A DNA stretch of 48,009 bases. Source: Myxococcaceae bacterium. GTDB taxonomy: Bacteria; Myxococcota; Myxococcia; Myxococcales; Myxococcaceae. Positions 1 to 48,009 of this stretch are shown piece after piece. The notes under the pieces are model-generated. The model saw nothing but the letters and a program-made list of their open reading frames with translations, was not told the DNA's origin and made no database searches. The first letter of the stretch is position 1, and each line of letters opens with the position of its first letter. The stretch is taken from assembly GCA_019694575.1 (NCBI GenBank), contig JAIBBR010000022.1, positions 1-48,009 on the forward strand, given 5' to 3'. Both the position numbers and the translations under genes were made by a program.

Positions 1-158
1 TACTCTTCGGTGCTGAATTCACGCAGATCTACGCGCGCGAGCACGGCTCGTGGGCGGCGAGGCAGCCACTGAAGCCGGCTGCCTCAGCGGAGCAGCAGCC
101 GCCGGTCGGAGTACCGGGGCCTTTTAGATCACCCTCGTCGCCAGCTCCCCACGCGTAG
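1..158 (+). CDS. YihY/BrkB-type membrane protein, C-terminal fragment
   Basis: This is the 3' end of a gene that starts before the window. Reading from base 3, the frame is open to a TAG at 156-158. It begins with LFGAEFTQIYARERG, which matches the conserved end of the YihY/virulence-factor BrkB family (once misnamed ribonuclease BN), where the last membrane helix runs into an [LF]GAE[FL]T.[VI]YA motif. About 35 variable, Pro/Ala/Ser-rich residues follow, typical of the cytoplasmic tail. The family is an inner-membrane protein of uncertain function. Only about 51 residues are visible, so the call rests on one motif. Confidence 0.7.
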   Translation, partial: LFGAEFTQIYAREHGSWAARQPLKPAASAEQQPPVGVPGPFRSPSSPAPHA

Positions 159-435
159 TTGAGCTGCCGCGCATTTTTTCTGCAGCATTCTCGCTGCTGA
201 GGTGTTGAGTCGGGCAGGGGAGCGTTGATGCTCCACTTCGAACGACACGCCGCTCATCAACCGTGTTGGATCTGCCAGTGCACGGCCTAACGGGCTGCTT
301 TACCCCACAAATCGTCTGACTTTCGGTCGGTCGCGCAGCGGCGACCTGAATGCATTTAGGTCGATGCCTGCATTTGCTGCTTGAGGCTGAAGCGAAGTCA
401 AACAGGCTGTCCTGAATTGCTGTTGACGTATATAT
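159..435. other. Gene-free stretch with an imperfect palindrome
   Basis: No convincing gene lies between the BrkB stop and the next start at 510. The possible minus-strand frame here has no ribosome site or recognisable product. The stretch contains a 20-bp palindrome at 343-362 (GACCTGAATGCATTTAGGTC) with one mismatched pair, which would be a G-U pair in plus-strand RNA. A roughly coaxial outer repeat is seen as TGACTT at 317-322 and AAGTCA at 395-400. It could be a structured RNA, a protein-binding site or a fold-back element. Confidence 0.5.
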
Positions 436-453
436 TTAATATCTGATATTAAT
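423..453 (+). promoter_or_regulatory. Predicted promoter with embedded 17-bp dyad (candidate MerR-type operator)
   Basis: A -35-like TTGACG lies at 423-428. Possible -10 hexamers lie at 447-452 (TATTAA, spacer 18) or 448-453 (ATTAAT, spacer 19). A perfect inverted repeat, TTAATATC-T-GATATTAA, occupies 436-452 and so spans the spacer and the -10. This is the usual geometry of MerR-family operators, which lie in over-long promoter spacers. The next gene encodes a MerR-like protein, so autoregulation is a reasonable inference. The stretch is strikingly AT-rich for this GC-rich window. Confidence 0.5.
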
Positions 454-509
454 GTGTTCATATTCAGTGTGATCCATTGAATATCAAAGAGGGGCAAGGG
501 GAACACGCT

Positions 510-1034
510 TTGGAAATCTTGGGGCCCGACGAGCTCGCCCGCATCGAACGCGATCACGCAGCGGGGTTGCCCGCGCGTACGATTCTCGACATTTTCCGCC
601 CGCATGGCGTGCGCCTCTCAGAAGCGACTTTTCGCAAATACGTGCAAGCGGGCTTGTTGCCTCGCAGCAAGCGTGTCGGCCGAAAAGGCAAACACCGTGG
701 CAGCCAGGGGCTCTACCCCGTTGAAGCGGTTCGCTGCATCAACACCGTAAAGATGATGATGGCCGAGGGCCATACGCTCGAAGACATCAAGCGCTCGTTC
801 GTCTTCTTCAAGAACCACATTGACCAAATCGACCGCGAGCTAAACGAAATTATCGACGGCTTAAACAGCGAGCTCGAAGGGCGTGGCTTTCACGAGCGTG
901 CGCGCAAAGAAATGGAGCAAGAGCTCGACAAGTTGCGTGAGCGCGTTGACCTCTTGGTGCGCGACGTTTCTCGATTTGGCAGTGCTGTGACTGTGAGGCA
1001 GCTGGGAGATCACCCGGGTAGGGGCCCCGCGTGA
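510..1034 (+). CDS. MerR-like winged-helix transcriptional regulator
   Basis: A 174-residue DNA-binding protein is predicted. Residues about 33-100 hold a helix-turn-helix and wing of MerR type: [18 protein letters not shown], a basic wing ([11 protein letters not shown]), then a [10 protein letters not shown] helix and the [11 protein letters not shown] segment typical of MerR proteins. Residues about 105-155 are rich in Glu, Lys and Leu and look like a coiled-coil dimerisation region. No Cys-rich effector loop is present, so this is not a metal sensor of the classic kind. I chose TTG 510 because AAGGGG at 496-501 lies 8 nt upstream; the earlier TTG 477 has no such site. The next gene, 54 nt downstream, is also a DNA-binding protein. 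A dyad upstream may be its own operator. The ligand or signal is unknown. Confidence 0.75.
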
Positions 1035-1088
1035 CGCTCTTTGGCCTTTGAGAAGTTGACGACTCATTATATTGAATGGAGCTACAAA

Positions 1089-1571
1089 ATGAGTGAAGCG
1101 CTGAAAGAAGAACTCCCGTTGTTGAAGGCGGACGAGCTGAATGATGAGCGTCGCCGCTCGAAAACGATGTCGCGCAAAGAGATGGCGCGTGACCTGCGCC
1201 GCCGTCGCTTGGCAGGCGATTTTGACCCTGAAGAGAGTGAGCTCTTCACCGAGATTGAGAGCACCCGCCCGAAGACGCGCGCCGATTGCATTTCGAGCCC
1301 GCGGCCGTGCCTGTTCGTCTCGTGCAAACACAACCTGTACCTCGACGTGAACCCCGAGACCGGTTCGATCAAGCTCAATTTCCCCGACAAAGAAATTTGG
1401 GACCTGCCCTATACCTGCGCGCTCGATGTCGCTGAGAAGGGCGGCATCACGCTCGAAGAAGTCGGTGAGATTATGAACCTCACCCGCGAGCGCATTCGCC
1501 AGGTCGAGACCCGCGGCTTGATTAAGCTGCGCGAGGCCACCGAGGCTGAGCCCCCGCGCCGCGTCGTCTAA
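1089..1571 (+). CDS. Sigma-70 region 4-like DNA-binding protein
   Basis: A 160-residue protein with a basic N-terminal third (many Arg and Lys). A central motif, [20 protein letters not shown], carries two Cys, and the C-terminal helix-turn-helix [20 protein letters not shown] is a strong match to sigma-70 region 4.2, which binds -35 elements. There is no region 2, so it cannot melt promoters as a complete sigma factor. It may be an anti-activator, a co-regulator or a nucleoid-type protein. ATG 1089 is preferred over the upstream in-frame TTG 1041 because GGAG at 1078-1081 lies 7 nt before it. It follows the MerR-like gene on the same strand and may be co-transcribed with it. The Cys pair is not an obvious zinc finger. 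Confidence 0.72.
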
Positions 1572-1708
1572 TTCGAGCTACAGCCACGTCGTTGTACGGG
1601 CGCGGCGGGGGCGAAAAGGCCCGCGGCGCTCACGCCGTTGACCCGTTGAAACCGCGTTGCTAAGCGGCGACAGGTGGTTTCCTCCTTCGCCGTTCAAGGG
1701 TCGACTTC

Positions 1709-3253
1709 ATGCGCGCGCTCCTTTCTGTTTCTGACAAGCGGGGGTTGGTGCCCTTCGCGCAAGGGCTGGTTCGTCTGGGCTTTCGGCTGTTGTCTACCGG
1801 GGGCACGCTCGATGCGTTAAAAGCAGCGGGCATTGCTGCTACCAAGGTGGCCGAGGTCACCGGCAGCCCTGAAATTTTAGGCGGGCGGGTGAAGACGTTA
1901 CACCCCAAGATTCATGGCGCGATTTTGGGCCGGCCCACGCTGGTGGCTGATCAACAAGACATGCAGCAGCAGGGTATTGAGCCCATTTCGGTGGTGGTGG
2001 TGAACCTGTACCCGTTTCGCGAGACGGTAGCGAAAGGGTTGGGTGACGACGAGGTCATTGAAAACATCGACATCGGCGGCCCAGCCATGGTGCGCGCCGC
2101 GGCGAAGAACTGGGCGCATGTGGCCGTGGTGGTCGACCCCGGTGACTACTCCCAGGTGCTTAGCGAGCTCGAGTCGGCGAAGAGGGTGAGCGCGAATTTG
2201 CGGCGCGTGTTGATGCGTAAAGCGTTCGCGCACACGGCAGCGTACGACGCGTCGATTAGCGCTTACTTGAGCCAAGTCGATGGAGACCCGTTTCCCCGTG
2301 AATTGTCGATGACCGGCGAGAAGGTGCTCGACTTGCGCTACGGCGAGAACCCGCACCAGCGCAGCGCCTTCTACAAAGACCGTCAGATACCGAAGGAACC
2401 GACCGTTGCCTTCTCGAAGGTGTTGCAGGGCAAAGAGCTCTCGTACAACAACATTCTCGACCTCGATGCGGCGCTCGGTTTGCTGCTCGAATTCAACGGG
2501 TCGCCGACCGCGGTGATTATCAAGCACAACACCCCGTGCGGCGTGACGACCGCGGCCACGCTCGAAGCGGCCTATCGCCAGGCGCGCGCGACCGACGAAG
2601 TATCGGCTTTCGGCGGTATCGTGGCGCTCAACCGCGTGGTTGACGTGGCGACGGCGACGGCGTTGGCCGAGACGTTCTTAGAGGCGGTGATGGCGCCTTC
2701 ATTTGGGCCGGGTGCACGTGAAGTGCTGGCCGCGAAGAAGAACCTGCGGTTGCTCGAAGCGGGCGAAGGCTTGGCATTGCCGGGCGTGAAACCGCGTACT
2801 CAACTCGACGTGCGCAGCGTGTCGGGAGGCCTGCTGGTGATGGACCGTGACGCCGTAGAACCAGCGACGGAGTGGAGAGTCGTCTCGGCCCGTCAGCCCA
2901 CCGAAGCCGAATGGAGGTCGCTCAAGTTCGCGTGGCGGGTGTGCAAGCACGTGAAGAGCAATGCCATCGTTTTTTCCAACGACACCACGTTGCTTGCGGC
3001 GGGTGGCGGGCAAACCAGCCGCGTCGACTCGGTGCAAATTGCCGCCGGCAAGGGTGGAGCAAAGCTCAAAGGCAGCGCGGTGGCGTCAGATGCGTTCTTT
3101 CCCTTTCGAGACGGGCTCGATGCTGCCGCCAAAGCGGGAGCGACGGCGGTGGTGCAGCCGGGTGGCTCGGTGCGCGACGCAGAGATTATCGCCGCGGCTG
3201 ACGAACATGGCATGGCGATGGTGCTTACCGGCGTGCGGCACTTTCGGCACTAA
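1709..3253 (+). CDS. purH: Bifunctional purine biosynthesis protein PurH (AICAR transformylase/IMP cyclohydrolase)
   Basis: Catalyses the last two steps of IMP synthesis: formyl transfer from 10-formyl-THF to AICAR, then ring closure of FAICAR to IMP. The 514 residues match the family length. The N-terminal cyclohydrolase (MGS-like) domain shows LLSTGGT at 27-33 and [11 protein letters not shown] near 65. The AICAR transformylase domain follows, with the catalytic Lys-His pair at 272-273 in IIKHNTPCG. The end, [10 protein letters not shown], is the usual PurH C-terminus, so the gene is complete. AAGGG lies 8 nt before ATG 1709. The TAA stop is also the first base triplet of a long palindrome that runs to 3447. 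purD lies one gene downstream. Confidence 0.97.
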
Positions 3254-3447
3254 GTACAGCGCTACGTGACTGGTGTGAAACGACGACCGAGTCCCAAACG
3301 TCCTTAGTTGCGAGCCGCGCAAGGAAGAAGCCCGCATGAATGCTTGTCGGCCTTTCAAGGGCTTCTGACGATGCCCGGCGAAGTCAAATCGGCGTTTCGG
3401 CGACCCCCGCTCGTTTGACACCAGTCACCTCGGGGAAGCGGTACTTA
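3251..3447. repeat. Long imperfect palindrome (fold-back element) after purH
   Basis: Nested inverted repeats share one centre near 3347. GTGACTGGTGTGAAACGA at 3266-3283 pairs with 3411-3428 with one mismatch. AAACG at 3296-3300 pairs with CGTTT at 3393-3397. AGAAGCCC at 3326-3333 pairs with GGGCTTCT at 3359-3366. Outside these, TAAGTAC at 3251-3257 (its TAA is the purH stop) pairs with GTACTTA at 3441-3447, with CGCT/AGCG between. A transcript would fold into one long hairpin with bulges. No U-tract follows, so it is not a simple terminator. It could be a MITE-like insertion or a structured RNA. No target-site duplication was found. Confidence 0.65.
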
Positions 3448-3507
3448 GGGTACGCGAATCGTTCTTGGCCGCAGCCATGGCCTCGACGATGATGAGGCGC
3501 TCTTTCC

Positions 3508-6276
3508 ATGCGCGTCACTTGTCAGAAGTGCTCAGCTGCGTATGCCATCGACGACAAGCTCGTCACGCCCAAAGGCGTGCGGGCCCAATGCCCCAAGTGT
3601 CGCCACCTGCAGACGGTGAAGAACGACGGCAGCACGTCGCCGCCGTCGCCAGGCGCGGCGAACGCGCTCGTTGCCCCAGCTGCGTCTCGCGCGGCAGCGG
3701 CTTTGCCGAAGTCGGGCTTCGATGCCTTCGGCGATTTGGGGCCGCCTTCTTTGGCGCAAAACCCCGAGACCGACTTCAACTTCGACTTTGATTCTTTGGG
3801 CCCGCCGACTGGCTCGCACCCTTCGCCGGTGCTGGCGCCTGGCCCGGCACCTGCTCCCGCAGCTCCCGCGCCAGCGCTCGATTTTGACTTCAACCCTCCG
3901 CCCGTGAACCCGGTGGCAGGCGCCCCCGGTCGCGAGATGCTCGACTTTGGCGAGTTCGACTTGAGCGGGGGCGTGGGTACGTCACCTGGTACGCAAGTGG
4001 GCGGCGGGCAACCGTTGGGCCTGGCGATACCCAAGGCCGCGGCGGGTACCCCTTCTGGGGTGACGCAATGCCGCTCGTGCGGCAAAGCACTCGATGACCC
4101 GTTCGATCAAGCGCTCGGCACGTGCGAAGAGTGCCGAGCGCGCTCGAGTGAGGCGACGAGCAGCTCGCTACGAGGAGCGCCTTCAGGCCCGGTGATTTCT
4201 GAGTCGATTGCCCCCAGCGGCGAATTGCCGGCCCTGCCCGAAGACGGGCCAACCGACGACAGCCTTTCTGCGGCGACGAATACCTCGGCTGCGTTTCGTG
4301 CTCCTGCCCCGGTACGTCGCGCCAACCGCACCGCGGCTTCGGTGGCAGCACCGGCCGGCAACCGCTCGTTTCTGGTTGGAGCGCTGCTCACGGTGTTGGC
4401 GGTGGGAGGCATCATCGCCTTTGTATTCATCAAACGGCCGTGGGTGAAGAAGCCGCCGCCCTTGGCCGCGCGGTTGCCTTCGACCGCGTCGAAGCCGATC
4501 GACAGCGTGATCGCCAAGTGGAAAGAAACGTACCCCAACGTGACGGGTTCGGCTGCTGAGCATTTGGCCGCAGGCGAAGAGCACTTGGCCAAAGACACCC
4601 AGCGTGGTTACCGCGATGCTGAAGTGGAGTTTCAAAAAGCGCTGGTGTTGGACAAAACCAGCGATCGCGCGGTAGCGGGCTGGGCGTTGGCCTTGGCATT
4701 TGGCCGAGGAGCTGAAGCCGACGTGGCCACGCTCGACAGCACCGAGGCCATGGTCACCGCGGCTGAGCAGCGCAGCGGCGACTCGCGGGTATACGTGGCG
4801 CACGCGCACTTGTTGCTCGCGCGCGGCGGCAATGTGAACGACGTGCAGGCGCTGGCCGAGCGGGGCAAGAGCAGCCCCAGCAATAAAGACAAGGCGCTGG
4901 CGTTCTTGGCGCTCAGCCAAGCATTCATGAACAAGAACCCGATGTTCGTCGAAGAGAACATCAAGCAGGCCTTGGCGGTCGACTCGAAACTGAAGCGCGC
5001 GGTGCTGGTGCAGGCAAAGTTCGCGCTCTCGCAGGGCCGCTACAAAGAAGCCATTGCGTTGATGGAAGAGCGGCTCAAAGCCGACCCCGACCAATACGAA
5101 GTGGCCGAGGCGCTGGCCACCGTTTATGTCGACGTGGGTGAAGCAGCGCAGGCGCGGCGGGTGCTCGAGCGGGCGCGCAACGCTGACCCGCGCGTCTTTC
5201 GCCCCAAGCTGGCGTTGGCGATGTTCTCGTACCAGCACGGTGGCAACGTGAGCGGCGCGGTGGAACAGCTCGATGGTTTGCTGGCCGAAAAAGAAAAGCT
5301 CAGCCCTCGGGAGCAGGCTGAGGCTTATTTGCATTTGTCGGCCGCCGAGCGGCTCAACGGCGATGCCGAAGCGGCGGTTGACACCGCGAGCAAAGGTCTC
5401 AAATTGTTGCCCGATGACAGCGCGCTGCTGTTGCACCAAGTGGCGGCGATGATTGCGGCGGGCAAGGGCGGCGCGGCGCGCGAAGCGCTCAGAGCCTTGA
5501 AGGGCAAATTGCCTGACCCTGCGATTGAGCTCTTGCTCGAAGGGCGCGCGCTGTGGGCCGAGGGCAAGTTCATGGACGCGTACAGTGCGTTCACCAGCGC
5601 GGTAGAAAAAGACAAGCGCCGTATCGACGCGTTGCTGCTTGCCGCTGCGGCAGCCGCGAAGGCCAAACGCGAGACCCAAGCGTATGAGCTGGTGTTGAAG
5701 AAGGGTTTGCACGCGGACCCACTGCAAGTCGCCCCGGCGTTGACGATGAGCCGCTTTTTTTTGGGTACGGCCGAAACCCTTGCTCCCGCCAAAGGGGCGT
5801 TTTTGGTGTTGCGGCACGACGCGTTAGACCCCAACCCGCTGCTCGCCGAAGGCTTGCTCTCATTTCACATGGGGCAATTGGGCGAGGCCGACAAAATTTT
5901 CTCACAGGTGCTGGCGGCCGACGTGTCGAACGCCGCGGCGTATGCCTTTCGCAGCCTGGTGGCCTTTCGCAACAACGACATGGGCAGCGCGCTCAAGCTC
6001 GCGCAGCGTGCCACTGACGCCGAGCGGCTTGAAGCGCAAGGTCAGCTCGCGCTGGGGTTGGTGCTGTGGGCCAGTGGCAAGACCGAGCCTGCGCACAAAG
6101 CGCTCAAGATTGCGCAAGAGCAACAACCCAGTTTGCTCTGGGGCCGGGTGCGGTTGGCTGAATTGGAAGTGCGGCTCAAAAAACCTGACGACGCGCGGCG
6201 CCTCTTGGTGGGCGTGTTGCTCACCGACAATAGCTACCGTGAAGCCAAGCGTGCGTTGTACAAAGCCGGGCTGTGA
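3508..6276 (+). CDS. Zinc-ribbon, single-pass membrane TPR protein
   Basis: A 922-residue protein of unknown function. An N-terminal MJ0042-type zinc ribbon has ligands C5, C8, C28 and C31. A long Pro/Ala/Gly-rich, probably disordered linker follows, with repeated acidic-aromatic motifs (FNFDFDSLG, LDFDFN, LDFGEFDLSG). A second CxxC-CxxC ribbon is formed by C188, C191, C206 and C209, and a transmembrane helix lies at about 288-309. The rest is mostly helical TPR-like repeats (for example KEAIALMEERLKADPDQYEV). The predicted topology has the zinc ribbons in the cytoplasm and the TPRs in the periplasm. Myxobacteria have many such zinc-ribbon-headed proteins; GltJ of the gliding machinery has a similar N-terminus, but I see no reason to call this GltJ. 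Its stop overlaps the purD start. Confidence 0.85.
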   Translation: MRVTCQKCSAAYAIDDKLVTPKGVRAQCPKCRHLQTVKNDGSTSPPSPGAANALVAPAASRAAAALPKSGFDAFGDLGPPSLAQNPETDFNFDFDSLGPPTGSHPSPVLAPGPAPAPAAPAPALDFDFNPPPVNPVAGAPGREMLDFGEFDLSGGVGTSPGTQVGGGQPLGLAIPKAAAGTPSGVTQCRSCGKALDDPFDQALGTCEECRARSSEATSSSLRGAPSGPVISESIAPSGELPALPEDGPTDDSLSAATNTSAAFRAPAPVRRANRTAASVAAPAGNRSFLVGALLTVLAVGGIIAFVFIKRPWVKKPPPLAARLPSTASKPIDSVIAKWKETYPNVTGSAAEHLAAGEEHLAKDTQRGYRDAEVEFQKALVLDKTSDRAVAGWALALAFGRGAEADVATLDSTEAMVTAAEQRSGDSRVYVAHAHLLLARGGNVNDVQALAERGKSSPSNKDKALAFLALSQAFMNKNPMFVEENIKQALAVDSKLKRAVLVQAKFALSQGRYKEAIALMEERLKADPDQYEVAEALATVYVDVGEAAQARRVLERARNADPRVFRPKLALAMFSYQHGGNVSGAVEQLDGLLAEKEKLSPREQAEAYLHLSAAERLNGDAEAAVDTASKGLKLLPDDSALLLHQVAAMIAAGKGGAAREALRALKGKLPDPAIELLLEGRALWAEGKFMDAYSAFTSAVEKDKRRIDALLLAAAAAAKAKRETQAYELVLKKGLHADPLQVAPALTMSRFFLGTAETLAPAKGAFLVLRHDALDPNPLLAEGLLSFHMGQLGEADKIFSQVLAADVSNAAAYAFRSLVAFRNNDMGSALKLAQRATDAERLEAQGQLALGLVLWASGKTEPAHKALKIAQEQQPSLLWGRVRLAELEVRLKKPDDARRLLVGVLLTDNSYREAKRALYKAGL

Positions 6277-7544
6277 AAGTTCTTCTCTTAGGGAGCGGAG
6301 CCCGCGAGCATGCGCTGGCCTGGAAGTTGGCGCAGAGCCCGTTGTTGACGACGCTGCATTGCGCGCCGGGTAACGCGGGCATGGCTGAGCGTTGGCCGTG
6401 CCAGCCTGTCGACTTGGTTTCGCCGCCCGCGGTGGTGGCGTTGGTGAAACGGCTTGCGGTTGAGTTGGTGGTGGTGGGGCCCGAAGCACCTTTGGTGGCC
6501 GGAGTGGCTGACGCGCTGAAGGCCGCCGGTATCGCGGTGTTCGGCCCCGTACAGGCCGCGGCCATGGTAGAAGGCTCGAAAATTTTCTCTAAAGAATTGA
6601 TGCAGACAGCGGGGCTGCCCACCGCGAAATGGGAGGCCTTCGACGACTTGGCGAAAGCCGAAATGCGCGCGCGCAGTTGGCAGGGCCCAGTGGTGGTGAA
6701 GGCCGACGGGCTTGCCGCGGGCAAAGGCGTGGTGGTGGCCGACAATGGCGTGCAAGGCGCCGAAGCGGTGCGCTCCTTGGGGCAGTTGGGTGCAGGCAAG
6801 CGGTTGATTCTCGAAGAGCGGCTCACCGGCCCCGAGCTTTCGTTGATGGTGCTGACTGACGGCGAGCACTATGCGTTGCTCGCTCCTTCGCAAGATCACA
6901 AGCGGGTGGGCGATGGCGACACCGGGCCCAACACCGGCGGCATGGGCGCTTATGCGCCGGCGCCGTTGCTTTCTCGTCAAGCGCTAGAGCGTGTGGCAGA
7001 ACAAGTCATCGCGCCGATGCTGCGCGAGCTGAAAAAACAAGGCAGCCCTTTCGTGGGCGCGCTCTACGCCGGGTTGATGCTGACGCCCACCGGCCCCCAA
7101 GTGATTGAATTCAACTGCCGACTGGGTGACCCCGAGACGCAGGTGTTGATGATGCAGCTCGATGAAGACTTGCTCGGGCTGATGGCCAGTTGCACGCGCG
7201 GCGAGCTGGTGACGCGCACGTTGAAGTCACACCCCGGGGTGTCGGTGGCAGTGGTGCTGGCGGCGCAGGGTTACCCCGAGGCGCCGGTATCAGGCGCTGT
7301 CATCACCGGGTTGGAGCAGCCCACGCCTTCTGACGTGGAGCGCTTTCACGCCGGCACCGCGCGCAAAAACGAAAGGTGGGTAGTGAATGGAGGCCGCGTG
7401 CTTTCGGTATGCGCACATGCTGATTCTCTGACCGAAGCGCAGGCGCTGGCGTACCGAGAAGTGGCGCGTATTTCTTTCGCCGGCGGGCATTTTCGACGCG
7501 ACATTGGGGCTGGCGGCGGCACGGCGCCTAGGCCTTTGAAGTGA
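6273..7544 (+). CDS. purD: Phosphoribosylamine-glycine ligase PurD
   Basis: ATP-grasp enzyme that joins glycine to 5-phosphoribosylamine to give GAR, the second step of purine synthesis. It has 423 residues, the family size. Motifs seen are GSGAREHALAWKL at the N-terminus, GPEAPLVAGVADAL, the ATP-grasp KADGLAAGKGVVV, and the metal-binding EFNCRLGDPETQV. GTG 6273 overlaps the TGA of the TPR gene (GTGA), and the PurD TGA overlaps the GTG of lptF, so translation is probably coupled through this stretch. A purine enzyme is therefore embedded between two envelope genes. Confidence 0.96.
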   Translation: MKVLLLGSGAREHALAWKLAQSPLLTTLHCAPGNAGMAERWPCQPVDLVSPPAVVALVKRLAVELVVVGPEAPLVAGVADALKAAGIAVFGPVQAAAMVEGSKIFSKELMQTAGLPTAKWEAFDDLAKAEMRARSWQGPVVVKADGLAAGKGVVVADNGVQGAEAVRSLGQLGAGKRLILEERLTGPELSLMVLTDGEHYALLAPSQDHKRVGDGDTGPNTGGMGAYAPAPLLSRQALERVAEQVIAPMLRELKKQGSPFVGALYAGLMLTPTGPQVIEFNCRLGDPETQVLMMQLDEDLLGLMASCTRGELVTRTLKSHPGVSVAVVLAAQGYPEAPVSGAVITGLEQPTPSDVERFHAGTARKNERWVVNGGRVLSVCAHADSLTEAQALAYREVARISFAGGHFRRDIGAGGGTAPRPLK

Positions 7545-8641
7545 CCCTCGTCACCCGCTATTTGCTGAAAGAGATCGCGCGCCCTTTCGCCGCGTGGACC
7601 GTTTTCTTGTTTTTGCTGCTCTGCGCGATGGCGTTTTTGCGCGGCAACGACGTGTTGATGGGCTCGGCAGTGACCTTGAGTGAAGCGGTGCAGGGGTTGC
7701 TGCTGTTGACACCGCAGTTTTTGGGGCAGGCGGCGCCCATCGCCTTTCTGCTCGGCGTGTTCTTGGGTTTTGGCCGCATGGCCGACGATGGCGAGCTGAA
7801 AGCGTTGAGCAACTTGGGGCTGCGGCCCTGGCGTTTGCTGGTGGCTCCCCTTTGGTTGGGGTGGGCATTGAGCGCGCTGCTCGTCGCTCTGAGCTTCACG
7901 TTGCAGCCTTACACCCAGCGGGCGACGCGGGTGTGGGCGCAAGACATCATCAAGCGCAACTTGATTGGCGATGTGAAGCCGGGAGTTTTTTACGACGAGC
8001 TGCTCGGGGTGATGCTCTATGCCGAAGAGGCTTCGCCTGACGGGCACTGGCGGCACGTGCTGCTGCATGACGAGCAAAACCCTTCTGCGCCGTTGCTGAT
8101 TGCGGCCACTGAGGGGTGGGTGCGTGGTGGTGAAGACGCGATGTTGGAAATCGACCTCCAACAAGGCAGCGTGCACCGTGCCACCGCCACCGACGCGCAG
8201 TATTCGGTGCTGGGTTTCGAAAAAAGCCAGGTGCGGGTCGAAGTGGTTGAAGCGCTCTTTCGCAAAAATCGGTTTGCTTCTTCGCGCGACGAGCTGTCTC
8301 CCGCGCAGCTGTGGCGGGCGGGCAAAGAAGCGCAGGCGCGAGGCGAGTCGGGCACGCCAGAAAGGTTGGCGCTGCATTGGAAGCTGGGGCAACTGCTGAT
8401 GCCGTTGGCCTTCGCGGTCATCGGTGTGCCGCTGGCGCTGCGCAGGCGGCAGGGCGGGCGGGCGTTGGCCTTCATGCTGAGCTTGGGTTGCTATTTGGCC
8501 TACTACCTGTTGGCCCGCGCTTCGATTTCGCTCGGAGACAAAGGCGTACTGGCACCTTTTTTCGCCGGCCAGTTGCCAAACTTGCTCGCGCTGTCGGTGG
8601 GGTTTACCTGGCTCAAGTTGATTGAGCGGCGGGGGCCTTGA
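7541..8641 (+). CDS. lptF: LPS export permease LptF (YjgP/YjgQ family)
   Basis: Inner-membrane subunit of the LptB2FG transporter that extracts lipopolysaccharide and passes it to the periplasmic Lpt bridge. The 366 residues show the family plan: a start MTLVTRYLLKEIARPF, three N-terminal membrane helices with FLLGVFLGFGRMADDGELKA between helices 2 and 3 (the coupling-helix region), a periplasmic beta-jellyroll of about 150 residues, and three C-terminal helices beginning at MPLAFAVIGVPLALR. It starts on GTG overlapping the purD stop and is followed directly by a second family member. LptF and LptG are similar, and I assign F to the first by position. Confidence 0.88.
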   Translation: MTLVTRYLLKEIARPFAAWTVFLFLLLCAMAFLRGNDVLMGSAVTLSEAVQGLLLLTPQFLGQAAPIAFLLGVFLGFGRMADDGELKALSNLGLRPWRLLVAPLWLGWALSALLVALSFTLQPYTQRATRVWAQDIIKRNLIGDVKPGVFYDELLGVMLYAEEASPDGHWRHVLLHDEQNPSAPLLIAATEGWVRGGEDAMLEIDLQQGSVHRATATDAQYSVLGFEKSQVRVEVVEALFRKNRFASSRDELSPAQLWRAGKEAQARGESGTPERLALHWKLGQLLMPLAFAVIGVPLALRRRQGGRALAFMLSLGCYLAYYLLARASISLGDKGVLAPFFAGQLPNLLALSVGFTWLKLIERRGP

Positions 8642-8643
8642 GC

Positions 8644-9735
8644 ATGTTCGGCAGCCGCCATCTCGCCCGCTACGTGGCCAAGGTTTTTTTGGCGTACTTC
8701 ATTGCCTTGCTCGCGGGCGTGGTGGTGGTGTTCTTGGTGGCCGACTTCGGAGACCGTATCAAAGCCTTTTGGGACCGCTCGTGGGCCGAAGTGGCGCTGC
8801 TCTACGGTTACAAAGGTTTGGTCGCGATTTACCAGCTCACACCGGCGGCCATGTTGCTCGCGGCGGCGGCGTCACTGTCGACTTTACGGCAGCGGGGTGA
8901 GTACACCGCCCTTTTGGCGCTCGGAGGCACGCCCCGGCTCGTCTTCGGCGTGGTGCTGACCTGCTCGCTGGTACTCAGCGCCGGCCTGACCGCTTTTGAC
9001 GAGTGGGTGGTGAGTGAAGCGGGCACGCGCATTGATCAACTCACCACTTCGCGGTTCAACAGTTGGGGCGACTGGCGCACTTTTTATGCGCCGAAACGGT
9101 GGTTTCGCAAAGGCGAGTGGGTGCTTTACGTGCGAGGTGAAGCGACGCCCGAGGGGCTCTCTGACGTGGCGTTGTGGCGGCTCAACCCCCGTTTCGAAGT
9201 GGTTGAACGCATTGACGCGCACGCGCTGCGCTACCAACAGCAGGGCCAATGGCGGCTTGAGCAAGTGGCCACGCGGCATTTCTTGGCCGACGGCTCGTCG
9301 ACGTATGAAGAGACCGCGGCGCGCCAGGTGGTGCTGCCCGGCACTTCAACTGACAGCTTTCGCATTCAGGGCGGGCGCCCCGAGCAGCTACAGACTGGCG
9401 AGTTGCTCACCCAAATTGCGCGGCGGGCTGAAGCTGGCCTTTCTACCGCGCGGTGGGCGGTGGCGTTTCACAGCCGCTTTGCGTACCCGCTGACAGGCGT
9501 GGTGGCGGCGTCGCTGGTGTTGGTGCTGGGCTCTCGGCGGGGGCGGCGGGGCCATTTGACGTTGGCGTTGGTCGAAGGCGTGGCGGTGGCGGCGATTATC
9601 TGGAGCGTTTCGTTGAGCTGCCGTGCGTTGGGCTTGTCGTCGCATTTGCCTCCGTGGCTTGCGGCGTGGGGCCCGGTGCTCTTTGTCGGTTGCCTGGCGT
9701 GGGGCTGGTACGTCTGGCGCGAGCGCTACGCGTGA
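8644..9735 (+). CDS. lptG: LPS export permease LptG (YjgP/YjgQ family)
   Basis: Partner of LptF in the LptB2FG complex. The 363 residues have the same architecture: N-terminal helices (FLAYFIALLAGVVVVFLVA), AAASLSTLRQRGEYTALLALG as the coupling segment, a periplasmic domain at about 120-250, and C-terminal helices that include FAYPLTGVVAASLVLVLGSR. I use ATG 8644; the in-frame TTG 8638, which overlaps the lptF stop, is possible. Its TGA overlaps the GTG of the next gene. The Lpt bridge proteins and LptB are not in the window. Confidence 0.87.
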   Translation: MFGSRHLARYVAKVFLAYFIALLAGVVVVFLVADFGDRIKAFWDRSWAEVALLYGYKGLVAIYQLTPAAMLLAAAASLSTLRQRGEYTALLALGGTPRLVFGVVLTCSLVLSAGLTAFDEWVVSEAGTRIDQLTTSRFNSWGDWRTFYAPKRWFRKGEWVLYVRGEATPEGLSDVALWRLNPRFEVVERIDAHALRYQQQGQWRLEQVATRHFLADGSSTYEETAARQVVLPGTSTDSFRIQGGRPEQLQTGELLTQIARRAEAGLSTARWAVAFHSRFAYPLTGVVAASLVLVLGSRRGRRGHLTLALVEGVAVAAIIWSVSLSCRALGLSSHLPPWLAAWGPVLFVGCLAWGWYVWRERYA

Positions 9736-11015
9736 AGACCGAGGCGCCGCTCACTGTTTCTTCGCGCTGGGCCGCGGTGGGCGCGGCGGGGTTCTGCATC
9801 TGGGCAGTGGGCGTGCAACTTTCAGAAGGGCTGGCCACGGTCGGGCTGGTTGTCACCTGGCTCGGTTGGCTGGGCGCGGTGCTCTCGACGCCGGGCGCGC
9901 TGAAAGCGTCGCTGCGGCAATGGTGGCTGCTCTGGGTGTACGTGGCGTGGGCGTTGTGGGCGCCTTTGCTCGCCGCCAGGTTGCCCACCGGGGCCGGAGC
10001 GGCACGGCTTTTCGACTGGAGCGCGATTCCCGTGGGGGTGTGGGCCCTCTCTATGCTGTCTGGTGCCCGTCGACGGCAGCTGGTGGCCGCGAGCGCCGTG
10101 GTGTTGCTGATCTCAGGCGCGGTGGCCGGTCTGCAGCACTGCGGCGCATGGCCGCCCCTCGAGGCGTTTCACCCACTGCGGTGGACCCAACTGCCTTTTG
10201 ATCGCGTTTACGAGCGGGTGCCCGGCACTGAAGATCGCTTCATGGGAGGCGGTTTGCTATTTCACCGTCTCAAATTCGCGCACGTCAGCGGCCTGTTGGT
10301 GATTGTCTTGGGCGCGCTTGCGTTGACAAGCCGGCCGCGGGCCAAAGTTTTTCTCTGGTTGGCGGTGGCGTTGGGGGCGACGGCGGTCGGTGTCTTTTCA
10401 TATGCACGCGCGGCAATGGCGGCGATGACTTTCGCCCTCGTGGTGTTGGTGCTGGTGGCGTGGGGCCGGCGTGGTTTCGCGGCGGTGGGAGCGCTCTGCT
10501 TGGCCGTGGGCGTGCTCGCCTTGTCGCAACCGGCGTTGCGCAGTCGGTTTAGCCAAGCGCTCACGCATGAAGGCAGTGGAGAGCGCACCGAGCATTGGCG
10601 TTTGGGGTGGCGCGCCGTTAAGACGCACTGGTTGTTGGGCATGGGCGTCGGCCAGTACACGCCTGCCAAGCTGGCCGATGCACACACGTCAGACCTGGTG
10701 AAAGAAAACCCCGGCAAGTCGCATTTGCAGCTGCTTTCCATCGCCGCCGAAAGCGGAGTGATAGGGGTGGGCCTCTTCGTCGCTGTTTGGGGGTTGCTCG
10801 TAAGGCGTGCCCGTCACCCTCTGGCATATGGCTTGACGGCCTATTTTGCAGTGCTGAGTTTGGGGCATGACCCGCTCTACCAGGCTCCGTTTTCAATGGG
10901 GCTGATGGCGGCGTGGGCGGTGGCCCTCTCTCTCGGCACGCGGCCCTCAAAACAGGCCGAGCACCCGCCGGTAGACGTCGCGCGTCATTCGGGCGCAGCG
11001 CTCCCAGGTAAATGA
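9732..11015 (+). CDS. O-antigen ligase/Wzy-like polytopic membrane protein
   Basis: A 427-residue protein with about 11-12 hydrophobic segments. The region HEGSGERTEHWRLGWRAVKT followed by HWLLGMGVG is the Wzy_C signature shared by O-antigen ligases (WaaL), Wzy polymerases and some protein O-oligosaccharyltransferases. Its place after lptFG and before glycosyltransferases favours attachment of O-antigen to lipid A-core, but ligase and polymerase cannot be separated from sequence alone. GTG 9732 overlaps the lptG stop; the longer open frame from 9453 is only lptG read in another frame. The last 69 bp overlap the 3' end of the convergent glycosyltransferase gene. Confidence 0.8.
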   Translation: MKTEAPLTVSSRWAAVGAAGFCIWAVGVQLSEGLATVGLVVTWLGWLGAVLSTPGALKASLRQWWLLWVYVAWALWAPLLAARLPTGAGAARLFDWSAIPVGVWALSMLSGARRRQLVAASAVVLLISGAVAGLQHCGAWPPLEAFHPLRWTQLPFDRVYERVPGTEDRFMGGGLLFHRLKFAHVSGLLVIVLGALALTSRPRAKVFLWLAVALGATAVGVFSYARAAMAAMTFALVVLVLVAWGRRGFAAVGALCLAVGVLALSQPALRSRFSQALTHEGSGERTEHWRLGWRAVKTHWLLGMGVGQYTPAKLADAHTSDLVKENPGKSHLQLLSIAAESGVIGVGLFVAVWGLLVRRARHPLAYGLTAYFAVLSLGHDPLYQAPFSMGLMAAWAVALSLGTRPSKQAEHPPVDVARHSGAALPGK

Positions 11016-12026
11016 CGCGGCGCGGGCCCGGCCTTTTTCTACCAACTCACGCATGCGTGCCTCGTCTTGCAACAAGTCAGTGGTTTGTTTCACCCACGCG
11101 GTGGCGTCGTCAGCAGACACCAGCAGCGCGGCGTCTTTGAGCACTTCGGGGTGCGCTCCGGCGTCAGAGGCGAGCACGGGAGCACCGCACGCCAGCGCTT
11201 CGAGCGCCGGCAAGCCAAAGCCTTCGTAGCGCGAGGGCACCAGCACCGCTTGGGCGCTGCCGTAAAAACGCACCAAATCTTCGTCGGGCAACGGCGCCAG
11301 CTCGTACGTGGCGTCGGTAAAATCTAACGCGCGGCGGGCGCCCCGGCCGGCCAAGAGCGCGAGCGGGTGGGGAAAACGCGCCGCCACCGGCTTGAGCAGC
11401 GCCAGGTTCTTGAAGCGTTTCAAGTTGCCAATCACCGCCAGGTATTTTTCAGGCAAGCCACGGCGCTGGCGAAAATCGGCTTTCTCTGCATCGGCCACCG
11501 GCGCAAACATCGGGTCGACCCCATTGGGAATCACCTGCACCCGCGTGCTGTCGATGCGCAAGTGCTGCTGCAGCTCACGGCGAGAGAACTCTGAAACGGT
11601 AATCAACCCTGGGGCGCGGCTGGCGCGTGGGCGTACCACCCAGTGGTAATAAGCGGCGCGCGTGGCGCTGGCGCTCTCGGGCACCGCCAAATGGTTGGCG
11701 TCATGCAGCGTGGCCACCAGCCGGCCGGGCCACAGCGCAGGCAACGAAAACGACGTGGCGTGAAACAAGTCTGGCTTGAGGGTGAAAAGCGTGGCGGCGA
11801 GCAACGGCTGCTCCACCGGGGCCAAAAAAGCCGCCGCGGTCGACACCAGAGGAATGCGCGGGGTGAGGTGACCCAGCCCGTCGGGCATGCCTTGGGGGCC
11901 CATCAGCCCTTGAAATTGCCATTGCGGCTCGAGACGCGGCAGCCAATGCGCCAACTCGAGGGCATAGCGGGCGATGCCATGAAGATGGCCTCGCACCATG
12001 CGTAAGTCGATGAGCACCCTGGGCAC
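10947..12026 (-). CDS. Glycosyltransferase, GT4 family
   Basis: A 359-residue GT-B fold transferase. The N-terminal VLIDLRMVRGHLHGIARYAL binds the acceptor in this family. The C-terminal nucleotide-sugar domain has VIGNLKRFKNLALL and the EX7E motif in SRYEGFGLPALEALACGAPV. It probably adds a sugar to O-antigen or exopolysaccharide at the inner membrane. The start is uncertain: I use GTG 12026, and GTG 12047 would add seven residues; neither has a clear ribosome site. It is divergent from the next glycosyltransferase with at most about 44 bp between, and overlaps the 3' end of the O-antigen ligase gene by 69 bp. Confidence 0.85.
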   Translation of the reverse strand: MPRVLIDLRMVRGHLHGIARYALELAHWLPRLEPQWQFQGLMGPQGMPDGLGHLTPRIPLVSTAAAFLAPVEQPLLAATLFTLKPDLFHATSFSLPALWPGRLVATLHDANHLAVPESASATRAAYYHWVVRPRASRAPGLITVSEFSRRELQQHLRIDSTRVQVIPNGVDPMFAPVADAEKADFRQRRGLPEKYLAVIGNLKRFKNLALLKPVAARFPHPLALLAGRGARRALDFTDATYELAPLPDEDLVRFYGSAQAVLVPSRYEGFGLPALEALACGAPVLASDAGAHPEVLKDAALLVSADDATAWVKQTTDLLQDEARMRELVEKGRARAASFTWERCARMTRDVYRRVLGLF

Positions 12027-12070
12027 AGAAGGAGAATTTGTTAGCACCGAATGTCGGGGGCGGGTAATTC

Positions 12071-13174
12071 GTGGCGACCGTGAAAGTGGCGTTGGTGCAC
12101 GACTGGCTCATCACCTGGCGCGGCGGCGAGAAAGTGCTCGACGCGATGGTCGAGATGTTCCCCCACGCTGACCTCTTCACGCTCTTTCACCAGAAGGGCG
12201 CGATGTCACCGCGCATTGAAGGCCGCCCCATTACCACTGCCTTTCTGGGCAAGGTGGGGGCGCTGCGCAACCGGCACCGCTTTTTATTGCCGCTTTTTCC
12301 CGCGGCGATTCGCAGCCTCGATTTGAGCGGGTACGAGCTGGTTGTCTCCTCGAGCCATTGCGTGGCCAAGGGGGTGCGCGTTCCACCCGGGGCCAAGCAC
12401 CTGTCTTACGTGCACGCCCCCATGCGCTACATGTGGGACCGCTTCGATGACTACTTTGGCCCGGGTCGTGCTTCGCTCGCAGTGCGCTTGGCGGCGACGC
12501 TGGCCCGCCCGTTGCTGCAAAAATGGGACATCGCGTCGTCGAGCAGTGTGAATCGCTTCGTGGCCAACAGCGCTTACGTGGCAGAGCAAATTCGACGCCT
12601 CTACGGGCGGCCGGCGAGCGTGGTGCACCCTCCAGTAGAATTAGAACGCTTTCTTCAAGCGCCGTTGCCGGCCAAGCCGGGTGAGTACTTTTTGTGTCTG
12701 GGCGCGCTGGCTCCCTACAAGCGGGTTGATTGGGCGATTGAAGCGGCGCGGGTGCTGAAGACGCCGTTGTGGGTTGGCGGCGACGGGCCCGAGCTGGCGC
12801 GGCTTAAAGCCCAAGCCCCTTCGAACGTGAGTTTCATCGGAGCCCCCACCGACGCCGAGTTGCCCTCGCTCTATGCGGGTGCCAAAGCGCTGCTTTTCCC
12901 CGGCATCGAAGACTTCGGGCTCACGCCCATTGAAGCCCAGGCGTGTGGCGCGCCGGTCATTGCCTTCGGGCAGGGAGGCGCCCTCGAGACGGTCACCCCC
13001 AACACGGGTCTTTTTTTTCACCAGCCCTCGTCAGACGGTTTGGTCGCGGCGATGCGTGCTTTCGAAGGCTGGCGGGCGGGGTTTTCGCCTGAAAAAGCGC
13101 GCGCCAACGCCCTGCGCTTCTCGAGAGAAGCGTTCATCAAAGGGCTGCAAGCCGAAGTACGCCTGCTGGGTTGA
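12071..13174 (+). CDS. Glycosyltransferase, GT4 family (WbaZ-like)
   Basis: A 367-residue GT-B glycosyltransferase. It begins VKVALVHDWLITWRGGEKVL, a start found in WbaZ-type mannosyl- and related transferases, and continues with SYVHAPMRYMWDRFDDYFG. The C-terminal donor domain holds the EX7E signature in GIEDFGLTPIEAQACGAPVI. The likely role is addition of a sugar to a lipid-linked glycan intermediate in the cytoplasm. GTG 12071 is used; GTG 12080 is possible. The gene lies 49 nt upstream of the initiating phosphoglycosyltransferase, so the two probably serve the same polysaccharide. The sugar specificity cannot be read from the sequence. Confidence 0.87.
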   Translation: MATVKVALVHDWLITWRGGEKVLDAMVEMFPHADLFTLFHQKGAMSPRIEGRPITTAFLGKVGALRNRHRFLLPLFPAAIRSLDLSGYELVVSSSHCVAKGVRVPPGAKHLSYVHAPMRYMWDRFDDYFGPGRASLAVRLAATLARPLLQKWDIASSSSVNRFVANSAYVAEQIRRLYGRPASVVHPPVELERFLQAPLPAKPGEYFLCLGALAPYKRVDWAIEAARVLKTPLWVGGDGPELARLKAQAPSNVSFIGAPTDAELPSLYAGAKALLFPGIEDFGLTPIEAQACGAPVIAFGQGGALETVTPNTGLFFHQPSSDGLVAAMRAFEGWRAGFSPEKARANALRFSREAFIKGLQAEVRLLG

Positions 13175-13223
13175 GAGGAGCGTTTGTCGCCCCGCTGCGC
13201 CCGTGTGCTAGGAAAAGAGGGCC

Positions 13224-14615
13224 GTGTTCCGCCGCTTTCAGCGCTTCTACAACTCCATCAAGCTGTTGGCCGACTGGGTAATGCTGTCGGCCGCGTTCGG
13301 CTTGGCCTATTGGACACGGTTTCACACCGGCTTTGCGCACGAGTCGATTCCTAAGCTGGAAGACACGCTGTTTTCGCTGCTGATGGTGCTGGTGATTTTT
13401 CCCGTCACTTTTCGGCAGTCAAACCTCTACACCACCAACCGCTCGCGCACGCATATGGGCGAGATCTTCGAGGTCTTCAAGGCCACGGTCTTCGCCACGT
13501 TGATTTTGGTGGGGCTGACGTACTTCACCCGCGAGCGCTACTCGCGCATGACGATTGCGATTTTCGTCGTCTACGCATTTGTCGGCGTCACCCTGGTGCG
13601 GTTGGGTTTTCGCGCCGTGTTCAACGAAATTCGCCGTCGCGGTTTCAATGTGAAGTCGATTTTGGTGGTCGGGGCGGGCGAGCTTGGCCAGCGGGTAATT
13701 GAAACCATTCAGTCGCACCGTGAGCTTGGTTTTCGTGTGGTGGGCGTGCTGACGCGCAAGCCCGAAAAAATAGGCACCTTCGTGCAAGACGCCGAAGTGC
13801 TCGGACAGTTGGGTGATTTGAACCGCGTGCTCGACAAAATTTCGGTTGATCAGGTGATCATCGCGTTGCCGCTCGAAGAGCAAGCGTCGTTGCGCGAGCT
13901 GATGGACACACTGGCCCAGCGCACGGTAGACGTGAAGGTTGTTCCCGACCTTTATCAGTACATGACGCTGCACGGCGGCTTCGAAGAGTTCGGCGGCCTG
14001 CCGATGATCAGCCTACAGGGCGCTCCGCTCGACGGGTGGAACCGCATCGCCAAGCGGGTGTTCGACGTGCTCTTCAGTGGCATGTTGCTGTTGATTTCTC
14101 TGCCGGTGCTCGCGGTGCTGGCGCTGCTGGTGAAGCTGACGTCGAAGGGCCCTGTGCTCTACCGGCAAGAGCGCATGGGTATGGACGGCCACACCTTCGA
14201 CATGCTCAAGCTGCGTACCATGCGCACCGATGCTGAAGCGGCTGGCGCGGCGATGGCGAGCGCCGACGATCCCCGGCGTACGGCGATGGGCACCTTCTTG
14301 CGCCGCTTTTCGCTCGATGAATTGCCGCAATTTTGGAACGTGCTGGTGGGCGACATGAGCTTGGTGGGCCCGCGCCCAGAGCGGCCGGTCTTCATTCAAG
14401 AATTCAAACGGCAAATTCCCCGGTACCACCTGCGGCACATGGTGAAGTCGGGCATCACTGGCTGGGCGCAAATCAACGGTCTGCGCGGGCAGACCTCGAT
14501 TCAAAAGCGCATCGAGTTTGATCTCTATTACATCGAGAACTGGTCGCTGCTGCTCGACGTGAAAATTCTGCTCCGCACCGCGTTCGGCGGTTTTCTTTCG
14601 CGCAACGCATATTGA
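13224..14615 (+). CDS. Undecaprenyl-phosphate glycosyl-1-phosphate transferase (WcaJ type)
   Basis: Polyprenyl glycosylphosphotransferase that starts polysaccharide repeat synthesis by moving a hexose-1-phosphate from a nucleotide sugar to undecaprenyl phosphate. Of 463 residues, the N-terminal half has four or five membrane helices and a Rossmann-like domain (LVVGAGELGQRVIETI). The C-terminal catalytic domain shows RQERMGMDGHTFDMLKLRTM, DELPQFWNVLVGDMSLVGPR and SGITGWAQINGLRGQT, the core motifs of the family. The size and N-terminal helices place it with WcaJ/WbaP-type enzymes. GTG 13224 has AGAGG 5 nt upstream. Its TGA lies 2 nt before the next ATG. Confidence 0.93.
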   Translation: MFRRFQRFYNSIKLLADWVMLSAAFGLAYWTRFHTGFAHESIPKLEDTLFSLLMVLVIFPVTFRQSNLYTTNRSRTHMGEIFEVFKATVFATLILVGLTYFTRERYSRMTIAIFVVYAFVGVTLVRLGFRAVFNEIRRRGFNVKSILVVGAGELGQRVIETIQSHRELGFRVVGVLTRKPEKIGTFVQDAEVLGQLGDLNRVLDKISVDQVIIALPLEEQASLRELMDTLAQRTVDVKVVPDLYQYMTLHGGFEEFGGLPMISLQGAPLDGWNRIAKRVFDVLFSGMLLLISLPVLAVLALLVKLTSKGPVLYRQERMGMDGHTFDMLKLRTMRTDAEAAGAAMASADDPRRTAMGTFLRRFSLDELPQFWNVLVGDMSLVGPRPERPVFIQEFKRQIPRYHLRHMVKSGITGWAQINGLRGQTSIQKRIEFDLYYIENWSLLLDVKILLRTAFGGFLSRNAY

Positions 14616-14617
14616 AT

Positions 14618-15145
14618 ATGGCTGCACCGCTGCTGACCCTTCTTGCTGTGTTGCTGGCAGGCGCTTCTGATGCCGGTGTTGCTCCGCCGACTGACCGCGA
14701 CCCTCCCGACTTGGCGCGGGTTTACTTTCGAATGGGCGACGTGGCGCGGGCGATTACCGTGGTGCGCAGCTGTGCCAAGACCCACCCCAAGCAGTGCAAG
14801 AAGCTCAAAATGGCGTTGGTTGAATACCAAGCGCTCGCCACCCGCTTTTCTCCGCTCACGCAAAGCGACGTGAAGGCGCTCTTGGCTTGGGACGCGCAGA
14901 TTTCTCCAGGAGAGCCCAGCCGCATGACCAAACCGGTGCTTGAGCGTTGGGTGGTGGTGCCGCTGCGTGAAGCGGGCCTGGCCAATGCCGCGAGCAACCC
15001 CCGGCGGGCGCTTGAATTGGTGGAAGCCGTGCTCGACGAGCAGCCGGGCAATGCCGAAGCGCAGGCAATGCTGCAGCAGTTGTCGCCCGACGGGGGCACG
15101 CGGGCCAAGCCGCTCCCCATTTTAGAGCAACGACATCAGCGCTGA
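14618..15145 (+). CDS. Exported TPR-like protein of unknown function
   Basis: A 175-residue protein starting MAAPLLTLLAVLLAGASDAG, a probable Sec signal peptide. The rest is helical: PPDLARVYFRMGDVARAI resembles a TPR helix pair, and AASNPRRALELVEAVLDEQP near the C-terminus resembles another. I do not recognise a defined family. It begins 2 nt after the WcaJ-type gene and is probably co-expressed, so a role in polysaccharide export or assembly is possible. ATG 14618 is preferred to TTG 14612 because it begins the signal peptide. Its last 24 bp overlap a tiny minus-strand frame. Confidence 0.65.
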   Translation: MAAPLLTLLAVLLAGASDAGVAPPTDRDPPDLARVYFRMGDVARAITVVRSCAKTHPKQCKKLKMALVEYQALATRFSPLTQSDVKALLAWDAQISPGEPSRMTKPVLERWVVVPLREAGLANAASNPRRALELVEAVLDEQPGNAEAQAMLQQLSPDGGTRAKPLPILEQRHQR

Positions 15146-15205
15146 GAGCGTACCAAGAGCGACCACTGCACACAGCGCCAGCGCGGCGCGGGTAAGTGAG
15201 GGCAT
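15122..15205 (-). CDS. Candidate 27-residue single-helix membrane peptide
   Basis: A short frame, ATG at 15205 to TAA at 15122, encodes 27 residues. It starts MPSLTRAALALCAVVALG and is hydrophobic to its end, one predicted membrane helix with an Arg near the N-terminus. It lies 17 nt after the stop of the minus-strand EEP-fold gene and could be its last cistron. No close ribosome-binding site is seen (AAAGG is about 15 nt upstream), and the end overlaps the convergent gene by 24 bp. It may be a real small protein or chance. Confidence 0.3.
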   Translation of the reverse strand: MPSLTRAALALCAVVALGTLSALMSLL

Positions 15206-15222
15206 GGGTGGGCGACAGCCTT

Positions 15223-16158
15223 TCAAAAGTCGGCAGACACGCCAATATGATCTGACGGCCACAACACGCCGCCGTTGGGCAGCTCGACAGGCTGATCAAA
15301 AATAGGAGCGGCACGGGTATGCGCTCGGTTGCTCGAGCGCAGGTAAAGAAAGTCAATGCGCCGCGACGAGCGAAAGCCCGGTGTGTCGAGCGGAAAATTG
15401 CTGTTGGTGCAGCCGTGGTGCTCTTCGTCGTCGCAACGCAGGCCCGAAGCTGCGCCCACGTCGATGAAGCCCGCTTCACGCATCAGGCGGTGAGCGATTT
15501 CGTCGTCGGTGCTGTTGAAGTCTCCACCCACCACGACGCTGCCGTTTGGGTCGGCGGTACTTTCAATGAAGCCGAGCACGCTGCGAATTTCTGCGGCTTG
15601 TGCGCCTTCTTGGCGAGACCCCTCGAGGTGCACGTTGTAGGTGTCGATGACTTCTTGCCCTGACGCGACGCGCACGTGCAGCACGATGCGCAAGTCGCCC
15701 GGTACGGCGAAACGGTGCGCCTCGAGAATCGGCCAGCGGGTGAGAGTGGTTTGGCCAATGCCGGCGCCTCCGTTGAACATCACGCCCGCGCCCAGGTAGC
15801 TGGCGAAGACCGATTGATATGCGTCGCCCGGTACATCGAGTTGGGCTTTGAGCACCCGCCGCACGTCGGGGTAACCCGTGAGCCAGCCGAAATAAGTCTC
15901 TTGCAGCATCAAAACCGCGGGGCGGCGCTCTTTGAGTGCGTCGGCGACGAGCGGCAGCCGCTCGGGAAAACGATCGTACGGTTCGGCGCGCGCATCTTCG
16001 TTGCGCACGCCGTGGAGCATGTTGAAGGTGACGACCGACATTTCTGATTCGGGTGAAAGCGCAGGTGCGTAGGGGCCGCAATGGGCGCCAAGCCCTGCCG
16101 CCAAAAATATGCTCATGAATTTTACAGAATGGTAACAAGGAAAATTTGTCATCTTCAT
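15223..16158 (-). CDS. Endonuclease/exonuclease/phosphatase-fold protein, probably exported
   Basis: A 311-residue protein of the EEP superfamily (DNase I-like), which includes nucleases, sphingomyelinases and inositol phosphatases. Motifs are present in order: TFNMLHG (Asn), LMLQETYFG (metal Glu), YNVHLEG (His), VVGGDFNSTDDE (Asp/Asn) and the final SDHIGVSADF (Asp-His). A hydrophobic stretch near residues 14-25 suggests export. RRIDFLYLR precedes the end, as in this fold. The first ATG overlaps the stop of the upstream lipoprotein gene by 4 nt (ATGA), so the two are probably coupled. The substrate is unknown; extracellular DNA or phospholipid headgroups are both possible. Confidence 0.82.
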   Translation of the reverse strand: MKMTNFPCYHSVKFMSIFLAAGLGAHCGPYAPALSPESEMSVVTFNMLHGVRNEDARAEPYDRFPERLPLVADALKERRPAVLMLQETYFGWLTGYPDVRRVLKAQLDVPGDAYQSVFASYLGAGVMFNGGAGIGQTTLTRWPILEAHRFAVPGDLRIVLHVRVASGQEVIDTYNVHLEGSRQEGAQAAEIRSVLGFIESTADPNGSVVVGGDFNSTDDEIAHRLMREAGFIDVGAASGLRCDDEEHHGCTNSNFPLDTPGFRSSRRIDFLYLRSSNRAHTRAAPIFDQPVELPNGGVLWPSDHIGVSADF

Positions 16159-16868
16159 TCATGACCCCCGATCAGCACGCCGAGCGCGATTTGAAACCCC
16201 AAACCGTCGGCGGCAGGTGACGCCACCGGCATGTGAGGCGCGGCTTCAATGAGCGGCAGGTACAGAGCCACTTCGGGAAAAAGATGCACGTTCGAGGTGA
16301 GCGGTACATCAAGGCCCACAGAGCTGCCGGCGGCGAGCGCGTAGCTGGTTAAAGCAGTTGTACCCACGAGCACACTGATTCGTTGGGTGAGCCGCGGCCC
16401 CACCACCAGGCCGTAACCATTGGCGAAGTTGAAGCCGACGAGCAGCGGTAAGTGAATATCAACCGCGTGCACCGCCGGAGTAATGCCCGCATTGCCGATG
16501 CCCTGTGTGGCGTAACCGATGCCCGGAGCAACGGCCCAATCGATGCCCCGGTGTGGCGTGTCGGAGCGGCGCAGCGCGATTTTCGAGTCGACAGTCAAAC
16601 CACCGAGCCAGAGCTTGACGCCCAAGTCGAAGCGCTGGGTCATACCCCGACGTACCGCAAGCTCGAGCCCCGGCATCACCGCGGGTATGCCGGTAGGCGC
16701 GAGCACTCCGTTGCCGTGAGGCGTGACTTGCACCTGCATGCGGCCCGGCGAGAGTGGCCGCGCACGGCCCTGCACCAGAAATGACGGGCACCCAGACAGG
16801 CAGAGGCCCGCGCATAGCGCGAAGACCGAGGTGGCAACGTTGCGGTTCAACGGAGTGCCATGTACCAC
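16155..16868 (-). CDS. Predicted lipoprotein with beta-barrel-like repeats
   Basis: About 237 residues. Residues near 18-27 contain ALCAGLCLSGC, a signal peptide ending in a lipobox (LSGC), so the mature protein would be lipid-anchored. The remainder has alternating hydrophobic strands (FDLGVKLWLGGLTVDSKIAL, YGLVVGPRLTQRISVL, VHLFPEVALYLPLI) resembling an outer-membrane barrel or porin-like fold. I do not recognise the family. The start is uncertain: GTG 16868 directly follows the U-tract of an intrinsic terminator, leaving no room for a ribosome site, and TTG 16850 is an alternative. The gene is coupled to the EEP gene by an ATGA overlap. Confidence 0.65.
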   Translation of the reverse strand: MVHGTPLNRNVATSVFALCAGLCLSGCPSFLVQGRARPLSPGRMQVQVTPHGNGVLAPTGIPAVMPGLELAVRRGMTQRFDLGVKLWLGGLTVDSKIALRRSDTPHRGIDWAVAPGIGYATQGIGNAGITPAVHAVDIHLPLLVGFNFANGYGLVVGPRLTQRISVLVGTTALTSYALAAGSSVGLDVPLTSNVHLFPEVALYLPLIEAAPHMPVASPAADGLGFQIALGVLIGGHE

Positions 16869-16871
16869 GTC

Positions 16872-16918
16872 AAAAATGAAAAGACGGCCCCCGAGACTTT
16901 CGTCTCAAGGGCCGTCTT
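16872..16918 (-). terminator. Intrinsic terminator downstream of nrdJ
   Basis: On the minus strand AAGACGGCCC pairs with GGGCCGTCTT (10 bp; plus coordinates 16909-16918 and 16881-16890). An inner stem GAGAC/GTCTC closes a 4-nt loop, and CTTTTCATTTTT follows. The plus strand has no U-tract, so the terminator acts on minus-strand transcripts. It lies 118 nt past the nrdJ stop and only 4 nt before the GTG of the next minus-strand gene, so it could also act as an attenuator for that gene. Confidence 0.75.
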
Positions 16919-17035
16919 ACCCCCTCCTCATGAAGTGACAGGGATCGCTAGGCATCCCCCGTCGGAGTCACCTTCTCCCAAAGGTGCTCCTTCACTCGGA
17001 CGCTTTACTTCTCGCTCTGGGTGGGAAACGAAGGT
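16919..17035 (-). ncRNA. Structured 3' UTR/leader between nrdJ and the terminator
   Basis: Reading the minus strand after the nrdJ stop, GGAG-ACCTT and AAGGT-CTCC form a hairpin enclosed by CGTC/GACG. It is followed by GGGAT/ATCCC around GCCTAGCG, then the terminator. A 12-codon frame (ATG 16955 to TAA 16917) ends flush against the terminator stem. I compared the motifs by eye with common riboswitch cores (c-di-GMP, glycine, fluoride, cobalamin) and saw no match. It may be a processed 3' RNA of nrdJ or a leader controlling the lipoprotein gene. Confidence 0.35.
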
Positions 17036-19783
<2,748 letters not shown>

Positions 19784-19842
19784 GTGTCCTCCGGCCGTGG
19801 CTTGACTGAGTGTGTGGATAAAACGCGAAGCGGTCTCTGTCC

Positions 19843-19901
19843 CTCGGGTCAGCTCCTTGAGGGATACAAAGTACGAAAGGTGGTATTTTGTGTGACCCGA
19901 G
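19843..19901 (-). promoter_or_regulatory. Large hairpin in the nrdJ leader
   Basis: CTCGGGTCA at 19843-19851 pairs perfectly with TGACCCGAG at 19893-19901. Inside it ACAAAGTAC at 19866-19874 pairs with GTATTTTGT at 19883-19891 with one mismatch. It lies 60 nt before the nrdJ start codon in the predicted 5' UTR. No cobalamin-riboswitch B12-box set was found, so it is either a different regulatory element or an mRNA-stability structure. Confidence 0.45.
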
Positions 19902-19953
19902 TCCCCCTTTGAACCCGGTACTGAACGAGGTTTTCCCGAACTGCGGGGCGCGA

Positions 19954-20010
19954 CTTGTACCGTTTCACAGAATGACGTGTCAACACTAAAGCCCCCAGGG
20001 GTTGTGTCAA
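19954..20010 (-). promoter_or_regulatory. Predicted tandem promoters of nrdJ
   Basis: Two perfect TTGACA hexamers lie on the minus strand, at 20010-20005 and 19983-19978, each followed by C. The second is followed after 18 nt by TACAAG (19959-19954), a plausible -10. The first has only a weak TAGTGT-like -10. Transcription from the second would give a leader of about 165 nt that includes the hairpin at 19843-19901. I saw no clear NrdR box. Confidence 0.4.
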
Positions 20011-20399
20011 TTTTCAGCCCAATCCCCAACATTTAGCCCCTGTCGACCCCTCTGGAAAAACGCGAAAAACGCGCCCAGGCCGACAAATCGGCCTGAAAAC
20101 ACTGTTGGAGGTCGATGTGTGTCGAGGTCGTCATGAAAAGGAATTATTTTAGCGTCGTGACGATACATGTCTTTTCATGTGGTGTGGCCATATGGGGTGA
20201 TGTGAGGTTTTCTGAAAGTACGTTTTTTGTCTGATCAATTTGTTCGAGGGAGGACGGGTGTTCAGGGCCGATTTATCGCGGGAGTTTTTGATTTTGCGCC
20301 GCGCGCACCGCCAGCAATTTTCTGCTCGAAGCGCGAGAAAAAATGGGGCGCACTTCGTCATCGCTTGTGAAGCGGTTAATGAACGATAACGGGCTCACC
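20011..20399. other. AT-richer gene-free stretch between nrdJ and the ferredoxin gene
   Basis: Divergent promoter region, less GC-rich than its neighbours. A perfect 7-bp hairpin AGGCCGA-CAAA-TCGGCCT lies near 20078-20095. A 9-bp inverted repeat CATGAAAAG at 20132-20140 and CTTTTCATG at 20171-20179 encloses CGTC-GT-GACG at 20153-20162. AAAAACGCG is repeated in tandem near 20055-20073. No gene is supported here. Confidence 0.45.
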
Positions 20400-20738
20400 A
20401 TGCCTCCGCCTTTTGTTCGACATGTGTTCGTCTGCACCAATCGCCGGCCCGACGGCAGCCCGAAAGGGTGCTGTGCTTCGAAGGGTGGCGAAGAGGTTCG
20501 TCTCGAATTCAAGCACCAGCTCGACGCGCACGGCGTGAAGGGGCAAATTCGCGCCAATGTCGCAGGTTGCCTCGACGCGTGCGAGCAAGGCGTCAGCTGC
20601 GTGGTGTACCCCGAGGGCACCTGGTACGGGCAGGTGACGAAAGACGACGTGAAAGAGATTGTCGAAGAGCACTTGCTCAAGGGCAAACCCGTCGAGCGCC
20701 TTTTGATGAAACCTTATGAGAAGCCGCGGAAAACTTAG
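20400..20738 (+). CDS. Thioredoxin-like [2Fe-2S] ferredoxin
   Basis: A 112-residue electron carrier of the thioredoxin-fold ferredoxin family. RHVFVCTNRRPDGSPKGCCA and VAGCLDACEQG supply the cysteines that hold the [2Fe-2S] cluster, and VVYPEGTWYGQVTKDDVKEI followed by EEHLLKGKPVERL matches the C-terminal half of Aquifex-type Fd4. ATG 20400 is chosen because it starts just before the conserved HVFVC strand, as in known members; the in-frame ATG 20379 would add seven residues. The redox partner is unknown. It is divergent from nrdJ and 18 nt upstream of an exported protein gene. Confidence 0.85.
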   Translation: MPPPFVRHVFVCTNRRPDGSPKGCCASKGGEEVRLEFKHQLDAHGVKGQIRANVAGCLDACEQGVSCVVYPEGTWYGQVTKDDVKEIVEEHLLKGKPVERLLMKPYEKPRKT

Positions 20739-20756
20739 GTATTGTTCGCTGCACGC

Positions 20757-21674
20757 ATGACTTTTTATCGATTCACTGGCGCCTGCGTGGTGGCTCTGTC
20801 GTTGAGCGCAGGTACGGCGTGGGCTCAAGACGACGGTCAGGCCGAAGCTGAGAACAAAGAGAAGACGGTGATGCCGCCCGTCATCTTGCAGCGCACGCCG
20901 GTTGGAGCGAGCCTGCGGCTGTTTCAGCTCTCGGTGGGCCGGTGCATTGCTGACAAGTGCAACATTCGCATCGCGACGACGGTGCAGGGCGCCGCGGTGG
21001 GAGTGGTGGCCAACTTGTTTGAAGTGAACCGCAGCCCCGTCGTTCGTGAAGACCCCGCCAACAACAAATACACGCTGGGTGACCCTGCGCAGCCTGAATC
21101 ACTGGTTCGCTTCATGCTCACCGAGATTCCGCTCGAGCCAAAGCAAAACGGCTTGCTGCTGACGATTACGCCAAGCGGGCCGAAGCCGAAGAAGATTCAC
21201 GTGATCATCGCTTCAGCGCCGTCGGGCGCGAAAGAAGTTTTTCGCCAGCAAGAGCAAGAAGGCGCGTGGGCGAATTCGCTCGAAGTGGTGGGCCCGGGCG
21301 TGCTGCGCGCTAAGCAGGTGTTTACGACCAAGGCGAACAGCGAGAGCGACCGTTTCGCGATGCAACAGTTGACGTGGAACCCGGCGAAGAAGCTCTTCGA
21401 CATCGAGCCGGTGCCGGCGAAGAAGGCGGTGGTGTCGAAGCGTGCGTACCCGGTGCTCGAGGCTCGCCGGGTGAAGAGCAGCTCGTCGGAATGTTTGACT
21501 GATTTTTTGCTGTTAGATCAGGCGTCTCTCGACGGCGTGGCTCCGGCCACAGTGAAGTTGGTGGGGTTTGCTGAAGATGACAAAGCGTTCGGCGTGATGA
21601 ACCGCCGTCTGCAGCAGTGCTTTCCGCCTGAAGCGTTCGAAACGGTGGAAGTGAAGCTCAAAACAGCGGGCTAG
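20757..21674 (+). CDS. Exported protein of unknown function
   Basis: A 305-residue protein with a clear Sec signal peptide (GACVVALSLSAGTAWA, then Q). The mature part starts with an acidic segment, then beta-rich sequence (SLRLFQLSVGRCIADKCNIR, TVQGAAVGVVANLFEVNR). Cysteines occur as CIADKC and later singly, which would allow disulfides. I do not recognise a family. ATG 20757 is preferred to GTG/TTG-type starts upstream because it begins the signal peptide. It follows the ferredoxin gene by 18 nt and converges on the Bax-inhibitor-1 gene. Confidence 0.7.
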   Translation: MTFYRFTGACVVALSLSAGTAWAQDDGQAEAENKEKTVMPPVILQRTPVGASLRLFQLSVGRCIADKCNIRIATTVQGAAVGVVANLFEVNRSPVVREDPANNKYTLGDPAQPESLVRFMLTEIPLEPKQNGLLLTITPSGPKPKKIHVIIASAPSGAKEVFRQQEQEGAWANSLEVVGPGVLRAKQVFTTKANSESDRFAMQQLTWNPAKKLFDIEPVPAKKAVVSKRAYPVLEARRVKSSSSECLTDFLLLDQASLDGVAPATVKLVGFAEDDKAFGVMNRRLQQCFPPEAFETVEVKLKTAG

Positions 21675-21731
21675 CCGCTTTTGAAATAGCGACCAGCCCG
21701 CGGGTGCTGCGTAGCGATTGTTCAGCGTCGA

Positions 21732-22442
21732 TTAACGGCGCGAGCCCATCAGACGCAAAATCGACAAGAACAGGTTGATGAAGTCCAAGTACAGCGTGAG
21801 CGCGCCTGAGATGGCGAGTGTGCCAGTGCTGCTCTGCCCAGAGAGCTGGTAGTGCATCTGGCGCAGCTTCTGGGTGTCGTAGGCAGTCAACCCGGCGAAC
21901 ACCAACACCGAGGCGCAGCTAGCGACGAATGACACCGCGGCGCTCTGCACGAAGATATTTACCAAGCCGGCGATGATGATGCCGATAAGGCCCATGAAGA
22001 GAAACGTGCCCCAGCTCGACAAGTCTTTCTTGGTGATGGTGCCGTAGAGCGAGAGCGCGAAGAAGGTGCCGCCGGTGATGGCGAGCGCCGAGAAGATTGC
22101 GGTGGGTGCGTAGACGACCGAGAGGAACGAGAACAAAAGTCCCATTGTGAACGCGTAGCCAAGAAACATCATCGCCGCGACGGCTGCGTTGACCTTGTGC
22201 GCGAGAAACGAAAACGCCAGCACCAAGAGAAAGCTGCCGACGAGCAGCGGAGTGCGAACCGCCATCACCGAGTGCATCCAAACTGGGTTCGATGCCACGG
22301 CCAGCGAAGTAACGCCGGTGAGCGCCAGGCCCGCCGTCATCCACGCGTAAACGCGCGACATGAAGCCCGTTTGCGCGCCGCTGATGGTGACGTCGGGTGA
22401 CGAGGTAATGCGATAGGTCGATTGGGGTGAGCCGAAGGCCAT
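21732..22442 (-). CDS. Bax inhibitor-1/YccA family membrane protein
   Basis: A 236-residue integral membrane protein of the BI-1 (TMBIM) superfamily, members of which are pH-sensitive calcium leak channels or protease modulators. It has seven hydrophobic segments and the family motifs FMSRVYAWMTAGLALTGVTS at the start, FVASCASVLVFAGLTAYDTQ and ALTLYLDFINLFLSILRLMG at the end. The paired Asp residues of the channel (AYDTQ, YLDFIN) are present. GAGGAGA lies 7 nt before ATG 22442. A possible promoter upstream (TGGACA, then CATAAG after 18 nt, about 22480-22510) is weak. Confidence 0.92.
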   Translation of the reverse strand: MAFGSPQSTYRITSSPDVTISGAQTGFMSRVYAWMTAGLALTGVTSLAVASNPVWMHSVMAVRTPLLVGSFLLVLAFSFLAHKVNAAVAAMMFLGYAFTMGLLFSFLSVVYAPTAIFSALAITGGTFFALSLYGTITKKDLSSWGTFLFMGLIGIIIAGLVNIFVQSAAVSFVASCASVLVFAGLTAYDTQKLRQMHYQLSGQSSTGTLAISGALTLYLDFINLFLSILRLMGSRR

Positions 22443-22574
22443 GTGTGTTCTCCTCGAATGAAAACGAACAGTTACTTATGTAACGCATGATGTGGCGCTG
22501 TCCATCCCCCTTGGGGAAACACGCTGGTCCATCGTGTCGCTGTTTTCGACAGATTCCTTCGATATCTCATGGTG

Positions 22575-24038
22575 CTACGGCACCTTCGCTCGATACGCGT
22601 TGAGCAGTGAGCGCGCGATGTCTTCGGTAATCAGCGGAATGACTCCGCCACCGCCGACGATGTTGACGATGTGTGAACGTGAGCCGCGGCACACACCACC
22701 CCAATGGGGCTGCGTGGAAAGGCCCACCGATGCGTACGCCGAAAAATCAACATACAGCTCGGCTTCGATTTGCGCGTTGCCGGTGCAGAGCAGGTGTTTT
22801 TCGGGAGCCGTCTCTACCAATTCCTGCACCACGAAGCCGCCACCGACGCGGTCAGCTTCTGCGCGCTCGCACACCTGTTCCCAAGGCAGTTCAGTGCCGT
22901 ACGCGCCCTTCACGCGCTCGGTGAATGACGGCTCGTTTCGAGTGCGGCCGACGAAGACGGTGCGGCCTCCGTAGTCCCACGAGCGCTTGAGCACATAGCG
23001 GTCGGGGTCGGTCTTCACCTTGTGCAGCAGCGCTTCGCCCCGAAAAGGGCGCGTCCACGGCACGGCTTCGTCAATCGCCGCCAGCTCGGCTTGGCTTAAA
23101 GAAGCCGCTTCGGCCAAGTCGCCCTCTTCGAGCGCTTGCGACAGCAACGCGAACGCGGCCTTCACCTCCACTTGCGACGCGGGCAGATTCAAAATCACCG
23201 CGCGTGTGCCATTGGGTTCTGCAAGCAGAGCGCGCACGTAGTCAGCGCCTTGCATGTCGGGCTCTTCTAGCCGGCGCACGAAAAGGTGGCGGTACACCAA
23301 GTCGTACTTCTTGCCGTTCGCGTACACGCCGTCGTTACCGCTCAGCTGATCAGGGTGCACCACGTCGGCTTCGGCGCCCCATTCGCGAAAGCGCTCGCAC
23401 AGCGCTTGCTGCTCGGTGGCCTGCGCGTCTTTGCGGCGGCTGAGCAGGGCAATGCGCTCGGGAGATTTGCCTGGCCGCACCTGTGCGTACCCAGACAACA
23501 ACGCGCGATAGAGCGCCAACGCGTTGGAGCCGTTCTTCGCTTGAAGCCCAGAAATCACCTGCGCCGCCAAGCCCCAGAAGCGCCCGGCAACTTCAATGAA
23601 CGTATTCGCCGCGATGTCTGAATACGCCTGCATCGCGGGAATGGTGGCGTTGATCTCGAGTGCGCGCACTTGCTTGCCGACGAAGAAGTCGACGCGGGTG
23701 GTGACGAGCGTGGTGAGCCGCGCGAAAGTGGTCTCGGCCAGCGTGCGTTCGAGCGGTGAAAGCGCGCCGAGAATCAGCTCCTTCGCCGCGCCGGCCAGAA
23801 CCGCGCGCGACATTTTCAGGCCTGCGCTCGAAATCAGCGCCGATAAACGCAGACGCTCGTGCAGCTGGGCGGCAGAGATGATCACCGGTGTCGCGGTGAC
23901 GGGAATGGGCGTGGTCGCGCCGTCGGTTTTCGCGGTGACAGCGAGCCCGCGTTGGTACGCAGTGTGGGCCAATTCAGGGCCGAAGTGGCGCGCGTCATGG
24001 CGCAGTGCTTCGAAAAGCGCGTCGAATTCAAGACTCAT
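22575..24038 (-). CDS. ATP-grasp-like protein of unknown function
   Basis: A 487-residue cytoplasmic protein. Segments that suggest a circularly permuted or type-2 ATP-grasp ligase are VRALEINATIPAMQAYSDIA (acidic metal/substrate site), YVLKRSWDYGGRTVFVGR (a Lys and Gly loop as in ATP binding) and GGGFVVQELVE (hinge followed by an acidic strand). A C-terminal VNIVGGGGVIPLI is Gly-rich. I cannot name a family with certainty or give a substrate. The glutathionylspermidine-synthase superfamily is one candidate relative. ATG 24038 is chosen; TTG 24062 is possible. It is divergent from the HCCA-isomerase-like gene. Confidence 0.5.
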   Translation of the reverse strand: MSLEFDALFEALRHDARHFGPELAHTAYQRGLAVTAKTDGATTPIPVTATPVIISAAQLHERLRLSALISSAGLKMSRAVLAGAAKELILGALSPLERTLAETTFARLTTLVTTRVDFFVGKQVRALEINATIPAMQAYSDIAANTFIEVAGRFWGLAAQVISGLQAKNGSNALALYRALLSGYAQVRPGKSPERIALLSRRKDAQATEQQALCERFREWGAEADVVHPDQLSGNDGVYANGKKYDLVYRHLFVRRLEEPDMQGADYVRALLAEPNGTRAVILNLPASQVEVKAAFALLSQALEEGDLAEAASLSQAELAAIDEAVPWTRPFRGEALLHKVKTDPDRYVLKRSWDYGGRTVFVGRTRNEPSFTERVKGAYGTELPWEQVCERAEADRVGGGFVVQELVETAPEKHLLCTGNAQIEAELYVDFSAYASVGLSTQPHWGGVCRGSRSHIVNIVGGGGVIPLITEDIARSLLNAYRAKVP

Positions 24039-24119
24039 CGCTGGTTGGCGATAGTGGCGCAAACGCTCGCCGTCAATCGTTTACCTCGCAGCCCGGGTGA
24101 ATTAAGGCCGCTTCAAATT

Positions 24120-24728
24120 ATGCCGGTCACCCTTGAGTTCTTTTTCGACTTCATGAGCCCGTACACGTACCTGGCGAGTACTCAGATTGACGCGCTCGCT
24201 GTGCGCAATGGCGCTCACGTGCGTTGGCGCCCCGTGCATTTGCCGGGTGTCTTCAAGGCCGCCGGCACCCAGGCGCCGATTGAGACCCCCGCGAAGGCGA
24301 TTCACAACATTAAAGACCTTGGCGATTGGTCGAAACATTACGGCATTCCTCCCCTGATTTTTCCCGAAGGGTGGCCGGGCACACTCACCGCCGCCAACCG
24401 CGTGGCACTTGCCTTAGAGGCGCAAGGCAAGACCGCCTCGTTCGCGCGCAAGCTCTTTGCGCGGTTGTGGACCACCGGAGACAACGGCAATTCGCCTGCG
24501 CTGTTGGCAGAAATGTTGTCTGCAGAGGGCGTCGATGCCGCGGCGGTACTGGCCGAGGCGGCGACCGAGCCGGTGAAACAACGCCTGCGCGACAACACCG
24601 AGGAGCTGGTGAAGCGAGGCGGCTATGGGTTGCCGACAATCTTCGTGGGTGAAGAAATGTTCGTCGGGAATGATCGGCTGATGTTCGTCGAAGCGGCGGT
24701 CAAGCGGCTGAACGCTGCAGGCGCGTAA
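24120..24728 (+). CDS. DsbA-family/HCCA isomerase-like (GST kappa) protein
   Basis: A 202-residue thioredoxin-fold protein of the 2-hydroxychromene-2-carboxylate isomerase/GST kappa group. EFFFDFMSPYTYLAS has Ser13 in place of the CxxC of thiol oxidoreductases, which is the feature of this group. WRPVHLPGVFKAAG and the late GGYGLPTIFVGEEMFVGNDR are conserved in it (cis-Pro loop and C-terminal strand). Family members use glutathione in aromatic degradation, but the substrate here is unknown. ATG 24120 is used; the open frame upstream is a shadow of the opposite gene. It lies 12 nt before the ThDP enzyme gene. Confidence 0.82.
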   Translation: MPVTLEFFFDFMSPYTYLASTQIDALAVRNGAHVRWRPVHLPGVFKAAGTQAPIETPAKAIHNIKDLGDWSKHYGIPPLIFPEGWPGTLTAANRVALALEAQGKTASFARKLFARLWTTGDNGNSPALLAEMLSAEGVDAAAVLAEAATEPVKQRLRDNTEELVKRGGYGLPTIFVGEEMFVGNDRLMFVEAAVKRLNAAGA

Positions 24729-24740
24729 AAGGAGCACCCC

Positions 24741-26387
24741 ATGGCAATGCTTTCAGGCGGGCAGTTGGTAGCGAAGATGCTCAAGGCCGAGGGCGTGAAG
24801 CATATTTTTACGCTCTCGGGGCTGCATATTGCGCCGATTTACGCAGGTTGCGTCGAAGAGGGCATTCAAGTCGTCGATACGCGGCACGAGCAGGCGGCGG
24901 CGCACGCGGCCGACGCGTACGCGCGCATCACCCGCGGGGTGGGCGTGGCGGTGGTGACCGCGGGCCCCGGAGTCACCGATGCGCTCACCGGCGTGGCCAA
25001 CGCGTACCAGGCGAACTCTCCCATGATTCTGCTCGGAGGCGCCGCTCCTACGTTCAACCAGAGCCGCGGCAGCTTGCAAGAAATCGAGCAGGTCGACTTG
25101 TTTCATCGCATAGCGAAGTGGAGCGATCGCGTGCCCACGCCTGAATTGGTGCCGGCTTATATGGCGAAGGCATTTCGCGTCGCGCTCTCGGGCCGCCCCG
25201 GCCCGGTGTTCTTGGAGCTGGCGTGGGACGTGCTCTGCAACAACGTTGACGAGAGCTCGCTGAAGTTGCCGACGCATTACCGCACCAATGCGCGCCAACC
25301 TCCTGACCCGAACAAGGTCGACGAAGCGTTGCAGTTGCTTGAGACCGCTCAGCGCCCGGCGATCATCGCGGGCTCTTCGGTCTATTGGGACCAAGCGTGG
25401 GAAGTGCTGCAGCTCTTCGCCGAGAAGGCACAGGTGCCGGTGTTTTTGAATGGAGCGGGCCGCGGTTGTCTGCCACCGGGCCACCCGTGCTTTTTTCAGC
25501 ACACGCGCAAAGAAGCGCTCACTAACGCAGATTTGGTTTTTGTCATCGGTACGCCGTTCGATTTTCGCCTCAATTACGGCTCTGAGCCGACGTTCAGCCC
25601 TGAGTCGAAGATCGTGCAGATCGATATTGATCCGGTTGAGATTGGCCGCAACCGCGTGGTCGACGTGGGCATCATTGGCGATTCGTTTTCGGCGCTCGAA
25701 GCGTTCGCCGCCGGCGCCGCGAAGGGTGAACGCAGCGCGTATTTGGAAGGGCTGCGAGCTGCTGAGAAGAAACGTTCTGCCGGTATCGCGGCCTGGTTCA
25801 ATGATGACAAACCGATTCACCACTATCGGTTGGCGAAAGAACTGTCAGACGTCGCGAACCAATCGGGTGATCCCCTCTTCGTTTGCGATGGTGGCAATTG
25901 GGTGGCGATGGCCGCGAAAGTCATTGAGCTGAAGCAGCCAGGCCGCTGGTTAGACCCCGGCCCGCTGGGGTGTCTCGGTGTGGGCGCTCCGTTCGCGTTG
26001 GCAGCCAAAGCGCTGCACCCCGAATGCACGGTTTGGGTCATTCAAGGCGACGGCTCGTTCGGTCTAAACGGTATGGACTTCGAAACCGCGCTTCGCTTCA
26101 AGCTGCCGATGGTGTGCGTGGTAGGCAACGACGCGGCGTGGGGGCAAATTCGCATTCCGCAGGTGGGCATGTTCGGTGAAGACAAATCGCCCGGCACGCT
26201 GCTCAAGCCCACGCGCTACGACGAGATTGTGAAGGCAATGGGAGGTTGGGGCGAGCTGGTGACGGAGCCTTCGCAAATTCGGCCGGCACTGGAGCGCGCG
26301 GTGGCGTCGAACACGGTGGCTTGTGTGAATGTGATGTTAGACCCCGAGGCTCCGGTGAAGGCAGGAGCGATGGGGTACGCGGTATGA
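24741..26387 (+). CDS. ThDP-dependent acetolactate synthase-like enzyme
   Basis: A 548-residue thiamine-diphosphate enzyme with the N-PYR, central and C-PP domains of the acetohydroxyacid synthase/oxalyl-CoA decarboxylase/2-hydroxyacyl-CoA lyase family. The catalytic Glu is E50 in DTRHEQAAAHAADAYAR. AVVTAGPGVTDALTGVANAY lies in the first domain. The ThDP-binding motif starts at GDGSFGLNG (436-444) and ends near VCVVGNDAAW. The FAD-type central domain is reduced, as in non-biosynthetic members. AGGAG lies about 6 nt before ATG 24741. The next gene overlaps by 4 nt. No ilvN-like small subunit is adjacent, so biosynthetic acetolactate synthase is unlikely. Confidence 0.88.
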   Translation: MAMLSGGQLVAKMLKAEGVKHIFTLSGLHIAPIYAGCVEEGIQVVDTRHEQAAAHAADAYARITRGVGVAVVTAGPGVTDALTGVANAYQANSPMILLGGAAPTFNQSRGSLQEIEQVDLFHRIAKWSDRVPTPELVPAYMAKAFRVALSGRPGPVFLELAWDVLCNNVDESSLKLPTHYRTNARQPPDPNKVDEALQLLETAQRPAIIAGSSVYWDQAWEVLQLFAEKAQVPVFLNGAGRGCLPPGHPCFFQHTRKEALTNADLVFVIGTPFDFRLNYGSEPTFSPESKIVQIDIDPVEIGRNRVVDVGIIGDSFSALEAFAAGAAKGERSAYLEGLRAAEKKRSAGIAAWFNDDKPIHHYRLAKELSDVANQSGDPLFVCDGGNWVAMAAKVIELKQPGRWLDPGPLGCLGVGAPFALAAKALHPECTVWVIQGDGSFGLNGMDFETALRFKLPMVCVVGNDAAWGQIRIPQVGMFGEDKSPGTLLKPTRYDEIVKAMGGWGELVTEPSQIRPALERAVASNTVACVNVMLDPEAPVKAGAMGYAV

Positions 26388-26932
26388 GCGCGCAGCGGCT
26401 TTTCGCGCAGTCGACGGTTTTACTGGTGGTCGACGTGCAAGAACGTTTGTGCGCGGCGATGGACCCGATGTCTCTGGCGCGCATGTTGAAACGCACCGTG
26501 GCGGCAATGACGGGAGCGCAGGCGCTCGGCGTGCCGGTAATTATCACCGAGCAGTACCCCAAGGGGCTTGGCCCCACGGTGCCTCCGGTGAAGGCTGCGG
26601 CGACGTCATTCGCTCCGGTCGAGAAGGTGCGCTTTTCCGCCGCGTTGCCTGAGGTGCTCTCGCAATTGGGTGACCGCACCCAGGTGCTCATCGCCGGTAT
26701 GGAAACGCACGTCTGTGTCTTTCAAACCGTGCGTGATTTAAAAGATGCGGGGCTGCAGCCGTTTTTGCTCTCTGACGCCGTGCTTTCACGCAACGTGCTT
26801 GATCGCGAAGTGGGGTTCAGCTTGTGCCGCGAGGCCGGTGCTTCGCTCACCACCGTCGAAGCCGCGCTCTTCGACATGCTTGAAAAAGCCGGCACCGCTG
26901 AGTTCAAGGCGGTTTCGGCCGCGGTGAAGTGA
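26384..26932 (+). CDS. Isochorismatase-family cysteine hydrolase
   Basis: A 182-residue hydrolase with the Asp-Lys-Cys triad of the isochorismatase/nicotinamidase fold: D17 in LLVVDVQE, K81 in VEKVRFSA and C111 in GMETHVCVFQT. The cis-peptide and GVPVIITEQYPKGLGPT segments fit the YcaC-like branch. ATG 26384 overlaps the TGA of the ThDP enzyme gene (ATGA), so the two are probably co-translated and act in one pathway. Substrates of the family range from nicotinamide to N-carbamoyl compounds, and none can be assigned here. Confidence 0.88.
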   Translation: MSAQRLFAQSTVLLVVDVQERLCAAMDPMSLARMLKRTVAAMTGAQALGVPVIITEQYPKGLGPTVPPVKAAATSFAPVEKVRFSAALPEVLSQLGDRTQVLIAGMETHVCVFQTVRDLKDAGLQPFLLSDAVLSRNVLDREVGFSLCREAGASLTTVEAALFDMLEKAGTAEFKAVSAAVK

Positions 26933-26962
26933 AGGAAGGTGTCAGACTTTTGTCCTTTTGCC

Positions 26963-27343
26963 CTAAGGACTGAAGGTGCGGTGCTGAGCCCCGGCCAACG
27001 TACGTGGTGCGGCTCCTGGACCTGAGGCGATTGATTGGGTGATCAGCAACGCCACCACCAACGCCGCGGTGGCAAACCCGAACGCCAAAGGTCGCTCCCA
27101 CCAACCCCATGGCTTGGGCGCGGGGTGCAGATATTCAGCCACCGCCGCACGCAGTCGGGCGCGCGAAGCAGGCGAGGGCGCGGGCTCACTCTCCGCGGTC
27201 TCCAAGTTGCGCTTCAGCGCGAGGTAGCTCTTCAGGCACTGGGGGCATTCCAGCAAGTGCGCTTCGATGCGAGCACGTGTTTCTTCGTCGACGGCGGCGA
27301 GCTGAAAATCAACCAGCGTTAGTTCAATGGTTTCACACGTCAT
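26963..27343 (-). CDS. Zinc-finger anti-sigma factor
   Basis: A 126-residue protein with the HxxxCxxC zinc motif of ZAS anti-sigma factors (H29, C33, C36 in EAHLLECPQC; C3 may be a fourth ligand). A linker follows, and a single membrane helix lies at about 85-105 (FGFATAALVVALLITQ). Only about 20 residues remain outside, so any sensor domain is minimal. It follows the ECF sigma gene with an ATGA overlap, the standard arrangement in which the cytoplasmic zinc finger holds the sigma factor inactive at the membrane. Confidence 0.85.
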   Translation of the reverse strand: MTCETIELTLVDFQLAAVDEETRARIEAHLLECPQCLKSYLALKRNLETAESEPAPSPASRARLRAAVAEYLHPAPKPWGWWERPLAFGFATAALVVALLITQSIASGPGAAPRTLAGAQHRTFSP

Positions 27344-27870
27344 GGGCGCACCTCCGCGCGCAAGAGGTTCAACATGTGATGCATGCGAGATTTCACCGTG
27401 CCGACGGGTAGTTCGAGCACCTGCGCCATCTCTTCGTACGACATGCCTTGCGAGCGCAGCGTAAAGAGCGCGGAGAGATCTTTGGGCAACTTGCTCACCG
27501 CGGCGCCCAATGCGTGCAGCGACTGTTTCTGCTCCAACGCATCGGTCGGGGCCGCCACGTTCTCTTCCGGCACCCGTGCAGTCACTTCCGCCGCGTGCGA
27601 TGCGCGATGCCGCGTGCGTTCACGGTTGAGACACAGGTGCCGGGCAACTTGAAAGAGCCATGCGCGAAAGCTGCTCGTGTCGCGTCTCCTTCGGCCATCT
27701 TTGAGCACCGCCATGAACGCTTCGTGCAGCACGTCTTCAGCTTCGTGCGTCGCGCCGAGCTCCTTGCGAATGAACCCGAAGAGTGGCCGCGAATAGCGCT
27801 CGTACAGCGCGTCGAACGCTTTCAAGTCTCCAGCGAGCCAGCGCTCGCAGAGGGCTTCGTCAGAAATCAT
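27340..27870 (-). CDS. ECF-family RNA polymerase sigma factor
   Basis: A 176-residue group 4 sigma factor. Region 2 is FDALYERYSRPLFGFIRKEL and AEDVLHEAFMAVL with FRAWLFQVARHLCLNRER (-10 recognition). Region 4 is LPKDLSALFTLRSQGMSYEE, then MAQVLELPVGTVKSRMHHML (-35 recognition). The ATG at 27870 overlaps the stop of the ExbB-like gene, and its own stop overlaps the anti-sigma start, so three genes form one coupled operon. Many ECF factors drive their own promoter; a GAACC-like -35 is present upstream at 28310-28314. Confidence 0.93.
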   Translation of the reverse strand: MISDEALCERWLAGDLKAFDALYERYSRPLFGFIRKELGATHEAEDVLHEAFMAVLKDGRRRRDTSSFRAWLFQVARHLCLNRERTRHRASHAAEVTARVPEENVAAPTDALEQKQSLHALGAAVSKLPKDLSALFTLRSQGMSYEEMAQVLELPVGTVKSRMHHMLNLLRAEVRP

Positions 27871-28235
27871 GGCGCTGAAGCCACCATGGCCGCCGCGCGG
27901 CTGGCGCGAAAAGCACCGATAGACGCGAAGAGCGAAGCGAGCACTACCAACATCAACGCCAACACCACGTTGTGCAGCGATTCTTCGAAGCCCAAGCCGG
28001 CGACAGTGAGCTGATCAGCCGCGGGCACTTTCGACAGGTAGCGAAAGGTCATCATCAGGCCGAGGCAAAAGCCCAAGGTGCCCATGCTCAGCGTGGTTGC
28101 TCCCAGACCCACCACCACCGCCGCGTACTTGCCCTGCGGCCGCAGCATGTAGAGCACCGCCGCTGCCACCATCAGAAACCCGAACAGCAGCGTCGGAATC
28201 ATCGGGGGGCCGCCCGCATGAAAAAATTCACCCAC
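27867..28235 (-). CDS. Small MotA/TolQ/ExbB-like membrane protein
   Basis: A 122-residue protein with about three membrane helices. It starts VGEFFHAGGPPMIPTLLFGF, like the GGP.M.P entry of ExbB/TolQ proteins, and ends with HNVVLALMLVVLASLFASIG. The large cytoplasmic loop of full ExbB/TolQ/MotA proteins is missing, so the resemblance may be only general. GTG 28235 is chosen because AAGGAGG lies 7 nt upstream; the longer frame from 28355 lacks such a site. As the first gene of an ECF sigma/anti-sigma operon it may sense or relay an envelope signal. Confidence 0.6.
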   Translation of the reverse strand: MGEFFHAGGPPMIPTLLFGFLMVAAAVLYMLRPQGKYAAVVVGLGATTLSMGTLGFCLGLMMTFRYLSKVPAADQLTVAGLGFEESLHNVVLALMLVVLASLFASIGAFRASRAAAMVASAP

Positions 28236-28288
28236 GGTTACGCCTCCTTGCGCGACAGGCCGTGTGCCTGCGCTGGTTGATACCGTTA

Positions 28289-28315
28289 AAGGAACCGCTC
28301 GAGGAAAAAGGTTCT
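28289..28315. promoter_or_regulatory. Candidate ECF-type promoter elements
   Basis: GGAACC at 28291-28296 (plus) and GAACC on the minus strand (GGTTC at 28310-28314) face each other across 13 nt, between the divergent ExbB-like and queD genes. GGAAC/GAACC is the usual -35 core of ECF sigma factors. The minus copy would serve the sigma operon. No convincing -10 could be fixed, so this is a weak call. Confidence 0.25.
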
Positions 28316-28388
28316 GGTCAGGGGCTGAAACAGGCCGCCCCCTCGCAGGTGACAACGGCCTGCCCGCGCTGATAAACGCCGCTCGCCT

Positions 28389-28742
28389 ATGGAGATGTTG
28401 CTTTCAGTCGACTTTCATTTCAGCTCCGCCCACCGGTTGCCGTACTACGACGGCCCGTGCAAGCGGTTGCATGGTCACAACTACCAGCTGCGCGTGACAC
28501 TCGCCGGCAAGCCTTCGCCCAAAGACGGCATGATTCGCGATTTCGACGAAGTGAAGCGAAGAGTGTGGGAATCAGTGCTGGTTCAGTGCGATCATGTGAA
28601 CCTGAATGACTTCATGGACAACCCCACCGCCGAAAACCTGGTGGTGTGGATGTGGGAACGCCTGCAGCCGCAAGTCGAAGGACTGAAGGAGCTACAGCTG
28701 TGGGAAACGCCCGAGTACTGCGTCACCTACCGGCAAGACTGA
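28389..28742 (+). CDS. queD: 6-carboxy-tetrahydropterin synthase QueD/PTPS family
   Basis: A 117-residue T-fold enzyme that converts dihydroneopterin triphosphate to 6-carboxytetrahydropterin (queuosine route) or a related pterin. Zinc ligands H15, H28 and H30 (SSAHRL, RLHGH) and the nucleophile C24 (GPCKRLHGH) are in place. So are the D68-H69 dyad (CDHVNLND) and E106 (WETPEY), so it looks active. Cys just before LHGH and the LPYYDG loop favour QueD over eukaryote-type PTPS. A folE-like gene follows 26 nt downstream, which supplies the substrate of this step. Confidence 0.88.
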   Translation: MEMLLSVDFHFSSAHRLPYYDGPCKRLHGHNYQLRVTLAGKPSPKDGMIRDFDEVKRRVWESVLVQCDHVNLNDFMDNPTAENLVVWMWERLQPQVEGLKELQLWETPEYCVTYRQD

Positions 28743-28768
28743 ACGCCCGCCGCCCTGACGCGCGAGCG

Positions 28769-29344
28769 ATGGAAAAGGCCGTGAGCGATTTTCTCGCTGC
28801 CACCGGTGTCGATGTCGATGATCCCAATTTGCGTGACACTCCGCGCCGAGTCACCCAAGCGTGGCTGAACGACTTCGTCGACGGTTACCAGAAAGATGCG
28901 GCCACGATTTTAGAAGGCACGTTTCCTTCGTCGCGCAAGGCGAGCCGAGAGTTGGTGGTGGTGACGGGTTTGGAATTCACTTCAATCTGCCCTCATCACT
29001 TACTGCCGTATTCGGGCGTGGCGCACCTGGCGTATTTGCCGGGCAAAAAAGTGGTTGGCTTTGGCCGACTGTCAGCGCTGCTCGAAATGTTCGCCCACCG
29101 CATGGTGTTGCAAGAAGACTTGGCCAACAACGTGGCGCGTGAGCTCTCATCGCATTTGGGCAGCCGTGGCGCGGCGTGCATTCTCGAAGCGAAGCAAGCG
29201 TGCTTGCGGGTGCGTGGCGCGCGGCAACACGACGCGTGGACACATGCTGAAGCGTACGAAGGCATGCTCAAAAAAGACGGAGCCCTGCGCCGCGAGCTGT
29301 GGGTGCGCATCGGCAGGCACGCGTTGGGCGCGCTGAAGAAATGA
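28769..29344 (+). CDS. folE: GTP cyclohydrolase I-like protein with a substituted catalytic residue
   Basis: A 191-residue T-fold protein. The family N-terminal motif NLRDTPRRVTQAWL is followed by the zinc site TSICPHHLLPYSGVAHLAYL (C74, H76, H77), VVGFGRLSALLEMFAHRMVL, and EAKQACLRVRG with zinc ligand C145. GTP cyclohydrolase I makes dihydroneopterin triphosphate for folate and queuosine. Two positions differ from the norm: CEHH is CPHH, and the catalytic His two residues before the last zinc Cys (E. coli H179) is Gln143. The fold is clear, but full activity is open. ATG 28769 is the best start, though its ribosome site is weak. The stop overlaps the next ATG. Confidence 0.82.
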   Translation: MEKAVSDFLAATGVDVDDPNLRDTPRRVTQAWLNDFVDGYQKDAATILEGTFPSSRKASRELVVVTGLEFTSICPHHLLPYSGVAHLAYLPGKKVVGFGRLSALLEMFAHRMVLQEDLANNVARELSSHLGSRGAACILEAKQACLRVRGARQHDAWTHAEAYEGMLKKDGALRRELWVRIGRHALGALKK

Positions 29345-30738
29345 AGCGGGTCGAGGCCAGCAAGGTCGCGGCGCTCAAAGCGGAGCTCGTCGCCTTGTTG
29401 CCCGTAGGTTGCGTGAAAGACGACGAGAGCAGCCGCGAAACGTACGGCCACGACGAGTCAGACATGGGTAATTTCCCCTCTGACTTGGTGGTGTTTGCCA
29501 CCTGCGCGGCCGATGTGCAGGCGGTGTTTCGCGCGTGTCAGCAGCATGGTGTGCCGGTGACCCCAGTGGCGGCGCGCAGTGGCAAGAGCGGTGGGTCGCT
29601 CCCGTTGCATGGAGGAATCGCTCTCTCGCTCGAGCGGCTCAATCGCATCGTCGCGCTGCACCCTGAAGACTTGACCATCGACGTCGAGCCCGGAGTCATT
29701 ACCGGCGAGGTGATGCGCGCGGTCGAAGCGGTGGGCTTGTTTTACCCCCCTGACCCCAACTCGTGGGAATTCTGCAGCATCGGCGGCAACATCGCTGAGA
29801 ACGCGGGAGGCCCTCGGGCACTCAAGTACGGCGTCACCCGCGACTACGTGCTCGGTATGGACTGGGTGTTACCCAGCGGAGAGCTGATTCGCGTCGGCAA
29901 GCGCACCATCAAAGGCGTGGCGGGTTACGACTTGGCGGCGCTCTTCGTCGGTTCTGAAGGTACGCTGGGCGTGGCCACGCAGATCACCCTGCAGCTGATT
30001 CCCAAGCCGAAAAAAGTGCTCACCGCGCTGGTGATTTTTCGCGACGTGCTTTCGGCGGCGCGGGCGGTGTCGGCGGTGTTGGCGCGCGGTGTGCTGCCCC
30101 GCGTGTTGGAGTTGCTCGACGACGTCTCGGTCAAGGCGGTCGATGGGCGCGGCTTCAATTTTCCCGTTGGCACTGGCGCGGCGCTGATCATCGAAGTCGA
30201 CGGCAACGTCGAAGAAGGGCTGTGGGTCGAACTCAACGAAGCGTCAGAAGTGTGCAACGCGCACGGAGCGATTGAAACGCTGATGGCGCAAGACGAATCG
30301 CAGCGCGAAAAGCTGTGGGCCGCGCGGCGCATGGTGTCGACGTGCTTGCGGCAAATGAAGCCGTTCAAGATTTCAGAAGACGTGGTGGTGCCTCGCTCGC
30401 GCATTCCCCAGGCGATTGAAGCTTTCAAGGCGATGGGTCAGGAGCTGTCACTGACCGTCGCGACCTATGGCCACGCCGGAGACGGCAACCTGCACGCCAA
30501 CATTTTGTTCGATGGTCTCTACGAGCGGCCGAAGGTTGATCAAGCGCTGGCGCGAATGATGCGGCTCACCGTGGACTTGGGCGGCACCATCACCGGTGAG
30601 CACGGCGTGGGTTACGCCAAACGCGAATTCATGGCGCTGGAGCAAGGAGAAGGCGTGCTCAACCTGCAACGTTCGCTCAAAGCGCTTTTCGACCCCGCTG
30701 GCGTGATGAACCCGGGCAAGATTTTCCCTTCACAATGA
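29341..30738 (+). CDS. FAD-linked oxidase, GlcD/D-lactate dehydrogenase family
   Basis: A 465-residue flavoprotein of the VAO/PCMH family that oxidises 2-hydroxy acids such as glycolate or D-lactate. The FAD-binding motifs are TPVAARSGKSGGSLPLHGGI, PPDPNSWEFCSIGGNIAENA and IKGVAGYDLAALFVGSEGTL. The C-terminal cap and catalytic segment has TYGHAGDGNLHANIL and GEHGVGYAKREFMA, ending in VMNPGKIFP. ATG 29341 overlaps the folE-like stop (ATGA). No glcE or glcF is adjacent, so the electron acceptor is not known from context. Confidence 0.9.
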   Translation: MKRVEASKVAALKAELVALLPVGCVKDDESSRETYGHDESDMGNFPSDLVVFATCAADVQAVFRACQQHGVPVTPVAARSGKSGGSLPLHGGIALSLERLNRIVALHPEDLTIDVEPGVITGEVMRAVEAVGLFYPPDPNSWEFCSIGGNIAENAGGPRALKYGVTRDYVLGMDWVLPSGELIRVGKRTIKGVAGYDLAALFVGSEGTLGVATQITLQLIPKPKKVLTALVIFRDVLSAARAVSAVLARGVLPRVLELLDDVSVKAVDGRGFNFPVGTGAALIIEVDGNVEEGLWVELNEASEVCNAHGAIETLMAQDESQREKLWAARRMVSTCLRQMKPFKISEDVVVPRSRIPQAIEAFKAMGQELSLTVATYGHAGDGNLHANILFDGLYERPKVDQALARMMRLTVDLGGTITGEHGVGYAKREFMALEQGEGVLNLQRSLKALFDPAGVMNPGKIFPSQ

Positions 30739-30934
30739 ATGCTGCCTAGCCATCTGGGCAGTGTCGCTGACCGTAGCCAAAAGCCACGGCGGGTTCGCCA
30801 GTGCGACAAAATATTCCAGCAAAACCGCATTGATAGCGACTTGGCGCCGGCCATTATGAAGAAAGATGAACGCTTAGCGACAGCGCGAAACGCTGGCCCG
30901 CCGCACGCATCTGTATGGGCAAGGAGGTAGGCCC
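30739..30934. other. Intergenic region with weak palindrome before the sigma factor gene
   Basis: A 196-bp gap with no gene. CTGCC at 30742-30746 and GGGCAG at 30756-30761 form a short hairpin after the oxidase gene. TGTCGCT at 30762-30768 with AGCGACA at 30876-30882, and CGCCA at 30796-30800 with TGGCG at 30842-30846, share a centre near 30822 and form a weak imperfect palindrome. No convincing promoter was fixed, but the promoter of the sigma factor gene must lie here. AAGGAGG at 30921-30927 is its ribosome site. Confidence 0.35.
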
Positions 30935-31675
30935 ATGGCATTCCCCATTCGAGCAGAAGCTGAAGGGCTGGCCCCGTACTTGAAGGGCCTGGCTCGTACG
31001 ACACAACTCACCCGTGAAGAAGAATACGCGCTCTCGAAGCGCGCCCGTAAAGGCGACAACGAAGCCCGAACGCGTCTGGCGAAGGCCAATTTGCCATTCG
31101 TGGTGGCGATTGCCCGCCGTTTTGCGAGCCGTGGCGCTCGCCTCGATGACTTGATTCAAGAAGGCAACGTCGGCCTGATGAAAGCCATTGAGCACTTTGA
31201 CTCGAAGAAGAACGTTCGGTTCGCCACCTATGCCGTGTGGTGGATTCGCGCGTACATCACCCGCTACTTGAAAGACAACCGCAGCCAAGTGCGCGGCGGT
31301 CAAGGTGAGCGCGGGGCGATGGTCGACTTTTCACTCGATACGCCGATCGACGACGAGTCTGAATCGACCTATGTCGACAGCTTAGAAGACACCGGCCAAG
31401 GCCAAGAGCTGTCGTACTTGCGCAGTGAGCAAGACGCCGCGGTGGCGCAAGCGCTCACCAAAGTGAAGAAGCGCATTGGTGATTTGGGTTGGGACATTCT
31501 TCAAGAGCGGCTCACCCAAGACAAACCGCGTACGCTCGAAGAGCTCGGCGCGCGCTGGGGTGTCTCGCGTGAGCGGGTGCGCCAGGTTGAATTGAAGACC
31601 AAAGATTTTCTTGCCCGCTATCTCGAGGCCTTCAATCAAGACAGCGAAGACCCCCATTCTTCACGCGCTGCGTAA
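30935..31675 (+). CDS. Sigma-70 family factor, RpoH-like
   Basis: A 246-residue alternative sigma factor. Region 1.2 (YLKGLARTTQLTREEEYALS) is followed by region 2 (LDDLIQEGNVGLMKAIEHFD, VRFATYAVWWIRAYITRYLK) and region 4 (TLEELGARWGVSRERVRQVE). Region 3 is shortened. The size and sequence suit the RpoH group, which in myxobacteria also includes developmental factors such as SigB and SigC. The RpoH box is not obvious, so I do not call it a heat-shock factor. A strong ribosome site, AAGGAGG, lies 7 nt before ATG 30935. Confidence 0.9.
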   Translation: MAFPIRAEAEGLAPYLKGLARTTQLTREEEYALSKRARKGDNEARTRLAKANLPFVVAIARRFASRGARLDDLIQEGNVGLMKAIEHFDSKKNVRFATYAVWWIRAYITRYLKDNRSQVRGGQGERGAMVDFSLDTPIDDESESTYVDSLEDTGQGQELSYLRSEQDAAVAQALTKVKKRIGDLGWDILQERLTQDKPRTLEELGARWGVSRERVRQVELKTKDFLARYLEAFNQDSEDPHSSRAA

Positions 31676-31724
31676 TGCGTGCATTTGAATGAGGCCACCA
31701 CCTGCCGCGTGGTAATGAGCAACC

Positions 31725-32513
31725 ATGCTCATTCGAACCCTGGTGGTGTGTGCCTCATTTGGCTCCTCGTGGGCTTTGGCTCAAACGCCTGACGCTGGCA
31801 TGCCGGCTCCTGCAGCAGCCACTCCCAGCGCGGGCGACGCGGCCGCCAAGCTCGACGCGCTCTTTACCCAGCGCGATGACGCAGCGGCGCTCAAAGAAGC
31901 CGACAAGGTGATCAGCGAGAGCTTGAAGGCGGCGCCCAATGACTACGCTTTGCTGTGGCGCGCGGCGCGGCAGCGTTGGTGGGTGGCTGACGGCGCGGTG
32001 GAAGAAAAGCTCAAGCGCCAACTCGGTAAAGAGGGGTGGATCTACGCAGAGCGCGCCTTGAAGGCCAAGCCCGGCGCAATGGAGGGGCACTATTACATGG
32101 CGCTGAGCATCGGCGCGTACTCACAGGCGGTCGGCATTTTAAAGGCGCTCTCCGAAGGGTTAGAAAGCAAGTTCGTCGACAACCTCGACGCCGCCATCAA
32201 GGCTGACGAAGGGTTTGATCGCACCGGAGGCCGCAACGCCAAAGGCCGGTACTATTGGGAGCTGCCTTGGCCGAAACGCGACCTCGCCAAGTCGTATGTT
32301 GAATTCGACGCGGTGTTGAAGCGCAACCCCGAGCACCTGCGCGCGCAGCTGTACAAAGCGCAGTCGTTGCTCAAAGACGGCAAGGCCCAAGAAGCGAAAG
32401 TGCTGGTTGACAAAGTGTTGGCTGGCGACTGTGCGTATGATCCTCCCGAGTGCAAACGGGTGAAGACCTGGGCCAAGCCAGTCAAAGAGCAAATCGAAGA
32501 AGAATTGAAGTAG
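31725..32513 (+). CDS. Exported TPR protein (possibly TatT-like)
   Basis: A 262-residue protein with a signal peptide ending at ALAQ (MLIRTLVVCASFGSSWALAQ). An Ala/Pro-rich stretch follows, then helical repeats: DNLDAAIKADEGFDRTGGRN, KGRYYWELPWPKRDLAKSYV, DAVLKRNPEHLRAQLYKAQS. The combination of a G-R-Y-Y-x-x-L-P segment and TPRs recalls TatT components of tripartite ATP-independent transport, but no TatP/TRAP genes are adjacent, so that is only a suggestion. It ends 12 nt before a large palindrome and converges on tatA. Confidence 0.65.
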   Translation: MLIRTLVVCASFGSSWALAQTPDAGMPAPAAATPSAGDAAAKLDALFTQRDDAAALKEADKVISESLKAAPNDYALLWRAARQRWWVADGAVEEKLKRQLGKEGWIYAERALKAKPGAMEGHYYMALSIGAYSQAVGILKALSEGLESKFVDNLDAAIKADEGFDRTGGRNAKGRYYWELPWPKRDLAKSYVEFDAVLKRNPEHLRAQLYKAQSLLKDGKAQEAKVLVDKVLAGDCAYDPPECKRVKTWAKPVKEQIEEELK

Positions 32514-32524
32514 CGCTCTCTTGC

Positions 32525-32691
32525 CTTAAGGGCCCGCCACAAAATAAACGGTCCGAGATCTGCGCCGAGGCGCCCGGATGGCGAGGCGCGCGACCGAGAC
32601 TTACCAGTGGTAAGTCGCAGGGAGTGCAACGCGGACAGCCGGGATGGATCGGCGCTGATATGGAGCGTTTATTTTGTGGCGGGCCCTAAAG
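32525..32691. repeat. Long palindromic element between convergent genes
   Basis: The arms at 32529-32550 and 32666-32687 are a perfect 22-bp inverted repeat (starts AGGGCCCGCCACAAAA). After one mismatch they extend by CTT/AAG to 32525 and 32691. The centre is a perfect 9-bp repeat, GACTTACCA-G-TGGTAAGTC, at 32598-32616. GCGCCGA at 32562-32568 also pairs with TCGGCGC on the other side, so the whole 167 bp is one imperfect palindrome centred near 32608. It nearly fills the 191-bp gap between the TPR gene and tatA. It has no U-tract. Candidate identities are a MITE-like element, a structured RNA or an unusual bidirectional terminator. Confidence 0.75.
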
Positions 32692-32704
32692 CGCGGTGAA
32701 GGCT

Positions 32705-32938
32705 TTAAGCGTCTTTCGCGCCGACCTTGTCAGAAGAAGCCTCTGCCGCGCCTGTGCTGCTCTTGGCCGCCATCGCGTCAGGGTTTTTCTTGGTTTCGTT
32801 CGCGTCGTCTGCGCCAGCGAAACCCTTCTTGAAGTTGCGAATTGCCGAACCCAGGCTCGAGCCCAATTGCGGCAGCCGCGAGGCTCCGAAGAGCAAGAAG
32901 ATGATGGCAAATACGATGATTAGTTCTTGCGTTCCCAT
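32705..32938 (-). CDS. tatA: Twin-arginine translocase subunit TatA/TatE
   Basis: A 77-residue protein with the TatA plan: an N-terminal membrane helix (TQELIIVFAIIFLLFGASRL), a hinge PQLG, an amphipathic helix SSLGSAIRNFKKGF and an acidic/Ala-rich tail. TatA oligomers form the passage for folded proteins in the Tat pathway. The FG-x-x-[KR]LP motif is here FGASRLPQLG. ATG 32938 has GAAGG 5 nt upstream; GTG 32944 would add two residues. TatB and TatC are not seen nearby. TATATT upstream (about 32977) may be part of its promoter. Confidence 0.92.
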   Translation of the reverse strand: MGTQELIIVFAIIFLLFGASRLPQLGSSLGSAIRNFKKGFAGADDANETKKNPDAMAAKSSTGAAEASSDKVGAKDA

Positions 32939-33033
32939 TTTCACCTTCGAAGCTCCTAAGACAGGTACAGAATATAACGCCCCTTACGACAGAAAGCCCA
33001 CCGTAGGCACGGCAGATTGCTCAAAAGGCTCGA

Positions 33034-35223
33034 TTAGAGGTTTGTATCCCCCGGTTTTTCGGGGCTTGGTGCCGCGACGTGTCGCAACACCGGCCCTTCG
33101 TTGGGCTTGGCGCTGACGCCGCGCCGCGCCAAGTCGAGCAGCACGGCCTGGCTGCGCACCGTCTGCCCATCGAGCTGCAGGGGCACCGGGGCATAGGTGC
33201 CGTCGACCATGAGCTGCCGCGCCTTCACGTTGTCTTTGAGGCCAATGCCCAGCACTTCGTCGAGCAACCGGGTTTTGAGGGCCACATCTTCCACGGGGAA
33301 CAAGACCTCGATGCGCCGCTGAAAATTCCGGGGCATCCAGTCGGCTGACGACAAAAAAACGTCGGTCTGGCTGCCGGTGCCGAAAGCGAAGACGCGCGAA
33401 TGCTCCAAGAAGCGGTCAACCACGCTGATCACCCGAATGCGCTCTGACACCCCGGGTACCCCTGGCCTCAAGCAGCAGATACCGCGTACCATCAAGTCGA
33501 TGTCGACGCCCAGTTGGCTGGCCGCGTAGAGCGCGCGAATGGTGGCCGGGTCGACCAGTGAGTTGAGCTTGGCGATGATTCGCGCCGGTTCGCCGCGCTT
33601 GGCTTTATTCGCCTCGCGGTCAATCAATTCGAGCACCCGTTGGTGCAGGTTCATCGGTGCCACGGCCAGGCGTTTCCACGAGGGGGCCACGGAGTAACCG
33701 GTGAGCAAATTGAAGAGCGCGGTCACGTCGTCGGCGATTTCTTGCCGGGCGGTGAAAAGCGACAGGTCGGTATAGGTGCGTGCGGTGTGCGGGTTGTAAT
33801 TGCCAGTGCCCAAGTGCACGTAACGGCGAATGCCTTGGCCTTCGCGTCGCACCACCAGCGTCACTTTGCAGTGTGTCTTCAGGCCCAACAGGCCGTACAC
33901 CACGTGTACGCCGTTCTCTTCCATTCGGCGGGCCCAGACGATGTTGTTGGCCTCGTCGAGGCGCGCCTTGAGCTCGACCAGCACCGCCACCTGTTTGCCG
34001 TTTTCTGAAGCCCGCACCAACGCGCGGCCGATCGGCGAGTCGCCGCTGGTGCGGTAGAGCGTCTGCTTTATCGCCAGCACGTTGGGGTCATCGGCCGCTT
34101 CTTCGAGAAAGCGCACCACGGGGTCGAAAGACTCGTACGGGTGATGCAGCAAAATGTCTTTGGCGCTGATGACGGGAAAAAGCGATTCAACGTCACGCAG
34201 CGCGGCGGGAATGACCGGCGTGAGTGGCTCGACTTTGTTTTCAGGTCGAGGGTCGAGCTCGGCGAGCGCGTTCAAGTCTTGCAGCTGCATCGGGCCCGAC
34301 ACGCGATACACGTCGGGGGGTGAGAGCTTGAGCGCGCTGGTGAGCAGCGCCTCGAGGGTGGCAGTGGCTGATTGGTCGACTTCGAGCCGCACCGCGGTGC
34401 CGCGATCTCTGCGGCGCAACTCGGCCTGAATGGTAGAAAGCAAGTCTTCTGATTCTTCTTCGTCGACGTTCAGGTCCCAGTTGCGGGTGAGGCGAAACGC
34501 GGCGGTTTGCTGCACGGTGAACCCGGGAAAAAGCTCGCCCACGTTGAGCGCGATCAGCTCTTCTAAGAGCAAGAAGGCGTGGCCGTTGCCCACCGGCACC
34601 GGTACCAGGCGCGAGAGCACGCTGGGCACCTGCACCACGGCGAGCGAGGTCTCTGACACTTCTTTCTTGCGGCGGCGGCCTTCGCGGCGCAGCACCACCG
34701 CCAAGTTGAGCGACTTGTTGCGCAAATGGGGGAAAGGGTGGCCCGGGTCAATCGCCAAAGGCGTGAGCGCGGGAAAAACCGATTGCTGAAAGTACGCGCG
34801 GGCGGCGGTTTTCTGCTCGGTAGAGAGCTCGGTGCGAGAGAGCACTGCCAGACCGTTGGCGGTCAGGGTGGGTAACAGCTCGCGTTGCCACACGCGGTAT
34901 TGCTCGGCCACCATGCCGTGCACCCGTTCGGCAATCGCGGCGAGTTGGCCGGTGGGGGCGAGGCCGTCGGGCGAGAGGTCTGCCACGCCGCTCTGAATTT
35001 GTTGGCGAATACCGGCCACGCGCACCATGAAAAATTCATCGATGTTGCCAGCGCTGATGCTCAAAAATTTGAGCCGCTCGTGCAGTGGCAAGGTGGCGTT
35101 GCGCGCCTCGGCGATGACCCGTTCGTTGAACGCCAACCACGACAGCTCGCGGTTGATGAACAGATTGCGATCTTGCAGGTCCACGTTAGAGGAGGGCGAT
35201 GTTAGAAGCTTGGTGACGCTCAC
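33034..35223 (-). CDS. ppk1: Polyphosphate kinase 1
   Basis: Makes polyphosphate from ATP. The 729 residues cover the four PPK1 domains: N-terminal LFINRELSWLAFNERVIAEA, the head domain, and the two phospholipase D-like catalytic domains. The phospho-accepting His lies in GLLGLKTHCKVTLVV, followed by GTGNYNPHTARTYTDLSLFT. The later LSSADWMPRNFQRRIEVLFP is a PPK1 signature. GTG 35223 has no strong ribosome site, so the exact start is uncertain. It is grouped with ppx, pst and phoU genes within 10 kb. Confidence 0.95.
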   Translation of the reverse strand: MSVTKLLTSPSSNVDLQDRNLFINRELSWLAFNERVIAEARNATLPLHERLKFLSISAGNIDEFFMVRVAGIRQQIQSGVADLSPDGLAPTGQLAAIAERVHGMVAEQYRVWQRELLPTLTANGLAVLSRTELSTEQKTAARAYFQQSVFPALTPLAIDPGHPFPHLRNKSLNLAVVLRREGRRRKKEVSETSLAVVQVPSVLSRLVPVPVGNGHAFLLLEELIALNVGELFPGFTVQQTAAFRLTRNWDLNVDEEESEDLLSTIQAELRRRDRGTAVRLEVDQSATATLEALLTSALKLSPPDVYRVSGPMQLQDLNALAELDPRPENKVEPLTPVIPAALRDVESLFPVISAKDILLHHPYESFDPVVRFLEEAADDPNVLAIKQTLYRTSGDSPIGRALVRASENGKQVAVLVELKARLDEANNIVWARRMEENGVHVVYGLLGLKTHCKVTLVVRREGQGIRRYVHLGTGNYNPHTARTYTDLSLFTARQEIADDVTALFNLLTGYSVAPSWKRLAVAPMNLHQRVLELIDREANKAKRGEPARIIAKLNSLVDPATIRALYAASQLGVDIDLMVRGICCLRPGVPGVSERIRVISVVDRFLEHSRVFAFGTGSQTDVFLSSADWMPRNFQRRIEVLFPVEDVALKTRLLDEVLGIGLKDNVKARQLMVDGTYAPVPLQLDGQTVRSQAVLLDLARRGVSAKPNEGPVLRHVAAPSPEKPGDTNL

Positions 35224-35308
35224 GGGTCATTCATGCCACGTTTCGCTGACGCGGAACACGAGCCTGTGTGAAACGGGTGCCGCGAGACCTACACGTTGAG
35301 GAACGTCG

Positions 35309-36079
35309 ATGAAAGACCAAGTCATTGTGATCACGGGCGCCAGCGAGGGTATCGGCGCGGCGTTGGCCAAGCACGTGAGCCGTTTGGGGGCGTTGCCGGT
35401 GCTGGCGGCGCGGCGTGAAGCGGCGCTCAACCAAGTGGCGAAAGAGTGCTTGGGGGCACTGATCATCGCGGGTGATTTGACGGTGCGCGCGAACGTCGAA
35501 GCGGTGGCCAAGGCGGCGTTGGCCCAGCACCGACGCATTGACGTGTGGGTGAATAACGTGGGGCGTGGCATCAGCCGGCCGGTGAGCGAGCTGACCGATG
35601 AAGATCTGCAGCAGATGCTCGACGCCAACGTAAAGTCGGCGCTGTACGGCATGCAGGCAGTGTTGCCGCATTTTAAATCGCGCGGGCAAGGGCACCTGAT
35701 CAACGTGTCTTCGGTGTTGGGGCGCGTGCCCTACGTGGCGGTGCGCTCCGCCTACAGCGCGTCGAAACATTTTTTGAACGCGCTGACCGCGAGTCTGCGG
35801 TTGGAGCTGGCGTTGAGTCACCCGCACATTCACGTGAGCACGGTTTCTCCCGGTGTGGTGGCGACAGGTTTCGGGCTCAATGCTTTGCATGGGGGGGTCG
35901 ATTCTCGTGCCTTGCCTCGTGCGCAGTCGGCCGACGATGTGGCGCGGGTGATTGCCGAGACGATTGCGACTCCCAAGGCCGACGTTTACACCCGGCGTGA
36001 GTACCAACAGCAGGTGATGGAATATTTCGGTGCAACCGACATGGGTGCGCTCGAGCGCGAATGGGTAAAGCCACGTTAA
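35309..36079 (+). CDS. Short-chain dehydrogenase/reductase
   Basis: A 256-residue classical SDR. The cofactor loop TGASEGIG is at residues 9-16. NNVGRG stands in for the NNAG strand motif. The catalytic Ser is in INVSSVLGRV, and the Tyr-Lys pair is in YSASKH (YxxxK). It is NAD(P)-dependent; the substrate is unknown. It is close to the sex-pheromone-/retinol-type branch by general look only. GAGGAA lies 6 nt before ATG 35309. It starts 85 bp from the divergent ppk1 start and is followed by a hydrolase on the same strand. Confidence 0.88.
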   Translation: MKDQVIVITGASEGIGAALAKHVSRLGALPVLAARREAALNQVAKECLGALIIAGDLTVRANVEAVAKAALAQHRRIDVWVNNVGRGISRPVSELTDEDLQQMLDANVKSALYGMQAVLPHFKSRGQGHLINVSSVLGRVPYVAVRSAYSASKHFLNALTASLRLELALSHPHIHVSTVSPGVVATGFGLNALHGGVDSRALPRAQSADDVARVIAETIATPKADVYTRREYQQQVMEYFGATDMGALEREWVKPR

Positions 36080-36128
36080 AGAATGTGCACCGCTGCTTTT
36101 TCTGTCGGGCACGAAAGGTGAATTTCAA

Positions 36129-37214
36129 ATGCAGACCCTCGGTAGCAAGGCACAAGGAGCCCGTCTCGAGCGGGTCAAAGCGTCGACGCGGTTCAAAGAT
36201 GGCGTCTTTCAAAACACGCTTCCCGTCGGGCCTGGCCTGAAGAAGGGCACCGGGGTCGCCACGATAAAAGAGTACATGTGCGGAGGGCAGCGGCGCGTAC
36301 CGACCGGCGTGCTCCCACTGCAAAACCCGCTCGAGACGTGGGCACAGCCGGCGCAAAGCGGTTTGCGCGCCACGTGGCTGGGTCACTCGACGGTGCTGCT
36401 CGAGATTGACGGCAAACGCGTGCTCACCGACCCCGTCTGGGGAGAACGCGTGTCTCCGCTTTCATTCGCGGGGCCGAAGCGGTTTCACCCGGTGCCGGTG
36501 ACGATTGAGCAGTTGCCGCCGCTCGATGCGGTGGTGGTTTCGCACGATCATTATGATCACCTCGACTACCCGAGCATCTTAAAGCTCGTACCACTCGGAG
36601 TGCCCTTCATCACCTCGTTGGGCGTGGGTGCGCACTTGGAAGCGTGGGGTGCTCCGCCCGAGCGAATTATCGAGCTCGACTGGTGGGAATCAGCGCAGCT
36701 GGGCGATCTCACCATCACCGCGGCGCCGTCACAGCACTTCTCGGGCCGTGGCGTCGGCGATCGCAACCGCACGTCGTGGTCGTCAATGGTGATGCGGGGG
36801 CCGCGCCATTCGGTGTTCTTCAGCGGCGATACCGGGTTGACGCGCGAATACGAAAACATTCGGCAGAAGCTCGGCCCGTTCGATTTGATCATGCTCGAGG
36901 TCGGGGCCTGGCACCCGGCGTGGGGCGACATTCACTTAGGGCCCGAGAACGCGCTGCAGGCACACGCGCTGCTCGGCGGCGGAGCGTTCTTGCCGGTGCA
37001 CTGGGGCACCTTCAATCTCGCCATTCATGCGTGGGACGAGCCGGCTGAGCTCTTGGTGAAGCTTGCGCCTACGAATGCGCCGCTGATCATGCCGCGGCTG
37101 GGCCAAAGCGTTGAGCCTACTCACGTGCAGTCGATCGATGCCTGGTGGCGCGAGGTGAAAGAGACCGTCACCGCCCCGGTGCCGGTCGAAGCGTTGGCCG
37201 AGCCTATTGATTGA
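36129..37214 (+). CDS. Metallo-beta-lactamase-fold hydrolase (NAPE-PLD/UlaG-like)
   Basis: A 361-residue MBL-fold hydrolase. The metal motif SHDHYDHLD is at 138-146. ATWLGHSTVLLEIDGKRVLT precedes it, as in NAPE-hydrolysing phospholipase D and UlaG relatives. FFSGDTGLTREYENI and LPVHWGTFNLAIHAWDEP supply later metal ligands. No signal peptide is seen, so it is probably cytoplasmic. Family members cleave phosphodiester or lactone bonds, and the substrate here is not known. AAAGGTG lies 8 nt before ATG 36129. The Ppx-type gene follows 30 nt downstream. Confidence 0.87.
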   Translation: MQTLGSKAQGARLERVKASTRFKDGVFQNTLPVGPGLKKGTGVATIKEYMCGGQRRVPTGVLPLQNPLETWAQPAQSGLRATWLGHSTVLLEIDGKRVLTDPVWGERVSPLSFAGPKRFHPVPVTIEQLPPLDAVVVSHDHYDHLDYPSILKLVPLGVPFITSLGVGAHLEAWGAPPERIIELDWWESAQLGDLTITAAPSQHFSGRGVGDRNRTSWSSMVMRGPRHSVFFSGDTGLTREYENIRQKLGPFDLIMLEVGAWHPAWGDIHLGPENALQAHALLGGGAFLPVHWGTFNLAIHAWDEPAELLVKLAPTNAPLIMPRLGQSVEPTHVQSIDAWWREVKETVTAPVPVEALAEPID

Positions 37215-37244
37215 ACGGTGTCGCGGTAAGCTCAAGCGCTCTTC

Positions 37245-38759
37245 ATGGCCCGCTCTCGAACCTCTCCTCCTCCTGACGACATTCTCGCCGCCATCGACGT
37301 GGGCACCAACGCCGTGCGGTTGGAGCTCGCGCACGTATTGCCCGATGGGGCCCTCGAGACGATTCACCAAGAGCGTGACCCCGTGCGGCCCGGTGAGGGC
37401 GTTTTCAAGACCGGAGCGATTAGCAAAGAGGCCGCCAACCGACTGATTTCTACGCTGCGGCGCTACAACGAACTGTGCCAGCGCTATGGCGCCAAGGTTC
37501 GTGCGGTGGCCACGGCCGCGGTGCGTGAAGCGAAGAACCGCGAAGAGATTGTGCGGCGCGCGCGCAAAGAAGCGGGGTTGCACCTCGAGGTCATTTCAGG
37601 CCGAGAAGAAGCACGGTTGATTTGCCTGGGTGTGCTGCACGGCAAGGCACCGTCGGCCCGCTCGCTCTGCGTCGACGTCGGCGGGGGCTCCACCGAAGTG
37701 TCTTTTGCCTATGGTGAACAACCCAAGCAGTTGTGGAGCATTCACTTAGGGGCGGTGCGGCTCACCGACATGTTTTCGGCACATGGCCCCGTGGCGAAAC
37801 CAAAGCTCAAGTTGATGCGCAACTTCGCGCGCGAGGCCTTTGAAGACAATTTGCCTCGGCGCATTTCGCGGGCGCCCTCGTCGGCAATTGGCTCGAGCGG
37901 CACGATTGGCGCGGTGGTTTCTTTCGCGCGTGCAGAGGGCATTGGCCACGCCACGGTGGGCGAAGTTTCGCGCGCGGTCGAGCGGCTCGCCGACATGGAG
38001 ATGGAAAAGCGCCGCAAGCGCTTTGACCCTCGTCGGGCCGACATCATCGTGGCGGGCGCGGTGATTCTCGAGTCGTTCATGAAACACATGCGGCTCGATT
38101 CAGTCACCGCGGTTGATCGCGGGCTTCGCGAAGGCTTATTGCGCGATCTTTTACGTAAACAAAAGGCTGATTACGACGATCACACTTTGGCAGAAGAGGC
38201 CATGGAGGTCGGCCGTCGGTTCGGTTTTCCCGAAGCGCACTCCGTGCAGGTGGCGAAGATCGCGCTCGAGCTCTTCGACGACTTGGCGTCGCTGCACCAG
38301 TTGCCCGCGGCGGCCCGGCCCATTCTCGAAGTGGCAGCGCTGCTCCACGACGTGGGCCATGTGGTGAATTACCAACGGCACCACAAGCACTCGCAGTACG
38401 TGATTGAGCACGCTGACTTGCCGGGCATGGCTGATCGCGAGCAACGGCTCTCAGGGTTGATTGCGCGCTTTCACCGGCGCAGCTCGCCTGACGCAAACCA
38501 TGAGGCGCTGTTGGGTTTGCCGGCCAATGAGCTGCGCTTGGTGCGTAAGTGCGCGACGCTCTTGCGGGTGGCCGACGCACTCGACCGCGGGCACTACCAG
38601 GCGGTGCGCAAAGTGAGCGCGACGCTGAAGGGCCGCAGCGTGATGGTGCGGCTGCGCGCCAAAGGCCCGGTCGATTTAGAACTGTGGGACGCGGCGCACG
38701 AAGTGGCGCTCTTTCGCGAAGTGTTCGGCCGGGGGCTGAGCTTCGAAGCGGGCAGATAG
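37245..38759 (+). CDS. ppx: Ppx/GppA phosphatase with C-terminal HD domain
   Basis: A 504-residue member of the exopolyphosphatase/guanosine pentaphosphatase family. The actin-like ATPase fold starts ILAAIDVGTNAVRLELAHVL and contains CVDVGGGSTEVSFAYGE and SGTIGAVVSFA. The C-terminal region is an HD domain (LLHDVGHVV with H368 and D369), as in E. coli Ppx. It probably degrades polyphosphate made by the nearby ppk1 product and may also act on pppGpp. It converges on phoU with only 3 bp between the stops. Confidence 0.9.
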   Translation: MARSRTSPPPDDILAAIDVGTNAVRLELAHVLPDGALETIHQERDPVRPGEGVFKTGAISKEAANRLISTLRRYNELCQRYGAKVRAVATAAVREAKNREEIVRRARKEAGLHLEVISGREEARLICLGVLHGKAPSARSLCVDVGGGSTEVSFAYGEQPKQLWSIHLGAVRLTDMFSAHGPVAKPKLKLMRNFAREAFEDNLPRRISRAPSSAIGSSGTIGAVVSFARAEGIGHATVGEVSRAVERLADMEMEKRRKRFDPRRADIIVAGAVILESFMKHMRLDSVTAVDRGLREGLLRDLLRKQKADYDDHTLAEEAMEVGRRFGFPEAHSVQVAKIALELFDDLASLHQLPAAARPILEVAALLHDVGHVVNYQRHHKHSQYVIEHADLPGMADREQRLSGLIARFHRRSSPDANHEALLGLPANELRLVRKCATLLRVADALDRGHYQAVRKVSATLKGRSVMVRLRAKGPVDLELWDAAHEVALFREVFGRGLSFEAGR

Positions 38760-38762
38760 TGT

Positions 38763-39449
38763 TTAGTTCGGCCGCTTACCCCGGCTGCGCGGGTGGCGCA
38801 CGTCGGTGCCTTTCACCATGTAGATCACCATTTCGGCGACGTTGATGGCGTGATCGCCAATGCGCTCCAAATGCTTGGCGATGAACATCAAGCTGGTGGC
38901 GCGGCGAATGTTCTTCGAGTCCTCCATCATGAGCCCGAGCAAATCATTGAAGAGCGTGTGGTACAGCGCGTCGAGCAGGTCGTCTCCCTGCACCACGGCT
39001 TCGGCGGCGGTGGCGTCTGCGTGCACGAAGGCATCGAGCGCACGTTTGACTTGGTTTTGCGCCGCGTCGGCAAGCCGGCTCAGCTCAGGCGCGCTGGGCA
39101 GAGGAGGCGCCTGGTTCAAATCGAGCGAGCGACCGGCAATGTTGACGGCCAAGTCTCCGATGCGCTCCAAGTCGGTGACGATTTTGAGCGCGGTGGTGAT
39201 GAGGCGCAGGTCGCTGGCGGCCGGTTGACGAAGCGCGAGAATGCGGCGGCACAATTCGTCGATGGCGATTTCTTGCCGGTTCACTTCAGCGTCGGCCTTG
39301 CGCACGGCTTCTCCCAATTTGGAGTCGCGGTCTGAAAGTGAGAGCACGCTGTCGGCGATCAATTTTTCGACGCGCGAGCCCATGGCGAGCAATTGCTCAC
39401 GCAAATCGTGAAGATCTTTTTCGAATGCTTTGTCGGTGTGCGTGGCCAT
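38763..39449 (-). CDS. phoU: Phosphate regulatory protein PhoU
   Basis: A 228-residue protein of two similar three-helix bundles that bind iron or zinc and link the Pst transporter to the PhoR sensor. Motifs: FEKDLHDLREQLLAMGSRVE at the start, DLERIGDLAVNIAGRSLDL in the first repeat, and FIAKHLERIGDHAINVAEMV in the second. It is the last gene of the minus-strand pst operon, 3 nt after pstB. PhoU normally keeps the Pho regulon off when phosphate is plentiful. Confidence 0.96.
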   Translation of the reverse strand: MATHTDKAFEKDLHDLREQLLAMGSRVEKLIADSVLSLSDRDSKLGEAVRKADAEVNRQEIAIDELCRRILALRQPAASDLRLITTALKIVTDLERIGDLAVNIAGRSLDLNQAPPLPSAPELSRLADAAQNQVKRALDAFVHADATAAEAVVQGDDLLDALYHTLFNDLLGLMMEDSKNIRRATSLMFIAKHLERIGDHAINVAEMVIYMVKGTDVRHPRSRGKRPN

Positions 39450-39452
39450 CGC

Positions 39453-40244
39453 TCAACCAAACTTTCCAGTGACGTAGTCTTCAGTGCGCTTCTCGCGCGG
39501 GTTGGTGAACATGTGTGCGGTGGGGCCCACTTCAATCAGCTCGCCCATATAGAAAAACGCCGTCACGTCTGACACGCGCGCTGCCTGCTGCATGTTATGG
39601 GTGACGATGGCGATGGTGTACAGCGCTTTGAGCTCGTGAATCAGCTCTTCGATTTTCGCGGTGGCAATGGGGTCTAACGCGCTGGCGGGTTCGTCCATCA
39701 GCACCACTTCGGGCTCCACCGCGAGCGCGCGCGCAATGCACAGCCGCTGCTGCTGCCCACCCGAGAGAGCGAGCGCTGATTCGCCGAGGCGATCTTTCAC
39801 TTCGTCCCACAGCGCGGCTTGCTGCAGGCTCTTTTCGACCCGCGCATCGAGCTCGGCCTTGGGAGGCACGTCAGCCAACCGCAACCCGTAGGCAACGTTC
39901 TCGTAAATGGTTTTCGGAAAAGGGTTCGACTTTTGAAAGACCATGCCCACGCGGCGGCGCAGGTCGACGACATCGACGGCGCGATCGAGCACGTTTTGAC
40001 CTTCGAAAAGAATTTCGCCTTCGTAGCTCGCGCCCAGAATCAAATCGTTCATGCGGTTGAGCGAGCGCAGAAATGTCGACTTGCCGCAACCTGAAGGGCC
40101 AATCAATGCGGTGACTTGCCGCTCAGGTAAACCAATCGAGACGGACTTGATGGCAACCTTGTCGCCGTAACGCACCGACAGACCCTTGGCTTCGACTTTG
40201 AGCTTGGGTGGGTTGGGCAGGGGAGCGGGTGTGAGTTGCATCAT
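39453..40244 (-). CDS. pstB: Phosphate ABC transporter ATP-binding protein PstB
   Basis: A 263-residue ATPase of the Pst system. Walker [10 protein letters not shown] is at 49-57, with [12 protein letters not shown] just after it, a PstB hallmark. The ABC signature is [15 protein letters not shown] and Walker B is [13 protein letters not shown]. The end [10 protein letters not shown] is typical. ATG 40244 overlaps the pstA stop (ATGA); ATG 40241 is next to it. The longer open frame upstream is pstA read out of frame. Confidence 0.97.
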
Positions 40245-41149
40245 GTGTGGGCGGCGGCGCGACGGCGGGTGCGAGAACGAATCAACACAGCGAAAAAGTT
40301 TAAGGCGAAGGTGAGCATCAGCAGCACCAGCACCGTGGCGTACAGCGTGGGCAGGGTGGCCTCGACGTCGGGCGACTGCGTGGCCAAAACATACGTGTGG
40401 TAGCCCAAGTGCATGAACTGCGAAGAGAGTGTCTTGGGCAGTTCCGGCAGAAAATAAGCCGCGCCGGTGAGAAGAATGGGAGCCACTTCGCCTGCTCCTC
40501 GCGAGATGGCGAGCACCGCCCCGGTGAGAATGCCCGGGAGCGCTCCCGGCAGCACCACCCGCCACACCGTTTGCGATTGTGTCGCGCCCAGCGCCAGGCT
40601 GGCCATGCGGTGATCTTTGGGTACCGCGCGCAACGCTTCTTCGGTAGAGATAATCACCACCGGCATGGTGAGCACCGCGAGCGTGAGCGCCGCCCAGAGC
40701 AACCCCGGCTGGCCCCAGGTCAGCTCGCCACCTTTGACATGGTCGATGCCTGCGCCGACGAAGTGCACGAAGAAGCCCAAGCCGAAGAGCCCGAATACGA
40801 TAGAGGGCACCGCGGCCAGATTGGCCACTGCGAGCCGCACCCATTTGGCGAGGTGCGAAGAAGGAGGCGCGTATTCGTGCAGGTAGACCGCGGTGATGAC
40901 TCCCACCGGCATCACCGCGACGGTCATCAAGAGCGTCAATACCGCTGTGCCATAGATGGCGGGAAAAATGCCGCCCCGGGTCATGCCGTCAGCAGGGGCT
41001 TGGGTGAGAAATTCCCACGACAGCTTGGCCCAGCCGCCGCGCACGATGTCGAAGACGATGGTGCCGAGCATCGCCAGAACCGCGAGCACCGCGGCCGCAG
41101 TGCTGAAGCTCAAAGTCTGGCCGAGCCAGCGGCGTGAACGGGCGCTCAT
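40241..41149 (-). CDS. pstA: Phosphate ABC transporter permease PstA
   Basis: A 302-residue inner-membrane permease with six helices. The binding-protein-dependent transport motif with [20 protein letters not shown] carries the EAA loop that contacts Pst[21 protein letters not shown] and the late [20 protein letters not shown] are PstA features. ATG 41149 overlaps the pstC stop by 4 nt, and its own stop overlaps pstB, so subunits are made by coupled translation. Confidence 0.95.
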
Positions 41150-42162
41150 GCCGCGGCTCCGGTAACCAAACGCTTCACCCAGACCGTGGCGAGCGCGTTG
41201 AGCAAAAAAGTGAAAATGAAAAGCTGCACGCCGATGAAAAAGAGCACCGAATAGTGTGGGCTGCCGAACACCACTTCACCCATTTCAGCGGCGATGGTGG
41301 CCGAAAAAGTACGCGTCGAATCGAGTGGACTGGCCGAGACGATTGCCGCGTTGCCCGACGCCATCAAGACGATCATCGTCTCACCGATGGCCCGCCCGAA
41401 CCCGAGCACCCCCGCTGCCAAAAGGCCAGGTGTTGCCGCGGGCATGACCACGCGCCAGGTTGTCTCCCACCGCGTCGCGCCGAGCGCCAATGATGCTTCG
41501 CGGTAGCTCTTGGGCACCGCCGCGAGTGCATCTTCAGAGACGGTGAAAATGACGGGAATGATGGCAAGGGCCATTGCCACGCCGGCGGTGAGCGCGTTGA
41601 GCCGGCTGGGCAGCGAAAAGGTGTCTTGCAACCAACTGGCGAGCACCATCAGCGCGAAAAAACCGAGCACCACCGAAGGTATGCCCGCGAGCAGCTCGAG
41701 CGCGGGTTTGAGCAATTCTCTCATTCGACGAGAGGCGAACTCGGCCACGAAAATGGCCGCGGCGACGCCGAAGGGCAGGGCGAACAACATCGCCACCAGC
41801 GTGACTTTCAATGTGCCCAACGCGAGTGGAACCATGCTCACCTTGGGCACTTTCGAAACCGGTTGCCACACGTAAGCCGGGGGCCTGCCTTCACGCACCA
41901 CTTGCGGGGTAAACATTTTGCCGAGGCTCGCTTCGGCGCGGTGCTCCGCGTGCGTGAAAAGCGGCACCGCTTCTTTGGCCACGAAAACGATGATCAGCAC
42001 CAGCGCGGCGATGCCCGACAAACCAATGGCGGTGACAATGCCGCGAATGGCGGCTTCACGGCGTGCCCGGTAGCGCGAAGGCGCGGGCGGCAGCGAGGTG
42101 CTTTTGGGGGTCGGCATCGACCTCGAATGTGTAGCTGACGCCGCCAACGGTTCATGTGACAT
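41146..42162 (-). CDS. pstC: Phosphate ABC transporter permease PstC
   Basis: A 338-residue permease partner of PstA. After a polar N-terminus of about 40 residues come a first helix (AIRGIVTAIGLSGIAALVLI) and the permease domain, with the EAA loop in EDALAAVPKSYREASLALGA. The region GRAIGETMIVLMASGNAAIV is conserved in PstC. It begins 11 nt after pstS ends and overlaps pstA. The extra-long cytoplasmic N-terminus, rich in Pro and Ser, is slightly unusual. Confidence 0.94.
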   Translation of the reverse strand: MSHEPLAASATHSRSMPTPKSTSLPPAPSRYRARREAAIRGIVTAIGLSGIAALVLIIVFVAKEAVPLFTHAEHRAEASLGKMFTPQVVREGRPPAYVWQPVSKVPKVSMVPLALGTLKVTLVAMLFALPFGVAAAIFVAEFASRRMRELLKPALELLAGIPSVVLGFFALMVLASWLQDTFSLPSRLNALTAGVAMALAIIPVIFTVSEDALAAVPKSYREASLALGATRWETTWRVVMPAATPGLLAAGVLGFGRAIGETMIVLMASGNAAIVSASPLDSTRTFSATIAAEMGEVVFGSPHYSVLFFIGVQLFIFTFLLNALATVWVKRLVTGAAA

Positions 42163-42173
42163 GTGGGTGACAA

Positions 42174-42986
42174 CTACCGAATGGGAAAGTAGCCGACGTG
42201 AGAGACGATTTTTTGCCCCGGCTCTGACAGGCAGAAATCGATAAAACCCTTGGCTTCGTCTGCCGGTTTGCCCCGCAAGTAAAAATAGAGATCGCGCGCG
42301 AGGGGGTACTTGCCGCTCTTTACATTCTCGAGCGAGGGAGCGACCTCGTCGTCGCCCACCTTCACCTTGAGCTCGCGAATGCCTTTGCCGTAAGCGGCGC
42401 CACCGTAGCCGATGCCGAACTTCTCTTTCGCTACGGCATTCACCACCGCCGCGGTGCCGGGCAACGTTTGCGCCGACGCGGCGAAATCGTCGCCGTTGAG
42501 CAAATGGTCTTTGACGAAGACGTAGGTGCCCGAAGAATTCTCGCGCGAGTACACGATGATTTTCGCGTCAGGCCCGCCCACGTCTTTCCAGTTGGTGATG
42601 TCGCCCAGGTAAATCTGTTTCAGCTGGTTCATCGTGAGTGACGAAAGGGGGTTCTTCTCGTTCACGTAAAAAGCCACGCCGTCTTTGGCGACCGCGATTT
42701 CATGACCGGGTGTGTTGTAGCGGCCGCGGAGCTTTTCTTGCTCTGCCTCTTTGATGGCGCGGGAGGAAGAGGCGATGTCAGTGGTGCCGTTGAGCAGCGC
42801 AGAAATGCCGGTGCCTGAGCCGCCGCCGGTCACTTGAATTTTCGTACCGGGGTTTTTCTTCATGAAGTCTTCAGCCCAACGCTGCACCAAAATGACCATC
42901 GTGTCAGAGCCTTTGACGGTGACGGGCGCGGCAACACCCGAGAGAGGAACGAGCAGCGCGAGCACGGCAATTCGAATGAATGACAT
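42174..42986 (-). CDS. pstS: Periplasmic phosphate-binding protein PstS
   Basis: A 270-residue solute-binding protein of the PBP-like type. The signal peptide is MSFIRIAVLALLVPLSGVAA. TVKGSDTMV starts the mature domain; QVTGGGSGTGISALLNGTTD contains the phosphate-binding Ser/Gly loop, and YSRENSSGTYVFVKDHLL the second. AAGGAG precedes ATG 42986. It lies 13 nt after the porin gene and delivers phosphate to PstCA. Confidence 0.95.
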   Translation of the reverse strand: MSFIRIAVLALLVPLSGVAAPVTVKGSDTMVILVQRWAEDFMKKNPGTKIQVTGGGSGTGISALLNGTTDIASSSRAIKEAEQEKLRGRYNTPGHEIAVAKDGVAFYVNEKNPLSSLTMNQLKQIYLGDITNWKDVGGPDAKIIVYSRENSSGTYVFVKDHLLNGDDFAASAQTLPGTAAVVNAVAKEKFGIGYGGAAYGKGIRELKVKVGDDEVAPSLENVKSGKYPLARDLYFYLRGKPADEAKGFIDFCLSEPGQKIVSHVGYFPIR

Positions 42987-42999
42987 GAGCAGAATCTCC

Positions 43000-44250
43000 T
43001 TAGAACTTGGCTTGGAGTTGAACGGTGAAAAGGTTTTGTCGTGGTGCAACGGCCTTAGGGCCTCCCGGTTCGACGATCGGCAGTTCGTAGGTCGCTGAGG
43101 CCTTGAACACGTCGTCGAAGAAGTGGGTAACCATCACGCCCACGGTGTGCACTTGATTGCTCGAGGCGGGCAGTGAGTCATTTCGCGCATCGGCCTGGTT
43201 GGGGGTGCCGGTGAAAGGGTCGAAAAAATCGTAGCGAACGGCCACCTGCTCGCGCTGGCCGATGTTTTGAACGAGCAGGGCGTACCAGCCGAGCGCCGTC
43301 TGGCCGTAGCGCTCTACACCGTTGGCTTGGTACGTGGTGCCGGCAATGAATTCGGCTTTGATCGCCGTGCCTCCGAAGGGAAACAGGTCGAGATACACCT
43401 GTGCGTCGAAGCCAATGCGGTTGCGGGGAAAGAACTTGCCCACGGTGTTGGGCGCCACCGTGTAGTCGCTGGCCCGGTAGCTCTTGCCGGCCCAGCCTGA
43501 AACGCCGAATGCCAGCCACTTGAAGTCGGCGCCCACGCGCCCCACCACGTCTTTTTCGGTGTCGTTATCGACCCCGATGTACTTGGTGTTTTGTGTGCCG
43601 TTACCGTCGAACACGCCGATGTTCGCGCGCAGCCATTTCGCTTTGAGCGCCAGCTTCACGCCACGGTCGCGCTCACCGGGGCCGAACGCGCGCACCACGC
43701 GGGTGCGCTCGGGAAACTCACGGTCGCCTGACGACTGAACAATTTCGTAACCGAATGGCCACTTGGTTTGCCCACCGGTGAGGGTGATGCCCAACCCCGA
43801 CCAAGGCTCACGAATCGAGGCTTCGGCATCTTTGAGTGTCACGCCCGTGGGCGTCGCATCGATTTGAAGCAAGAAGCTGGCGTAGTCGCCCTGGTACTGC
43901 GCTTTGAGCCGGCCGCGGCGAATCGTGAAGCCATCTTTCACCGCGGGGTTGCCCGAAGCATCGAGGCCTCCCACTGAATTTTCAGCGTACGCATAGCGCG
44001 CCTGCACGTAGCCCGAGAATTTGAGCTTCGAGAAGGTAAGCACGCTGTTTTTGGTTTCGACGTATTGCGCTTCGAGCGCTTCTAACTGGCCCTGCAGCAG
44101 CCCGACACGCTCTTCCATGCCTTGCAGCGCATTGGGGGGCGGCGCTTCGGTGGCAGGCGGCGGTGTTTCTTTTACTTCGGGAGCCGTTTGACCCAGCGCG
44201 TGCAGCGGCAACGTCAACAGTGGCAGTAACAGGTGAATCGGCAATCGCAT
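43000..44250 (-). CDS. Phosphate-selective porin (OprP/OprO-like)
   Basis: A 416-residue outer-membrane protein. It has a signal peptide (MRLPIHLLLPLLTLPLHALG, then Q) and a short coiled coil (MEERVGLLQGQLEALEAQYV), followed by a beta-barrel that ends in Phe, as outer-membrane proteins do. FTIRRGRLKAQYQGDYASFL, PWSGLGITLTGGQTKWPFGY and GPGERDRGVKLALKAKWLRA match the phosphate-selective porin O/P family. It heads the pst-phoU operon and sits just after the candidate Pho box, which fits phosphate starvation control. AAGGTG lies just before ATG 44250. Confidence 0.9.
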   Translation of the reverse strand: MRLPIHLLLPLLTLPLHALGQTAPEVKETPPPATEAPPPNALQGMEERVGLLQGQLEALEAQYVETKNSVLTFSKLKFSGYVQARYAYAENSVGGLDASGNPAVKDGFTIRRGRLKAQYQGDYASFLLQIDATPTGVTLKDAEASIREPWSGLGITLTGGQTKWPFGYEIVQSSGDREFPERTRVVRAFGPGERDRGVKLALKAKWLRANIGVFDGNGTQNTKYIGVDNDTEKDVVGRVGADFKWLAFGVSGWAGKSYRASDYTVAPNTVGKFFPRNRIGFDAQVYLDLFPFGGTAIKAEFIAGTTYQANGVERYGQTALGWYALLVQNIGQREQVAVRYDFFDPFTGTPNQADARNDSLPASSNQVHTVGVMVTHFFDDVFKASATYELPIVEPGGPKAVAPRQNLFTVQLQAKF

Positions 44251-44325
44251 GGGCACCTTCTTTTCCTGGGAGGAACGAGACGGCGCGCAAAATGCGATCG
44301 GCCTGTGGCGCGTTGATGATCGCCA

Positions 44326-44344
44326 AGTGACAAGCGTGTGACAT
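44326..44344 (-). promoter_or_regulatory. Candidate Pho box upstream of the porin-pst-phoU operon
   Basis: On the minus strand TGTCAC occurs twice, exactly 11 bp apart (plus-strand GTGACA at 44327-44332 and 44338-44343). Each is preceded by T or A and separated by ACGCT. Two seven-base repeats with an 11-bp period are the hallmark of PhoB/PhoP-type sites (consensus CTGTCAT). The box lies about 76 nt upstream of the porin start and would replace the -35; the -10 is not clear. Confidence 0.6.
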
Positions 44345-44425
44345 TTCGTGAGCGGCGCACCCTTAAGCGTCGAACAATGATCTGAGCAAGGCGCGCAGCG
44401 ACCGTAAGGTGGTGAAGAGCATTCT

Positions 44426-46704
44426 CTACGAAAGGAACTGCGCGCCAACCACCGCTGCGTTGTAGACCGCGTGCACCAGCATGGGCGCGAGCAGCATGCG
44501 GCTCTTCTCGTAGGCCCACGCCGCGCAGATACCAAGCATGAAGACGGGAATGACACTCATGGGTGGGTGCACCACGGCGAAAATGCCGGCGCTCGCCAGT
44601 GTTGCTCCCCAGGGTCCCCAGGTGCGTCGAAGCCCACCGAATACCAGGCCCCGAAAAATGAACTCTTCAAAAATCGGTGCTGCGATCACGGCAAGTGTGA
44701 AAACCCATGGTGCGAAGTCTTTGCTCGCCTTCGCGCCGGTGCTCAACGCTTCGTTGAATGAATCAATCTGCTGAATGAAGTGCAGGTAACCGAGCCCGCC
44801 CAGTGACGCCAAGAAGCCGAAGCCAAGAGCCCACAGAAGAGCGCGGCCGCTCCGAGGGCCTCGTAGGCGGGGTATTCCAGCGGCGTTGGTGCGCCAGTAC
44901 ACCAACCGCATCAGCCCGAAGGTGACGGCTCCGCCAATGACGAAGGAGATCAAGAGCGCTCGGCCCGGAAGAGATTCGCCAGTCTTGGTTTGAACCAGCA
45001 AGGCGAGGTTTTGAAAGACGAAGAACATCATTGCCGCGATCAACCCGTCAGACAGCGAGACGCGCGAAGGAGGCGCCGCCGTTGGGTCGAGCAAAAACGG
45101 CAGTTGGTCGCGTGCCTTTTGCCAAAGTGCCAGGGCCAGCAAGGTGCTCAGCACAATCATGCAAAGCTGTTCCCAAAAGCTACTCGCGTAAATCGCGTAC
45201 CCGTAGAGCGAGCTGAGCAACATGAACAGATAGAGGTAGCTAATGCGCACGCGGCGTTGAACATCTTGCGCCAATGGGTCGCAGCCAAAGACGCCGAGCG
45301 CTGTGGCGATCACCGCGTAAATGGGTACGCCGAGTATTGCGATAAAGCCGAGACCAATTGTTTCGGCCGACCAATGACCGCTCATGGCCATACCGGCTCC
45401 CAAAATCAATAGCGGGTAGACGAGCGACACAGCGATCCAAAAGCGTGCCTTTTGTTGTAAGAGCGATTCGAGTGAATCGGGAACACAGTACAGAATCCAA
45501 AGTGCTTTTCCTTCGGCGTTGAGCGTTTGAAACGCCGAAAAGAGCAGCGCGTAAGCTGAGGCACCAAAAGCGAGGCCCGCTAAATGCGCAGGGTGGTTGC
45601 CCAGCGAACCCAAAGTGTCGCCCCGCACATTGAAGAAAAATTGCGCGCCGAGAATGACGACAGGAAGAAGCAACGTTTGGACCAGAAAGTTTCGGTCGCG
45701 CCCTAACAACCGCAGCTCACGTGCCTGAATCGGTGAAAGAAACCGACTGGATGGTGTCGTGGTTGTTGCCGGCGACGACAGCTGCAGTGACGCCAGTTCT
45801 ATGCGCCCACCGCTTTCACGTTCTCCCGACGCGACGACGCCGTTCGCCAGTTGCCGGGAAAGCACGAGAAAACCGGCGGCGACCACCAAGCCAACCTCGA
45901 TGAGCAAAAGCACGGCAGGCCTCGCAGCGGCGACAGGCTCGTTGCTCATCGCCGAGCGAATCGCCAAGCCTGGTGGCAGCCACATGACCCACTCGGGTAG
46001 CGACTTTGCCCAGTCGACGGTGAAGGTGCGGCCACCGAGACCAGTTGAAATGGCGACGTACAACGCCAACACACCAGCGATCGAAATAGTCGCTTGAAGG
46101 TTGCGAAGCTGCGGCGGAGAAAGAAATAAACGAAACCCGGTATCAACGAGCGTTCGCACCACCGCAACGATTGCGAGCAGCACCAGAGTCAGAGCGAGCC
46201 CCAACACCACAGATAGCCAACCGTGCCCAGCGCGCCATGCTACCAGCGTCATGAACGGGCCAAGTGCGAGCAGGCCGGTCGGGTTGACGAGCGTGCGTTC
46301 TATGAATCTCACGCCGATCAGTGTGGTGCGCGGCATCGGCAGGGTGACGAGCCACTCGAGGTCCCAATCGGGCTGGGCAAGCTCCTTCGCGCCCAGCCCC
46401 GTCAGTAACGCGGCGAAGAGCACGAGGGCCACCTGAACTGTTGCTCCATGACCAACAAGCTCTGCTCCGAGGCCTGCCTGTAAGTTCGCCAAGGCCCGCC
46501 ACGCGATGTTGATGTAGGCGACCAACATCATGGTGCCGACGAAGAGACCCATGCCCCAGCCCAACTTCGCTTTGCCGGGCGTGGCTTGTCGAATGTCCCC
46601 GACGTTTTTTTTTCGTCGAAACGCCGAGCCCAATTGATTGCCCAGACGTTTCAAACGCAGCAGCACTAACAAACGTGCGGCGCGAACGGGGCTCAGCGAA
46701 GCCA

Positions 46705-46705
<1 letters not shown>
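44426..46705 (-). CDS. ABC transporter permease fused to a CPBP (CAAX-type) intramembrane protease
   Basis: A 759-residue polytopic membrane protein. The first 500 or so residues form an ABC-2-type permease with many helices and extended loops (QARELRLLGRDRNFLVQTLL). The last 160 are a CPBP (Abi/CAAX protease) domain with the catalytic pattern: E680-E681 and R685 in APIFEEFIFRGLVFGG, H713 in FAVVHPP and H745 in LVHAVYN. CPBP proteins cleave membrane peptides or act as immunity proteins for bacteriocins. ATG 46705 shares its A with the TGA of the ATPase gene (TGATG), so coupling is likely. Cargo and substrate are unknown. Confidence 0.85.
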
Positions 46706-47436
<731 letters not shown>

Positions 47437-47483
47437 GTGAAAGTTCCTTGTTGTTTGTTGACGGCCGACATGATGCGGTCGCG

Positions 47484-47834
47484 TCAGCGTGCCGTCGCTT
47501 TTGAGCACCAGCTGTTTTGAGTGCCAACGCGGTTGCGACAGTGGAGCTGGGTATCGCTGCCACCGTCAGAAAGGGCGCGCCCGGCGCATCGACAGTCGCT
47601 CGGGCATTCTCTATCGGTGGTGCACTCTTTCCAGCAGGTACCCGACGACTCCAGCGGGTATGGGTCGTACTGAATGCATTTCAGATCTTCGACGCATTCA
47701 TCACCCAAATGGCTGAAGTAACACTCTTGACCGGGGTAAGCGAAGCAGCTGTAGCAATTGCTCATCGCGATGAAGCACAAAAACAGACGAACGCCCACGG
47801 GGAAAAAAGAAGAAACCGATGGTCGCAAAGACAT
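47484..47834 (-). CDS. Small secreted cysteine-rich protein
   Basis: A 116-residue protein with a hydrophobic N-terminus (FPVGVRLFLCFIAMSNCYSC), probably a signal sequence. It has 13 cysteines in all, 12 outside the hydrophobic core, arranged as in many myxobacterial disulfide-rich exported proteins: QECYFSHLGDECVEDLKC and CWKECTTDRECPSDCRC. No lipobox fits. It lies 47 nt upstream of the ABC ATPase on the same strand and could be exported or processed by that system. ATG 47834 is chosen; the start is not firm. Confidence 0.6.
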   Translation of the reverse strand: MSLRPSVSSFFPVGVRLFLCFIAMSNCYSCFAYPGQECYFSHLGDECVEDLKCIQYDPYPLESSGTCWKECTTDRECPSDCRCAGRALSDGGSDTQLHCRNRVGTQNSWCSKATAR

Positions 47835-47906
47835 GCTTTCGTTTGTGCCATTGCACAAAGAGTGCGGCAATCGTTGTCGCTCAACCTCCAAGAAGGCCGG
47901 TGCTGA

Positions 47907-48009
47907 CTACGGCGCAGCTCTCGGCAGCACGACGAAAAAAGTCGTGCCGTGGCCAACCGTGCTTTCTACCCGCACGTCACCGTTCATCGCGGTGACCAAG
48001 TGCTTGACG
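47907..48009 (-). CDS. Sensor histidine kinase, C-terminal fragment
   Basis: The last 33 codons of a gene that continues beyond the window, ending at TAG (47909-47907). The fragment HLVTAMNGDVRVESTVGHGT followed by TFFVVLPRA is the G2-box end of a HisKA/HATPase kinase (xLVxxMxGxIxVxSxxGxGTxFxVxLP). It would be the membrane or cytoplasmic sensor of a two-component system. The input domain and partner regulator are out of view. A 7-bp hairpin (TTTGTGC-CATT-GCACAAA) lies at 47842-47859 after the stop but lacks a U-tract. Confidence 0.8.
   Translation of the reverse strand, partial: VKHLVTAMNGDVRVESTVGHGTTFFVVLPRAAP

Follow-up and report, generated by a model that had tools for sequence, protein, structure and literature searches.

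A large palindrome takes up the intergenic space of a convergent gene pair in the window (the whole stretch of 48,009 nucleotides from a Myxococcaceae bacterium that was analysed here), and three accounts of it were offered in the initial annotation: a new MITE family, a structured RNA read from both strands, or a replication or recombination site. Which of these applies, and what the folded interior may be kept for, is the question that the locus raises. The palindrome itself is real: its perfect arms can be read directly, and, as RNA, both strands fold far more stably than shuffled sequence (-114 kcal/mol with z -8.8 for the + strand, and -99 kcal/mol with z -9.1 for the - strand). The arms, annotated as 22 bp long, are indeed perfect, but each includes one base of a flanking repeat (A32529 / T32687), so that the terminal inverted repeat (TIR) measures 21 bp; the centre at 32598-32616 reads as the perfect 9-bp inverted repeat that had been described. 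Read in this way, the element proper covers 32530-32686 (157 bp), is flanked on either side by the direct repeat TAA, and has the + strand layout TAA-GGGCCCGCCACAAAATAAACG...CGTTTATTTTGTGGCGGGCCC-TAA; between the TIRs, half A of its core matches the reverse complement of half B at ~76%. The features of the locus are:

31725..32513, + strand: flanking gene for a 262-aa protein with a possible TPR stretch, stop at 32513
32527..32529, no strand: left target-site duplication TAA, assigned from the sequence and from the 3-bp repeats across 19 full copies
32530..32550, + strand: left TIR GGGCCCGCCACAAAATAAACG, perfect, 21 bp
32551..32597, + strand: core half A (GTCCGAGATCTGCGCCGAGGCGCCCGGATGGCGAGGCGCGCGACCGA), recurring in relatives and in other phyla
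32598..32616, no strand: apical inverted repeat GACTTACCA-G-TGGTAAGTC, in the fold an 8-bp stem with a 3-nt loop
32617..32665, + strand: core half B, read as complement (..GGGAGTGCAACGCGGACAGCCGGGATGGATCGGCGCTGATATGGAG), recurring in relatives and in other phyla
32666..32686, - strand: right TIR, exact reverse complement of the left TIR
32687..32689, no strand: right 3-bp direct repeat TAA
32705..32938, - strand: flanking gene TatA/TatE, 77 aa (TIGR01411 62 bits, PF02416 60 bits), stop at 32705

The two stops confirm that the gap is convergent. The 262-aa protein matched no curated family above cut-off, and the gene beyond tatA/E encodes polyphosphate kinase 1. In a scan of the window for perfect 14-mer inverted repeats with spacers of up to 300 nt, the palindrome was the sole cluster besides one pair at 36162/36325; this pair (36162-36338) is a second perfect 14-bp inverted repeat, with a 149-nt spacer. 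A dedicated bidirectional terminator, or a replication or recombination site, would account for the filling of the convergent gap. On reading the sequence, however, no U-tract follows the hairpin, so that it does not qualify as an intrinsic terminator, and the element is mobile and dispersed in many copies, in both orientations and at gene ends, as described below. We give such a dedicated role next to no probability, and the earlier suggestion of a replication or recombination site finds no support.

The genome from which the window derives (5.28 Mb in 220 contigs) contains 19 full-length copies with 95-99% identity, in both orientations, and at least eight further partial copies, truncated or at contig ends and likewise in both orientations, which brings the total to about 27; a diverged copy on contig C75 (71% identity) has the flanks TAA/TAA or TTA/TTA, depending on the strand. 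Identical 3-bp repeats flank 17 of the 19 full copies, 16 of them as TAA/TAA or TTA/TTA and one as TTC/TTC; in the other two, TAA on one side faces TTA on the other, the middle base being different. The TTC/TTC copy speaks in favour of genuine duplication of the target and against triplets that are a fixed part of the element's end. Fifteen of the full copies lie no more than 25 nt from the 3' end of a long open frame, compared with 81 of 207 control TWA sites (Fisher p=0.001), an enrichment that is probably conservative, since spurious frames inflate the control rate. Genes at these loci, called by a simple codon-usage script, are arranged convergently around nine of the 19 copies and divergently around none, and in several copies the repeat triplet is the stop codon itself; siting at TAA stop codons can be explained by the target triplet together with selection against gene disruption. 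Copies in both orientations, 3-bp direct repeats and a position mostly at gene 3' ends indicate a MITE-type non-autonomous transposon. Given also a length below 500 bp (157 bp), perfect 21-bp TIRs and the lack of a conserved frame, the identification as a mobile MITE is close to certain.

Empty sites were found for a relative (G045) that was assigned to Anaeromyxobacter by inference; a further genome, G070, is of the same genus. About 49 pairs of GAGCRCGTGAAYCMATCCCC ends occur in G045 at a distance of 161 bp, and of 20 hairpins read there, the two flanks are identical in 16 (TCA/TCA or TGA/TGA) and four deviate. Sister species have uninterrupted empty sites with one triplet (for example, caccgcTGA|gcgcgg, with the filled counterpart caccgcTGA[161]TGAgcgcc); this demonstration concerns the hairpins of the Anaeromyxobacter family in that relative, not the window copy. 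The copy number, the 3-bp target duplications and, in the relative, the empty sites support the proposal of a new MITE family. Target duplications and empty sites also bear on the possibility that the element is a palindrome of REP/BIME type and depends on a Y1 tyrosine transposase (RAYT) for its movement. REP, REPIN and BIME elements are likewise palindromic, intergenic and multi-copy, occur in several phyla and are possibly recognised as a folded strand (GTAG-/CGTC-tagged REPs, PMC3733652), and recognition of a folded strand would suit an HUH enzyme. The window element differs from them in its TIRs, its target duplications and its size (157 bp vs 20-40 bp), and the anatomy of CGTC-tagged REPs, 8-9-bp stems with an unpaired tag (PMC3733652), is unlike its own. 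No adjacent Y1 transposase was seen: of eight genomes with hairpins, three (one an incomplete draft) had no detected PF01797, and none of the matches listed lies beside a hairpin. Membership in this group is, in our assessment, very improbable.

MITEs are usually defined by their ends; their interiors are regarded as dispensable and normally diverge fastest. The interior of the present family behaves otherwise. A covariance model of the core (~100 nt; shortened Infernal calibration) was searched against 147 genomes of the class and detected related hairpins in 16; those examples that were folded form strong hairpins, many of them longer than 130 nt. A degenerate core pattern retrieved at least 110 stretches from 84,980 named genomes, where by our own estimate less than one match would be expected by chance, and the matches listed span Acidobacteriota, Myxococcota, Verrucomicrobiota, Planctomycetota, Alpha-, Beta- and Gammaproteobacteria as well as Nitrospirales, Nitrospinota, Elusimicrobia and Omnitrophota. 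A second covariance model yielded 2-97 hits per genome in 19 pattern-found genomes, with rough E-values. Among these, G205 (L143, Verrucomicrobiota) has 97 hits in 3.8 Mb and G210 (L179, Nitrospinota) 71 in 2.2 Mb; as these hits are often near contig ends, the element may fragment both assemblies. That the core is shared and conserved across phyla can be stated with high confidence.

The ends do not follow the core. Many of the cross-phylum cores sit inside longer palindromes with differing ends (AGGGCCCGCG..GAATAA, CTAGCAGCCCGTGGCAGAA, AGTGCCT..CAGAAATACGG and others), and a 107-bp MITE in another genome (G030:C13:269505; L286 1503-1610) has ends of the window type, TAAGGGCCCGCTCAGGAATAA, without the conserved core. 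Varied ends around one core, and window-type ends without it, imply that ends and core are separable; of the two, the core is the older. A further TIR type is found at G002:C509:8373-8493 (L063), where a core lies in a palindrome with GTACGACAACCCAGAAGTTCGTGC ends and CTA/TAG flanks. Searched with Rfam 15 covariance models, 13 superfamily loci gave no match at their hairpins (a single weak, unrelated hit lies elsewhere in L218), and no published description of the core was found in the literature searched, with subscription literature, ISfinder and figures being outside the search. Bacterial MITEs such as Correia/NEMIS, ERIC, RUP, Chunjie and QMITE2 (reviewed in PMC10969869) have in common with the window element that they are short, non-coding and intergenic, carry TIRs and direct repeats, form strong hairpins and are mobilised in trans. 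The reviewed families (PMC10969869) are mostly defined by their ends and confined to one or few taxa, whereas the window family combines a covarying cross-phylum core with varying TIRs; QMITE2, which like Chunjie was compared by description only, has direct repeats of 7-11 nt (PMC5896051) vs three here.

The core is conserved as a structure. At three stem positions that the search pattern left free, 84 of 91 distinct cores are fully complementary, compared with a maximum of 41 in 2000 shuffles, and six base combinations occur there. Both sides have changed in 14 of 19 stem pairs across 44 diverse cores, with 199 double-change cells vs 68 in shuffled and 29-63 in slid controls. As pairing covaries across these cores and the element is multi-copy, two of the outcomes that the initial annotation named as refuting, a single copy and no covariation, are contradicted. 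Among the copies of the own genome, TIR-arm covariation was absent, A and G at TIR position 10 being independent on the two arms (AA 8, AG 7, GA 2, GG 2). The covarying pairs are interspersed with conserved mismatches: on the strand read half B first, TC faces TC, and on the A-first strand (the + strand of the window) the same positions form tandem G-A/A-G steps. In addition, one non-Watson-Crick pair is coupled: C-T in 53 and T-G in 33 cores (86 of 102 distinct cores), other combinations being hardly seen.

These patterns have to be weighed against the simplest reading, an ordinary MITE with a neutral interior, in which the cross-phylum likeness would be due to recent horizontal transfer and the complementarity to arm-to-arm copying. 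MITEs are common and mobile (PMC10969869), and the close identity among copies within the genome would be expected of such an element. However, differing TIRs around a retained core are the opposite of a type II MITE (PMC10969869), and the asymmetry between half A and half B is the same everywhere observed. Copying between arms would erase the conserved mismatches, yet these are retained even though the intervening pairs switch from G-C to C-G, and the core had 0 matches in plasmids, phages and IMG/VR. A neutral interior is therefore improbable. Ends that vary around a structured interior conserved with covariation across phyla suggest that the interior should have a function, and selection of the core as a fold is likely.

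Which strand would act is less clear. Since the cross-phylum pattern prescribed the TC (GA) positions, the cores it retrieved are bound to be invariant there, and the class hits found by the model are the fairer test: their A-first folds (19 hits, none of them selected by the pattern) contain 67 two-by-two loops, of which 42 are GA/GA and 16 GC/AA. Genomes searched with the second model, itself built from pattern-chosen cores, contributed 49 further GA/GA loops in 28 loci. The A-first strand is the more stable fold in 18 of the 19 class hits, as expected from tandem G-A steps, and in its outer stem G-U exceeds A-C by about 56:10, a summed ratio of counts that are not phylogenetically independent. 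One pair, by comparison, is a constant T-G wobble on the B-first strand and C-A on the A-first strand, which, together with the lack of bias in element orientation relative to transcription (16:13), argues against a clear strand choice. The tandem G-A steps make the A-first strand the likelier active fold, and we lean slightly towards it. Of the earlier idea of a structured RNA from both strands, the structure is upheld by the strong core covariation, but only one of the two strands has conserved mismatches that look purposeful.

The same observations could be taken to mean that the element is chiefly a structured RNA, an sRNA or 3'-UTR module whose role would be in mRNA stability or termination and whose mobility would be secondary. 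Stem covariation, the G-A steps with the stabler fold on one strand, the excess of G-U over A-C on that strand and the position at gene 3' ends, in convergent and not divergent gaps, all fit such a role. A module that needs read-through should, however, be biased to A-first reading, and the lack of an orientation bias speaks against this; Rfam match and U-tract are both missing, and placement at TAA stops is already explained by the target triplet and selection against gene disruption. We consider a primarily regulatory RNA unlikely.

The preferred explanation, a palindromic MITE that is mobilised in trans by a DDE transposase and whose core is kept for its fold, is probable. It may operate in the following manner: (i) a DDE transposase supplied in trans would recognise the ~21-bp TIRs, which resemble those of the IS5/IS1182 group; (ii) insertion would occur at a TWA trinucleotide, which is duplicated; (iii) surviving insertions would be mostly those at gene 3' ends, often with the stop codon TAA as target; (iv) the core would be retained because its folded form works. 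Candidate functions of the core are binding of a host protein, assistance to a transposition step and production of an RNA. Protein binding as RNA or ssDNA appears the likeliest; our best guess is a putative protein-binding hairpin that aids spread or persistence, whichever transposase serves, with the chances of RNA and of ssDNA (during replication or transposition) as the acting form about even. Integron attC sites are imperfect hairpins as well, in which conserved mismatches make one strand distinct. The window core likewise is an imperfect hairpin with strand-distinguishing conserved mismatches; unlike attC, the element is dispersed with target duplications and has no integrase or cassette array, and no 7-bp attC core motifs were seen on reading it.

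What appears to distinguish the family is a selected, folded and strand-asymmetric core that is common to many phyla and paired with different ends. We tentatively extend this, at somewhat less than even chances, to a pan-bacterial hairpin superfamily, defined by a fold in which tandem G-A steps on one strand separate the covarying stem pairs, in which the folded core is the selected module and swaps TIRs to ride the DDE transposase of its host (IS5, IS1182 or other). If true, this would amount to a selfish nucleic-acid module with its own function, achieved without encoding a protein. The family, multi-copy in many genomes and absent from Rfam, also supplies a ready-made annotation for many intergenic palindromes of soil and freshwater genomes that have lacked an explanation, and its cultured hosts (Anaeromyxobacter, Sphingomonas, Aureimonas) make the question of function directly testable.

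The element lacks a transposase gene, and a helper IS matching the window copy would carry GGGCCCGCC..AATAAAC ends and TWA duplications. Searches of the own genome by TIR pattern, PF13359 and PF01609 revealed no autonomous IS with the exact window TIR, a weak negative as the assembly seems to lack short contigs and hence IS interiors; four transposase queries (tblastn) had no match at the cross-phylum core loci. The single TIR-pattern match, at C23:7214, was rejected as a partner end as it has no inverted mate. An IS5-family copy of this genome has ends TAGGGCCTGTCGACA, which resemble AGGGCCCGCC-ACA of the window TIR without matching it exactly; its ends, also given as TAGGGCCTGTCGACATATTC, are alike in style to the window element. 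An IS with ends inside two hairpins (C164, C60) was likewise rejected, being an independent IS with CCCGTATCGGTCACCGG ends and CTAR flanks that inserted at the hairpin centre. This IS is multi-copy with CTAA/CTAG flanks (C164:81583-81708, C60:1-124, C160, C57, C24, C209, C200, C144 and C13; L079-L087), two copies being at hairpin-element centres, and its interior is missing from the assembly.

A closer candidate is present in G045, where an IS1182-family element occurs in nine copies with ends GGGACCGTGAAGTAATCC / GAGAGCGTGAAGGAATCG and a transposase scoring 370 bits for IS1182. Its ends are similar to the TIR of the G045 hairpins, GAGCGCGTGAATC, and both share TCA..TCA flanks in the same orientation, which makes this element the probable helper of the hairpins there, judging by ends and target. 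Hairpins abut the IS1182 element or each other at a shared TCA at C1:3425816-3427643, 116408-118135, 304057-304381 and 2200729-2200913. All IS copies, and nearly all of the hairpins read, are oriented alike with respect to the asymmetric TCA, a uniformity that is unusual for a symmetric DDE reaction.
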